49,724 bases of DNA from Nitrospirota bacterium. Lineage in GTDB: Bacteria; Nitrospirota; Nitrospiria; SBBL01; JAADHI01. The translations under genes and the position numbers were made by a program. How positions within the stretch are numbered: position 1 is the stretch's first letter; every line of letters starts with the position of its first letter. The stretch covers positions 1 through 49,724 of the forward strand of contig JAJDBU010000054.1 in assembly GCA_029261195.1 (NCBI GenBank). The letters run 5' to 3'. Below, piece by piece: positions 1 through 49,724 of the stretch. The notes below the pieces were generated by a model. That model saw only the letters and a program-made list of their open reading frames with translations, was not told where the DNA came from and did no database searches.

Positions 1-260
1 CACATCCACGTGATACATCCTTCCCCTTCCATCAGTGTTGTTAATCCTGATGGAGAGTTTAGACGGTGGCCCACTTTTTCGATGCCTTTTGAACCGAAAA
101 CTAAGCCGCCACGTGGTCCATTATCCCGATGCCATTTACAACGCTCCTGGTGCACGCTTTTTAGGGGCTAAAGGTCTTTTTCCTTGCACTTGGAGCAGGA
201 TACTACAGATTAAAACCTTTTAAAATCAAAAACTTATCGTTTTTTCAGCAAGCCCTAAAT

Positions 261-950
261 ATGCTGATTGAAATGAAAGAGGTTTCCAAGACCTATCACA
301 TGGGGAAGGTGAGTGTTCAGGCCTTGCAGATGATCAACCTTCAAATTACAGACAATGAATATGTGGCGATCATGGGGCCCTCCGGTTCCGGTAAATCGAC
401 CATAATGAACATTCTCGGCTGCCTGGACACACCGACTGAAGGGTGTTTTTCTTTTGGGGAGAAGAATGTGAGCAATCTGAATGATGATGCCTTGTCGGAG
501 ATACGGAACCGGAAGATCGGTTTTGTTTTTCAGTCTTTTCATCTGCTCTCGCGATCCACTGCTCTGGAAAACGTTGAATTGCCGTTGATTTATACCGGGC
601 TTTCCCCTGGGAAGCGGGGGAAATTCCCGCAGGAGGCATTAGCGCGTGTCGGCCTTGGAGATCGGGTTTCACATAAACCGAATGAATTATCCGGAGGCCA
701 GCGCCAGCGGGTTGCAATTGCACGGGCACTGGTAACGAATCCCCAGCTTATTTTAGCGGACGAACCCACGGGCAATCTCGACAGCAAGACAGGTGAGGAG
801 ATTATGGCCTTGATCCTGAAGCTGCACAAAGAAGGAAACTGTGTGATTCTGGTGACCCATGAAGTTCAGGTTGCAGAGCAGGCGCACCGGGTGATTCGCC
901 TCCGGGATGGACAAATTGAAAGTGATGAACGGACAAATAAAAGAGGGTAG
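261..950 (+). CDS. ABC transporter ATP-binding protein, MacB/LolD type
   Basis: This is a 229-residue nucleotide-binding subunit that would power an FtsX-type ABC permease at the inner membrane. Visible motifs are Walker A GPSGSGKST (residues about 39-47), the Q-loop in VFQSFHLL, the signature LSGGQRQRVAIARAL, Walker B LILADEPTGNLDS and the switch histidine in LVTHE. The family normally works with FtsX/MacB permeases and often an HlyD adaptor. No permease follows: the next gene is a convergent cytochrome. The only FtsX permease here is about 14 kb away on the other strand, so its true partner may lie left of the window. The ATG has a weak ribosome site; an ATG four codons in is also possible. 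The preceding 260 bases hold no convincing gene. Confidence 0.93.
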   Translation: MLIEMKEVSKTYHMGKVSVQALQMINLQITDNEYVAIMGPSGSGKSTIMNILGCLDTPTEGCFSFGEKNVSNLNDDALSEIRNRKIGFVFQSFHLLSRSTALENVELPLIYTGLSPGKRGKFPQEALARVGLGDRVSHKPNELSGGQRQRVAIARALVTNPQLILADEPTGNLDSKTGEEIMALILKLHKEGNCVILVTHEVQVAEQAHRVIRLRDGQIESDERTNKRG

Positions 951-1035
951 GGGAAATGAATTAGTGTTTCCCTAAGCAGTTTGGAAGGCTTTCTGCAAGA
1001 TGGGACGGGATCTGCTTTCAAATGAAAAGGTTCAG

Positions 1036-1091
1036 TGCCGCCGGGGAGAAGACTTCAATGTGTCTCGTCTTCAGGTTCTGGGTGGCGGGCA
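1036..1091. other. nested inverted repeat between convergent genes
   Basis: An outer stem TGCCGCC (1036-1042) can pair with GGCGGGCA (1084-1091) through one bulge. An inner stem GAAGAC (1048-1053) pairs with GTCTTC (1067-1072). It lies between the end of the ABC ATPase and the end of the convergent cytochrome gene. It could act as a bidirectional structural terminator, but there is no T-run after either arm. Confidence 0.3.
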
Positions 1092-1108
1092 TCAGCTTTC
1101 AATAACAG

Positions 1109-1798
1109 TTAATAGGGGGGTGTTTCTAAATTACTTACCATACTATTTAGGGTCGTGATGATCTGCTTGTACATATTGAGGGTCTGTTCAGGATTTTCCT
1201 CCTGTTCAACTGTCGTCATGGCATTTTTTGCAATATTGTTGAGGATGGCCGCGACTTCCTTATAAACTTCAAGGCGGGCGGTTTCTGCAACATTTACCTC
1301 TGGCTTGGAGGGCTCCGCAGCAATCTTTTCTGTCACTAAATTGGCTTCTTCATGATTGAGTGCATCCATTGCCTCAGAAGAAAGTTCGTCTTCAATAAAT
1401 GTGTTGGAAATGTAGAGTGCAACCTGTCTGATGCCATCTTCAGTCAGATGTTTGAATGAGGGCATGTAGCCCGGAATGCCGTAGCGAATGGTTCGCATCA
1501 GGTCGGAGAATGTTGGAAGGTCTCCCGATTCGGTCGAACGGTATTTAAAGACTCCCCTCGTAAAGTCATTGGGTCGTGGATGGGAATAAGGTCCAATAAA
1601 AACTGAAGCGGGGCCATCCCCCTTTCCTTTAGACCCGTGGCAGAGAACGCAGCTTATGGAATAGATTCGCCTTCCCTTCTCTACTTCTAATGTGCTTTCT
1701 TTCCCTTCCTCCTCTCCAAAAGCGTTCGGAGAAAATGGTATGAGCAACATTACCGACACGATCAGGCATAAAGACATGGAGTGCGATATCTGCTTCAT
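1109..1798 (-). CDS. exported monohaem cytochrome c family protein
   Basis: This is a 229-residue periplasmic electron carrier. A signal peptide (residues 1-28, ending SPNAFG) precedes a single haem-binding CVLCH motif at about residues 50-54. GPASVF, the IRYGIPGYMPSF segment (probable axial Met) and the LTEDGIRQVALYISNTF helix follow, as in class I cytochrome c (Cytochrom_C, DUF/CccA-like). After about residue 135 the protein continues as a charged, helical tail of about 90 residues with no further haem motif, which is unusual for small cytochromes. The gene stands alone and converges on the ABC ATPase. About 280 bp separate its start from the end of guaA, so it probably has its own promoter. 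The redox partner cannot be inferred. Confidence 0.88.
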   Translation of the reverse strand: MKQISHSMSLCLIVSVMLLIPFSPNAFGEEEGKESTLEVEKGRRIYSISCVLCHGSKGKGDGPASVFIGPYSHPRPNDFTRGVFKYRSTESGDLPTFSDLMRTIRYGIPGYMPSFKHLTEDGIRQVALYISNTFIEDELSSEAMDALNHEEANLVTEKIAAEPSKPEVNVAETARLEVYKEVAAILNNIAKNAMTTVEQEENPEQTLNMYKQIITTLNSMVSNLETPPY

Positions 1799-1943
1799 TT
1801 TTTTGTATTCTCTTGCATATTATGAATAAGATCTCTGTATTGGGTGAGTAAGTCCTGCACCTTTAAGTCTATCAGATATTCATAGATTGGCAAGAAAGAG
1901 AGCGGAGCAAAAAGTTTAAAAAATGGCTTACCCTTTGATGGTC

Positions 1944-1979
1944 GAGGAGAAGAGGAAAAAGCGCATTCTCCCCTTTTTT
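1944..1979 (+). terminator. terminator-like hairpin, orientation puzzling
   Basis: GAGGAGAA (1944-1951) pairs with TTCTCCCC (1966-1973) with one mismatch, and six Ts follow (1974-1979). It reads as an intrinsic terminator on the plus strand, yet both flanking genes (cytochrome c and guaA) are on the minus strand. It may be fortuitous, or may stop an unannotated plus-strand transcript. Confidence 0.3.
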
Positions 1980-2082
1980 GAGTATAAAAAGTGAGTGATT
2001 TTTTGAATCCCTGATTGTCTAAAACACCAGAGAATCACGGGGCAAGCTAAGGTTTATTTGAGATGGAGGAGAGAAGGACGAC

Positions 2083-3627
2083 TTACTCCCACTCAATGGT
2101 GCCGGGAGGTTTGGAAGTGATGTCGTAGACGACGCGGTTAATGCCTTTGACTTCGTTGATGATACGGTTCGCCATCGTCTTTAAGACATTATGAGGAAAT
2201 TCGTACCAATCGGCAGTCATGCCATCGAGGCTGGTCACCGCCCTTAATGCAATGGTGTTTTCATAGGTTCGCTCATCTCCCATGACGCCGACGGACTGAA
2301 TCGGCAGATAGGCGGCAAAGGCCTGCCAGATTTCATCATAAAGCCCGGCCTTCCTAATCTCTTCAATAAAAATTGCGTCGGCTTCTTTCAGTCGATCAAG
2401 CCGTTCCGGCGTGACTTTTCCGATGATACGAATGGCCAGGCCGGGGCCGGGAAAGGGGTGACGGTAAAGCAGGGCTTTCGGGATGCCGAGTTCGAGGCCT
2501 AATTTTCGGACTTCATCTTTAAAAAGAGCTTTCAGGGGTTCGACGACCTTCATCCGCATCCGCTTCGGCAGGCCACCGACATTATGGTGGGTCTTGATGG
2601 TTGACGAGGGGCCGTTGACGGATACCGATTCAATGACATCCGGGTAGAGCGTACCCTGCACCAGAAAATCCACTTTGCCGAGCTTCTTCGCCTCCTCATC
2701 AAAAACAGAAATGAAGGTGCGCCCGATGATTTTTCTCTTTTTTTCGGGATCGCTCGTCTTGATCAACTTGGATAGAAAGCGCTCTGAGGCGTCGATTTTT
2801 TTTAGGTTGAGCTTGAGCGACTTTTTAAAGGTCTCCATGACCTGTGTCGCTTCATTTTTTCGCAAGAGGCCGTTATCCACAAAGATGCAATTCAGGCGTT
2901 GACCAATGACCCGCTGCACCAAAACGGCCGCGACGGATGAGTCCACCCCTCCGCTCAAGGCGCAAAGCGCCTTTCCATCCCCAATGGCCTTGCCGATCTC
3001 TTCTTCCGCAAGATGCACAAAGGAACCCATGTCCCAATCGGCTTTGCAGCCGCAGATTTGATGTATAAAATTTCCCAAAATTCCGGCCCCATCGGGGGTA
3101 TGCACGACTTCCGGGTGAAATTGCAGGGCATAAAAATAACGCTTCTGATCTTGAATTGCCGCCGTGGGACTGTTGCCGGTCTTTGCTATGGCGCGAAATC
3201 CTGAGGGCACTTTCTCGATGCGGTCGCCATGACTCATCCAGACTGAAATGTCTTTGGGTAAGTGTTGAAACAGGAGGGAACGATGGTCGAGTTTGAGTGC
3301 GGCGCGTCCGTATTCCCGTTTTTGTGACGGAGCGACATGACCCCCCAGGAGATGGGTCATCAACTGCATCCCGTAGCAGATGCCGAGTACGGGGATGCCG
3401 AGATCAAAGATCCGGGGATCACAATGCGGCGCATCCTTTGCGAGGACGGAAGACGGACCGCCCGACAGGATGATTCCGGCAGCTTGATGGGCTTTAATTG
3501 CATCGAAAGCAAGATGATAGGGAACGATTTCAGAGTAGACCTTGCTTTCACGAACACGGCGAGCGATGAGTTGGGTATATTGAGAACCAAAATCTAAAAT
3601 CAGTATTTTTTTGTTTGAGCTTGTCAT
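2083..3627 (-). CDS. guaA: GMP synthase (glutamine-hydrolysing)
   Basis: The enzyme converts XMP to GMP using ATP and glutamine, the last step of GMP synthesis. The protein is 514 residues, normal for the two-domain bacterial form. The N-terminal class I amidotransferase shows the triad: Cys84 in GICYGMQ, and His171 and Glu173 in QFHPEV. The ATP-pyrophosphatase P-loop LSGGVDSSV follows at about residue 224. The C-terminal dimerisation domain ends with GTIEWE, the conserved GuaA tail. The ATG is preceded by AAGGAC at normal spacing. guaB lies directly upstream with a gap of about 45 bp, so guaB-guaA is almost certainly one operon. Confidence 0.98.
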
Positions 3628-3672
3628 CTGTCCTTTGGAAGTTCAGGGGAGAAAAATGGAAAGAGGAGGGCC

Positions 3673-5139
3673 TTACTGCGGTCCCATCTCGTAGTTGGGT
3701 GCTTCTTTTGTGATGATGACATCGTGTGGATGGCTTTCCCGAATACCGGAAGCCGTGATCCGAATAAAGTCGGCATCGCTGCGCAAGGCTTCGATCGTAC
3801 TGGTTCCGCTATAGCCCATGCCTGCGCGAAGTCCACCCAAGAGCTGGAAGACGACGCCCGAAAGACTACCTCTAGAAGGAACACGTCCTTCGATTCCTTC
3901 CGGGACCAGTTTTGAAACCGGCTCAAATTCCTGAAAATATCGATCCCGTCCGCCACGCTCCATTGCACCGAGAGAACCCATGCCCCTATAAACCTTGTAG
4001 CTCCGCCCCTGAAGCAAGACCGTTTCGCCCGGGCTTTCCTCTGTTCCGGCGAAGAGGCCGCCGAGCATGACGGCATGGGCGCCAGCTGCAATGGCCTTGA
4101 CGATGTCACCCGAAAACTTGATGCCCCCGTCCGCAATGACGGGTACTTTATAGCGTTTAGCCGCCTTGGCACATTCCGAAATAGCTGTGAGTTGTGGCAC
4201 ACCCGCGCCCGCAATTATACGAGTGGTGCAGATTGATCCGGGACCGATGCCTACCTTGACGGCATCGACACCGGCTTTAATCAAATCCACTGTCGCTTCT
4301 CGTGTGGCCACATTTCCGCCAATCAGACTGATCCCGGGATGAGCCTTCCGGATTGCAGCAATGGCCTCAAGCACGGAAACGGAATGGGCATGGGCCGTAT
4401 CCACTACGATGACATCAGCTCCGGCTTGCACGAGCGCAGAGATACGATCCCTTGAATCTCCCGAAACGCCGACGGCAGCGCCAACACGAAGGCGACCCAG
4501 GTCATCCTTACATGCATTCGGGAACATAATCTTTTTTTCAATGTCTTTGATCGTAATAAGCCCGGTCAGCTCAAAATCATCATTGACGACGAGCAGCTTT
4601 TCGATCTTATATTTATGGAGTATTTTTTTTGCTTCTTCCAGAGTCGTGCCTACCGGTGCAGTAATGAGCTTTTCTTTTGTCATCACGGTAGAGACTTTCA
4701 AATTCATTCGATTTTCAAATCTTAAATCCCGGTTAGTGATGATACCGACCAGTTTTTTGTTTTTTGTGACCGGGATACCGGAGATGCGATATTTTTTCAT
4801 CAAGGCGAAGACTTCATCCAGTTTCCGATCCGGGCTGATGGTGATGGGATCGACAATCATGCCGCTTTCAGATTTTTTCACCAAATCGATTTGCACTGCC
4901 TGTTGTTCAATTGTGAGGGCCCGGTGAATAATGCCGATGCCGCCTTCCCGTGCCAGGGCAATCGCCAGACGAGACTCTGTCACAGTATCCATTGCGGCAC
5001 TGATAATGGGAATTTGCAGTTTGATATTTCGTGTGAGCGAAGTTTGAAGGTTGACTTCGCGGGGCATGACCGTCGAACGACGAGGGGCAAGCAGTACATC
5101 GTCAAAAGTGAGTCCTTCTCTTAGTTTGTCCGGCAGCAT
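3673..5139 (-). CDS. guaB: inosine-5'-monophosphate dehydrogenase
   Basis: The enzyme oxidises IMP to XMP with NAD+, the committed step towards GMP. The TIM barrel is interrupted by a CBS-domain pair at about residues 90-200 ([17 protein letters not shown]). The catalytic cysteine lies in [15 protein letters not shown] and the flap in GMGSLGAME. The ATG at 5139 is chosen because it gives the family's usual start ([17 protein letters not shown]). A TTG four codons upstream (5151) is the alternative. Length is about 488 residues, as expected. First gene of the guaBA operon, just downstream of tRNA-Glu on the same strand. Confidence 0.97.
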
Positions 5140-5177
5140 TGTCTCAAGCAATCAACAATTCAAAAGGTTGAATAAAT

Positions 5178-5253
5178 TGGTGGTCCCAACGGGGTTCGAA
5201 CCCGTGTTTTCGGCGTGAGAGGCCAACGTCCTAGACCACTAGACGATGGGACC
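5178..5253 (-). tRNA. tRNA-Glu (anticodon CTC), CCA encoded
   Basis: The minus strand folds into a full cloverleaf of 76 nt. The acceptor GGTCCCA pairs with TGGGACC, followed by discriminator A and an encoded CCA. The D arm contains CTAGTGGTCTAG. The anticodon stem TTGGC/GCCGA encloses the loop CTCTCAC, giving anticodon CTC (codon GAG). The T arm is CGGGTTCGAACCCG. It sits alone between guaB and the chagasin-like gene; no other tRNA was recognised in the window. Confidence 0.97.
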
Positions 5254-5283
5254 AAAGGGTACACATTTTTAATTTCGCTAAGG

Positions 5284-5604
5284 TCAGCTCCCAATCGTAA
5301 CCTTATAAGTCATGTGTTTGTCGGCGGAAAACTTCCAGCCATATCTGGATTCAAGGGAGATTTTCGTAATGCCAGGTGAGACCGCGACAAACTCAAAATA
5401 ACGCATGCCGATATCACTGACACGGATATTTCGTGTGCGCTCATATTCATCGCTCAGGAGACGCAGTACCCCGGAATCAAAAGTCGGCACCCAGCGGCAG
5501 CCTCCCTTCGTTCGATCTTCCCAGAGTCGGATTTTAAAGGATTCACCCACTTTGGTTTCAATCTCAAGGACTTCTTTAATCTCTTCGCTCATATCGGCTG
5601 TCAT
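5284..5604 (-). CDS. chagasin-like (I42 family) protease inhibitor, divergent
   Basis: This 106-residue beta-rich protein matches the layout of I42 inhibitors of papain-like cysteine proteases: a GESFKIRLWE strand, an inhibitory-loop region, FDSGVLRLLSDEY, a second loop in GMRYFEFVAVSPGITKISL, and a C-terminal region in ESRYGWKF. The canonical NPTTGY loop is replaced by RTKGGCRW, and RPW(E) by YGWKF. The assignment is therefore by fold pattern, and inhibitory activity is uncertain. There is no signal peptide, so it should be cytosolic, whereas many bacterial I42 proteins are exported. Start: ATG 5604 directly abuts GGGAG; ATG 5592 is 12 nt away and also possible. No protease gene adjoins it. 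Confidence 0.6.
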   Translation of the reverse strand: MTADMSEEIKEVLEIETKVGESFKIRLWEDRTKGGCRWVPTFDSGVLRLLSDEYERTRNIRVSDIGMRYFEFVAVSPGITKISLESRYGWKFSADKHMTYKVTIGS

Positions 5605-5787
5605 CTCCCAGAATACTTCCTAAAAATTAGTGGTCGTACTTTAATAAAGTTCCTTCTATTTTGTCAACGGAATCGATCTTTAGTACTTAGGGGCGTTCTC
5701 TATGAAAGCCCCCACAAATCCCACTTGCGGAGAAACTTTATCCGATGTTATATTCGAGAGACTTAATCTCTTTGGAGAAGTGTCATT

Positions 5788-7266
5788 TTGTCGATAGGTA
5801 CTACCTCCCCTTCTCTTGAATCAGAAGGGATTGCAACTGCGATTGCGGTCCGGGAGCACCTGATTCAGGAAGGTCTTTTCTATTCTAATCAAAGCCCTGA
5901 AGGCACTGCTCAAGCAACACTCCCCTCATTTGGAAATGATACCTGGCGCGTCGCCACAGCACCGTTTTTAATCAGCAAGGAAGAGCATTCCTTTATTGAA
6001 GCTCTCGGGCCTCATCTGTTTTCCTTCTATCAAGCCGCCAATCGTCTCTATTTTGAATCCCTACGGGGCCAGGTTCCAGCTTGGTATGCCGCCTATCTTG
6101 ACCAGGGGAAACCGGCGGCTCTTCTCGAAACGGCTCGAATGAACCGTTTCAAGCAGCGTTTTCCGGGGATTATTCGACCCGATCTGATCCCAGGTGAGGA
6201 CGGCATGATTGCCTCTGAGCTGGACGCTGTTCCCGGAGGCATCGGTTTGAATGCGGCTCTCGCAGAAGCCTACACAACCCACTTAGAAAATGAAAATCCA
6301 GTAATCGGTCTTCGTGACGGGATGCTTGAGGGCCTTGAACGAATGATCCGGGCAAACTCAGATCAAGAGGAGCCGCTCTTAGTCATTGTGGTTTCTGAGG
6401 AATCGAAGTCCTATCGTCCGGAGATGGCCTGGCTTGCAAAGCGCCTGATCGCCCGAGGGCTTCGGACGGTGATTGCAGAGCCTAAAGAGATCCTTTTTTC
6501 GGAAGAAGGGCTCCTGATTGATCTTGACGGGCAGCGGGAAACGATCCACATTCTTTATCGCTTCTTTGAGCTTTTCGACCTTAAAAACGTCCCGAAGTCG
6601 GAATTGATTTTATATGCGGCAAAGAAAAAAAAGGTGGTACTGACCCCGCCACCGAAACCGGCGCTCGAAGAAAAAAGCCTCTTTGCCCTCTTTCATCACC
6701 CTGCTTTAAAGTCCCACTGGCAACGACATCTGAAACAGGAAACGATTGTGGTTCTCGAAAAGCTTTTTCCACAAACCTGGATCATCGACCCGAGTCCCCT
6801 GCCTCCCCATGCGGTCATTCCCGGGCTGACAATGTCGGGTGTGCCGGTGAGCGACTTCCGTCAGCTTGGCTCTGCTTCTCAAAAGGGACGCCAGTACGTG
6901 ATCAAACCTTCCGGTTTTTCAGAGTTAGCCTGGGGGGCGCGCGGGGTTTCTATGGGACACGATCTATCAGAGGAAGACTGGCGAGAAGTGATTGACCAAG
7001 CCCTTGATCGTTTTCCGAGCACGCCTTACATCCTTCAAAAATTTCACAAAGGGAAGAAGGTCTCAATCTCATATTACGATTTCGAGAAAGAACGCATTGT
7101 GGACATGAAGGGACGGGTGCGTCTTTCCCCTTACTATTTTGTCGAAGGAGAGAAGGTGCATCTCGGGGGCATACTCGCCACAGTCTGCGGTCTGGAAAAA
7201 AAATTGATTCACGGCATGGTCGATGCCGTCATGGCGCCCTGTGCGATTTCCGATCATCCACTGTAA
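5788..7266 (+). CDS. circularly permuted ATP-grasp-like protein, probable ligase
   Basis: A 492-residue protein that I cannot name. Residues about 130-155 read RPDLIPGEDGMIASELDAVP followed by GGIGLNAAL, the metal/phosphate-binding pattern (D, E..D..PGG.G) of circularly permuted ATP-grasp proteins. Residues about 195-235 look like a pre-ATP-grasp Rossmann segment (LLVIVVSEESKSYRPEMAWL). A nucleotide-binding strand follows near residue 370 (YVIKPSGFSELAWGARGV), with ILQKFHKGKKVSISYY after it. Such enzymes typically join a carboxylate to an amine using ATP. The start is TTG with GGAG eight bases upstream. It opens a tight operon with glutaredoxin and KamA genes (gaps of 17 and 4 bp), suggesting a joint pathway. 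The substrate is unknown. Confidence 0.65.
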   Translation: MSIGTTSPSLESEGIATAIAVREHLIQEGLFYSNQSPEGTAQATLPSFGNDTWRVATAPFLISKEEHSFIEALGPHLFSFYQAANRLYFESLRGQVPAWYAAYLDQGKPAALLETARMNRFKQRFPGIIRPDLIPGEDGMIASELDAVPGGIGLNAALAEAYTTHLENENPVIGLRDGMLEGLERMIRANSDQEEPLLVIVVSEESKSYRPEMAWLAKRLIARGLRTVIAEPKEILFSEEGLLIDLDGQRETIHILYRFFELFDLKNVPKSELILYAAKKKKVVLTPPPKPALEEKSLFALFHHPALKSHWQRHLKQETIVVLEKLFPQTWIIDPSPLPPHAVIPGLTMSGVPVSDFRQLGSASQKGRQYVIKPSGFSELAWGARGVSMGHDLSEEDWREVIDQALDRFPSTPYILQKFHKGKKVSISYYDFEKERIVDMKGRVRLSPYYFVEGEKVHLGGILATVCGLEKKLIHGMVDAVMAPCAISDHPL

Positions 7267-7283
7267 GCTTATAAAGGAATACA

Positions 7284-7523
7284 ATGTTAAAACTTTACAA
7301 TCTGGAATCCTGTCCCTACTGTGTCATGGTGCGAAATAAATTGGCATCTCTCGCACTTGACTATGAAAAAGTCGAGGTTCATCCCTGGCAGGGGCAACGC
7401 CAGGAAGTCTTCGAGGTTTCGGGGCAGTACACCGTTCCAGTGCTTGTTGACGGCGATCAGGTCTTTGATGATGAAAATGACATCATCGCCTATCTGACGA
7501 CGACCTATCAAAAGGAGAACTGA
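7284..7523 (+). CDS. glutaredoxin-like protein
   Basis: A 79-residue thioredoxin-fold protein with a dithiol active site CPYC at residues 10-13 (LESCPYCVMVRNKL). It has the cis-Pro segment YTVPVLVDGDQVFDDENDII, matching glutaredoxins or GST N-terminal-like glutaredoxins. It should reduce disulfides or mixed glutathione disulfides in the cytosol. The ATG has AAAGGA upstream. It is the middle gene of the ATP-grasp/Grx/KamA operon, so it may act on a partner or product of those enzymes rather than as a housekeeping reductant. That last point is inference. Confidence 0.92.
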   Translation: MLKLYNLESCPYCVMVRNKLASLALDYEKVEVHPWQGQRQEVFEVSGQYTVPVLVDGDQVFDDENDIIAYLTTTYQKEN

Positions 7524-7527
7524 AGCT

Positions 7528-8625
7528 GTGGATCAATGGCAGAAAGATCTAAAGGCAAGCATATCTGATGTTGAAACCCTTGAAAAGGTGCTGGGCGTTC
7601 CGGCGGACTCGGTTCGAGACGTTGTCGATCGCTATCCGATGCGCATCACGCCCTACCTGCTCAAACAGATCAAAAAGAAGGGGGATTCCCTCTGGCAGCA
7701 AGTCGTTCCGAGTCCGGAGGAGATGGAACTAGAGGGCAGTTGTGATGTCGAAGATCCCCTGCACGAAGAGGCAGACAGCCCCGTCGAGAACCTGGTTCAT
7801 CGCTATCCGGATCGTGTTCTACTTTTTGTGACAAATCAATGTCCGATTTATTGCCGGTTTTGCACTCGAAAACGCTTTGTCGGTTCACCCGGCACCTTGA
7901 GCCCTGAAAATTTGAGGCAGGCCTGCGACTACATTTCCGAACACAAAGAGATTCGGGATATCATCCTCTCCGGGGGTGATCCCCTCCTGGTGGTCGACCG
8001 CCTGCTTGAGCGGGTACTCAAGGCCCTGCGTGGTATTCCACATCTAGAAATTATCCGTATCGGGACGCGCGTACCGGGCACCCTGCCCTCACGGATTACG
8101 CCGGCACTCTGTAACATCCTGAAAAAATATCACCCGCTTTACATGAATCTACATTTTAATCATCCCGACGAAATTACGCCCGAAGTCGGGCGCGCTTGTG
8201 GCATGCTGGCCGATGCAGGTATTCCTCTCGGAAGTCAAACGGTACTGATGGAAGGTATCAATGATGAACCGGAAGTGATGATACGCTTAATGCAGAAGCT
8301 TCTGGCGATCCGGGTCAAACCCTATTACATCTATCAAGCCGACCTGGTTCAGGGAACCGCCCACTTTCGGGCACGGGTAGAAAAGGGACTCAAGATCATT
8401 ACCGCTCTGAGGGGCCACACCTCTGGGATGGCCGTGCCGCACTTCGTCATTGACGCACCGCAGGGTGGAGGCAAAGTTGCCATCCTGCCTGAAACCCTGC
8501 TGCACATTGATGATGAGACCGTTATTGTCAAAAACTACGAAGAAAAGATTTTCAAATATCCCCAGCCGAAACCAAAACCGACTTCACTTCATGTTCTGAG
8601 TTCTTCCCATCACGATTGTGAATAA
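7528..8625 (+). CDS. KamA family radical SAM aminomutase (lysine 2,3-aminomutase-like)
   Basis: A 365-residue radical SAM, PLP-dependent enzyme of the lysine 2,3-aminomutase / EpmB family. The [4Fe-4S] triad CPIYCRFCTRK lies at about residues 109-119, and LSGGDPLL follows as the SAM-binding segment. The two aspartates that bind the substrate amine in lysine 2,3-aminomutase have counterparts in YQADLVQGTAHFR and FVIDAPQGGGK, and the PLP lysine is in that GGGK. This favours alpha- to beta-lysine conversion over EpmB. It is shorter than the classic clostridial enzyme (just over 400 residues). The GTG start has AGGAG about 10 bases upstream. No beta-lysine acetyltransferase (ablB), efp or epmA is adjacent. 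The operon partners are an ATP-grasp-like protein and a glutaredoxin. Confidence 0.9.
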   Translation: MDQWQKDLKASISDVETLEKVLGVPADSVRDVVDRYPMRITPYLLKQIKKKGDSLWQQVVPSPEEMELEGSCDVEDPLHEEADSPVENLVHRYPDRVLLFVTNQCPIYCRFCTRKRFVGSPGTLSPENLRQACDYISEHKEIRDIILSGGDPLLVVDRLLERVLKALRGIPHLEIIRIGTRVPGTLPSRITPALCNILKKYHPLYMNLHFNHPDEITPEVGRACGMLADAGIPLGSQTVLMEGINDEPEVMIRLMQKLLAIRVKPYYIYQADLVQGTAHFRARVEKGLKIITALRGHTSGMAVPHFVIDAPQGGGKVAILPETLLHIDDETVIVKNYEEKIFKYPQPKPKPTSLHVLSSSHHDCE

Positions 8626-8711
8626 GTTGTCGGGAAATTGCCCTACATGGCAAGCACGATGGTCGCCTTTGAAGGGCTTTGGTTTTTGAGCTCTTTTTCA
8701 GACACAAACTA

Positions 8712-9899
8712 CTATTCCGTACGAATACTGGCGCCGTCTTCTATCGCGTCATTCGGATGGGTAATGACCCACTCCCCTTCGGAAAGTCCGGTAAGGATCT
8801 CTGTGCTGAGGCCGTTTTGATGGCCGATTTCAACTTTCTGTCGAATGGCTTTGTCTGCTTGAACAATAAAGACGGCAAAGCCGTCTTTATATCGAAAAAG
8901 GCTGTTGGTCGGAACTTGCAGGATGTCCTCCCCCTGCCAAAGCACAAAGCGGCTCTCCACACGAAAACCGTCTCCAAGCCGTTCCCAGAGTGGTTTGGGC
9001 GAGCGTATCTCTGAAAGCACCCGAACACGCTGCTCCTCGACACCAAGAGCGGAGGTCTTTGTGAAACCGGCGGGTTCTACAATACGGACACGACCCTCAA
9101 GAGGGGCATTGCCTCCCCATCGCTCAAAAAAGACCTTCATGCCTGGATTGATACGAATCGCATCTGCTGAAAGCACTTCGGTTTCAACCTCCAAGGCGCT
9201 TGGATCGCCGATTTCAATGAGGTTTTGACCCTCCTGAACCACGCCCTCACTTTGATGCATGATCTTCAGTATACGTCCATGCACAGGGGCTTTGATGGAG
9301 ACCAGGGCGGTTTTTCCTGGATTGTCTTCCGCCCCAGAATAGCGCAGAGTGGTTTTCGCCTCTTCCAACTTGAAGCGGGCTACCTCAACAGCAAACTTTG
9401 AGGATTTCAGAGAGGAACGGGCTCGTCGCGCCTTTGCTTCGGCTTCATCAAGGACTTCTTGGGGACTCAAACCTTCGGCTTGGAGCTTTTTAATGCGTTT
9501 CAGTGTCACCATTGCAAGGGTGGCATCTGCCTCACTGGCCCTGACACCCTCTTTCGCTGCACGGAGCGATGCCGACCCTGCGGCCACACGCGCTTCCGCC
9601 CCGGCCCGGCTGCGTGGATCAAGTACCCTGGAGCGTTGCGGCGCCAGTTTCAATAACACTTCGCCGCGTATCACGACATCACCGACATCAAGATTGATAC
9701 GATGGGCAAAACCGCTGACCGGAGCGGAAACGATAAATCGGTCGATCAGGCGTGTTTTTCCCTCTTCCACCACATTGACCTGTAGTGAAGCTCGCCCGAC
9801 CTGCACCATTTCCACAAAGACCGGTCTGGCTTGAAACGAGTAGGCCAGCACTGAAATGACAGCCAGGCCGAATAAAATCCACACAAAACGCTTCGCCAT
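8712..9899 (-). CDS. HlyD/RND-type periplasmic adaptor subunit
   Basis: A 395-residue membrane-fusion protein bridging an inner-membrane transporter and an outer-membrane channel. An N-terminal anchor (about residues 5-22) is followed by the first lipoyl half-motif (FIVSAPVSGFAHRINLDVGD). A long Ala/Glu/Arg-rich alpha-helical hairpin spans about residues 90-190. The second lipoyl half (VSIKAPVHGRILKIMHQSEG) and beta-barrel / membrane-proximal domains complete it. It resembles adaptors that pair with FtsX-type ABC permeases. The matching permease lies about 4.8 kb upstream on the same strand, separated by an unrelated-looking three-gene operon. It converges on kamA. Confidence 0.93.
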   Translation of the reverse strand: MAKRFVWILFGLAVISVLAYSFQARPVFVEMVQVGRASLQVNVVEEGKTRLIDRFIVSAPVSGFAHRINLDVGDVVIRGEVLLKLAPQRSRVLDPRSRAGAEARVAAGSASLRAAKEGVRASEADATLAMVTLKRIKKLQAEGLSPQEVLDEAEAKARRARSSLKSSKFAVEVARFKLEEAKTTLRYSGAEDNPGKTALVSIKAPVHGRILKIMHQSEGVVQEGQNLIEIGDPSALEVETEVLSADAIRINPGMKVFFERWGGNAPLEGRVRIVEPAGFTKTSALGVEEQRVRVLSEIRSPKPLWERLGDGFRVESRFVLWQGEDILQVPTNSLFRYKDGFAVFIVQADKAIRQKVEIGHQNGLSTEILTGLSEGEWVITHPNDAIEDGASIRTE

Positions 9900-10125
9900 A
9901 ACACCCTTCCAGCTTTAGTATTTACTTTGGACCGAACAGCTTTCTGTTAAGAGGGGGATGTTCCGGTAATACGCTGACCGATGGCGTTAAATCCCAGGCA
10001 CCTCACTCTGCTGATTGGGATGAGTGTACAACGATATCCCGCTCCTACTCCATTGTAACTATCTCTGGATTCTATTTTCGGAAGATTGGGTGCTGGTCTG
10101 ATGGTTATAGCTTTCCTATAAACTG

Positions 10126-11676
10126 CTAAAAATTAGCCGTCATAATGAGGCCTGTTACATTTCTCTGATATTCAAAAATAGGAATATTGGAATCATTTCG
10201 ATAATGGAGGTATTGCAATGCAAGATCGATATTTTTCCTCAGGGCTTTGGATGCCATCAAAATAACAACTTTACTGCTATCCTCTCTTTTGCCAGATGAA
10301 CGTTGGTTGATGTTGTCAAAATGCCGTAGCCTTATATACCCTTCAGCGGAGAGCACGATTGATTGTCGAACAGGGTAAACAAGACCGGCCTTGAATCGGA
10401 TACCATCGAAACTCCAGTCATCCTGGGTGGCGCTGGAACCCGCTTTCTCTTTCTCAAAAGCATATTCACTATAGAAAAACTGATTGTCTTGCAGAAAAGT
10501 GTAGTGGGTGAACCGGAGATCGTGTGTACTCACATCCCGATCATCGTTATTCAGGAAAAGAGGTGTGCTGTTCTTAAAGTTGCTGTCCCCAAAAACATAT
10601 TCTAACTCTGAATAATGCTTCTTTGAATGACGTATTTTGAGTTGAGAACCCAGGGCATTCCGAAATAAGAAGGTCTTTCCGCCTAGACTCGCAAATTCAA
10701 GGTCATACTTCAAAAAGACCTGTGTTTTCCGGCCTATTGAGCGGGTTCCACTCAGTGTAATATGGTGGTCCTGAATTTTGAAATCATTTAAATCATTTTC
10801 CTCATGGAAATTTTGAAAGAAGCTGTATGCAATATCTCCCAGCCATCTGTTTTTTGTTGGAAGCCGGTAATTAACACTTAAAAATACGAGCCCAACCAAG
10901 TCTGATTTTTTCTTGATTCCAGCCGCGCTCGCAGAGTTTCCTTCCGGTTCCAGGATGACATTGTCGTCATATTGAAGCCCAATTGATGTGTTGAGTCGCC
11001 ATGGCTTTTTATTTCCAGGTAGGGATTTGATCTGGTCGAGCAAGGCTTCTGAGGTTTGTCCTATGTCCCCATCCGGAGAAAGCGTGACAACGCTTTCAAA
11101 GGCATCACGGGCGGCATTGAAATCCCCCGACTTGTAATGGAAGACGCCCTCCTGAAAACGGGTTTCAACTTCGAGTTTTGGATTGAGCGCAACGGCCTTT
11201 TTTAATTTTTCAGCCCCTGCCTGTCTATTGCCGCGACGGCGCAGAATGATGCCCTGATAATAATAAACCCGGGCCCGAGTGGGATCGATTTGTTCAACCG
11301 TTTTGAAAGACTCCAATGCCTTGCTATCTTCTCCGATCTGGTAATAGAGAACCGCTAAATCAAAGTGTGCGGGGAGGAAGGTTCGGTCGATCATCAGGGC
11401 CTGTTTAAAACTTGTCTCCGCCATTTTTGTCCGATTGGCTCGGGCATGGCTGACACCGACATAATAATGCCCCTCAACACCATTCGGTTTATCTGCAAGA
11501 GATTCATAAAAAAAATCGAGGGCCCGGTCGATATTATTTTTCTTGAGTTCGGCGATTCCTTTTGACAGTTGCCGGTGATAGCTTTCGGCAGCCTTTGCAG
11601 TAGTCAAATTCGTTGCACAAAGGCTCAGAACAATAAAAAACATAAGTGTTTTGATCCTGCTGGTCTCCGGTTGCAT
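10126..11676 (-). CDS. TPR plus outer-membrane beta-barrel protein
   Basis: A 516-residue exported protein. A signal peptide ends at TTAKA (about residue 29). Five or more TPR-like helical repeats (about 30-215) include GHYYVGVSHARANRTKMAE and VYYYQGIILRRRGNRQAG. From about residue 225 (LNTSIGLQYDDNVILEP) the chain turns into alternating amphipathic strands rich in aromatic residues. It ends in a C-terminal Phe (TANF), as expected for a BAM-assembled barrel. TPR-then-barrel architecture resembles Slam-like or polysaccharide-export outer-membrane proteins, but I cannot assign one. The ATG has GGAG five bases upstream. It is the last gene of a CsgG/lipoprotein/barrel operon. Confidence 0.75.
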   Translation of the reverse strand: MQPETSRIKTLMFFIVLSLCATNLTTAKAAESYHRQLSKGIAELKKNNIDRALDFFYESLADKPNGVEGHYYVGVSHARANRTKMAETSFKQALMIDRTFLPAHFDLAVLYYQIGEDSKALESFKTVEQIDPTRARVYYYQGIILRRRGNRQAGAEKLKKAVALNPKLEVETRFQEGVFHYKSGDFNAARDAFESVVTLSPDGDIGQTSEALLDQIKSLPGNKKPWRLNTSIGLQYDDNVILEPEGNSASAAGIKKKSDLVGLVFLSVNYRLPTKNRWLGDIAYSFFQNFHEENDLNDFKIQDHHITLSGTRSIGRKTQVFLKYDLEFASLGGKTFLFRNALGSQLKIRHSKKHYSELEYVFGDSNFKNSTPLFLNNDDRDVSTHDLRFTHYTFLQDNQFFYSEYAFEKEKAGSSATQDDWSFDGIRFKAGLVYPVRQSIVLSAEGYIRLRHFDNINQRSSGKREDSSKVVILMASKALRKNIDLALQYLHYRNDSNIPIFEYQRNVTGLIMTANF

Positions 11677-11760
11677 TCAATCTCCTTTTTCCCCATTTTC
11701 ACAGTAGGCGAAATGACTTTTTGCCGCTTATTTATTACGGTTCCAGCAAAGTTGTACCGC

Positions 11761-13221
11761 TTAAGGGGCCGCCACTTGCCAGGTGGCCAGTGTATTGACC
11801 GTCACATTGAAACTTGTATCCACGATCAATTCAAAAACATTCCAGGTTTTATCCGTCGTCGTCTGTCCAGGCGGTGGTGTGAAAACACTATTCACGCCAT
11901 CCAGGCTTAGCTCAACCCGCGCTGGTGAACTGGTAATCGTGGATGTCCCGCTAAAATGATGAACTGAAAAAGTATAGGTTCCGGGTGTTTCAAATTTCAC
12001 CACAGTGATGATCTCCGGTCCAAATCCAGATGTATTGTCGACATCGAGACGCGCAAAAGGAGAGACAGTCAAACTTCCCTTCTGAGTAAACTCAATATGA
12101 TAATTATTCGGACCCACCAAATGGGCATCTAAATCTCTGGGGTTTGCGCCCCATGTCAGCTTCATTGATAGAGAAACCTCACCGACTGTGAAGGTGGCTT
12201 CACAGGACAATGCGGCTGTCATTGTGACCTGACCATCCTCACAATCAGGGTCTCCTTTCCAGCCGAAAAATTCCGAAAACGTTGAACCTGGATCTGGTGT
12301 GGCAATCAGTTTGACAAGTGAATTTTCAGTGTAGGCGGCGCTACAGGTTGCGCCACAGTTCATCCCGGAGGGCAGGGTGGTGATCCTTCCGCTGCCGGTT
12401 CCTGCTTTTGTAACGGTCAATGGGAAGGTTGCCGGGGAACGCGTGCTCACAGTGAGTGTCGCGGTTTTGAAGACAGTCGGATCCTCATTGCTGCTGGCTT
12501 TGATGACAACATGGATGTGAGGTTCTGCTTCCGGGATAAGGTTCGGAGCTGTGTAGCTTGCCCTTGTCGAGTCTGCTGGATTGGTGACGATACTGCCCGA
12601 ACGGGTGATGGCAGTGTTACCTGAATGAGAGGATACATTTTCAATCGTCCAGGTAAACGAAGGCGCAGTGAGCCCTCCAAGAAATGTCTCACTCAGTGAC
12701 AGAGAGAGGCTTGCACTATTTCCTTCCAATATATTGGATGGGTTTGCAAACAGTGAGATCAATTCTCCCAGGACAATGGTAATTTCTCCGCTTTGCTGAA
12801 AAACGGTTTTTTCCTGTCCTGCCAGGAGAACAGCACCATTACTGTCCAGTAGTTCAGCAATGATATTGACTTCCACCGCTCTTGGGATTTCTAAACTGAA
12901 AGGGATATCGTTTCCGGTCGAGGCTGCGGCTGTCACATTAATGATCTCGATACCATTGGCTTTGACAATACAGCGGACTCCTGCAATTGCGGTCGGGTCA
13001 ATCGCAAAGCTTTTCTGTTTTGCATCCTCTTCGAACAGAAGTCTGACGCCAACAGGAACGGTTCCTTGTGCTTTTGAGTCATTCGGGGGCTCTGTTCCCT
13101 GTCCACAGCCGGTAAGTATCGCCAGCAAACATACGAAGAAAGACCGGAACAGGGCTTGTGATTTGATAGATGAAAACGTCGATTTTTTTTCTTTTAAAAA
13201 TAATAGTTTGTATAAATTCAT
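11761..13221 (-). CDS. lipoprotein with bacterial-repeat and YfaP-like C-terminal domains
   Basis: A 486-residue predicted lipoprotein: lipobox LTGC with Cys39 and a Gly/Pro-rich linker. Ig-like beta domains follow (ISLFANPSNILEGNSASLSL, SFTWTIENVSSHSG). A cysteine-bearing InlB/bacterial-repeat module comes next (KAGTGSGRITTLPSGMNCG; FFGWKGDPDCEDG). A final YfaP/DUF2135-like beta domain has the hallmark LTWGANPRDLDAHLVGPNNY and TYTFSVHHFSG. The start is placed at ATG 13221, because an upstream in-frame ATG (13233) overlaps the GGAGG ribosome site serving 13221. The start codon of the upstream alternative nearly abuts the CsgG-like gene's stop, so translation is probably coupled. It likely sits on the envelope surface or in the periplasm; its ligand is unknown. 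Confidence 0.78.
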   Translation of the reverse strand: MNLYKLLFLKEKKSTFSSIKSQALFRSFFVCLLAILTGCGQGTEPPNDSKAQGTVPVGVRLLFEEDAKQKSFAIDPTAIAGVRCIVKANGIEIINVTAAASTGNDIPFSLEIPRAVEVNIIAELLDSNGAVLLAGQEKTVFQQSGEITIVLGELISLFANPSNILEGNSASLSLSLSETFLGGLTAPSFTWTIENVSSHSGNTAITRSGSIVTNPADSTRASYTAPNLIPEAEPHIHVVIKASSNEDPTVFKTATLTVSTRSPATFPLTVTKAGTGSGRITTLPSGMNCGATCSAAYTENSLVKLIATPDPGSTFSEFFGWKGDPDCEDGQVTMTAALSCEATFTVGEVSLSMKLTWGANPRDLDAHLVGPNNYHIEFTQKGSLTVSPFARLDVDNTSGFGPEIITVVKFETPGTYTFSVHHFSGTSTITSSPARVELSLDGVNSVFTPPPGQTTTDKTWNVFELIVDTSFNVTVNTLATWQVAAP

Positions 13222-13234
13222 GTCATCCTCCATT

Positions 13235-14461
13235 TCAGGGAATATGAATCACAAAATCAATCAGCACGGGTAAGGTCCCTGTCACCACGGGTTCTGTAAT
13301 GATGTTCTCCTGGATAAATGTCAGGCTATTCATCTGAAAAGGGGATACGGTGACAGTGGCAATTGTGGGTAAGGCCCTATCGCCGGAAGCACTGGCGCTT
13401 TCCGCGTTTGACAGAAGGCCTTCCAGATCAAGCGGAACAAGGGGCATCTCAAGAAGTCCTTTTCTGGCTAATGTAAACTCAGGGTCTTCTTCGATGGCTA
13501 AGAAAAAGTTCTGAGAGGCTTTGCGAAATTCTCTCTGATCAAAAAAATCGAGCCCTTCTGAATACAGGCGAAATGCTTTCAGGTTCCTGGTGTGGATTTT
13601 TTCAACGGCTTGCCTTGTTTCGCTGTCAAGGCTTTCGGGGCAATGTCCGATACCGCAGAGAATTTTAAAGACGATTTCTTTTTCCAGTTGAAAAAACGTA
13701 CTGGACTGACCGCTTGCTGTCGGTGAAGCAATAATGTTTCCTTGTTCGGTCTGGATAATGGAAGCGTCGAGCTGTATTTTATTTTCATCCAGATCCATGT
13801 AGCTGCCGGTTGTGACTTTAGCCGCACCCACGAGTTTTCCGAGACGAGGCCCGCTTTTTTTGTCAAAAAGCGGGGTCTTTGCAAGGCTTAACTCATCCAG
13901 AATAGCCTGGATTTGAACCCGCTCGACGACGGTAATGCTTTTGACCTGTGAAAGGTCCGTGATAATGAATTCAACCATCCCTTTTGCGTACACCTCATTT
14001 TCAGGCAAGCCGAGATTTTGAAAGGGATAGACGGCAATGGCATTCGGATTGACTACAGCGGATATCCTCTTTTCTTGCGCAATACGATTTTGTGCATTAA
14101 TTTTCGCCTCATCCTGAATCAGCAGGGTGAGGTATTTTGAAATTTCCCGTTTCTGGTCACTTTCGCTTTCAAGTTGAAGGTAGTTCTGCCATGCCTTTAT
14201 GGTTCCTTGTCTGTTTTTCTCACGAAGGTAACAGAGGCCGAGATAGAGCGCTTGTGAGGCATTCGGGGTCTTTAATGTACTTGTTGACGAAGAGATGATT
14301 TCATCGCAGCGTCTCGACTCGTAAAGGCGTTTTATGTCCACCTCGACTTCCTGAGCCCTGGCGCTATGGCTTGTGAAGGGAAGGAATAGAAACAAGAGTA
14401 AAGTCCATCCAAACAGAAAGAAAATTTTTTCATCCGGTTTCAATATTTTGCAGGGGATCAT
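13235..14461 (-). CDS. CsgG-like exported protein with TPR segments
   Basis: A 408-residue secreted protein. A hydrophobic signal (FLFGWTLLLFLFLPFTSHSARAQ is split here as FLFGWTLLLFLF then PFTSHSARAQ) is followed by a TPR-like region (YLGLCYLREKNRQG). A CsgG/FlgO-like core spans about residues 140-275: AIAVYPFQNLG, MVEFIITDLSQVKSITVVER, and LGKLVGAAKVTTGSYMDL. A second TPR segment is near residue 310 (YSEGLDFFDQREFRKASQNF). Unlike curli CsgG it shows no obvious lipobox, so it may be periplasmic and not pore-forming. GGAG lies upstream of the ATG. It heads an operon with the YfaP-like lipoprotein (gap of a few bases) and the TPR-barrel protein. Confidence 0.75.
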   Translation of the reverse strand: MIPCKILKPDEKIFFLFGWTLLLFLFLPFTSHSARAQEVEVDIKRLYESRRCDEIISSSTSTLKTPNASQALYLGLCYLREKNRQGTIKAWQNYLQLESESDQKREISKYLTLLIQDEAKINAQNRIAQEKRISAVVNPNAIAVYPFQNLGLPENEVYAKGMVEFIITDLSQVKSITVVERVQIQAILDELSLAKTPLFDKKSGPRLGKLVGAAKVTTGSYMDLDENKIQLDASIIQTEQGNIIASPTASGQSSTFFQLEKEIVFKILCGIGHCPESLDSETRQAVEKIHTRNLKAFRLYSEGLDFFDQREFRKASQNFFLAIEEDPEFTLARKGLLEMPLVPLDLEGLLSNAESASASGDRALPTIATVTVSPFQMNSLTFIQENIITEPVVTGTLPVLIDFVIHIP

Positions 14462-14667
14462 TGCTTGTTCTCCATGAATTGAGTCATAAAAAATATTGGT
14501 TTAGATGCATCGGAGTCTGTGTGCTAGGAGAGTAAAACGTGCATGATAGGTTTTTTATCTTGATAAATCAATGACTCACGGGAGAAATCATGAATTATTG
14601 CAAGTGGAGTATTCCGTCTGTCGCAATATCCTAAATGGAAGTGACTTATTTGAACTGACAAGCAATT

Positions 14668-17031
14668 TCATTCCTTCGTTTTTAATACGGCGACAAGGTC
14701 TAAGTGATCGAGATTCCGGCGGACGATCAGCCCGGACACGAGCGCTGAAATCAGCACCACCGTTGCGGCGAAACCGTAGGTGGAAGGCTCCAGAATGAGC
14801 GGGACTCTGTATAGATCGGTTTGAAGGTTGTCGGAGATGTAGGCACAAAAACCACGCCCGATCAGGAAGCCTAAGGGAATGGCCGCAAAAGTCAGTAAGC
14901 CCAGCTCGCCCAACATGATGTAAGAGATCTCTCCCCGCGTCAGGCCAAGCACCCGCAGGCTGGCAAGTTCCCGACTGCGCTCGGAAAGCATGATGCGTGC
15001 GCTGTTATACACCACGCCAAAGGCGATGGTACTCGCCAGTAATGTGTTGATAAAAGTAAAAATAAGCAGGGTTTCCCCCATGGTGTCATTAAAGCTTTGA
15101 ATGGCGCTTTCTCGGATAATCGTGCCTACAATCTTGGGGCTGGCCTTCAAGGCATCATAAACCGCTGATTGCCGGGCCTTGTCAATGGATAAGTAGGCCC
15201 CCGAAATGGCATCGCCTTCTTGCAAGAGACGATTCAAGGCCGTAAGTTCCATATAGGCCGATACGCCCATGTATTGCTTAACAAAGCCCGTAACAACGAC
15301 TTCCCGGCGCACCCGATTCCCCGTAAGCACTTCAACACCCAGTCGGTCTCCAATTTGAAGGCCCAGAATCTTTCCGAGATGTGCGGTCAGGAGCATGCCG
15401 GAGGCAGGGAGCCGGATGGTCTCAAATTCGGTATTCAGCAGGCGCTGGAGGTCTCCACCCGATTGGCTTCCCCGGATCGCCGTCAGGTAAGAACGATGTT
15501 CAAAGTGCAGCCGAACCGGAACGGCGCGGAAGGGCTCGGCATAGTTGACGCCTGCGATATTTTCCAGGGCATTCATCGCGCTTTGTGATGTCGATTCGGC
15601 AAAGGAGATGGCGATGTCTTCCCGTTGAGAGCGACCAAACTGTACTTCGACCATGAAATCGATGGCATCCTCTTGAAAAGAACCCACCATCATAATGGCG
15701 CAGGCCAGGGCAATGCCGATGACGGACAAGAGGGACTTGACCGGACGTCTCTCGATATGGCGGGCAATCATCCGGCTGGGCTGTCCGAGCCAGCGTTTCA
15801 TGCCAATGCGTTCAAGCAGGGTCTCCCGGTAGATCGTTGGCGGTTCCGGACGCATGGCCTCTGCGGGTGGCAGCAGGGCGGCCTTGCGAACGGCAAAGAA
15901 AGTGCCCAGGAGGGCCGAGCCGATTGCAACTAGAATTGCATTAAGTACCATCGTCGGGCGCAAGGTAAATTCAAGAAAAGGAAAACGGTAAAATTCCATG
16001 TACATGCCACCGAGTAAGTGTCCGAGCTGAATGCCGCCGAAGAATCCGATGATGACCCCGATGAGCACAATCAGGATCACGAATTTTGTGTAATGCAGTC
16101 CGATGTCACGATGGGTATAACCGAAGGCCTTTAAAATGGCGATCTGTTCCCGCTGGGTGCCGACAATACGGCTGACGACGACATTTAACAGAAAGGCGGC
16201 CACACCCAGAAAGATAATGGGGAAAATGATCGCCATTTTTTCCAGTTGCCGAAATTCTTCATTGAGAAGACGATGCGAAAGCTGGCTTTTCCGGCCATAG
16301 GCCCCTAGTCCGCCGTAAGGCCTCAGTAGGGTATCCAGGCGATCAATGACTTCTTTGAGTTGTGCGTTTTCCGTCAGTGTTAAGGAAAGATGGTTGAAGG
16401 CACCCACCATGTCGGTTGCGGCGCTTAAGACATCCCGTTCCATCCAGAGTACAGCGTAACGCTCGAAATCGGGGAAGAAGGCGCCGGGAGCAATCTGGTA
16501 AATGTATGCAGGGGAAAGTGCGATGCCGACGATGTGCAAGCGCTTCCGACGTCCGTTGACGACGACAATGAGACGATCACCGGGTTTAAAAGCGTGGGCC
16601 TCTGCAAAGGCTTCACTGACCACCACTTCGTCGGCCCTTCCCGGTATCGTGAAGCGCCCGGCCCGAAGATAGAGCGTGTTCAGGCCACTGCCTGCCTGAG
16701 CTGAACTGGAAACCAGGCTGCCCGTCACGGGATCGGAAAAGTGCTCCAGTTCTATTTTGACCTCTGCAATGACGGCAGTGGAAATACGATCCACACCGGA
16801 AATTTCTCTAATGCGTTTTTTTAAGGATTCCGGGGCACGCTTCAGGGAGACGAAAGCCTCTGCAAATCGGTAGTCCTGATAAAAAGTCGCCCGAGTGACT
16901 TGCAGCGAATCGAGGGTGCTTCGGGACATGATAAAAGTAGAGATTCCGCCCGCAATGACCAGCGCAATGGCTAAGGCCTGTCCCTTCATCGCCCAGAGGT
17001 CACGCCACAATTTCAGGTCGATGGATTTCAT
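14668..17031 (-). CDS. ABC transporter permease, double FtsX-domain type
   Basis: A 787-residue inner-membrane permease. An N-terminal membrane segment (ALAIALVIAGGISTFIM) is followed by a MacB-like periplasmic domain (about 45-260). The first FtsX bundle covers about 265-395 (IIFLGVAAFLLNVVVSRIVG), then a second membrane segment and periplasmic domain. The second FtsX bundle covers about 655-780 (LIFTFINTLLASTIAFGVVY). Such permeases need a separate ATPase and often an HlyD adaptor, and export lipids, peptides or drugs. The ATPase is missing immediately upstream, where a palindromic repeat begins 41 bp before the ATG, and no clear ribosome site is visible. The HlyD gene downstream and the ATPase at 261-950 are candidate partners. 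Confidence 0.92.
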   Translation of the reverse strand: MKSIDLKLWRDLWAMKGQALAIALVIAGGISTFIMSRSTLDSLQVTRATFYQDYRFAEAFVSLKRAPESLKKRIREISGVDRISTAVIAEVKIELEHFSDPVTGSLVSSSAQAGSGLNTLYLRAGRFTIPGRADEVVVSEAFAEAHAFKPGDRLIVVVNGRRKRLHIVGIALSPAYIYQIAPGAFFPDFERYAVLWMERDVLSAATDMVGAFNHLSLTLTENAQLKEVIDRLDTLLRPYGGLGAYGRKSQLSHRLLNEEFRQLEKMAIIFPIIFLGVAAFLLNVVVSRIVGTQREQIAILKAFGYTHRDIGLHYTKFVILIVLIGVIIGFFGGIQLGHLLGGMYMEFYRFPFLEFTLRPTMVLNAILVAIGSALLGTFFAVRKAALLPPAEAMRPEPPTIYRETLLERIGMKRWLGQPSRMIARHIERRPVKSLLSVIGIALACAIMMVGSFQEDAIDFMVEVQFGRSQREDIAISFAESTSQSAMNALENIAGVNYAEPFRAVPVRLHFEHRSYLTAIRGSQSGGDLQRLLNTEFETIRLPASGMLLTAHLGKILGLQIGDRLGVEVLTGNRVRREVVVTGFVKQYMGVSAYMELTALNRLLQEGDAISGAYLSIDKARQSAVYDALKASPKIVGTIIRESAIQSFNDTMGETLLIFTFINTLLASTIAFGVVYNSARIMLSERSRELASLRVLGLTRGEISYIMLGELGLLTFAAIPLGFLIGRGFCAYISDNLQTDLYRVPLILEPSTYGFAATVVLISALVSGLIVRRNLDHLDLVAVLKTKE

Positions 17032-17071
17032 AAAGGCAGCGATCCAGTATATGAACGTCTACCACTCTTAT

Positions 17072-17150
17072 CGTCATTCCCGCATGCTCCCGGCGGGAAT
17101 CCAGTGGATGAATGATATGGATTCCGGCTCAAATAATTACCGGAATGACG
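17072..17150. repeat. palindromic intergenic repeat element
   Basis: The outer arms CGTCATTCCCG (17072-17082) and CCGGAATGACG (17140-17150) form an inverted repeat of about 11 bp with one mismatch. Inside, GGAATCCA pairs with TGGATTCC and CCCG with CGGG, giving a nested fold. The arm sequences resemble the widespread CGTCATTCCCGC-type intergenic palindromes (REP/MITE-like) of many bacterial genomes. It lies between the permease start and the universal stress gene's end, both minus strand. Only one copy is visible in this window. Confidence 0.65.
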
Positions 17151-17179
17151 TCGAGACGGGGTAGGCGGTCGGTCAGCCC

Positions 17180-17653
17180 CTATGTTCTATCGTGTGTGGG
17201 AACCACAAGAACAGGGCAGGTAGAGCGATGCAGAATGCTTTCACTGACGCTCCCGATCAGCATTTTGTAGATGGCGCCATGCCCATGAGACCCGACAACA
17301 ATCATATCAATTGCAAGCTTGTCCGCTTCATGCAGAATGATTTCGGTGGGTGAACCTTCAACTACCCGCGCGGTGACCTCGACTTTGCCATTATTTAGTT
17401 TTTTTGCTTCTTTCAGCAAGAGCGTGTGTTCATCATGGATTTTTTTTGCAATCTGGTCACGGGCATAGTCTGTGTCCAGACGATCATCGGATTCCTCATT
17501 CCTGAGGCTGCCTTTGTACTCGACCATACCCGAACTGGGTTCCGTTACATGGAATAACCATATTTTCGCAGATGAGCCGGAGGTCAAAGTTTCGACGACG
17601 CGTAAAATCTGCTGAGATGCCGGTGATAGATCAAGCGCAACCAATATATTCAT
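17180..17653 (-). CDS. universal stress protein (UspA family)
   Basis: A single-domain Usp of about 157 residues. It starts with NILVALDLSP, has DMIVVGSHGHGAIYKMLIGS at about 125-145 (the GxxGxG...G(S/T) nucleotide-binding loop) and ends CPVLVVPTHD. The ATP-binding loop suggests the nucleotide-binding subclass. The start is set at ATG 17653, which has GGAG six bases upstream; the ATG at 17659 touches the ribosome site and is less likely. These proteins act in the cytosol in stress survival; a specific trigger cannot be read from the context. Divergent from the Bax-inhibitor-1 gene. Confidence 0.94.
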   Translation of the reverse strand: MNILVALDLSPASQQILRVVETLTSGSSAKIWLFHVTEPSSGMVEYKGSLRNEESDDRLDTDYARDQIAKKIHDEHTLLLKEAKKLNNGKVEVTARVVEGSPTEIILHEADKLAIDMIVVGSHGHGAIYKMLIGSVSESILHRSTCPVLVVPTHDRT

Positions 17654-17997
17654 TCTCATCTCCTTTTAGTTTGTAGAACACTGTTCTCCTCATCTCCGGA
17701 TATTCAGACATCCTCTGAGAGGGTGATGACAAGCTCCCCACAGGTTTTGTATCCAATTGAATCATAACCAAAGTGAATTGCACAAGGAAAATGAGAGGAC
17801 GAAAAATACAGGGAGATTCTTCCGCTTCACTCTGAAATAGAGACCGGACCTAAGATGACGTGATACAATAAGCCCTAAAATTTTTCGCGCAGCGCGATCA
17901 AAAAAATGCGGTCGCGATACGTGAAACTTCGGCCTTTTAGAGACCAAAGATAGAATGAAAGAGCTACGGCAGATCATCAATTTAAAAGGAGTAGGAC
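17654..17997. other. divergent intergenic region with short perfect palindrome
   Basis: No gene is visible in these 344 bases. They separate the minus-strand usp gene from the plus-strand Bax-inhibitor-1 gene and must hold promoters for both. A perfect palindrome TCGCGCAGCGCGA (17885-17897) is bracketed by TTTTT on the left and AAAAAAA on the right. It could be a protein-binding site or the core of a small hairpin. AAAAGGAG upstream of 17998 is the ribosome site for the next gene. Confidence 0.5.
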
Positions 17998-18750
17998 ATG
18001 TCACGAGGTTTTAATTATCGTTCCGCAAACCCGGCTTTAAAGAAAAACCCCTTTGCTGCCATTACGGCAGGGCTTCGGGGAGAGGTGATGACGGTTGAGG
18101 GAGCCGCGAATAAAACGGCGCTTTCACTCATGATTCTCATCGCCTCGGCAAGCTGGACCTGGAATATGGGCATGGCAGGAGAGTCCCCGATGGGCCTGGT
18201 CATGGTGGGCTTTATCGGTGGCTTCATTGTCGCATTGGTCACCATTTTCAAGATGAACCTGGCTCCCTACACCACCCCGCTTTATGCCGCGCTGGAGGGC
18301 TTAGCGCTCGGTGGCATCTCGGTGGTGTTTGAGCAAGCGTATCCCGGCATTGCGAGTCAGGCTATTTTTTTGACCTTCGGGACACTCGGAGCGCTTCTTC
18401 TGGCCTACCGTTCGGGGCTAATCCGGGCGACAGAGAAATTCAAACTCGGGGTCTTCGCCGCGACCGGTAGCATCGCCCTTCTGTATTTCCTCAGTTTTAT
18501 CTTGGGTTTCTTCGGGGTTTCCATCCCACTGATCCACTCCAGCGGCACATTCGGTATCCTGTTCAGCGTAGCTGTTGTGGTGATCGCCGCTCTGAACCTG
18601 GTGCTTGATTTCGACATGGTCGAAACCGGCGCCGCACAGGGTGCGCCCAAATACATGGAATGGTACGGCGCTTTCACACTGCTGCTCACACTGGTCTGGC
18701 TCTATATGGAAATCCTCCGTCTGATCTCTAAATTACGCTCGAACGATTGA
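17998..18750 (+). CDS. Bax inhibitor-1/YccA family membrane protein
   Basis: A 250-residue integral membrane protein with about seven hydrophobic segments. Typical BI-1 features are TKTALSLMILIASASWTW-like first helices after GEVMTVEGAANKTAL, the GxxLG-type turns (LEGLALGGISVVFE) and the C-terminal LDFDMVETGAAQGAPKYMEW with acidic residues in the predicted pore. Family members are proton-sensitive calcium-leak channels or membrane-protein quality-control factors. The ATG has a strong AAAAGGAG site. It overlaps the start of rsmB by four bases, so the two are translationally coupled. Confidence 0.93.
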   Translation: MSRGFNYRSANPALKKNPFAAITAGLRGEVMTVEGAANKTALSLMILIASASWTWNMGMAGESPMGLVMVGFIGGFIVALVTIFKMNLAPYTTPLYAALEGLALGGISVVFEQAYPGIASQAIFLTFGTLGALLLAYRSGLIRATEKFKLGVFAATGSIALLYFLSFILGFFGVSIPLIHSSGTFGILFSVAVVVIAALNLVLDFDMVETGAAQGAPKYMEWYGAFTLLLTLVWLYMEILRLISKLRSND

Positions 18751-20162
18751 AGAACCCTCAGCCCGGCAAACAAAGTGCGCCAATCACCCTGAATCCGCTC
18801 AAATCAAAAAAATCACCCTGGCCAGACAAAGTCCCTGCTTCTGATCCGAGAAAGCAGGCGCTTTTCATTATTGATCGTGCCGAAGCAGGGGGTCAGGACA
18901 TCAGTCTCCTCATTAATAAGAGCCAGTTTGCCCATTCATTTGATCGCCGCGATCTGGCGCTTATGAACGAACTGGTTTATGGCGTCTTTCGTCAAAAGGG
19001 CTGGCTTGACTGGCTCATTGATCACTTTTCAAAGAAAAATTCGGTCAAGCGACCGATTCGACTGATTCTCCGACTGGCCCTCTACCAAGTCCTTTTCCTA
19101 GACCGCATTCCGCCCCATGCCATCGTTCATACTTCGGTCGATTTAGCAAAGAAAAGGGCATCCCTTGGTGCCGGACGATTTGTGAATGCCCTGCTGAGAA
19201 CAATAATTCGAACCCTTGATCAGCTTCCACAACCGAGTCGAAAGAATATGTCCCCCTTCATTGCCGTGACCACTTCTCACCCGGAATGGATGGTGAGGCG
19301 CTGGCTTGCGCGTTTCGGAGAAGCGGAAACACTTGCCCTTTGCCGATCTAATAACGAGATTCCTCCAATGACCCTCCGAGTGAATCGTCTGAAAACGGAT
19401 CGGATACGCTTGGCCGAAACACTCAAAGCGGACGGGGCTTCTGTGACGCTCTGCAAGCTTTCGCCGGATGCGCTGATCGCAAAAGGGCTTTCGATTGTGT
19501 CTCATCCCGCTTTTACACGAGGAGAGTTTTACATCCAGGATGAAGGCGCACAACTGATTTCCTATCTCGTCGCGCCCTTAGCCGGAGAGAAAATTCTGGA
19601 CTTCTGTGCCGCGCCGGGTGGGAAGACAACCCACATCGCTGAATTGTCTGGAGGCAAAGCAGAGATCATTGCCACCGATCACAGTACGAAACGACTGGGC
19701 TTGCTTTCTGAAAACCTGCAGCGCTTACAAACACCCGGCATTAAAATCGAAGAGATGTCTCAGGCTTTGGCAACAGGCCGTCTCTACGATTGCATCGTTG
19801 TTGATGCGCCCTGTTCCGCTCTTGGTATTTTAAGGAGAATCCCCGAAGGAAAGTGGCGAAAGAAGCAATCTCTCATTGCGGACAGCGCAAAGGTGCAACT
19901 TGAAATTCTGGAGCAGGTCTTTCCCTATCTCAAAGGCGGAGGGCGTCTGATCTATGCCACTTGTTCTACGGAATCGGAGGAAAATGAGGATGTTGTCGAG
20001 GCATTTTCAAAGGGGCATCCGGAGATGGACATCGCAAAAATTTCTGACTTACTTCCTCCCTCTGCAAGGCCTTATGTGAATGAGAAGCGTTATTTTACAA
20101 GCGTCATCAATTCGGATAACATGGACCGGTTTTTCGCCGTTTGCTGGGTCAAACGCTCGTAA
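18747..20162 (+). CDS. rsmB: 16S rRNA (cytosine-967-C5)-methyltransferase
   Basis: A 471-residue SAM-dependent rRNA methyltransferase. An N-terminal NusB-like RNA-binding domain (about 30-170) contains DRRDLALMNELVYGVFRQKG. The Rossmann methyltransferase domain has DFCAAPGGKTTHIAEL (SAM site). The two catalytic cysteines of the m5C family are in VDAPCSALGILRR and ATCSTESEENEDVV. Its N-terminus is extended by about 30 Lys/Pro-rich residues. The start is TTG, overlapping the stop of the upstream gene (TTGA); no later ATG would keep the NusB domain whole. Second gene of the plus-strand cluster that ends with pheST. Confidence 0.94.
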   Translation: MKNPQPGKQSAPITLNPLKSKKSPWPDKVPASDPRKQALFIIDRAEAGGQDISLLINKSQFAHSFDRRDLALMNELVYGVFRQKGWLDWLIDHFSKKNSVKRPIRLILRLALYQVLFLDRIPPHAIVHTSVDLAKKRASLGAGRFVNALLRTIIRTLDQLPQPSRKNMSPFIAVTTSHPEWMVRRWLARFGEAETLALCRSNNEIPPMTLRVNRLKTDRIRLAETLKADGASVTLCKLSPDALIAKGLSIVSHPAFTRGEFYIQDEGAQLISYLVAPLAGEKILDFCAAPGGKTTHIAELSGGKAEIIATDHSTKRLGLLSENLQRLQTPGIKIEEMSQALATGRLYDCIVVDAPCSALGILRRIPEGKWRKKQSLIADSAKVQLEILEQVFPYLKGGGRLIYATCSTESEENEDVVEAFSKGHPEMDIAKISDLLPPSARPYVNEKRYFTSVINSDNMDRFFAVCWVKRS

Positions 20163-20200
20163 ACGGCGGCTGTGGCAACAAACGATAATAGGAGTTTGAA

Positions 20201-21007
20201 ATGGCTTGGTGGGGAGCAGGGATCGGCGGGACAATCGGCATGGTAATCGGAGGCCCGATCGGCGCGATTATCGGTGCGGGTATCGGAAGCAGCATGACGC
20301 AGGATCAGGGGCAGACACAGGGCCGGATCGGCAGCGGACGCCAACGCGAGGTCGAGTTTCTGGTCGCCACCTTTTCAATGCTGGGAAAGATTGCAAAGGC
20401 AGACGGCCTTGTTTCCGCTGACGAGATCGCCTTCGTCAACGCCTTCATTGATAAAGAGTTGGAACTGGACGGAAAGTCGAAACGCATCGCGATTGAGATT
20501 TTTAATCGTGCTAAAGACGACCACAGTTCAATCTATCAATATGCACAACAGTGCTCCGAAATCTTCCAACATGACGATGCGATGCGGGAGACGCTCTACA
20601 GAGTGCTCTTTATGACCGCCCTCGCCGACGGTCAGCTCCACCCGGCAGAAAAAGAAATTTTGGAGCAGCTTCCGCTTTATCTTCAAATCAGAGACGGTGC
20701 CTACGAACGCCTGGAGGCGGAATTACTCGGACGAGGATATCGCTCGCATTCATCAGGACAGGGTACAAATTCAAGTGCCGGATATTCTGAAAACCTTGAT
20801 CAATATTACAAAATCCTGGGACTCGACAAGAATGCCAGCGATGCGGAAATCAAAAGTGCCTACCGGAAAAAAGCCCAGGAATATCATCCCGACAAACTGG
20901 CCTCCAAGGGCCTGCCCGAAGGATTCACCAAGTTTGCGACAGAACAAATGACCCTCTTCTCAGGTGCCGTAGATAAAATCACAAAGGCGCGAAAGCAGAG
21001 ACGGTAG
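20201..21007 (+). CDS. DjlA-like co-chaperone: glycine-zipper, TerB and J domain
   Basis: A 268-residue protein with three parts. A glycine-rich hydrophobic N-terminus ([19 protein letters not shown]), probably membrane-inserted, is followed by an acidic TerB/DjlA helical domain (about 48-165; [18 protein letters not shown] and [15 protein letters not shown]). A C-terminal J domain (about 203-268) carries the DnaK-stimulating HPD in [13 protein letters not shown]. This matches DjlA, a membrane-anchored DnaK co-chaperone; the linker is short. GGAG lies seven bases before the ATG. It sits 38 bp after rsmB and 16 bp before rpe. Confidence 0.9.
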
Positions 21008-21023
21008 GGCAGGTTCACTGAAC

Positions 21024-21701
21024 TTGATACATAAAACACCTAAAATCGCACCCTCCATCCTTTCCGCCGACTTTTCAAAGCTGGGCGATGAGGTTAAGGC
21101 AGTAGATCAAGCCGGAGCCGACTGGATTCATGTGGATGTCATGGATGGTCGTTTTGTGCCGAATCTCACCATTGGTCCACTTGTTGTGGATGCAGTGCGG
21201 CGCGTTACACAAAAGCCGCTTGACGTACATCTGATGATTGTCGAGCCTGACCTGCTCATTCCTGAATTTATTAAAGCCGGGGCTGATATTGTCACTGTCC
21301 ACCTTGAAGCCTGTACCCACCTGCACCGTACGATCCAGTTGATCAAAAGCCTGGGCGCCTTAGCCGGGGTTTCGCTGAATCCGGCGACCCCTGTTTCAAG
21401 CCTTGAATCTATATTGAACGAAATCGACCTGCTGCTCCTGATGTCCGTCAATCCGGGTTTTGGAGGGCAGCAGTTTATCAACAGCGCCTACGATAAAATC
21501 CGCAGCGCTAAAGAGATGATTATGAAGCGGGATCTCGCCACCACCATCGAAGTCGATGGCGGCGTCACGGTGGACAACATGAAGGCGCTTTCTGAAGCGG
21601 GCGTTGATGTCTTTGTGGCGGGTACGGCTGTGTTTAAGAATAAAAACTATCCCAATTATACCGATGCCATTCAGGCGCTTCGTGCGGCGGGCACACTGTG
21701 A
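21024..21701 (+). CDS. rpe: ribulose-phosphate 3-epimerase
   Basis: A 225-residue TIM-barrel enzyme interconverting ribulose-5-phosphate and xylulose-5-phosphate in the pentose phosphate or Calvin pathways. Visible signatures are [16 protein letters not shown], the metal/catalytic [24 protein letters not shown], the [13 protein letters not shown] loop and [10 protein letters not shown] with the catalytic Asp. Length is typical. The start is TTG (21024); GGCAGG lies upstream. Part of the rsmB-djlA-rpe-pheST cluster. Confidence 0.97.
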
Positions 21702-21727
21702 GGGTCTACTATGCGTGAGAATCGACT

Positions 21728-23332
21728 ATGTTAGACGAAAGCATTCTTTCAAACCTGGTTGAAACACTTCATCCCCTTGAAAAACAGGTCTTGAGGGTTT
21801 TTGCGGAAAAGGACAAGCAGGATAGCGCTGCCCTTGTAAGCGCTTCGGGATTAAAGCCGTCTCAAATCTCAACGGCTATCGAATGGTTGCTTGCCAAAGA
21901 AATCATCGTGGTTGCCGATGAAAAATCAAACGCCGTGGTGAGCCTGACTGAAATCGGTCAACGATATGCCAAAGCAAAAAATCCTCCTCTGCGAATGGCG
22001 GAAGACATTCTGTCGAAGGGGGAGATTTCTATCCGTGAGCTACAGCAACGCACAGATATGGAGGCGGAAGAGAAGAGTCGGGCCATTGGATCTCTTAAGG
22101 CCAGTGGCGCTGTCTCAGTGCTTCCCGGTGGACGATTTCTTATCTCAGATGAAAGCAAGTTGGCTGAGTTTAGAGACCTTCAAAGCGTCATTGATGCGCT
22201 TGCGGAGAAAGATCATATTACGTCCTTCGTCGATTTTTCGGAGCAAGCTCGGGGGATTATTGATCTGAACCACCGGAAACGGAGTCCATCAAAAGGCATT
22301 TTTCGTGTTGAGCTCGAAGTAGATCGCATTTACAAAAAAACAGAACGTTTTGAAGCCGTCTATCAAAAAATGGCCTCAGAGCAGACCGTCGAAACCCTTA
22401 GCGAACTCACAGCTGAAATGTTGAAGGATGGCACTTGGCGAGGCAAACAATTCCGGAAATACAATATAGGGTTGCCGCCGCCCCGCATCAGCGGCGGGGC
22501 CTTGCATCCCTATAAAGCCTTTTTAGATCAGGTGAAGACCCAGTTCGTTTCGATGGGCTTTTCTGAGATGCGGGGACCGCTCGTCGAGAATGAGTTCTGG
22601 GACATGGATGCCCTCTACATGCCCCAGTTTCACCCTGCGCGCGAAATTCACGATGTCTATTTTGTGAAAAATACCCCAGCTGACCAGACTATTCCCGAAG
22701 AAGTGGTCGCCCGTGTTGCCGCCACCCATGAAAACGGCGGCGAGAGTGGATCGCGCGGTTGGGGTTATACCTTTGATGCTGAACGCACACGGCGCTTGAT
22801 TTTAAGAAGCCAGGGCACTTCTGTCTCCGCACGGATACTTGGAGGTGGACTTGGAGACCAGGGAAAAGGAGCAAACATTCCTGGAAAATATTTTTCAATC
22901 GCCCGCTGCTTCCGCTACGATCAGGTGGATGCCACCCATGCCCCCGATTTTTTTCAAGTGGAAGGCATCGTGCTTGGTGAAGAAATCCATTTCCGTACCC
23001 TGCTGGGTCTACTGACCCAGTTTGCCAAAGAGGTGGCCCGAGCAGAAGAAATCAAGTTTCTACCCGCCTACTTTCCCTTCACCGAACCCTCGGTCGAGAT
23101 GCATGTCCGTCACCCGAAACTGGGATGGATGGAGTTGGGCGGTGCAGGACTTTTCCGCCCCGAAGTGACCGGCCCGCTTGGAGTGGATGTGCCGGTGATT
23201 GCCTGGGGCCTGGGACTGGACCGAATGGCGATGATCGCCCTGGGCATTTCGGATATTCGAGATCTCTTCTCGTCCGATCTTGGGCTGATCAGAGAAAAGC
23301 AGAATATTGTTCAAGGCAAATCACTGAGTTAA
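21728..23332 (+). CDS. pheS: phenylalanyl-tRNA synthetase alpha subunit, archaeal type
   Basis: A 534-residue catalytic subunit that charges tRNA-Phe. The usual bacterial PheS is about 330-350 residues with a coiled-coil N-terminus. This one has about 220 N-terminal residues with winged-helix-like modules (LEKQVLRVFAEKDKQDSAAL; DILSKGEISIRELQQRTDM), as in archaeal and eukaryotic alpha chains. The class II core shows motif 2 in RLILRSQGTSVSAR and motif 3 in GLGLDRMAMIALGISDIRDL. The paired beta subunit is of the same type. The gene starts at an ATG 26 bp after rpe. The archaeal form is known in spirochaetes among bacteria, so lateral transfer is likely in this lineage. Confidence 0.95.
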   Translation: MLDESILSNLVETLHPLEKQVLRVFAEKDKQDSAALVSASGLKPSQISTAIEWLLAKEIIVVADEKSNAVVSLTEIGQRYAKAKNPPLRMAEDILSKGEISIRELQQRTDMEAEEKSRAIGSLKASGAVSVLPGGRFLISDESKLAEFRDLQSVIDALAEKDHITSFVDFSEQARGIIDLNHRKRSPSKGIFRVELEVDRIYKKTERFEAVYQKMASEQTVETLSELTAEMLKDGTWRGKQFRKYNIGLPPPRISGGALHPYKAFLDQVKTQFVSMGFSEMRGPLVENEFWDMDALYMPQFHPAREIHDVYFVKNTPADQTIPEEVVARVAATHENGGESGSRGWGYTFDAERTRRLILRSQGTSVSARILGGGLGDQGKGANIPGKYFSIARCFRYDQVDATHAPDFFQVEGIVLGEEIHFRTLLGLLTQFAKEVARAEEIKFLPAYFPFTEPSVEMHVRHPKLGWMELGGAGLFRPEVTGPLGVDVPVIAWGLGLDRMAMIALGISDIRDLFSSDLGLIREKQNIVQGKSLS

Positions 23333-23352
23333 AGGATTTAAAAAGGTAAGTC

Positions 23353-25077
23353 ATGCCAACGATTGAAGTAAGCATTCGCGATATTGAAGCACTGTTGCAA
23401 AAAACACCCAATGACGAAACACTTGATCAGGAACGACTCGAAACCCTGCTTGAAAAGGTCAAGGGAGAAGTGAAGGATTTTTTCCCCGAAACCGACTCGG
23501 TCAAGATTGAGTTAAATGATACGAATCGCCCCGATCTCTGGTCGCCCGAGGGCATCGCCCGTCAGATTCTTCCTGCAAGCTCGTCCTGGTCTACACGCTA
23601 TCCCTTTTTCGCTCCATCAACGCCCGCCACTCAGAAAATCGTAGTTTCCAAGGAAGTTGCATCCCTTCGGCCCTATGTGGCCGCCTGTATTTCACGCGGA
23701 CTGCACGTGACTGAAGCCATTCTGGATCAACTCATTCAGTCACAGGAAAAACTAGCCGACAGCTTTGGCCGGAGACGTCAGACTGTTTCGATCGGCCTCT
23801 ATCGCTTGCAAAAGATTCAATTTCCAGTTTCCTATGACCTGGTTGACCCGGAGGCTTGCTTCTTTGTCCCCTTGGGTTTTGATGAGGAAATGAGCTTAAA
23901 ACAAATCATTACCGAGCACCCGAAAGGGATTGAGTATGCCGCAACACTGGCAGGCGCAAAACGATTCCCGATACTGCGTGATGCGGCAGGCGAGGTACTT
24001 TCCTTTCCGCCCATCATCAACAGTCGTGCGCTTGGCGAGGTGGCCGTCGGCGACAGCGAACTCTTTGTCGAAGTCACGGGAACCGACCTCCGCATGGTGA
24101 CATTAGCCATCAATATTTTCGCCGCGAATCTCAGCGACAGAGGGGCGACGATTGAGCCGGTTAAATTAGAGTACCCTGAAGAGACAGCTTTCGGTTCAAA
24201 CTTCCAGACCCCTTATGATCTCTCCCAAGCAGTGGTCCTGAAACTGAGCGAATTAAACCGTGTTCTGGGAGAAACTGTTCAGCTGGAAGAAGCGGTCTCT
24301 GTTTTTGAATCCTACGGCTTGTCAGTTGATGCGAGTGGAGAGGAGATGAAAATTACTTCCGCCCCCTATCGAGATGACTTGATGCATTCGATTGACCTGG
24401 TCGAAGACTTCGCCATTTCCCGTGGCTACGATAGCTTCAGTCCTACGATACCATCAACTTACACCGTCGGTTCACTTTCCCGTATTGAAGAATTTTCAGA
24501 TGCAATGCGGGTGGCAATGGTGGGTTTTGGTTTTGAAGAAGTCGTCTCGAACATCTTAGGCTCGGCTGAAGATTTTACCCAAAAAATGGGGCTTGCCTCT
24601 GACCCAACAGCACGACCGGAAACGGACATCGTCGAAATCGAAAACCCGATGACGGAGCGATTTTCCCTCCTTCGTTCCTGGTTACTCCCTGCATTACTCA
24701 GAGTAGAAGGGAACAGTTCCAAGGCCTTCTATCCCCACCGGCTTTTTGAGGTAGGCGAAGTCGCTCGCATGGCCCCGAACACTGCAGCGCAGACCGAAAC
24801 GCTGATTCACTTAGGTGCATTAATTGCACATCCGGGCGCAAACTTTTCGGAACTCCATGCCGTCTTAGAGGCGCTCTTTCACCGTCTCAGCCTGCCGGTC
24901 CGTCTTGAACCGGCTTCTCATCCCAGTTTTATCGAAGGCCGTTCCGGTGCGATCCTGATCAACACTCTTAAAGTCGGTCAAATCGGAGAAATTGTCCCGG
25001 GAGTCCTTGAGGCCTGGCAGATCGGTATGCCAACGGTTGCTTTTGAACTGGATTTGGAGCGTATCTATTCGGTCTGA
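23353..25077 (+). CDS. pheT: phenylalanyl-tRNA synthetase beta subunit, archaeal type
   Basis: A 574-residue editing/structural subunit. Bacterial PheT is about 800 residues, with an N-terminal EMAP/OB tRNA-binding domain and a C-terminal anticodon-binding (FDX-ACB) domain. Both are absent here, as in archaeal/eukaryotic beta chains. The N-terminal archaeal-type B1 region reads MPTIEVSIRDIEALLQK...ELNDTNRPDLWSPEGIA in outline. The B3/B4 editing domain lies at about 120-270, the B5 domain at about 290-365 and the synthetase-like domain at about 365-574 (LRSWLLPALLRVEGN). It is complete, not truncated: the ends match the archaeal family. A gap of 20 bp follows pheS, with AAGG before the ATG. 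Confidence 0.94.
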   Translation: MPTIEVSIRDIEALLQKTPNDETLDQERLETLLEKVKGEVKDFFPETDSVKIELNDTNRPDLWSPEGIARQILPASSSWSTRYPFFAPSTPATQKIVVSKEVASLRPYVAACISRGLHVTEAILDQLIQSQEKLADSFGRRRQTVSIGLYRLQKIQFPVSYDLVDPEACFFVPLGFDEEMSLKQIITEHPKGIEYAATLAGAKRFPILRDAAGEVLSFPPIINSRALGEVAVGDSELFVEVTGTDLRMVTLAINIFAANLSDRGATIEPVKLEYPEETAFGSNFQTPYDLSQAVVLKLSELNRVLGETVQLEEAVSVFESYGLSVDASGEEMKITSAPYRDDLMHSIDLVEDFAISRGYDSFSPTIPSTYTVGSLSRIEEFSDAMRVAMVGFGFEEVVSNILGSAEDFTQKMGLASDPTARPETDIVEIENPMTERFSLLRSWLLPALLRVEGNSSKAFYPHRLFEVGEVARMAPNTAAQTETLIHLGALIAHPGANFSELHAVLEALFHRLSLPVRLEPASHPSFIEGRSGAILINTLKVGQIGEIVPGVLEAWQIGMPTVAFELDLERIYSV

Positions 25078-25149
25078 TTGAGAAACAAAAGGGACCGATT
25101 TTCACAAGAAATTGATGTGGTTATAATGTAGAAATCCCTCTCTGCGGTG

Positions 25150-25217
25150 AGCTAACCCGTCGCTCAACAACGCAATCAGGCCCAAAGTATTCTACGGTCG
25201 GGTTGAGCTGGTTAGGC
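25150..25217 (-). repeat. attC-like fold at the 3' end of the DUF2971-type gene
   Basis: On the minus strand, the box GCCTAAC (25217-25211) fits the integron consensus RYYYAAC. It contains the TAA stop of the upstream gene, as often seen in gene cassettes. Two stems form: CTAACC/GGTTAG (25152-25157 with 25210-25215) and GCTCAAC/GTTGAGC (25162-25168 with 25202-25208). They are separated by unequal unpaired spacers and close a loop of about 33 nt. The opposite outer box reads GTTAGCT, one base off GTTRRRY. No integrase gene or second attC is seen, so this is a candidate relic. Confidence 0.35.
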
Positions 25218-26000
25218 CACTTTCAGTTCACTTATGTAGGGAACTCTGCCATAAGATAATGTGTATGTTTTTGCTGAATATGAGTGACACCGTTCCCTTA
25301 TAAGGCCACGATATACTTCATGAAAACGTTCTCCCAAAATAACCGCTTTCAATACACCCTCAAGTGGACAAAATAAGTATTGCCTTCTACCTCTTAGACG
25401 ATCTACTAGAATAATTCTATATTCATTCTCGCCTGAAAAATCATTGTACTTTCGAAAAAATATATCTTTCGAATGCATCTTAATATGCGAGGATATGTTT
25501 TCTTCAGTTGTCATAGAATTATTGTAATTTAAACAATTCTTCTGACTAACGCTGTCACTGCAAAGATCATAGGATACGGGCCCTGGATATACAGTAATTC
25601 CATCTATTTTTATGTCTATTTCTTTAAGAAGAGCTGGTTTGTCAAACACAAAACAAACCCCATATTGTTCTTCTCCATATTGAGCCCAAGATCTAGGTTT
25701 TGTAAATGGTAAGTTAAATGCGTCACATTCTTCAATTGACGACTTAACAAAGCAAGCGATTTTTGAGTCTTTTAATATTGTTCTATCTAATAACTCCATG
25801 GCCTCAATAAATACATTTTCGTCGATACGACCTCTTTGAAGCATACCTTTTGAAAACATCTTATATTCATAAGGGTCATTCAATTCACCCATTGATGAGA
25901 ACCTTAATTCCCCTGAAAACAAGATATTTTCGATTGCAGTCTTAGCCTTTGTGAAGTGAAAGATAAGATTTTGGTCGAGTAACTGGCCTGGTATATCCAT
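25212..26000 (-). CDS. DUF2971-family protein, accessory
   Basis: A 262-residue protein with the DUF2971 pattern: an N-terminal LIFHFTKAKTAIENIL...GELRFSSMGELNDPYE block, a central AQYGEEQYGVCFVFDK, and a C-terminal KYNDFSGENEYRIIL followed by PLEGVLKAVILGERF. The E.EYR and W/Q-YG motifs are family hallmarks. The function is unknown; members are scattered, often in genomic islands. Base composition is visibly more AT-rich than its neighbours pheT and ppdK, which points to transfer. Its stop codon lies inside an attC-like fold, and a 93-bp inverted-repeat element lies beyond its 5' side. No toxin, antitoxin or integrase neighbour is present. Confidence 0.75.
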   Translation of the reverse strand: MDIPGQLLDQNLIFHFTKAKTAIENILFSGELRFSSMGELNDPYEYKMFSKGMLQRGRIDENVFIEAMELLDRTILKDSKIACFVKSSIEECDAFNLPFTKPRSWAQYGEEQYGVCFVFDKPALLKEIDIKIDGITVYPGPVSYDLCSDSVSQKNCLNYNNSMTTEENISSHIKMHSKDIFFRKYNDFSGENEYRIILVDRLRGRRQYLFCPLEGVLKAVILGERFHEVYRGLIRERCHSYSAKTYTLSYGRVPYISELKVA

Positions 26001-26146
26001 ATTAAATTTAAAGCTATCTACAGCTTATCAATACAAGCCCCCTTAGGGCCGGTATTTTTTGCGTAGCGGTTGATATCCTGTCATTTGGCGGGAGTTCATC
26101 CTGAGTTCATTGACCACAAGCCTCGTACTTCATGTTTTGCGGCACT

Positions 26147-26239
26147 ATTAATTGTTGCATAAGTAATTTCAGGGTATCTACTATACAACTCATTGAAATT
26201 ACATCGAAATATATTCCTACTACTTATGCAACAATTAAT
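26147..26239. repeat. 93-bp element with perfect 19-bp terminal inverted repeats
   Basis: ATTAATTGTTGCATAAGTA (26147-26165) is the exact reverse complement of the bases at 26221-26239. The interior is 55 bp, AT-rich and non-coding, and holds a weaker ATTTCA/TGAAAT pair. There is no T-run and the loop is too long for a terminator. No target-site duplication is evident. The TTGTTGCATAA core resembles ends of some IS5/IS903-group elements, so a MITE-like relic is possible. It lies between the DUF2971-type gene and the 3' end of ppdK. Confidence 0.6.
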
Positions 26240-26266
26240 GCTTCTACTTCGTGCAAAGAGGATTTC

Positions 26267-28924
26267 TCACACCGTCGCCCGGTGCGCATCCCCCTTGCCC
26301 TCAATCGCGGCCTGTGCCGCAGCGAGACGGGCAATGGGTACCCGGTAAGGCGAGCAACTCACATAGTTCAAACCTAGTCGGTGACAAAAGGCGACGGAAC
26401 TCGGTTCGCCGCCGTGTTCGCCGCAGATGCCGATTTTGAGGCTTTTTTTTGTTGAGCGCCCTTTTTCAACACCAATCTGCATTAATACACCGAGGCCTTC
26501 TTGATCAATAGCGACAAAGGGATCTTCCGGTAGAATGCCTCTTTCAACATATTCCGGCAGGAACTTTCCTGAATCGTCACGCGACAGTCCGAAGGTGGTT
26601 TGGGTGAGGTCGTTTGTGCCGAAGGAGAAAAAGTCGGCTTCCTGTGCGATCTGATCGGCAAGCAGGGCGGCACGCGGCAACTCAATCATGGTGCCAATGG
26701 TGTAGGCTATCTTCTTTTTATGGCGGGCCATCACTTCATCTGCTTTCTTAATACAGAGGGCCTTTAGAGTGGAGAGTTCATTCACATGGGCGACCAGCGG
26801 AATCATGATTTCAGGGAGCACATCAACCCGTTTTGCCTTCAGTTCACAGGCGGCCTCAAAAATGGCCTCCACCTGCATTTCATAAATTTCCGGAAAGGTG
26901 ATGCCCAAGCGGCATCCACGATGGCCCAGCATTGGATTGAATTCATGCAGGCTGTTGGTTTTTGATTTCAATGCAGCTACCGAAAGCCCCATCTCTTTAG
27001 AAAGTGCCTCTAGGTCCCGGTCGGTCTGCGGCAGAAACTCATGGAGTGGTGGATCGAGCAGACGAATCGTGACAGGCAAGCCCTTCATCTCCCTCAGGAT
27101 TTCAACAAAGTCTCCTTTTTGAATCGGAAGCAATTTTGCCAGGGCCTTTTCCCGCCCTTCAAGTGATTCGGCGAGGATCATCTCCCGCACAGCTAGGATG
27201 CGGTCTTCCTCAAAAAACATATGTTCCGTCCGGCAAAGCCCGATGCCTTCCGCTCCGAAGCCTCGCGCCACACTGGCATCCCGCTTGTTGTCGGCATTGC
27301 AGCGGACTTTCAGTTTGCGAACCTCGTCGGCCCATCCCATTAAGGTTTTGAAGGCTGCGCTGAGTTTGGGTTGAATCAGCGGCACCTGGCCCAAAATGAC
27401 TTCACCGGTGCTACCGTTCAGGCTGATGAAGTCGCCCGCTTTCACAACATGCTTCCCCACGCTAAAGCTTTGTTCCGCCGCATTGATGGCGAGCGCACCG
27501 CAACCTGCGACACAACATTTTCCCATGCCGCGCGCCACGACTGCGGCGTGGGAGGTCATACCCCCTCTGGCAGTCACGATGCCCTCCGCCGCGTGCATGC
27601 CGCCGATATCATCCGGAGAGGTTTCCGCCCGAACCAATATGGTTTTTTCATGCCGTTCCGCCATACGTTCGGCTTCTTCGGCCGAAAAGACGGCTTTGCC
27701 GATTGCAGCTCCGGGAGAAGCAGGCAGGCCTTTGGCGATGACATTCAGCGTTGCTTTCGCGTCAATCATCGGGTGGAGCAACTGGTCGAGTTGTTGCGGA
27801 TCAATCCGGGAAATGGCGACTTTTTTGTCGATTAATTTTTCATCCACCATATCGACTGCAATCTTGATTGCCGCCGCTGTCGTCCGTTTTCCGATCCGGC
27901 TTTGAAGCATGTAAAGCTTGCCTTCCTGCACGGTGAACTCAATGTCGAGCATGTCTTTGTAGTGTTTCTCTAATTTTTTGTAGATCTTCATCAGGTCGTC
28001 GTAGGCCTTCGGGAGCTTCTTTTTCAGGGCGTTGATGGGAAGCGGTGTCCGGATACCGGCCACCACATCTTCTCCCTGGGCATTAAACAGAAACTCGCCG
28101 AAAAATATTTTCTTGCCGGTCGAAGGGTCCCGGGTAAAGGCAACGCCGGTGCCGGAGGTTTCTCCTAAATTCCCGAAAACCATCGCGACAACGCTGACGC
28201 CCGTTCCCCAAGTGTGAGGGATTTTGTTCAAGCGGCGATAGGTGATGGCCCGTTTTCCGTTCCAGGAGCAGAAGACGGCATCGATACCCAAGCGAAGTTG
28301 CTCAAGCGGATCTTCCGGAAAAGCCGTACCCGTTTCTTTTAAGACAATCTTTTTGAATGCTTTAACGAGATCAATGAGGGCTTCAAGCGTGAGGTCGGTA
28401 TCAAGGTAAACCCCGAGCGTACTCTTTTTCTGCTCAAGTACCTGCTCAAAACGTTCACGGGCGATTCCTAGGACGACACTGCCAAACATGGAAATAAAAC
28501 GCCGGTAGGCATCATAGCCGAACCACTCATTGTTCGATTTTTTGATGAGTCCCTTGACAGTCTGATCATTGAGCCCAAGGTTCAGCACCGTGTCCATCAT
28601 GCCTGGCATGGAAGCCCTTGCGCCAGAACGGACCGAGACAAGTAGCGGGTTGTCGGCATCTCCGAATTTGGCCGACACGGATTTCTCAACTTTTTTGAGC
28701 GAAGCCAGGGCTTCTTCCCACATGCCCTTAGGATAGCTTTGATTGTTTTTATAAAACGCAAGACAGGCCTCCGTGGTAATCGTAAAACCGGGCGGCACTG
28801 CAATGCCGAGCAAAGACATCTCCGCAAGCCCTGCTCCCTTGCCACCCAGCAGGTTTTTCATGTCGCCCCGTCCATCCGCCTTGCCATCGCCGAAGTAGTA
28901 AACGTATTTCGTCTTTTTAGTCAT
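26267..28924 (-). CDS. ppdK: pyruvate, phosphate dikinase
   Basis: An 885-residue cytosolic enzyme interconverting pyruvate, ATP and Pi with PEP, AMP and PPi. An N-terminal ATP-grasp domain starts KNLLGGKGAGLAEMSLLG. The swivelling phosphohistidine domain contains GGMTSHAAVVARGMGKCCV, with the catalytic His. The C-terminal PEP/pyruvate TIM barrel has DFFSFGTNDLTQTTFG and ICGEHGGEPSSV. Length is normal. The start is an ATG with GAGGAG seven bases upstream. It follows glyS by about 68 bp on the same strand. It can serve gluconeogenesis or PPi-linked glycolysis. Confidence 0.98.
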   Translation of the reverse strand: MTKKTKYVYYFGDGKADGRGDMKNLLGGKGAGLAEMSLLGIAVPPGFTITTEACLAFYKNNQSYPKGMWEEALASLKKVEKSVSAKFGDADNPLLVSVRSGARASMPGMMDTVLNLGLNDQTVKGLIKKSNNEWFGYDAYRRFISMFGSVVLGIARERFEQVLEQKKSTLGVYLDTDLTLEALIDLVKAFKKIVLKETGTAFPEDPLEQLRLGIDAVFCSWNGKRAITYRRLNKIPHTWGTGVSVVAMVFGNLGETSGTGVAFTRDPSTGKKIFFGEFLFNAQGEDVVAGIRTPLPINALKKKLPKAYDDLMKIYKKLEKHYKDMLDIEFTVQEGKLYMLQSRIGKRTTAAAIKIAVDMVDEKLIDKKVAISRIDPQQLDQLLHPMIDAKATLNVIAKGLPASPGAAIGKAVFSAEEAERMAERHEKTILVRAETSPDDIGGMHAAEGIVTARGGMTSHAAVVARGMGKCCVAGCGALAINAAEQSFSVGKHVVKAGDFISLNGSTGEVILGQVPLIQPKLSAAFKTLMGWADEVRKLKVRCNADNKRDASVARGFGAEGIGLCRTEHMFFEEDRILAVREMILAESLEGREKALAKLLPIQKGDFVEILREMKGLPVTIRLLDPPLHEFLPQTDRDLEALSKEMGLSVAALKSKTNSLHEFNPMLGHRGCRLGITFPEIYEMQVEAIFEAACELKAKRVDVLPEIMIPLVAHVNELSTLKALCIKKADEVMARHKKKIAYTIGTMIELPRAALLADQIAQEADFFSFGTNDLTQTTFGLSRDDSGKFLPEYVERGILPEDPFVAIDQEGLGVLMQIGVEKGRSTKKSLKIGICGEHGGEPSSVAFCHRLGLNYVSCSPYRVPIARLAAAQAAIEGKGDAHRATV

Positions 28925-28992
28925 GAGTATTCTCCTCAGTTGTTTGATAAGTGCTGTGGAAAAAAGTATTTTATTTTCACGATTTCTTGCTC

Positions 28993-31152
28993 TTAAACAC
29001 CCGCCTCTTCCTCCACAATTTTAGAAAAATCACCGAAGTCTTTAAAGAGATTGCCGACGGCGCATAAAAGCGCCAGGCGGTTGTTTCGGATGGCCTCGTC
29101 TTTGTCCATGACCAGAACATCTTCAAAAAATTGATTTAAGGGTTTGTGGAGGGTGGCGAGCTTTTCTAAGATTTTGTCGTATTCGCGATTTTCCCAGAGA
29201 CGAGAGAGTGATTGTTGTAGGTCTTGGTAGCAGCGATACAAGCCCTTTTCGGCTGGCTCGCCTAAAATCGATTCATCGACTTCACCTTCAAACTGCTCCG
29301 GTAAAATCCGGACGACCCGTTTGAAAATAATAATCAAGTCAGCAAACAGGGGCTGTTTGGAAAATTTGACGAGGGCTTCGGCACATTCAACAAGCTCCCA
29401 GGGATGGGCCATCGGTCGGGAAAGAACGGCAGCACGAAGATCATAACGCACATTTTTTGATTGAAGCTGGGCATCAAGACGTTGTTTTAAAAAGTCGGAG
29501 ATTTTCTGAAGGAGAGCTTCCCCTGAAACAATTCCTTGTACTTCATATTGGCGAATGGCCTCTTCAATGGCCTCTTCGAGAGAAATTCCTTTAAAGTCCG
29601 AATTTGAAAGGATGATCTGAATGATACCCAGTCCGGCGCGACGGAGCGCGTAGGGGTCTTCCGACCCACTGGGAATGAGGCCGACAGTAAAACAACCGAC
29701 AATGGTATCGAGCTTGTCCCCAATCGAGACAAGCTGGCCCGCCCGACTTTTCGGCAGTTTGCCACCTGACTGTTTCGGCAGATAATGTTCTTCAATCGCT
29801 TCTCCAACTGCAGCCCCTTCGCCATCCAATGTGGCATAGATTCGACCCATTGTGCCTTGAAGCGATGTGAATTCCCGGACTACCCCACTCACCAGATCGG
29901 CTTTGCAAAGCTGAACGGCCCGTTTTGTATTTTTGATCTCTGTCTCAGAGCAAGCGATTTCCCGAGCAAGATAAGAGGATAGTTTTTTAATCCGTTCAAC
30001 TTTCTCAAAAACACTGCCTAATTTTTCCTGAAAAGTGACGCGTTTGAGTGCTTCGACAAAGTCTGCAAGTGTGTTTTTGCGGTCCTGATCAAAATAAAAT
30101 TGTGCGTCCACCAGGCGAGCTCGTAATACTCGCTCATTGCCTTTTTGGATGACCGACATATCGGGTGTTTCAATATTTGTAACCGTAATAAAGTGGGGAA
30201 GGAGTTCGCCCTCCGGCTTGTAAAGCGGGAAGTAACCTTGATGCTCCGCCATCGCGGTGATGATGATTTCTTTTGGAATCTCTAAAAAAGGTGTATCAAA
30301 ATTTCCACAGATCGCCTTTGGATATTCAAGGGTATAGGCAGCATCCAGCAGCAAGCTCTGATTTGAGGTGTCGAGCAAGGCTTCCTTTTCTTTTGCCAGG
30401 GCCTGCATCTGCGTTGTAATTCGGCGGACCCGTTCATCGGGATCAACGACAACCTTCCGGCGGGAGAGTTCTGCACAGTATCCATCAAAATTGCTGACTT
30501 CAAATGCCTCCGGAGACATCATGTGGTGGCCGTAAACACGATTTCCCGACTGCACTCCGGCAAAGGAAAAAGGGATGATGCGCCCATCATAGATCGCCGC
30601 AATTGACCGAATCGGCCGCACAAAGGAGACGCCCGTTTTATTCCATCGCATGGATCGTGGAAAAGTCAGTTTTGACAGCACGTCAGGTAGGATCTCTGCT
30701 AGCAGGATTTCGGCGGCCTTTCCGACGTTTTCCTTTTTGTAAGTGAGGTACTCGCCTTTTTTCCCTTTGGCGGCATCGCCAAGAGTCAGGGCATCTACAA
30801 CCTGGATTTCTTCAAGAGAGATGCCTTGCGACTTTGCAAAGCCCAGGGCGGCGCGGGTTGGATTGCCCGAGGCGTCAAAGGCTGCTCGTTTCGGGGGGCC
30901 GATAATCGATTCTGTCGTGGTGAGCTGCTGGCTTTCAATGGTCTCAAAATAAAGGGTCATTCGGCGAGGGCTGCCGTAAACCTGTGCTGAGGATGCTGGA
31001 AGGTGGACATCGCTGAGCTGTTTTTCCGCACGCTCGGCAAGTTGTTTCAGAGTCGGCGCAATGACATCGGAAGGCATTTCTTCAAGGCCGATTTCAAGCA
31101 GCAGGGCATATTGAATGGAATGTTGAGCAGAATTTTGGGAGGGAGTGCTCAT
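28993..31152 (-). CDS. glyS: glycyl-tRNA synthetase beta subunit
   Basis: A 719-residue tRNA-recognition subunit of the bacterial alpha2beta2 GlyRS. Conserved features are [15 protein letters not shown] at the N-terminus, RRMTLYF, the [19 protein letters not shown] region, and the HD-like segment with [20 protein letters not shown] (beta-subunit hallmark LQG.MG..YA). A C-terminal anticodon-binding region contains [19 protein letters not shown]. The start codon overlaps the glyQ stop by four bases (ATGA), so the subunits are translationally coupled. Confidence 0.98.
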
Positions 31153-32066
31153 CGCTTGATCAAGGGGAAGTCTGCCTCCTCACGTTGTTTGAGATACCCT
31201 CTAGCACAGGCTCGGGCAAGTCCCCGAACTCGGGCGATGTATGCGGTTCTCTCTGTTACGGAGATGGCCCCGCGTGCATCAAGCAGATTAAAAAGATGGG
31301 AACTTTTAATGCATTGGTCATAAGCGGGTAGCACCAGGTTCTCGGAGACCTGAGCCTTCCCTTCCGCTTCCGCACAGTCAAAGGCCTCTTTTAATGTCGA
31401 GACATTGGCGGTATTGAAATTATAGTTTGAAAACTGGACCTCCCCCTCCAAGTGCACATCACCATATTTCAGGTCATCGTTCCAGGCGAGATCGTAGACA
31501 TTATCAATCCCTTGCAAATACATGGCGACCCGCTCCAGTCCGTAGGTGATTTCAACCGAAGTGGGTTCAAGCGCAATCCCGCCGATTTCCTGAAAATAGG
31601 TAAACTGCGTCACCTCCATGCCGTCCAGCCTCACTTCCCAGCCCAGGCCCCATGCACCCAGGGTCGGCGACTCCCAATCATCCTGAACGAAGCGGATATC
31701 GTGTTCGGTCAAAGACAATCCAAAGGAGGACAGGCTTTGAAGGTAGAGGTCTTGGATATTATCCGGTGCGGGTTTTAGTAACACTTGATATTGATAATAG
31801 CGTTGGAGCCGGTTCGGGTTTTCCCCGTAGCGTCCATCAGTCGGGCGACGGGATGCCTGAACGTAGGCCGTCTTCCAGGGTTCAGGGCCTAGAGCGCGCA
31901 GAAAGGTCTCCGGATGAAAGGTCCCTGCACCCACTTCGTTATCGTAGGACTGGTGAATGATACAGCCTTGTTCAGCCCAGAATTGATGAAGTGATAAAAA
32001 AAGTTGCTGAAAGCTTAGACTTTTTTGTTGCGTTGAAGACACGAGACGGCTTTCTCTTGATTGCAT
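31149..32066 (-). CDS. glyQ: glycyl-tRNA synthetase alpha subunit
   Basis: A 305-residue catalytic class II subunit that activates glycine. Conserved segments are [55 protein letters not shown], the [17 protein letters not shown] core and [16 protein letters not shown]. Length is typical (about 290-310). It is first in the glyQ-glyS-ppdK operon. Its promoter should lie in the 32067-32519 interval. Confidence 0.98.
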
Positions 32067-32519
32067 TCCATAGCGCGATATGACTGCGAAGCAAAAGTAT
32101 CAAAGTGATGGAAATATTGTCAATGAAATTGATGGCTCGCGAAGGGTAAATGGCTTCCCCAAAGAACAGCTCCTAAACGACTATGAAACCGACATCGAAC
32201 TGAAACAGGCTTGAATCAATCGAGCTTTCGTTATACCATCCCCCCGGATTTTGATTACGATAAAGCTGTGAGAAGATCAGGAAATGCTGTCACTGACAAA
32301 GGCGCGGATCAAAACGGAAATCGCCGATTCACACATCATCTACAAAAGCGGGATGCAGTTTTTATGCGGTCCGATGGCGATGACGATAGGGGAAGCCCTG
32401 CCCACAGAGGGGTAGAAATCTATGCCGGCCGGGAAACGGGAGAGGTGAGCATGAAATTCAAACTTCCCGGTTTTCCACAATGAGGGAACAAGTTTGAAGA
32501 TAAATCAGAGACGGAAATT
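32067..32519. other. divergent intergenic region, possible small ORF remnant
   Basis: This 453-base region lies between glyQ (minus) and tgt (plus) and should carry both promoters. No clear gene is present. An open frame at 32284-32415 (43 codons, starting MLSLTKARIKTEIADSH) contains LCGPMAMTIGEALPTEG and looks more protein-like than its surroundings. It lacks a good ribosome site and could be the tail of a decayed gene. A 90-codon frame at 32211-32483 overlaps it in another phase and has low-complexity charged composition. Confidence 0.4.
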
Positions 32520-33644
32520 GTGACGACGCATTTTGAAGTTCTGTCTGCTTCATCCGAAGCCTTGGCGCGTTGCGGACGAATACACACGCCACATGGCGTG
32601 ATCGATACGCCGGCATTCTGCCCGGTCGGGACACTTGGATCGGTCAAAGGCATGGCTCCGGATGATCTTGAGGGCTTGGGCGTGCAGATGATGCTTTCCA
32701 ACGCCTACCATCTTTATCTCAGGCCGGGACACCGCTTCATCGAAAAGCGTGGGGGACTCCACAACTTCATCGGATGGGATCATCCGATTCTGACCGACAG
32801 CGGCGGCTACCAGATCTTCAGCTTGAACAAGTTGACGAAAATCAGCGAAGAAGGGGCCGCCTTTCAATCGCACATTGACGGCTCCCGCCATTTTATTTCG
32901 CCCGAGAAAGCCATTGAGATTGAAAGCAGCCTGGGTGCCGACATTATTATGGCCTTCGACGAATGCCTTCCCTATGCCTCCGATTACAAACGTACTGCGG
33001 CCTCTGTTGATCGTACCCTGCGCTGGGCAAAGCGTTCAAAATCAGCGCATCTCAACAAGAAACAATCGCTTTACGGCATTGTTCAGGGTGGCTTTTTCCC
33101 GGACTTGCGAAAAGTCGGGGTGGAGGGACTTCTGGAGATCGGTTTCGATGGGTATGCCATCGGCGGTCTTTCTGTAGGAGAGCCCCAGGATGAGATGCTG
33201 GAGGTCCTTGAGCAGGTTGTTCCGACCCTGCCTTCTGATAAAACGGTTTATCTCATGGGGGTCGGCAGACCGGAAGACCTGGTCGAAGCGGTTTGGCGCG
33301 GCGTCGATCTCTTTGACTGCGTATTGCCCACCCGACACGCGCGAACAGGCTCCCTTTTTACGGCGCGTGGCGAGATTAACATCAAAAACAGCCGATATAA
33401 AGAGGACGACCAGCCTCTGGACTCCGATTGCGCCTGTTATACTTGTCGCCATTTTTCACGGGCCTACCTACGTCACCTCTTTATTGCAAAAGAGATCCTC
33501 GCGATTCGCTTGAATACTTTGCACAACTTGTATTATTATCTCGCGCTAATGTCCGGACTTCGCCAGGCGATCAAAGATCTTACGCTCAGTCGCTTCCGAA
33601 AGACCTTTTACGAACTTAGGAACACCGCCTCACCGCTTTCCTGA
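32520..33644 (+). CDS. tgt: tRNA-guanine transglycosylase (queuine tRNA-ribosyltransferase)
   Basis: A 374-residue enzyme exchanging G34 for preQ1 in GUN-anticodon tRNAs. The TIM-barrel signatures are DTPAFCPVGTLGSVKGM, DSGGYQIFSL (catalytic Asp), GGLSVGEPQDEM, and DCVLPTRHARTGSLFT with the second key Asp. The zinc site CACYTCRHFSRAYLRHL is present near the end. The start is GTG. The order tgt-yajC-secD-secF is the classic bacterial arrangement, with 29 bp to yajC. Confidence 0.98.
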   Translation: MTTHFEVLSASSEALARCGRIHTPHGVIDTPAFCPVGTLGSVKGMAPDDLEGLGVQMMLSNAYHLYLRPGHRFIEKRGGLHNFIGWDHPILTDSGGYQIFSLNKLTKISEEGAAFQSHIDGSRHFISPEKAIEIESSLGADIIMAFDECLPYASDYKRTAASVDRTLRWAKRSKSAHLNKKQSLYGIVQGGFFPDLRKVGVEGLLEIGFDGYAIGGLSVGEPQDEMLEVLEQVVPTLPSDKTVYLMGVGRPEDLVEAVWRGVDLFDCVLPTRHARTGSLFTARGEINIKNSRYKEDDQPLDSDCACYTCRHFSRAYLRHLFIAKEILAIRLNTLHNLYYYLALMSGLRQAIKDLTLSRFRKTFYELRNTASPLS

Positions 33645-33673
33645 TACGCCACAAATAATCTAAGGAGAATACA

Positions 33674-34015
33674 GTGTTATTGCTCGGATGGTTTGTTACA
33701 GATGTTTTTGCCCAGACTGGGGGCAGTGCGGCCAGTACTGAAGGTATCAACCCCCTCGTTTCTTTCGGTCCCTTTATTCTCATTTTTATCCTCTTCTATT
33801 TCATGCTGATTCGTCCGCAGCAAAAAAAGGCGAAGGAGCGGCAGGAGATGATTGGAGGCCTGAAAAAGGGAGACCGCGTCATTACAACGGGTGGATTGAT
33901 CGGGACGGTCACAACCCTTGGAGAAAAGATCATTACGATTCAAATTGCCGAAGGCGTACGGGTTAAGGTGGTTCGCAATAATGTCGATGAACTCAAAGAA
34001 AACGAGAAAGATTAA
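33674..34015 (+). CDS. yajC: preprotein translocase subunit YajC
   Basis: A 113-residue inner-membrane protein. One transmembrane segment (PFILIFILFYFMLIRPQQKK) is followed by the YajC hallmark KERQEMIGGLKKGDRVITTG and a small cytosolic beta domain. It associates with SecDF and YidC in the holotranslocon. An extra hydrophobic N-terminus with GWFVTDVFAQTGG precedes the core, as in longer YajC proteins. The start is GTG with TAAGGAG at good spacing. It is co-transcribed with tgt and secD. Confidence 0.96.
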   Translation: MLLLGWFVTDVFAQTGGSAASTEGINPLVSFGPFILIFILFYFMLIRPQQKKAKERQEMIGGLKKGDRVITTGGLIGTVTTLGEKIITIQIAEGVRVKVVRNNVDELKENEKD

Positions 34016-34072
34016 AGAGCGATAAAGAGTAAAGACATTATATTACTTGTTAGAAAGTAGGAGAGAGATAGA

Positions 34073-35704
34073 ATGAAAAAAGGAATTAAAGGGAGATTGA
34101 TGACGATCGGCGTTTTTTTGGTCATCGCACTACTCTTCCTGCTGCCCTCTACCCCGATCTATTCAAAACTGCCGTCTTGGTGGGGGGACATCTTCCCGGA
34201 TAAAGGCGTTCAACTCGGCCTTGACCTGCAAGGCGGTATGCACCTGGTCTTGGAAGTCGAAGTTGAAAAAGCGGTGGACACGGTTGTTCAGCGCACGCTT
34301 TCTTCAATCAGCATTGCCTTGGAGGATAAGGAAATCAGTGATGTCTCCGTCAAGAGGGAAGGAAGAGCCATCCACCTTTCATACCCTGCCGATAAAGAGG
34401 AGACCGTGACGGAGGTCCTGGATGAAAGCTTCCCGAACTTGACTTCAACAGAAGAGGGTTCAGGCAGTCGAGTGCTTGAGCTTAGAGAAACTGAGAAGAA
34501 ACGCATCCTGGAAAATGCCACTCTCCAGGCCCTTGAGACCATCCGGAACCGTGTCGATGAATTCGGTGTCTCAGAACCTCTGATCCAGAAGCAGGGTCAG
34601 AACCAGATGTTGATCCAGCTTCCGGGCATCAGCGATGCGGATCGAGCGATAGAACTGATCGGAAAAACCGCCTTGCTCGAATTCAAAATATTAAACGAAT
34701 CCTCCCCGATTCTAAGTGAATTTCCGGGTCGGATTAAAGCGGGCGAGGAAGAGGAATTTTTGAATAAATTTAAGGATCGCCTTGAAGAGAACGAAGAAAT
34801 TCTTTTTGAGCGCATTGTCGGCGAAGAAGGGGATGTCTTTAAAAACCCCTACATTGTACAGGGCACGGCTGTCCTGTCCGGAGACCTGCTCACGGATGCC
34901 CGCGTCTCATTTGGCGAATTCAACGACCCCTATGTTTCGATCACCTTCGATGCCACCGGGGCGATGTTATTTGAAAAGGTCACGGGTGAACATATCAACG
35001 AACGACTTGCCGTCGTGCTGGATGACACCATCTATTCCTCTCCACGCATCAACGAGAAAATCAGCGGGGGCAGAGCACAGATCAGCGGGTCCTTTACCCA
35101 CCAGGAGGCAAGCGACCTTTCCATTATTCTGCGGGCCGGGGCCTTGCCGGCACCCGTCACCATCCTCCAAAATGTGACCGTCGGGCCTTCATTAGGTAGC
35201 GATTCCATTCAAAAAGGCATACAAGCAGGCATATTGAGTATCGTTCTTGTCATCTGTTTCATGGTCTTTTATTACAGACTCTCCGGCCTGATTGCCGTTT
35301 CTGCGATGGCCTTGAACATTATTTTGCTGGTGGGCGCTTTGGCGACGCTGAATGCCACATTAACCTTACCCGGCATTGCGGGTATCATCCTTTCCGTCGG
35401 CATGGCGGTTGATGCCAACGTCCTGATTTTAGAACGCATTCGTGAAGAACTTCGGGCCGATCGACCGGTCCGCCTCGCCATTGATGCCGGGTATGACAAG
35501 GCCTTTTCATCAATTTTCGACTCCAATGTCACCACCTTGATCACGGCATTTGCCCTCTTCATGTTTGGGACCGGGCCGATCAGGGGCTTTGCCGTTACAC
35601 TGGGTCTCGGCATCACCATCAACCTGTTTACTGCATTGGTCTGCACAAAAATTGTCTATGACTACATGAACGGACGAAAGCGGATGGAAACGCTCAGTGT
35701 TTAA
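34073..35704 (+). CDS. secD: protein translocase subunit SecD
   Basis: A 543-residue RND-like membrane protein that, with SecF, uses the proton motive force to pull exported proteins through SecYEG. It has a first TM helix (about 8-28) and the motif LGLDLQGGMHLVLEVEVEKA. A large periplasmic P1 domain (about 60-360) contains NRVDEFGVSEPLIQKQGQNQ. Five C-terminal TM helices include GIAGIILSVGMAVDANVLIL, holding the conserved proton-relay Asp. Length is within the usual range. It is 57 bp after yajC and 42 bp before secF. Confidence 0.98.
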   Translation: MKKGIKGRLMTIGVFLVIALLFLLPSTPIYSKLPSWWGDIFPDKGVQLGLDLQGGMHLVLEVEVEKAVDTVVQRTLSSISIALEDKEISDVSVKREGRAIHLSYPADKEETVTEVLDESFPNLTSTEEGSGSRVLELRETEKKRILENATLQALETIRNRVDEFGVSEPLIQKQGQNQMLIQLPGISDADRAIELIGKTALLEFKILNESSPILSEFPGRIKAGEEEEFLNKFKDRLEENEEILFERIVGEEGDVFKNPYIVQGTAVLSGDLLTDARVSFGEFNDPYVSITFDATGAMLFEKVTGEHINERLAVVLDDTIYSSPRINEKISGGRAQISGSFTHQEASDLSIILRAGALPAPVTILQNVTVGPSLGSDSIQKGIQAGILSIVLVICFMVFYYRLSGLIAVSAMALNIILLVGALATLNATLTLPGIAGIILSVGMAVDANVLILERIREELRADRPVRLAIDAGYDKAFSSIFDSNVTTLITAFALFMFGTGPIRGFAVTLGLGITINLFTALVCTKIVYDYMNGRKRMETLSV

Positions 35705-35746
35705 ATGATCACTGCGCAACAATCTTAATTAAGATAGAGGAATACC

Positions 35747-36694
35747 ATGTTCACATTGATTAAAAAGACCGATATCGATTTCATCGGAAAGCGTAAGACC
35801 TTTTTTATGATTTCCACTGTGATGTCGCTGCTCGGATTGTTTGCACTTTTTCAGATCTCCACAGGAGGCGGGAAGCTTGGCATCGACTTTGCCGGGGGCG
35901 CTGCCCTTCAGTTGAAGTTTGATCAGCCGATCCAGATTGATACCGCAAGGCGGGCACTGGAAGACGGAGGGATCAAAGGTGCGGAATTACAGGAAATTGT
36001 TTCGGGAAATAAGTTGATTATCCGTCTGAAACGCCGGGACATTACCAAAGAAAATACTCGTGCCGAAATCAAGAAGATCTTTTCTTCTTCCTTTTCCGGA
36101 AATAACTTTATCATTGAGAGTAGTACGGAAATCGGGCCGACCATCGGAAAAAAATTGCAGGGGGATGCCATCAATGCCATTATCTTCTCCCTGGTGCTGA
36201 TTATTTCCTATATTGCCTACCGCTTTGAATTTCGCTTCGGCATTGCGGCGGCCATCGCCACCTTTCATGATGTTTTCATCGTGTTGGGGCTCTTCTTTGT
36301 GATGCAAAAAGAAATCACTCTCCTGGTTGTGACCGCCTTATTGACGATTGCCGGTTATTCCCTGAACGATACGGTCGTGGTTTTTGATCGCATTCGTGAA
36401 AACCTGAAAAAGAGGACAAAAAAAGAGAGTTACGAGGAGGCGATTAACAAATCGATCAACGACAACCTCTCCAGAACCCTGATTACCAGTTTGACCACTT
36501 TTTTGGCGGTTGCAGCCCTTTATTTTTTTGGCGGGGAAGTCATTCATGATTTTGCGCTGGCGATACTCCTGGGCGTTGTCATCGGCACCTATTCTTCCTG
36601 GTACATCGCAAGCGCGCTGATCGTCACATGGCACAAAAAGACGACGACGCAGGGTAAAGCACAGAAGGCTGGCAAGGTACTAAAGCGGGCCTAA
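35747..36694 (+). CDS. secF: protein translocase subunit SecF
   Basis: A 315-residue partner of SecD. Six TM helices surround a periplasmic domain. Diagnostic motifs are LGIDFAGGAALQLKF, ESSTEIGPTIGKKLQ, and GYSLNDTVVVFDRIRENL with the essential Asp/Arg pair. The end is Lys-rich (KKTTTQGKAQKAGK). It is the last of the tgt-yajC-secDF operon. The ATG is preceded by AGAGGAAT. Confidence 0.98.
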   Translation: MFTLIKKTDIDFIGKRKTFFMISTVMSLLGLFALFQISTGGGKLGIDFAGGAALQLKFDQPIQIDTARRALEDGGIKGAELQEIVSGNKLIIRLKRRDITKENTRAEIKKIFSSSFSGNNFIIESSTEIGPTIGKKLQGDAINAIIFSLVLIISYIAYRFEFRFGIAAAIATFHDVFIVLGLFFVMQKEITLLVVTALLTIAGYSLNDTVVVFDRIRENLKKRTKKESYEEAINKSINDNLSRTLITSLTTFLAVAALYFFGGEVIHDFALAILLGVVIGTYSSWYIASALIVTWHKKTTTQGKAQKAGKVLKRA

Positions 36695-36749
36695 ACCTAA
36701 GACATGACCTTGACCCACCACATGTGCCAATCGATTGAGACTACCCAAA

Positions 36750-37013
36750 ATGCCTCGCGAAACACATGTTAGAAGCCTCTTAAAAGGGTTCAGCTGGCGC
36801 ATCGTCGCCTCAGTCACGACTTTTGTTATCGCCTACGCGGTCACCGGTTCAACCCAGCTTGCGATTGAAATCGGGATGATCGAAGTCGTCGCGAAGATAT
36901 TTTTTTACTATCTTCACGAAAGGGCCTGGCAACTCCTCCCTCGAGGAACCATCCGGCACATCGAATCAGACGTTCTAAGCAAACGTAAAAAGTCAGTCAA
37001 AAATATTGAATGA
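36750..37013 (+). CDS. DUF2061 small membrane protein
   Basis: An 87-residue protein matching DUF2061: RSLLKGFSWRIVASVTTFVIAY, then TGSTQLAIEIGMIEVVAKIFFYYLHERAW in outline. It has two membrane helices and the conserved HER(A/I)W. The biochemical role is unknown; relatives often occur next to sulfate-assimilation or membrane genes. The ATG at 36750 gives the conserved N-terminus; a TTG five codons upstream is possible. Its end overlaps the nadD start by eight bases, so it belongs to the nadD-rsfS transcription unit. Confidence 0.85.
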   Translation: MPRETHVRSLLKGFSWRIVASVTTFVIAYAVTGSTQLAIEIGMIEVVAKIFFYYLHERAWQLLPRGTIRHIESDVLSKRKKSVKNIE

Positions 37014-37707
37014 GAAGAAAATCTGCCTGTTCGGTGGTACTTTCAACCCCGTCCACAACGGTCATCTTTATATTGCGCGTTCAGTCGCAGCGCTTCTTGA
37101 TGCCGATCTCGTGCTCTTTATTCCATCCGGTATGCCGCCGCATAAGGACGCAGCGACAATCCCGTCGGGGAAACACCGTCTGGCAATGCTTCGTCTCGCC
37201 CTGTCCGGATCTCCCCAGTTTAAAGCCTGCGACATCGAAATCAAGCGCAGCGGTCCTTCATTCACAATCGATACGATTGATCTACTCAGGCAAGATTATC
37301 CCGATGCTCGCCTCATTTTCATTGTCGGCATGGATGCTTTTATTCAACTCAATACATGGAAAGAGCCGGAGCGCCTGCTGACCCTCTGCGACTTCGCTTT
37401 GATCTCTCGCCTTGACTACCCGTTTTCACTGCTTTCGGAGATCGGAGCGCTTCCCTTGACTAGGCTTTCTTCGTCGATTGATACTGACAAACTCAAGGCG
37501 CTCGACCAGGGAAAACGTTCGACCTACAGCCTTCCAATGAGGACACGAAATTCATTGCACTTGCTCTCGGTCCCTCACATTGCAATCTCCGGAACCACGA
37601 TAAGACAACGCATCGCAAGTGGAGAATCGCTCAGAAACGTCTTGCCTCACTCTGTTGAGTCTTATATAATCGAAAATGAAATTTACTTGGAGGAAAAAAA
37701 TTACTAA
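37006..37707 (+). CDS. nadD: nicotinate-nucleotide adenylyltransferase
   Basis: A 233-residue enzyme transferring AMP to NaMN in NAD synthesis. The nucleotidyltransferase signature GGTFNPVHNGHLYIA (HxGH-type) lies at the N-terminus, with FIPSGMPPHK, FIVGMDAFIQLNTWKEPERL, and the terminal ISGTTIRQRIASGES (SxTxxR). The start is TTG at 37006, overlapping DUF2061. The 3' end overlaps the presumed rsfS start by 32 bp. nadD-rsfS neighbourhood is very common in bacteria. Confidence 0.97.
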   Translation: MNEKKICLFGGTFNPVHNGHLYIARSVAALLDADLVLFIPSGMPPHKDAATIPSGKHRLAMLRLALSGSPQFKACDIEIKRSGPSFTIDTIDLLRQDYPDARLIFIVGMDAFIQLNTWKEPERLLTLCDFALISRLDYPFSLLSEIGALPLTRLSSSIDTDKLKALDQGKRSTYSLPMRTRNSLHLLSVPHIAISGTTIRQRIASGESLRNVLPHSVESYIIENEIYLEEKNY

Positions 37708-38101
37708 GAAATCAAGCGAATACCAAGCTTCCGGGCGCCAGTGGGATGCAAAAAGCCTCACTCTTCTGATTGGTGAAATCCTTCAGTCAAAGCATGCAGA
37801 GGACATTGCTCTTTTACAGGTAGACACACTCACATCCATAGCCGATTTTTTTATCCTTTGTACTGCTGAGTCAAGCCCCCAGCTCAAAGCCATTGCCAAT
37901 GAAGTTGAAGACCGGCTCTCAGAACAGGGAATCGAGCCCCTCAGCGTCGAAGGCCGTGAGGGAGGCAGCTGGATACTAATCGACTATGGTGCTGTGGTGC
38001 TTCATATTTTCAAAGAGGAAGCGCGAGCATTTTATAAGCTGGATGATCTCTGGGCCGATGCACCCCGGATGCAACTTTCCGGAGACATTGCAGATGCCTA
38101 A
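37676..38101 (+). CDS. rsfS: ribosomal silencing factor RsfS
   Basis: Up to 141 residues of the RsfS/Iojap family, which binds uL14 and blocks 50S-30S joining during starvation. The hallmark is SIADFFILCTAESSPQLKAIANEV in outline, then GREGGSWILIDYGAVVLHIF and FYKLDDLWADAP. The start is uncertain. ATG 37676 lies inside nadD and lacks a ribosome site. GGAGG at 37689-37693 is placed correctly for an in-frame ATT at 37700, a rare initiation codon. That start would give 133 residues and only a short overlap with nadD. The conserved domain begins well after both. Confidence 0.93.
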   Translation: MKFTWRKKITKKSSEYQASGRQWDAKSLTLLIGEILQSKHAEDIALLQVDTLTSIADFFILCTAESSPQLKAIANEVEDRLSEQGIEPLSVEGREGGSWILIDYGAVVLHIFKEEARAFYKLDDLWADAPRMQLSGDIADA

Positions 38102-38144
38102 GCGATCCGATTACTGCTGTTCTTTAGAAAAACAGGACTAAAAC

Positions 38145-39524
38145 ATGCCCCTTTTTATTCTCCTTTTTTTTGCCCTGATGGGGGGTGTCGGTTACTTAGC
38201 GACACTCAATCCAGGAAAAGTCACTTTCTTCCTGAGTCAAGACGCATCGGTTGAACTGGCCCTCACGGCGCTCATTCTTTTTTCGACGGCCTTAGGCGGC
38301 CTGCTTGTGATCATTTCCTTCGGCGTCAGGGAAATGAAGCAGACTTTTTTGCATTGGCGGGCATTGCGACTGGAAAAACGAGGCGAGCGGGTTGATCTTC
38401 ATTATACCGAAGCGGTCAACGCCTTCCTCGCGAAGCGCTACCGGGATGCCAGCTCCCTGTTTAAAAAGATTTTAGCTATCAATCCAAACCACTTCAACTC
38501 CCTCCTGAAGCTGGGAGAAATTAACAGAAGGCAGGGCAATTTTAATGAGGCGATTCGCCTGCATCGTAAAGCACGAAACCAGGACGACCAGAGTATTAAG
38601 GCCCTCCTGGCGCTTTCCCGCTCTCTCGAAGAAGCGGAGCGTTTTGAAGAGGCAATGCAATTCTTAAGAGAGATTATCGGAGTGGACGGTGCGAACCTCA
38701 CTGCTCTGAGTCGGCTTCGCGACTTGACGATGCAGCTTCAGCAATGGGAAGACAGCTATCCCTTACAGGAAAAAATCCTGAAACTTCAATTATCGGAAGA
38801 AGAAAAGAAGAGAGAGGAAGCAGCTTTTCTTGGAATCAAGTATGAACTCGGCAGACAATTTCTTCAAAAAAACGAAGCTTCGGAAGCCAGACGCTACTTC
38901 AAGGCAGCGATCAAACAAGATAAAACCTTTTTGCCTGCCCATATTGGTCTGGGGGATAGCTATTTCAGCAAGGGCAACAATAAAGAGGCCGCCGAATCGC
39001 TAGAAAAATCATTTGAATTGACCGGGAACCTCATTCTTTTGCTCCGTCTGGAAGATTTTTTTATTGAAACAGGAGAACCGGAAAGGGTTCTGGAAATCTA
39101 TCAAAAAAGGTCTGCGAAAGAACCTCAAAATATCGTGCTTCGTTTTTACCTGGGTAGGCTCTATTATCGCCTGGAGATGATTGATGACGCCTTTGAAATC
39201 CTCTCCGAGATTGAGCCTCAGGTTGAATCCTTCCCCGATCTTTTTAAAATTCTCGGAAACATTCATGTCCGCCGGGGCGACCTGAATTTTGCGATAGAGG
39301 CCTTTAAGAAGGGTCTAAAACTCAAAACACGGGTCACAATTCCATACTACTGCCCCGACTGTGACAACCACAGCAACGAATGGGCCGGTCGCTGCGAGCG
39401 TTGCGGGGCATGGGACAGTTATATCGCAACACCCATCCTGGTCGATAAATCAAGTACCCGGGCCTTGATAGAGGCTCCTGCACCCTATCCCACTTTCCCC
39501 ATTCGGATAGAAGAGACTGTCTAG
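38145..39524 (+). CDS. lapB: LapA-LapB fusion-like TPR protein (LPS assembly/regulation)
   Basis: A 459-residue membrane-anchored TPR protein. Residues 1-65 hold two hydrophobic segments separated by LNPGKVTFFLSQDASVELAL, the pattern of LapA/DUF1049. From about residue 85 there are nine or so TPR-like repeats (YTEAVNAFLAKRYRDASSLF onwards). The C-terminus carries the rubredoxin-like YYCPDCDNHSNEWAGRCERC, with four metal-binding cysteines, typical of LapB/YciM. In E. coli LapA and LapB are separate proteins that control LpxC turnover with FtsH. AGGA precedes the ATG. gpmI starts 3 bp after its stop. The family call is firm; the LPS role is by homology. Confidence 0.85.
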   Translation: MPLFILLFFALMGGVGYLATLNPGKVTFFLSQDASVELALTALILFSTALGGLLVIISFGVREMKQTFLHWRALRLEKRGERVDLHYTEAVNAFLAKRYRDASSLFKKILAINPNHFNSLLKLGEINRRQGNFNEAIRLHRKARNQDDQSIKALLALSRSLEEAERFEEAMQFLREIIGVDGANLTALSRLRDLTMQLQQWEDSYPLQEKILKLQLSEEEKKREEAAFLGIKYELGRQFLQKNEASEARRYFKAAIKQDKTFLPAHIGLGDSYFSKGNNKEAAESLEKSFELTGNLILLLRLEDFFIETGEPERVLEIYQKRSAKEPQNIVLRFYLGRLYYRLEMIDDAFEILSEIEPQVESFPDLFKILGNIHVRRGDLNFAIEAFKKGLKLKTRVTIPYYCPDCDNHSNEWAGRCERCGAWDSYIATPILVDKSSTRALIEAPAPYPTFPIRIEETV

Positions 39525-39527
39525 GTT

Positions 39528-41102
39528 TTGAAAATATCCGATTCACGACCCAAACCACTCGCTCTCATCATTTTGGATGGTTGGGGCATCAATCCGAAAG
39601 CTGAGGCGAATGCTATCGCCCAGGCAGCCCCGCCCTACTACAACTCCCTTCTTGCGAAATATCCGAATACGACATTGAATGCCTCCGGCGAAGCCGTTGG
39701 CCTTCCGAAAACACAAATGGGCAACTCCGAGGTTGGGCATATCAACATCGGCGCGGGTCGGGTTGTCCATCAGGAATTGACACGAATCACCAAGTCATTT
39801 ACTGACGGCAGCTTCGCTAAAAATGCGACTTTTCAGGGCGCTCTTGCAGCAGCAAAGTCACAAGACAGCACCTTCCACCTTCTGGGTTTGCTCTCCGACG
39901 GCGGGGTACACAGCCACATCGATCACCTCTTGGAGATTCTGAAACTTGCGGAGAAGGAAGGGGTCAAACGACTAAGGGTTCATGCCTTTTTAGATGGGCG
40001 GGATACGCCACCCAAAAGCGCCTTAGGCTACATTGAGCGCTTAGAGGTTGCCCTTAAGGCAAATCAACCCCCCGGGGGTGACTGGCGGATTGCCACCATC
40101 ACAGGTCGATTTTATGCCATGGATCGGGACAAGCGCTGGGAACGCACTGCAAAGGCCTACCAGGCGCTGATTCTGGGAGAGGGGGAGTCCGCTCGCTCTG
40201 CGGCAGAGGGCATTCAGAAACAATATGACGACGGAATAAGCGATGAGTTTATCTTGCCGATCATTCTGTCAGAAGACGGAGAAACCTCAGGTCGTATCGA
40301 AATGCGTATCAAAGCAGGGGATAGTCTGTTCTTTTTTAATTTCAGGGCCGATCGTGCCCGGCAGCTCTGCCATGCTTTGACCGACGACACTTTTACTGCG
40401 TTTGAAAGAAAACAGCGACCTTCACTTGCCAGCTTTATTTCCATGACCTCCTATGAAGCAAGCCTTAATCTGCCCGTCATATTTGAAGCGGCGCGGCTCC
40501 CGAACATCCTTGCAGAGGTCTTAAGTCAACAAGGCCTCCGGCAATTGCGAATTGCAGAAACCGAAAAGTATGCCCATGTCACCTATTTTTTTAATGGTGG
40601 ACAAGAAAGCGCATTTGAGGGGGAGGAGCGGATCATGATCCCCTCTCCGAAGGACGTCAAGACCTACGACCAGAAACCGGAAATGAGCGCCGAAGCACTC
40701 ACTGAAGCGCTTGTCAGTGAGATTGAGAAAAACAGCTTTGATTTTATCTGTGTTAATTTCGCCAACCCGGACATGGTGGGCCATTCCGGGATTTTAAGCG
40801 CTGCGATCAAAGCGGTCGAAGCGGTTGATCGTTCGCTACAAAAAGTGGTGGAGGCGATCATCGCTGCTGGCGGTATTGCGCTGATTACCGCAGATCACGG
40901 CAATCTGGAACAGATGCGGGACGAGCTGACAGGAGAACCCCACACCGCCCATACCACCTTTCCCGTCCCCTTTATTTGCGTTTCAAACAAAAAGCTCACA
41001 CTTCGCCCAGGCATTCACGCCAATATCGCACCCACAATCCTGGATTTTCTGAATATCCCAAAGCCTGAGGAAATGGACCACGATTCCCTCATTGTGACTT
41101 AA
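39528..41102 (+). CDS. gpmI: 2,3-bisphosphoglycerate-independent phosphoglycerate mutase
   Basis: A 524-residue Mn-dependent glycolytic enzyme interconverting 3- and 2-phosphoglycerate. Signatures are LIILDGWG at the start, TQMGNSEVGHINIGAGR with the catalytic Ser, LLSDGGVHSHIDHL, FLDGRDTPPKSA, the RADRARQL segment and ITADHGNLEQM with metal ligands. Length is typical (about 510-520). The start is TTG, 3 bp after the LapB-like stop, suggesting translational coupling. Confidence 0.98.
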   Translation: MKISDSRPKPLALIILDGWGINPKAEANAIAQAAPPYYNSLLAKYPNTTLNASGEAVGLPKTQMGNSEVGHINIGAGRVVHQELTRITKSFTDGSFAKNATFQGALAAAKSQDSTFHLLGLLSDGGVHSHIDHLLEILKLAEKEGVKRLRVHAFLDGRDTPPKSALGYIERLEVALKANQPPGGDWRIATITGRFYAMDRDKRWERTAKAYQALILGEGESARSAAEGIQKQYDDGISDEFILPIILSEDGETSGRIEMRIKAGDSLFFFNFRADRARQLCHALTDDTFTAFERKQRPSLASFISMTSYEASLNLPVIFEAARLPNILAEVLSQQGLRQLRIAETEKYAHVTYFFNGGQESAFEGEERIMIPSPKDVKTYDQKPEMSAEALTEALVSEIEKNSFDFICVNFANPDMVGHSGILSAAIKAVEAVDRSLQKVVEAIIAAGGIALITADHGNLEQMRDELTGEPHTAHTTFPVPFICVSNKKLTLRPGIHANIAPTILDFLNIPKPEEMDHDSLIVT

Positions 41103-41149
41103 GCAGAGCTTCCATAAAGAAAACGGTTTTGCTTTTCAGGGACGGTTTT

Positions 41150-42181
41150 TTATTCGCCCTTGGACAAAAAAGGATAATCAATGTGCATGGCACTTCGTAC
41201 TTGCGCCATTGTTTCCCGGGCCACTACTCTTGCCTGTCGTGTGCCTTCAATGATGATCTCGTCGATCTTTTTTTCATCCTGCTCATAGCGGGCACGTCTC
41301 TCCCTGAGCGGTTCGAGAAAGTGGTTCAGGGCCTCAATCAAGCACTTTTTGACTTCTACATCGCCAACGGCGCCTTTGCGATAACGGTCTTTCAAGTCGT
41401 CCACCTCGGCCTTGTTCGGGTTGAAGGCATCATGGTAAGTGAAAACAGGGTTGCCTTCGACATGGCCGGGGTCGGTCGCGCGTAGGCGAGTCGGATCGGT
41501 ATACATGCGCATGACCTTTTTTTTGACAGCTTCGGCATCGTCAGCCAGGTAGATACAGTTGCCGATGCTTTTGCTCATTTTTGCCTGACCGTCGGTTCCG
41601 GGAAGGCGGGCAAAATCACCAAGCAGGGCTTCGGGTTCGACCAGCACTTTTTTGTAGAGGCTGTTAAAGCGCCGGACGATTTCATTGGTCTGCTCAATCA
41701 TCGGAAGCTGATCCTTTCCCACCGGGACGAGGTCTGCCTTGAAGGCGGTAATATCAGCAGCTTGATGCACCGGATAAACCAGAAAACCTGCCGGGAGATT
41801 GTTCTCAAATCCTTTTTGCCGCATTTCGTCTTTTACGGTGGGATTGCGCTGAAGCCGGGCGACTGTCACCAGGTTGAGATAAAACACGGCCAATTCCGCA
41901 ATCTCCGGGATCATCGATTGCACAAAGATCGTGCTTTTTTCCGGATCAATGCCAACACTTAAATAATCTTTGACCACCTCTCGAATATTCTTTTGTAAAA
42001 TATCAGGATGTTCAAAATGGTCGGTCAGGGCCTGGGCATCAGCGATAAGAATGTAGCATTCGTAACTGTCTTGTAACTTAACGCGGTTTGAAAGTGAGCC
42101 AACGTAATGACCTAAGTGAAGGCGACCGGTCGGGCGGTCGCCGGTGAGGATGCGTTTTTTTTCGGTCATCTTGCGGGTCAT
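41150..42181 (-). CDS. trpS: tryptophanyl-tRNA synthetase
   Basis: A 343-residue class I synthetase charging tRNA-Trp. The HIGH-type motif is in [17 protein letters not shown] and the KMSKS motif in [35 protein letters not shown] is the characteristic central segment. Length is normal. An ATG start gives an extra MTRKMTEKK; the ATG at [10 protein letters not shown] is equally plausible. It converges on gpmI and stands alone on the minus strand downstream of an XRE regulator. Confidence 0.97.
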
Positions 42182-42311
42182 CTCAATTGTCCTCTCTACA
42201 GGGGAGTCACAAAATAAAGCGGCCCATTATGTCTTTTGATCCGAGAGCTGTCAAGAATAGGGGAAAGCCTGTTTCGGCTCGGCGAACACTTCATCAAATG
42301 TCCCAAATTGA

Positions 42312-42698
42312 CTATTTTTCTGTGGTTTTTTCCTCATTCGTGTGGGTAATAGCCTGAATGAGTCGAAGAAATGCCAACTGGACCGATCGACTCGAAATGA
42401 CGCGGAATTGCTCAACCAGCCGCTTTTCCTCTGCCGAGAGCGTGTTATAAGGGATAGGAAATTCTTCTACGGTCGGCAGGTCTTTTAAAAAATAGTCGAT
42501 GGGAACATGGAGGCAACGCGCCATTTCCTGAAGCCTTAGGATCGCCAGTTGGTTTACCCCCTTTTCATATTTCTGGATTTGCTGGTAGGAGACGTCCAAT
42601 CTTTCAGCCAGGCCCTCCTGGGACAAGCCGATCTCAAGCCGTCTTTGGCGGATCTTTTGCCCGATCAAATTTCCTTTTGTTTTAAAAGCCTTCGGCAT
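42312..42698 (-). CDS. XRE-family transcriptional regulator
   Basis: A 128-residue DNA-binding protein. A Cro/CI-type helix-turn-helix covers about residues 12-68 (IGQKIRQRRLEIGLSQEGLA ... SYQQIQKYEKGVNQ). A short C-terminal helical tail follows (LSAEEKRLVEQFRVIS), a layout common in alphaproteobacterial and Nitrospirota single-domain regulators. GGAGG lies six bases before the ATG. Its target is unknown; a partial dyad in its own upstream region could be an autoregulatory site. Divergent from the protease gene across 387 bp. Confidence 0.93.
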   Translation of the reverse strand: MPKAFKTKGNLIGQKIRQRRLEIGLSQEGLAERLDVSYQQIQKYEKGVNQLAILRLQEMARCLHVPIDYFLKDLPTVEEFPIPYNTLSAEEKRLVEQFRVISSRSVQLAFLRLIQAITHTNEEKTTEK

Positions 42699-42723
42699 TC
42701 CCCACCTCCGAGTCGGTTAGCCA

Positions 42724-42747
42724 TGTACGTAGATTTGCGTATTTACA
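42724..42747. promoter_or_regulatory. possible XRE operator (partial dyad)
   Basis: TGTACGTA (42724-42731) and TATTTACA (42740-42747) form a dyad with six of eight positions matching around an 8-bp centre. It lies 26 bp upstream of the XRE start codon, where an autoregulatory operator would be expected. It is only a sequence pattern. Confidence 0.25.
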
Positions 42748-42994
42748 AAAGTTTCGGCTTGGGATTAACTGTCTCGCAAGGGATCGGGTTTGCCGCTCTA
42801 AGGTTCAGGGTTCAGGTGACCCCCCTCGTTTGAGGGGGTTGACGGAACTCAGATTCCTTGATATTAAAGACGCATACGGTCTAATTCTTCGGCGGTTTAT
42901 TCGATGGGGTTCAGCGTGATTATTGCGTCCATCCATCCATTTTTTAAGTACTGTTCTATTCTTTCTGACAGGCCCTGGACTTATTTTGATTTTG

Positions 42995-43030
42995 AACGCC
43001 CTTGTGGTTTTTTTCGCAAGGGCGTTTTTT
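42995..43030 (+). terminator. intrinsic terminator upstream of the protease gene
   Basis: AACGCCCTTG (42995-43004) pairs perfectly with CAAGGGCGTT (43017-43026), with a 12-nt loop and a T-run to 43030. It points along the plus strand and stands 55 bp before the protease start. No gene precedes it on that strand, so it would end either a small RNA or the protease leader (attenuation). Confidence 0.7.
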
Positions 43031-43085
43031 GTGCCGACCTTTATAAGCAGATCCTTTTAAAAAGCGTTTAGAGAACGGAGGTTTT

Positions 43086-46000
43086 ATGATGGTGACAGGC
43101 AGTGTGCAGAAGAAGCCCGATAGGACATACTCAGGTATTATACCTGGAAGGCTTTTCAAAGGGTTGGAGGCGTTACTCCTATTTTTCTTTGTTTTATTGT
43201 TCCTGCCGTTGAAGGCTCACGCTGGGTTCTGGGAACAGACGGGAGGGCCGGAGGGGGGCAATATACAATCAATTGTCATGGCACCAAACTATGATATTGA
43301 CCAGACGGTTTTTTCATTGGTTGATGGCAATATCTATAAATCGACAGATGGTGGAGAGACATGGTTGCAGGTGTTTGATCATTTTGTACAGAACATCGTT
43401 ATTTCCCCTGACTATTCCAACGATCAGACACTTTTTGCCATATCTGACCCACCGTTTGAGAATACTGCTGTTTACACATCAATTGACGGAGGAATCGCAT
43501 GGTCAAAGATCAGCAACCTTTCTGCTTTTATCAATTTTTCTGAGATAGCGATTTCCCCTTTATTTGCCGTTGACCAGACACTTTTTGCGCAAGGTACCGG
43601 CGGAATGCATAGATCGACTGACGGAGGGGTTACTTGGGTACGAAATGTTTCCACACCTCAACCCATTGGACCTGTTGGAGATTTCAGTTTTTCACCTTCG
43701 TATGCCCAAGATCAGACGATTTTCTCTATCGGGTCAAATAAGGCCTTGATCAAATCCATCGACGGCGGTGTTTCGTGGAGCGTAATTCGCACACTCATGC
43801 TGCCAATCAATGATCCCAAGGTTTTTTCTCTTCGATTGGTTAAACTGTCTCAAAACTATATGGTAGATCAAACCATTTTTTTGAGCGTCAGCGATGGCCG
43901 GTTCAACCCCACCAGGGATGTCGTATATACCTCGACCGACGGAGGAGTTTCCTGGTCCCCAGCAAGTTCCGGTTTAGGTGGTGGTGCTGTACATTACCTC
44001 GCAATATCACCTTCTTACACAAGCGACAGAACTCTCTTTCTTGCCAATTTTTTCGATGTCCCCTATAAATCAACCGATGGCGGTCTGACATGGACACCAA
44101 TCAATACAGGCCTTCCGAATATTCCTACCAAGTTCATCTCTGTTTCACCCGCGTTTCAGACGGACAGAACGGTCTTCGCTGGCACCACCGGTGCTGGAAT
44201 CGTCAAGTCAGTAGACGGCGGAACCAACTGGGTACAAAAAAACTCAGGCATAAAACACGCACTCGTTTTTTCTTCGATAGCGATCTCCCCATTTTATAAG
44301 ACCGACCGGACTATCTTCGCTGGAGCGTATCCCGAAGTGGCTAAATCTACAAATGGAGGGGATGCATGGCCTTCGATAAATACCGGTCTCCCTAGCGGTG
44401 CAGTCACTGAACAACTGCTTGTATCCCCCGCATATCAAACCGATCAAACGGCATTCGCGATCATTCAGGAAGCTGATTTTGGCTTCACAAGTAGTACGCC
44501 GATCACTGCCTACAAGACCGTTGACAGCGGTCAATCTTGGGTTCTATCCAATTCAGGGCTGCCGACGACCCCTTCACCCACTGGAGGTGGGTTCGGGTGT
44601 TTAGCCTTTTCACCCTCTTACAAGAATGACCAAACGGTTTTCTTCTTCGGATGGAATGGAGTCTTCAGGGCTGTGGATAGTGGGGCATCGTGGATCAAGG
44701 TAAATAATATAGGATTTGGAGGAACTTCTTGCCACAGTAAAATTGGGATGTCTCCGTCTTATGCCACCGACCAGACCATCTTTGCCAGTGACCGTGGAGG
44801 TGTGTGGAAGTCGGCTGATGCTGGAATTTCCTTTGCTCCAATCAATAACGGTCTGCCTGCCAGCCTTTCAAACACCTCATTGGTTGTTTCGCCGTCATAT
44901 GGGACTGACCAGATCTTATTTGTATTGAGGGGCCTAAAGCTTTTTAAATCTACCGATGAAGGTTTATCCTGGACGCTTTCGGCAACCTTCCCTTCACTTA
45001 TCCCGACCGATTCCAATATAAATGTAATTGCAATTTCCCCCGCATATTCAAGGGATAGAACCCTTTTTGGAGCAGATCTCAAGCCACACTCAGGTGGACG
45101 GACTAGATATATATGGAAATCTGTTGATGACGGTGTAACATGGGAGCGCATTCTGACGCCTCTTCACAACATCCCGTCGGCTTGGTCTCCGCCCGCTATC
45201 CGTCTTAGCTCTATGGAATTCTCTCCAGGCTACCCCTGCGATGGCACGCTCTTTTTTGGCACTGGAGAAGACGGCGTCTGGAAGTACATTGATACCGAGG
45301 CCATCAGTGCGTGCCGACCGCCGGGCATTACCTCCCTCTCCACAACCTCCGGAGCCTCAGGGGATGCCGTCACGATCACCGGTACCAACTTCGTGGCCAA
45401 CCAGGGAACCAGCACCGTCACCATCGGCGGGGCAGCGGCGACCGTCACCAGTTGGAGCGACACGCAGATCATCGTCAGCGTTCCGGCGGGCGCAACCACC
45501 GGGCCCCTCGTCGTGACGGTAAACGGCGTTCCGGTTACCGCTCCACAGGACTTTACCGTCCTGCAACCTCGATTTACGCTTTCCATCGCGCCGAATGTGC
45601 AGACCGTGGCCAGCGGCGGATCAGCCGCCTTCACGCTTTCCCTGACAAGCATTGATGGGTTTAATCAGCCTGTTGGATTCGACAATCCTTTAGGGCTGCC
45701 ACCCGGAGCAACAGCAAATTACAGCCCCGCGACCGTCGTTCCGCTTGGAGATGCGACCCTGACGATCCAGACCGTCCCCACGACTCCACCCGGCTCCTAT
45801 CCCCTGACAATCAACGCAAACGGCGGGGGCGCGGGTGATGTGAAGGGTGTGACGTTGGAGGTGACGGCTCCAGTTCCATCCCCTACAGACACCGACGGAG
45901 ATGGCGTTCTTAACCATTTAGACAACTGCCCAGAAGATCTAAATCCAGACCAGCAAGATATTGATGAGGATGGGCGTGGTGATATATGCGATTCTGATAT

Positions 46001-48146
46001 TGATGGAGATGGTCTGACAAACACAGAAGAGGCAACAGCAGGGACAGAGTCAAATAAGTGGGATACCGACGGAGATCATTTGTCGGATGGCCTAGAGGTA
46101 AAGGGTGTGCCCCATGAAAATAGTGAGTTCCTGTTGGATCTTAAAGGTATGGGCGCAGATCCGCTTCATAAGGATATTTTTGTGGAGGTGGATTATATGA
46201 TGCTTCCAGCCAACTGTCCTCCTGGTGAAAAATGTTCTACCCCTCACTCGCATAAACCCTACGATGAAGCAATCCAGAAGGTTGTCGACGCATTTGCAAA
46301 GGCTCCACTGTACGATGCTGACGGCAAACTCATTAACAATCCTGATGGTACTCCCGGTATCAGACTGCATGTAGACAATGGAAGAAATGCCTTGCTCAAT
46401 TATCCGGGAGATGTATCGAGAAAGTGGGGTGATTTAAGTCAATCAGGGATCATAGCGGAGAAAGAAATTCTTGGAATACAACAGAACGAGACCGTAAGTT
46501 ATGTGAAGAACCAATGCGTGGATACTACCGGTATAACTTGGTGGGAAAGAATACGTAAAGATTTTAACGAAAAAAAGCAGCTTGATAAGTCTCGTCAAAA
46601 AGTATTTCACTACGTTATCTTTTCGCATGATACAGGTGTTTATGAATTTGATCCAAAAAGTAATAAATGTGTTCTCAAACTATCTGGTGGGTTATCACAT
46701 GTACCTGCAAGTGATTTTATCGTCTCACTTGGCTCCCATGCCAATGACAAGTCTGAAGGGTCCATTGATCAACAAGCTGGTACATTTATGCATGAGTTAG
46801 GGCACAATCTTGGGCTTAAACATGGAGGACAAGATGAGGTCAACTACAAACCTAATTATCTGAGTGTGATGAATTACAGCTTCCAGGTGTCTGGTGTCTA
46901 TACTCCTAAGCGGTTACATGATTATTCCAGGTTTGGACAGAACGAACTTCCAGATCTTATTGAATTCCGCCTTGATGAAAGCATGGGGTTGGCTCCGAAA
47001 ATCGGCAAACTTGATGAGTACAGGACAGTTTACTACGGCCAAAAATGTACAACAGGAATACAACTTCCTGGAGGCGCTACTCCCATACAAGGGTCTGCAT
47101 TGTCTCCAAAAATTAAAGGTTGGATTGATTGGGATTGCGATGGAATTGTTGATCCTCCTTTACCTCTTCCTTTATCTATACCTACAACTGTTTCTTCTAC
47201 CTCCGTTGATATTAATAAAGATAATGGAACGACTATACTCCATTCCTACAACGACTGGGCAGACCTGAAATTCGAAGGGGATCTGAGCAGACCCATTGGC
47301 AGATCAGCAGGATCAGGGCTGCCGGTTTTACAACCAAGTTCCCCGCCTCCGGTAGAACTAACCCCGGAAGAAGATGCCCTGATTCCAAAACTTTTTGCTG
47401 TACTTGTGAGCAATCCAGGAAACCAGATCTTGCCGCAGGGTAAATCGACAACCTTCCTTTTTAAAATCATAAACAAAGGCGTGAAACCGGACAGCTACAC
47501 CCTTACAGCCACGTCGAGCCGAGGCTGGAGCAACATGGGGGGGATGCCGCCATCTGTGAGCCTCCTACCGGGCGAGGAATTTATTTTCGAGGTTCAGACA
47601 ACGGTGCCTTCCAACGCCGCAAACGGGGATACCGATGATCTCACGATTCGGGCAGACAGCACCGGAAGCTCAGGCCTGCTCGACCTCAGTACGGTGACGA
47701 TTACAGCATTTGACGGAAATCCCCCCACGATCACCGCCTCGGTTTCTCCGCCACCGGATGCCAGTGGGGCACACAACACCGACGTAACGGTCACTTTCAT
47801 CTGTGCCGATGCCGAATCAGGCATCGCAAGTTGCACGCCACCCGCCACCGTCACCACCAACGGTACGGGACAAGTGATCACCGGCACAGCAGTCGATCTG
47901 GCCGGAAACACCGCCACCACCTCGGTCACCCTGAACATCGACAAGACCTCACCCACTATGAAGGGTGACCTCAACGCCGACGGCTGCATCGACCGGGGCG
48001 ATTACCGAATTTTGATTACTGACATTCGCAACAGACCACCGAATGACCCCGCCCATGACCTCAACGGGGATGGTCGGGTCAACGTCGCAGATGCGCGGAC
48101 GCTTATCCGCCTGTTCACGAATCCAAGAGGCGCGCCTTGTCCATAG
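43086..48146 (+). CDS. secreted multidomain metzincin protease with propeller repeats and dockerin
   Basis: A 1686-residue exported protein. A signal peptide ends at LKAHA (about residue 46). Fourteen repeats follow to about residue 740, each with SPxYxxDxTxF and most with an Asp-box S.DGG..W, as in sialidase/sortilin-type beta-propellers. Then come an IPT/TIG domain (about 745-825), an Ig-like beta domain and thrombospondin type-3 calcium repeats (about 935-1000; DTDGDG, DIDGDG). The peptidase domain has HELGHNLGLKHG at about 1236-1247 (HExxHxxGxxH zinc site) with the Met-turn SVMNYS at about 1262. NEW3/CARDB-like beta domains and a C-terminal dockerin type I (about 1627-1685; DLNADG and DLNGDG loops) complete it. 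Either ATG, 43086 or 43089, fits CGGAGG. The next gene encodes a cohesin-like PEP-CTERM protein. Confidence 0.88.
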   Translation: MMVTGSVQKKPDRTYSGIIPGRLFKGLEALLLFFFVLLFLPLKAHAGFWEQTGGPEGGNIQSIVMAPNYDIDQTVFSLVDGNIYKSTDGGETWLQVFDHFVQNIVISPDYSNDQTLFAISDPPFENTAVYTSIDGGIAWSKISNLSAFINFSEIAISPLFAVDQTLFAQGTGGMHRSTDGGVTWVRNVSTPQPIGPVGDFSFSPSYAQDQTIFSIGSNKALIKSIDGGVSWSVIRTLMLPINDPKVFSLRLVKLSQNYMVDQTIFLSVSDGRFNPTRDVVYTSTDGGVSWSPASSGLGGGAVHYLAISPSYTSDRTLFLANFFDVPYKSTDGGLTWTPINTGLPNIPTKFISVSPAFQTDRTVFAGTTGAGIVKSVDGGTNWVQKNSGIKHALVFSSIAISPFYKTDRTIFAGAYPEVAKSTNGGDAWPSINTGLPSGAVTEQLLVSPAYQTDQTAFAIIQEADFGFTSSTPITAYKTVDSGQSWVLSNSGLPTTPSPTGGGFGCLAFSPSYKNDQTVFFFGWNGVFRAVDSGASWIKVNNIGFGGTSCHSKIGMSPSYATDQTIFASDRGGVWKSADAGISFAPINNGLPASLSNTSLVVSPSYGTDQILFVLRGLKLFKSTDEGLSWTLSATFPSLIPTDSNINVIAISPAYSRDRTLFGADLKPHSGGRTRYIWKSVDDGVTWERILTPLHNIPSAWSPPAIRLSSMEFSPGYPCDGTLFFGTGEDGVWKYIDTEAISACRPPGITSLSTTSGASGDAVTITGTNFVANQGTSTVTIGGAAATVTSWSDTQIIVSVPAGATTGPLVVTVNGVPVTAPQDFTVLQPRFTLSIAPNVQTVASGGSAAFTLSLTSIDGFNQPVGFDNPLGLPPGATANYSPATVVPLGDATLTIQTVPTTPPGSYPLTINANGGGAGDVKGVTLEVTAPVPSPTDTDGDGVLNHLDNCPEDLNPDQQDIDEDGRGDICDSDIDGDGLTNTEEATAGTESNKWDTDGDHLSDGLEVKGVPHENSEFLLDLKGMGADPLHKDIFVEVDYMMLPANCPPGEKCSTPHSHKPYDEAIQKVVDAFAKAPLYDADGKLINNPDGTPGIRLHVDNGRNALLNYPGDVSRKWGDLSQSGIIAEKEILGIQQNETVSYVKNQCVDTTGITWWERIRKDFNEKKQLDKSRQKVFHYVIFSHDTGVYEFDPKSNKCVLKLSGGLSHVPASDFIVSLGSHANDKSEGSIDQQAGTFMHELGHNLGLKHGGQDEVNYKPNYLSVMNYSFQVSGVYTPKRLHDYSRFGQNELPDLIEFRLDESMGLAPKIGKLDEYRTVYYGQKCTTGIQLPGGATPIQGSALSPKIKGWIDWDCDGIVDPPLPLPLSIPTTVSSTSVDINKDNGTTILHSYNDWADLKFEGDLSRPIGRSAGSGLPVLQPSSPPPVELTPEEDALIPKLFAVLVSNPGNQILPQGKSTTFLFKIINKGVKPDSYTLTATSSRGWSNMGGMPPSVSLLPGEEFIFEVQTTVPSNAANGDTDDLTIRADSTGSSGLLDLSTVTITAFDGNPPTITASVSPPPDASGAHNTDVTVTFICADAESGIASCTPPATVTTNGTGQVITGTAVDLAGNTATTSVTLNIDKTSPTMKGDLNADGCIDRGDYRILITDIRNRPPNDPAHDLNGDGRVNVADARTLIRLFTNPRGAPCP

Positions 48147-48204
48147 GGCGTGACCACCAGCACGCTCAAAAAGTTTGATAACGCATTATTTGGAGGAAGA
48201 AAAC

Positions 48205-48795
48205 ATGAAGAAATTTCTGGTACTTGCAACATTACTTTATTTTTCGACACTCTCGGTCGGTCGTGTCGATGCGATCTCGCTGTCCCTTGACCCGGTCTCC
48301 CAGGCAATTCTCCCAGGCGGAACGGCGGCGGTCGATCTTTCCATTTCCGGCCTTGCCGCAGGCGGCGCGCCCTCTTTAGGGGCCTTTCGTGTGGAGGTGA
48401 CTTTTGATCCGAGTATTCTCACCTTTGACTCTGTCGCGTTCGGCGGATTCTTAGGGTTTCCAACCGACCCCTTCGAGACCGACGTTTTTGTCGATACGAC
48501 GCTGCCGGGCGCTGTACTCCTGGATGAATTTTCCTTCCTCTTCGATTTCGAACTGGACGCCCTGCAACCGGACGCCTTTACCCTCGCCTCGTTGTCATTC
48601 ACAGGTAGCGGCCTGGGAGTAGGCACACTCGGCTACGGCCTAGTCGATCTGAGTGATGGCATCGGCTTCACACTTACGCCGTCGCTTACGACTGCCAGCG
48701 TGAGTGTGGTGCCGGAGCCGGGGACTTTTCTGCTTTTGGCTTCCGGGATTGTGGGATTGATTGGGTTCAGTTGGCGCAGGAAACAGGCCGGATGA
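48205..48795 (+). CDS. PEP-CTERM protein with cohesin-like domain
   Basis: A 196-residue secreted protein. A signal peptide (KKFLVLATLLYFSTLSVGRVDA) is followed by a beta domain (about 27-160) with cohesin-like features: VSQAILPGGTAAVDLSISGL, GAFRVEVTFDPSILTFDSV, and FTLASLSFTGSGLGVGTL. The tail is a standard PEP-CTERM sorting signal: VPEPGTF, a hydrophobic helix, then RRKQ. Exosortase would cleave or anchor it at the surface. The start is set at ATG 48205, which has GGAGG at ideal spacing; a TTG ten codons upstream is less likely. It follows the dockerin-bearing protease by 58 bp, so the two are probably co-transcribed. The cohesin assignment is from pattern only. Confidence 0.8.
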   Translation: MKKFLVLATLLYFSTLSVGRVDAISLSLDPVSQAILPGGTAAVDLSISGLAAGGAPSLGAFRVEVTFDPSILTFDSVAFGGFLGFPTDPFETDVFVDTTLPGAVLLDEFSFLFDFELDALQPDAFTLASLSFTGSGLGVGTLGYGLVDLSDGIGFTLTPSLTTASVSVVPEPGTFLLLASGIVGLIGFSWRRKQAG

Positions 48796-48831
48796 CTTGC
48801 AGGATTCAGGTTTATTTAGGTATTCGGAATC

Positions 48832-49225
48832 CTACATGGCTTGCGGCATGTAGCGCCTCAGATCAGGGATCTTTTGAAAGTGAGCGTCAAGGCTGTAGAC
48901 GAAACATTTATTTTCAAGGGCAATCGCGGCAATAATCAAGTCCGGCATCGGGAGGGTGATCCCCCGACGAAGCAATCTAGATGAGGTGTCGCCCGCCTTC
49001 ATCCAGATTGCCTGGTTGACCTCCAGATAGATAATGCAGAGCGCAGAGCGCATCTTTGAGGGTAAGGCGGTCTTTTTCTGTTCGGCAGCCCTGGAGAATT
49101 TCTGCCAGGACAACTCCGACCAATACAATTTCATTCGTATCAATCAGGTGATCGAGAACCCGTTTTTCGAGAGAATCCGGTCGATTAAAAAACGGAATCC
49201 AGACCGATATATCCGCAATAATCAT
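48832..49225 (-). pseudogene. vapC-like PIN-domain toxin, frameshifted
   Basis: Two overlapping minus-strand frames together make one complete PIN ribonuclease of about 130 residues. The 5' frame (to 48977) gives MIIADISVWIPFF with the first acidic residue and VLAEILQGCR with the Glu. The 3' frame gives PDLIIAAIALENKCFVYSLD with the remaining acidic residues. The break is a tandem duplication AGATAGAT at 49025-49032 (ATCTATCT on the coding strand). Removing one copy restores ...CALHYLEVNQAIW. As read, the catalytic C-terminus is lost. No antitoxin of a known family is seen immediately upstream. A sequencing error cannot be excluded. Confidence 0.82.
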
Positions 49226-49724
49226 GTAAGGCCTAAGGGACCTTTGATGAAGTCTGGGTTGGAATTTTCAAGAGAAAAAATGTTTCGATTCAAGGCGAAA
49301 ACCGTGGGGAATAGCTCGCTATTTGCGAAATTTTAAACGCGGAAGCGGGGCATTTTTGCCTTGAAAAAACAATTCATGACTTAATCAGAGGTCCCCTAAA
49401 TTGATCAGAACGTATTGATTCGCTTCTGATGCGCCAGTTCGACTGCTTCCCGCTTTTCACGATCAAGATTGATCTGTATTTTCCCGCTTAGGGATTTCAG
49501 TTGCTCTCGTTTTTTTTCCGAATCATCTCTGACATGGCCAGATGGATGGCCTCCTTTTTCGTCTTTGCGTTTGTTATCTTGAGTCACTACTGTCCCGTTA
49601 AATTATCGAATAAATTCAATTGGTTAGGCATGTTGCATTCCTCTGTTCTGGATGTGCTTCCCGTAAGCAACTGATTTAATGGAGTTTTCTCGAACAGGGT
49701 CAAGCTGAGTACCTGTAAAATTGT
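49226..49724. other. terminal region, mostly no recognisable gene
   Basis: Apart from the small minus-strand ORF listed at 49405-49587, nothing recognisable is seen. A vapB antitoxin would be expected just upstream of the vapC relic. On the minus strand an open stretch of about 36 codons ends ...DFIKGPLGLT and overlaps the vapC ATG with its TGA (ATGA). It has no ATG of its own and no antitoxin motif, so it may be the remnant of the partner or chance. Confidence 0.35.
49405..49587 (-). CDS. small highly charged hypothetical protein
   Basis: A 60-codon frame with GTG start, rich in Lys, Glu, Arg and Asp (MTQDNKRKDEKGGHPSGHV ... INLDREKREAVELAHQKRIN). It is hydrophilic and probably part disordered, part helical. 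I do not recognise a family. It lies about 180 bp upstream of the vapC relic on the same strand, too far for a typical coupled antitoxin. No strong ribosome site is visible, so it may not be expressed. Confidence 0.3.
   Translation of the reverse strand: MTQDNKRKDEKGGHPSGHVRDDSEKKREQLKSLSGKIQINLDREKREAVELAHQKRINTF

Follow-up and report, generated by a model that had tools for sequence, protein, structure and literature searches.

Here we describe a three-gene unit in a 49,724-nucleotide stretch of DNA from a Nitrospirota bacterium; the whole stretch is referred to as the window. We put the probability at roughly 0.55 that this trio is a cassette for the export of surface lipoproteins, working in the manner of Slam/T11SS. 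In the best reading of the data the cargo is recognised by a conserved N-terminal domain (N-dom) rather than by a C-terminal beta-barrel. The unit is composed of a secreted CsgG-like partner, a lipoprotein that is the presumed cargo, and a TPR protein with an outer-membrane barrel that is the presumed exporter. The features are the following.

13235..14461, minus strand: CsgG-like/TPR secreted partner, 408 aa (ORF and Pfam CsgG; paralogue in the same genome)
13238..13279, minus strand: tail strand at the C-terminus of the partner, residues 395-408 (pattern common to FecR-type partners)
11761..13233, minus strand: lipoprotein, presumed cargo, 490 aa counted from the ATG at 13233 (lipobox LTGC, Cys43)
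12742..13107, minus strand: N-dom, about 120 aa, directly after the lipidated Cys (own HMM, AF2 and a 34-row alignment; seven predicted strands)
13033..13062, minus strand: strand A, the first strand of N-dom, residues 58-67 (AF2; similar to the partner tail)
12187..12378, minus strand: divergent InlB B-repeat (PF18998), part of the variable payload (Pfam)
10126..11676, minus strand: presumed exporter, 516 aa, with TPRs and an outer-membrane beta-barrel (Pfam, AF2 and fold matches)
11026..11595, minus strand: periplasmic TPR domain, residues 28-217 (Pfam and AF2)
10129..11001, minus strand: 14-stranded barrel, residues 226-516, with terminal Phe (AF2; 45% identical paralogue)

An earlier note on this DNA described three consecutive minus-strand genes, the first two nearly abutting. 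The ORFs lie in this arrangement, and a single base separates the stop codon of the CsgG-like gene (13237-13235) from the ATG of the lipoprotein gene (13233). A second ATG at 13221 is the likelier, and may be the true, start of the lipoprotein because GGAGG stands five bases before it. The gap between the lipoprotein and barrel genes is 84 bp. A scan for promoters and terminators gave a result no better than that obtained with shuffled sequences.

The trio is flanked in the window by a MacA-like adaptor (8712-9899, minus strand) and an FtsX-like permease (14668-17031, minus strand). A single operon of the trio with these ABC genes was ruled out, because in three relatives (G001, G014 and G015) the genes for ATPase, permease and adaptor lie directly side by side. 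The trio therefore sits in the window as a block. The ATPase orthologue (82%) is located on another contig, at G000:C24:3428-4138, and no direct repeat joining both junctions of the trio was listed. Elsewhere in the window (43086-48146, plus strand) is a gene for a 1686-aa protein with Sortilin-Vps10/BNR, TIG, thrombospondin type 3 and metallopeptidase-like matches and a C-terminal match to type I dockerin.

The earlier note suggested a search for conservation of the neighbourhood, and the trio does recur, with two copies in its own genome and others in relatives. The second CsgG-lipoprotein-barrel set of the genome is on another contig and carries a different payload; the CsgG-like paralogues are 46-49% identical and the barrels 45%. 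Upstream of this second trio (L009, 2085-7474), a gene that reads as kinase-like, a protein of TPR/CsgG-like type and a CsgG-like lipoprotein stand in a row, which makes a stack of several CsgG-fold proteins. Scanning named genomes yielded 79 loci, of which 77 have a barrel ORF. They are mostly from Nitrospirota (Manganitrophus, Troglogloeales, Magnetobacterium and others), with some from Geobacteraceae, Desulfobacterales, Nitrospinota, Omnitrophota and Pseudomonadota.

Within three genes of the barrel and on the same strand, a partner is encoded at 64/77 loci (FecR type at 59 and CsgG type at 5) and an N-dom lipoprotein at 38/77. Many of the 13 loci that have neither partner type end at a contig edge. 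At two loci (L107 and L148) the set of barrel, FecR and N-dom is present in tandem, twice each. Among 58 relatives the barrel is found in 25 genomes, N-dom in 23 and both in 19 (Fisher p 1.4e-6, kinship not controlled). The barrel genomes that have no N-dom match (6/25) all belong to family f6. By a count from two match lists, 27 of the 41 N-dom genes are about 10 kb or less from a barrel, and for several of the other 14 the contig is short or the genome incomplete.

The earlier description of a TPR protein with a C-terminal barrel ending in Phe agrees with the AF2 model (59 homologous rows; mean pLDDT 93.4, pTM 0.67), which has TPR helices up to residue 217 and then 14 predicted strands between residues 226 and 515; the last residue is Phe. 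Fold matches of the barrel protein include TPR proteins, the porins CymA and OmpG, and the TPR-barrels BcsC and PelB, and the alignment to CymA has a Z of 22.4 over 274 residues with an rmsd of 3.8. Conservation within the barrel peaks at strands 1, 3 and 14 and at loops 1-2, 3-4, 5-6 and 13-14, which would fit a putative working seam between the first and the last strand.

By sequence the barrel family is a borderline member of SlipAM (PF04575). Matches to SlipAM were found for 9/18 barrel rows at E<=0.1 and for 13/59 full-length rows at E<=0.01. BBP2_2 matches 6/18 barrel rows and 17/59 full-length rows, the latter being more than for SlipAM. Family barrels in eight genomes pass the curated SlipAM cut-off (G002, G004, G006, G008, G009, G019, G039 and G000, the last with the paralogue from the genome of the window at 23.3 bits against a cut-off of 22). 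The window barrel itself has no SlipAM match, even at E 0.1. A profile comparison with two strong SlipAM rows gave a probability of 42.7 and an E of 2.5e-4. Two strong SlipAM proteins of a different kind (family f13, same class) were observed at L215 and L216 (G042 and G045), with E values of 9e-25 and 1.2e-23.

The trio shares with Slam/T11SS (DUF560, SlipAM PF04575) a TPR domain followed by a barrel, predicted here to have 14 strands, and a neighbouring SPII lipoprotein, and several of the family barrels, although not that of the window, score above the SlipAM cut-off. The earlier note knew of no described system with this exact composition. Slam/T11SS is a precedent of the same kind, of which the trio would be a divergent relative. 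There are three differences. The cargo of the cassette has a conserved N-terminal domain, whereas described cargo has a C-terminal 8-stranded barrel (PMC12282271). The cassette includes an extra FecR or CsgG partner with a common tail. It is found mainly in Nitrospirota, whereas the available text of PMC12282271 and PMC8406197 treats Proteobacteria; FecR and Nitrospira are absent from the main text of both. For distant T11SS barrels, known cargo barrel domains are described as rare, and novel targeting domains may exist (PMC12282271, available text). No description of a unit of barrel, partner and N-dom lipoprotein was found in the accessible parts of the literature searched. A solved Slam structure, which may exist, is absent from the sequence matches and from the fold matches listed.

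A TPR-barrel could also serve exopolysaccharide export, as in PelB-PelC, BcsC and PgaA. The barrel would then be a polysaccharide porin, the CsgG-like or FecR protein a periplasmic adaptor and the lipoprotein a matrix protein. In keeping with this, the top Foldseek match of the whole barrel model is BcsC (9b8a, E 5.6e-11), PelB (9h80) is also listed, and ORFs downstream of the copy on contig C60 resemble, by reading, sugar-biosynthesis and ABC-2 export genes. We nevertheless regard polysaccharide export as unlikely. The barrels of PgaA, BcsC and PelB have 16 strands (PMC12141448, available text) and that of the trio is predicted to have 14; the same distinction of 14 versus 16 strands has been drawn for the DUF560/Slam barrel (PMC8406197, available text). 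The partial SlipAM membership of the family, the linkage of a cargo domain to the barrel across lineages, and the finding of no glycan synthase among 20 window proteins scanned also argue against it.

For the lipoprotein, the earlier note proposed a bacterial-repeat and a YfaP-like domain. The lipobox and the repeat (PF18998 at residues 286-349, E 1.7e-7) are present, but the YfaP/DUF2135 assignment of the C-terminus was not confirmed: the 142-aa segment has no Pfam match at E<=1, and a scan of the whole protein gave none for this part either. The model of the 448-aa mature lipoprotein has a mean pLDDT of 50.6 and is poor outside N-dom, so that the payload fold is not judgeable from it. For N-dom itself, at mature residues 16-113, the model shows seven strands, and its pLDDT there is about 70-94. 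Our N-dom profile, an HMM built from 15 seeds, also found non-seed members adjoining barrels. N-dom has no Pfam family among the 35 rows scanned. The two lipoproteins of the same genome show no significant likeness in pairwise BLASTP (E 0.95), and their common N-dom is visible by profile only.

Lipoproteins with N-dom range from 133 to 1712 residues in length. The payload may be absent (133-134 aa; L150 and L143) or consist of fn3 arrays, B-repeat, DUF1565, beta-helix or CarboxypepD_reg, and these variable payloads look adhesin-like from their sequences. The Pfam TbpBBD/lipoprotein C-type C-terminal barrel is absent, by sequence, from the window lipoprotein and from eight other whole N-dom lipoproteins. 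At L051 a transposase-like ORF (6240-6899; REP-associated type, by reading) lies between the 1712-aa N-dom lipoprotein and the barrel. Fold matches of N-dom are weak and mixed (Z <=8.5) and include fimbrillins at 7.9, FnIII and starch-binding domains. N-dom is shaped like the beta-sandwich of the type V fimbrillins (FimA), although the match to 6jzk (Z 7.9, rmsd 3.2, 98 residues aligned) is in the unspecific range and tied with unrelated rows. In type V pili, assembly proceeds by strand exchange.

The partner in the window had been noted as an exported protein of CsgG fold. This is consistent with a Pfam match to PF03783 above the cut-off (28.5 against 20.8 bits; residues 141-227, E 1.1e-6), which spans only profile positions 11-104 of 210, and with a type-I signal peptide, by reading; by reading there is no lipobox. 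Partners are of the CsgG type in the lineage of the window and of the FecR type in most other lineages. The two types have no domain in common, yet they end in the same strand-like tail, often after PPIxQQP, as in TTPVTIDIIFPK (FecR, L131) and TTVPVEIQIDFP (CsgG type, L082).

The tail was scored with one fixed pattern in 76 partner rows, of which 69 belong to named loci and the other 7 to the window and further loci (L063 and L109 are one contig, counted twice). It is present in 35/43 complete partners that have N-dom within two genes (2 more are truncated) and in 8/22 complete partners without N-dom nearby (9 more are truncated). Among other ORFs of the named loci the pattern was found in 25/948. 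The Fisher p is 6e-4 for partners with versus without N-dom and 1.6e-40 for the comparison to other ORFs, with kinship not controlled in either. Several of the eight pattern misses near N-dom, such as those at L148 and L068, show a tail by eye.

In 30 FecR loci from relatives the tail was found in 0/19 complete proteins away from barrels. Six complete proteins were beside a barrel: three pass the pattern, two look similar and one has no tail (L211, in G046, a genome without N-dom). The remaining five loci are open-ended or misframed. Geomonas limicola Red745 (L120) carries the barrel and a FecR protein with the tail, and the adjacent 637-aa protein there has no match to the N-dom profile. In Manganitrophaceae, which have both the barrel and lipoproteins with N-dom, no partner with a tail was seen beside them in the stretches examined, and the tail is therefore not universal; the CsgG-type protein at L076, from this family, has no tail. 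In two very long ORFs of 731 and 1511 aa (L152, 10864-13059, and L153, 10923-15458) a FecR domain adjoins the barrel with no N-dom, and at these two loci a cargo may begin with the FecR domain itself.

In a tree of 82 barrels all seven CsgG-partnered barrels are inside one 100/100 clade of ten, which lies among FecR-partnered barrels. The other three barrels of this clade are on contigs cut near the barrel. The clade thus indicates that the fold of the partner was swapped and the tail kept. Because FecR partners also occur in other phyla, it is simplest to assume that CsgG replaced FecR once; this direction depends on midpoint rooting of the barrel tree. The persistence of the tail through a change of fold suggests that the tail is the part that does the work.

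The tail is similar in sequence to strand A of N-dom; this is a hint and not a proof. In the window GTLPVLIDF of the tail aligns with GTVPVGVRL of strand A, the top-scoring of 117 stretches. The mean likeness across 39 pairs is 8.4, against 4.6 for shuffles that keep the pattern of hydrophobic alternation, none of which scored as high (0/2000). Permutation of the pairs reached the cognate mean in 19/5000 cases. The likeness is partly generic, as strand A equals or exceeds the best other stretch of the same pattern in only 20/39 pairs. When the test was first run, on 34 pairs, the stretch near the last strand was often the best match to the tail. Kinship of the loci was not controlled in these tests.

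The partner and the lipoprotein could instead be parts of an envelope sensor that faces the periplasm. The FecR/CsgG-type protein and the N-dom lipoprotein would sense the state of the surface and signal to a CHASE2 cyclase, and the barrel would be only an anchor. Five ORFs of about 620-670 aa that follow the unit were scanned; four encode CHASE2-guanylate cyclases (L091, L104, L120 and L093) and one an ABC transporter (L151). As in many of the FecR-type loci, FecR stands beside a CHASE2 sensor in the BiofilmReg operon, which is composed of a LysM-FecR protein and a CHASE2 kinase; no TPR-barrel or lipoprotein cargo is described there in the available text (PMC5192318). Against this, the payloads look adhesin-like, and no CHASE2 gene was seen beside either copy in the genome of the window among the ORFs scanned. 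A sensor thus seems improbable.

All functional evidence is comparative, and the genes might be co-inherited with no joint function. This is more doubtful still, given two copies in one genome and tandem copies elsewhere, a partner that was swapped with its tail kept, and the position of the trio as a block between a permease and an adaptor that are contiguous in three relatives. Curli-like secretion, with the CsgG-like protein itself as the pore, is very improbable: the Pfam CsgG match is above the cut-off, but it covers 94/210 profile positions only, the protein lacks the lipobox, FecR takes its place elsewhere, no curli-type neighbour is among the 20 window proteins scanned, and CsgG similarity in sequence does not imply a curli pore.

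The best-supported reading remains that the barrel exports or displays its neighbouring lipoprotein, as the earlier note had proposed. The linkage, the TPR-barrel of 14 strands, the partial SlipAM membership and the cargo N-dom shared between variable payloads all point this way, but export itself, like the direction of transport and the surface location, is a part that we infer. In such a Slam-like cassette the Lol route would bring the lipoprotein to the outer membrane, N-dom would be recruited by the TPR domain, and the barrel would pass the payload outwards to the surface, where the lipid would anchor it. The partner would be a periplasmic helper that maintains the export competence of the cargo or uses the tail to pass it on. 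The tail may dock by beta-strand pairing, either at the strand-A site of N-dom or at a site of the exporter that reads strand A.

A more specific version of this cassette can be proposed tentatively, and we hold it to be considerably less probable than the general one. It would be a T11SS-like exporter with a donor-strand helper of its own. In the swappable FecR- or CsgG-fold protein, the C-terminal strand would mimic the first strand of the cargo N-dom, keep N-dom open or displace that strand, and hand the cargo over to the TPR-barrel. N-dom would then be an export signal of a new kind, serving surface lipoproteins.

N-dom is a concrete candidate for a targeting domain. It is compact and N-terminal, is fused to many payloads, and accompanies barrels in Nitrospirota as well as in a few further phyla. 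The partner, which keeps its tail through a change of fold, is a candidate for an accessory protein. If the cassette works as proposed, Slam-type export would be extended well beyond Proteobacteria and a modular display tag would be gained.

Follow-up and report, generated by a model that had tools for sequence, protein, structure and literature searches.

In the type I system of the cellulosome, known from CipA of Clostridium thermocellum and its relatives, an exported enzyme bears a dockerin with a pair of calcium-binding F-hand loops, while the anchoring protein bears a cohesin. The nearest published parallel in Gram-negative bacteria is Candidatus Stygibacter (Cloacimonadota), for which dockerin-tagged peptidases have been predicted to sit on a large scaffoldin that has cohesins in tandem and a C-terminal domain for attachment to the surface (PMC8542988). 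For archaeal cohesins and dockerins, the function outside cellulosomes is called unknown in a review (PMC5244752). The PEP-CTERM/EpsH exosortase system was described for proteins that bear the sorting signal themselves, and neither cohesin nor dockerin is mentioned in that work (Haft et al. 2006, PMC1569441). Here we describe two adjacent genes from a Nitrospirota bacterium, found in a stretch of DNA of 49,724 nucleotides (the window). They encode the same two folds and the same calcium-binding F-hand pair as the cellulosomal type I system, with the dockerin on an exported, predicted enzyme and the cohesin on its putative anchoring protein, which carries a PEP-CTERM sorting signal.

Domains of the two neighboring proteins

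The features of the locus, with the evidence for each, are the following.

43086..48146, + strand: exported multidomain protein of 1686 aa (open reading frame and Pfam scan)
43239..45290, + strand: BNR / Sortilin-Vps10-like beta-propeller repeats, about aa 52-735 (Sortilin-Vps10 76.9 bits, BNR 34.7 bits)
46014..47328, + strand: metzincin protease region, about aa 977-1414 (Reprolysin_3; homology to locus L128)
46791..46823, + strand: zinc-binding motif HELGHNLGLKH, aa 1236-1246 (sequence; His, Glu and Gly invariant in 6 homologues)
46863..46880, + strand: Met-turn SVMNYS, aa 1260-1265 (sequence; Met conserved among homologues)
47961..48113, + strand: type I dockerin domain with two F-hand calcium loops, aa 1626-1676 (Dockerin_1)
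48192..48199, + strand: Shine-Dalgarno-like GGAGGAAG before the second gene (sequence)
48205..48795, + strand: small secreted protein of 196 aa with signal peptide, cohesin domain and PEP-CTERM (open reading frame, Pfam and family profile)
48274..48702, + strand: cohesin domain, about aa 24-166 (AF2 and Foldseek; family profile against PDB cohesins)
48709..48783, + strand: PEP-CTERM exosortase sorting signal with VPEP, hydrophobic helix and RRK (PF07589 30.2 bits, cut-off 20.7; TIGR02595 20.4 bits)

The large protein is built, in order, of a signal sequence, the BNR/sortilin-like repeats, TIG, TSP3, the metzincin region, Ig-like regions and the C-terminal dockerin. A metzincin combines HExxHxxGxxH and the Met-turn with a metzincin fold; in this predicted metzincin the two motifs are both present and conserved, and Reprolysin_3 is matched above its Pfam cut-off (24.4 versus 22.4 bits). 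The AlphaFold model of this region, made from six sequences, had a pLDDT of 35. In the metzincin relatives from Nitrospirota no dockerin tail was seen, with two of these relatives running past the end of the fetched stretch.

A type I dockerin was taken to be a domain of about 60 aa with two complete F-hand loops and a score above the curated cut-off, and the tail of the large protein is such a domain (PF00404). Dockerin_1 matches it with 32.3 bits against a cut-off of 22.9, and with 39.2 bits in the genome search, where it was the sole dockerin found. The loops DLNADGCIDRGD (aa 1628-1639) and DLNGDGRVNVAD (aa 1658-1669) are both complete, with Asp/Asn ligands at positions 1, 3, 5, 9, and 12. 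The best PDB matches of the tail by phmmer are dockerins (2y3n_B, E 3.2e-5), and a dockerin profile built without the window sequence matches it with 40.5 bits (E 1e-11). In most dockerins of the family (alignment A9), cysteines are conserved at both ends of the domain, N-terminal and C-terminal, in the pattern CD.D...ARxCxxxCTRPxCA, which suggests a disulfide clasp. The window dockerin instead has cysteines at position 7 of loop 1 and near the C-terminus.

The gene of the small protein begins with an ATG at 48205, 58 bp 3' of the large gene, and a scan of this intergenic gap gave no terminator-like or promoter-like site. Taken alone, the small protein scores 14.5 bits against Cohesin (PF00963), which is below the cut-off of 24.1, and a PDB search with its sequence alone gave no match. 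This single-sequence cut-off is a library convention and not a criterion drawn from biology. When 52 proteins from the dockerin loci of other organisms were made into a profile that left out the window protein, the small protein matched it with 148 bits (E 1.6e-44) and was the one open reading frame of the window to be picked. The family to which this profile belongs is one of cohesins with a sorting signal: among 43 aligned members, 36 match PF00963 at E<0.1 (best 2.1e-8) and 40 match PEP-CTERM, and against the PDB the family profile finds the cellulosomal cohesins 5lxv (E 1.2e-5), 3l8q, 4ums, 5nrk, and 1g1k.

The fold was predicted with AlphaFold from a single chain of dockerin, linker and cohesin, obtained by continuing the reading past the stop and past a single word of four bases; this fusion is a folding device, and no claim is made that the cell produces it. 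The model has a mean pLDDT of 86, with the cohesin part mostly above 90, and shows the jelly-roll beta sandwich of a cohesin. When it was compared with the PDB using Foldseek, all 50 of the 50 best matches were cohesins, with E-values down to 1.5e-12, a probability of 1.00 and a TM (target) of up to 0.83. The fused chain has a pTM of 0.61, which is no gauge of the interface. The assignment of the small protein as a cohesin, weak from its own sequence, is thus certain through the family profiles and the predicted fold.

The tail of the small protein has the PEP motif, the hydrophobic helix and the basic cluster of a PEP-CTERM protein, and two exosortases (247-249 bits) are encoded elsewhere in the genome. 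An earlier, sequence-only reading had described an exported protein of 1686 residues ending in two dockerin loops, followed 58 bp on by a gene for a cohesin-like protein with a PEP-CTERM tail. The dockerin, the spacing and the sorting tail are confirmed by the data above, including the proposed Dockerin_1 search, while the proposed cohesin search fails for the single sequence and succeeds by way of the family profile and the predicted fold.

Beyond the small gene, two overlapping short open reading frames lie in different frames on the minus strand (48832-49225). By eye they resemble a single PIN/VapC-type toxin gene that a frameshift has cut in two; neither piece has a Pfam match at E 0.01.

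Conservation of the gene pair and its cargo

Relatives of the dockerin were sought in 84,980 species genomes with an alignment of dockerin tails (A4), a second alignment (A3) being too diverse. The scan gave 78 loci in Beta- and Gammaproteobacteria, Nitrospirota, Acidobacteria, Desulfuromonadales, and others; Paucibacter and Rubrivivax are among the carriers that can be cultured. These loci contain 49 cohesin-like PEP-CTERM genes, 46 of which are about 0.5 kb or less from the dockerin-coding segment. Scans of the whole genomes of 41 of these organisms gave 63 places with cohesin/PEP-CTERM and 81 with dockerin. A dockerin is found within 1 kb of 44 of the 63 cohesin places, always on the same strand (0.09 expected). 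Some ascertainment enters this figure, since dockerin neighbors supplied the cohesin profile and the genomes were picked for their dockerins. The partner is absent within 1 kb for about 30% of cohesin places and 46% of dockerins. When Nitrospirota genomes were drawn evenly, 14 of 31 cohesin places were within 1 kb of a dockerin (0.04 expected), and eight of these 14 are outside the seed genomes.

Closer to the window organism, the family-level search covered eight genomes only. One relative alone in the same taxonomic family, a Nitrospiria MAG (G006, locus L100), has a strong homologue, and the pair is adjacent there: the gene for a 35% homologue of the small protein directly follows that of an unrelated Ig-like protein, which has a dockerin-like tail at its end. 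In the genome of the same genus (G007) the pair was not found. The pairwise distances of cohesins and dockerins are correlated (r 0.61, 45 pairs), which fits co-inheritance, although shared ancestry alone may produce such a correlation.

The tagged proteins are diverse, with PKD, Big, cadherin, He_PIG, TSP3, kelch, and FG-GAP-type domains, and they also include multicopper oxidases, one tyrosinase, and metzincins. The closest parallel to the window locus is L128 (Ectothiorhodospiraceae, gammaproteobacterial), where a protein of 1219 aa combines a homologous metzincin region (28% identity over 329 aa, E 5e-21) with a C-terminal dockerin (39%), and a cohesin-PEP-CTERM gene adjoins in divergent orientation. 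At L077, the gene for a multicopper oxidase with a dockerin tag comes first, a cohesin-PEP-CTERM gene second and an exosortase gene (136.5 bits) third. Loci L092, L077, L089, and L093 lie on one contig (C8 of G246/G407, about 98-111 kb), in a cluster of about 13 kb. It contains an exosortase gene, two genes for cohesin-PEP-CTERM proteins and several genes whose products bear a dockerin (a tyrosinase, a multicopper oxidase, and a BNR protein).

At least 13 loci have a second PEP-CTERM family (tail FEQRFSQ..VPEP) directly downstream of genes with a C-terminal dockerin (L104, L115, L117, L119, L137, L143-L145, L151, L155, L158, and L164). This family matches the cohesin profile weakly, and the two members checked in Pfam gave PEP-CTERM only; its proteins may serve dockerins as alternative partners.

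Proposed docking of the protease and alternative readings

We consider it likely that this locus encodes a cohesin-dockerin display pair that holds the predicted metzincin at the surface. Both proteins would be exported by their signal peptides, and the single-cohesin protein would be processed by an exosortase through its PEP-CTERM signal, which would bring it to the outer surface or to the exopolysaccharide matrix. The large metzincin protein itself lacks a sorting signal. Its C-terminal dockerin, loaded with calcium, would plug into the cohesin, and the docked protease, together with its beta-propeller and Ig-like arms, would be retained at the cell surface or in the matrix. The domains, the cohesin fold, the sorting signal, the exosortases and the linkage are observed; physical binding, its dependence on calcium, the location at the surface and the activity of the protease are what we infer.

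The sequence-only reading had likewise proposed that a protease docks on a cohesin sorted by an exosortase, and that relatives would keep the gene pair. The second expectation agrees with the adjacent pair in the Nitrospiria MAG, with the linkage across the 41 genomes and with L128 in another phylum. The first is upheld as far as sequence can carry it, and is too narrow given that the cargo is interchangeable across a broad family. The window pair is one case of this family, in which the dockerin-cohesin cassette is common and the cargo differs.

Both the surface and the matrix are possible locations because PEP-CTERM sorting is tied to exopolysaccharide, and cleavage of the anchor has been proposed for the PEP-CTERM/EpsH system (PMC1569441). 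The cleaved cohesin could be shed together with the exopolysaccharide, in which case the pair would decorate the released matrix and not the cell. We find this possible, though unlikely; it is compatible with docking and alters the location only, and the two locations cannot be told apart from sequence.

The true partner of the dockerin is ambiguous, because another contig of the genome (C62, locus L001 1318-2010, + strand) carries the gene for a second cohesin-PEP-CTERM protein. This protein is the sole one in the genome above the Cohesin cut-off (35.6 bits), it fits the family profile, and a dockerin gene was not found near its gene. The dockerin could pair with this protein, or with both, and the neighbor would then be a paralogue or a co-expressed protein and not an exclusive partner. 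That arrangement is improbable, given that the family profile ranks the window neighbor higher (148 versus 82 bits) and that in relatives the partner gene of the dockerin is next door on the same strand.

The geometry of the pairs bears on a further reading, in which there is no docking: the domain with the cohesin fold would serve at the surface as an Ig-like or carbohydrate-binding module, the dockerin-like tail would be a calcium-folded cap, and the linkage would reflect co-regulation of matrix proteins. Cohesin folds do occur outside cellulosomes. Of 39 family tails, only 20 match Dockerin_1 at E<0.01, and many fit generic EF-hand models. Nonetheless, in a strict count of pairs within 1 kb, the cohesin gene flanks whichever end of the cargo gene codes for the dockerin: downstream for 31 of 31 C-terminal dockerins and upstream for 15 of 15 N-terminal ones (p 2e-12). 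Two Nitrospirota loci with pairs 2.7-2.8 kb apart (G180 and G314) are not a neat fit to this rule. A cassette of tag and adaptor predicts the side rule, while plain co-regulation predicts neither this rule nor the retention of the same pair with quite different cargoes, and we regard the reading without docking as very doubtful. A cellulosome proper was dropped, given that the genome has one dockerin and single-cohesin proteins only, with no tandem cohesins.

For the display pair as a general arrangement, we lean, with less assurance than for the window locus, toward single, exosortase-sorted cohesins acting as adaptors that open the PEP-CTERM pathway to proteins lacking its signal. The dockerin would serve as a sorting tag that is portable and non-covalent; this tag and its adaptor would be kept adjacent and move together between cargo genes across many Gram-negative phyla.

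Comparison with known systems

The recurrence of the pair across Gram-negative bacteria with many cargoes suggests a widespread and apparently undescribed way of holding exported proteins at the surface. Among the open-access papers searched, none joins 'dockerin' and 'PEP-CTERM', or 'cohesin domain' and 'PEP-CTERM'; the novelty is provisional because most subscription papers were outside this search. If the proposal is true, it gives a function to Gram-negative, non-cellulosomal cohesins and dockerins and ties their interaction to exosortase sorting. The pairs are compact and numerous, and therefore the idea is directly testable; display on Gram-negative cells could also draw on them for orthogonal cohesin-dockerin parts.

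Unlike the type I cellulosome, the system has one cohesin per protein in place of a tandem scaffoldin; it uses an exosortase signal for sorting, is found in Gram-negative hosts, has a metzincin/propeller cargo and keeps the partner genes adjacent. Candidatus Stygibacter resembles the present locus in that its dockerin-tagged peptidases are predicted to be held by cohesins on a Gram-negative surface by way of a C-terminal sorting domain, and differs by the large tandem-cohesin scaffoldin (PMC8542988). The non-cellulosomal cohesin of Archaeoglobus fulgidus (PDB 2xdh) is a structural match to the window model and likewise stands outside a cellulosome; it is archaeal, and its pairing with an exosortase is not reported in the literature searched. 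With the PEP-CTERM/EpsH system (PMC1569441) the locus shares the sorting signal and the presence of exosortases. Taken together, the system would be a monovalent, exosortase-sorted version of the known cohesin-dockerin display.
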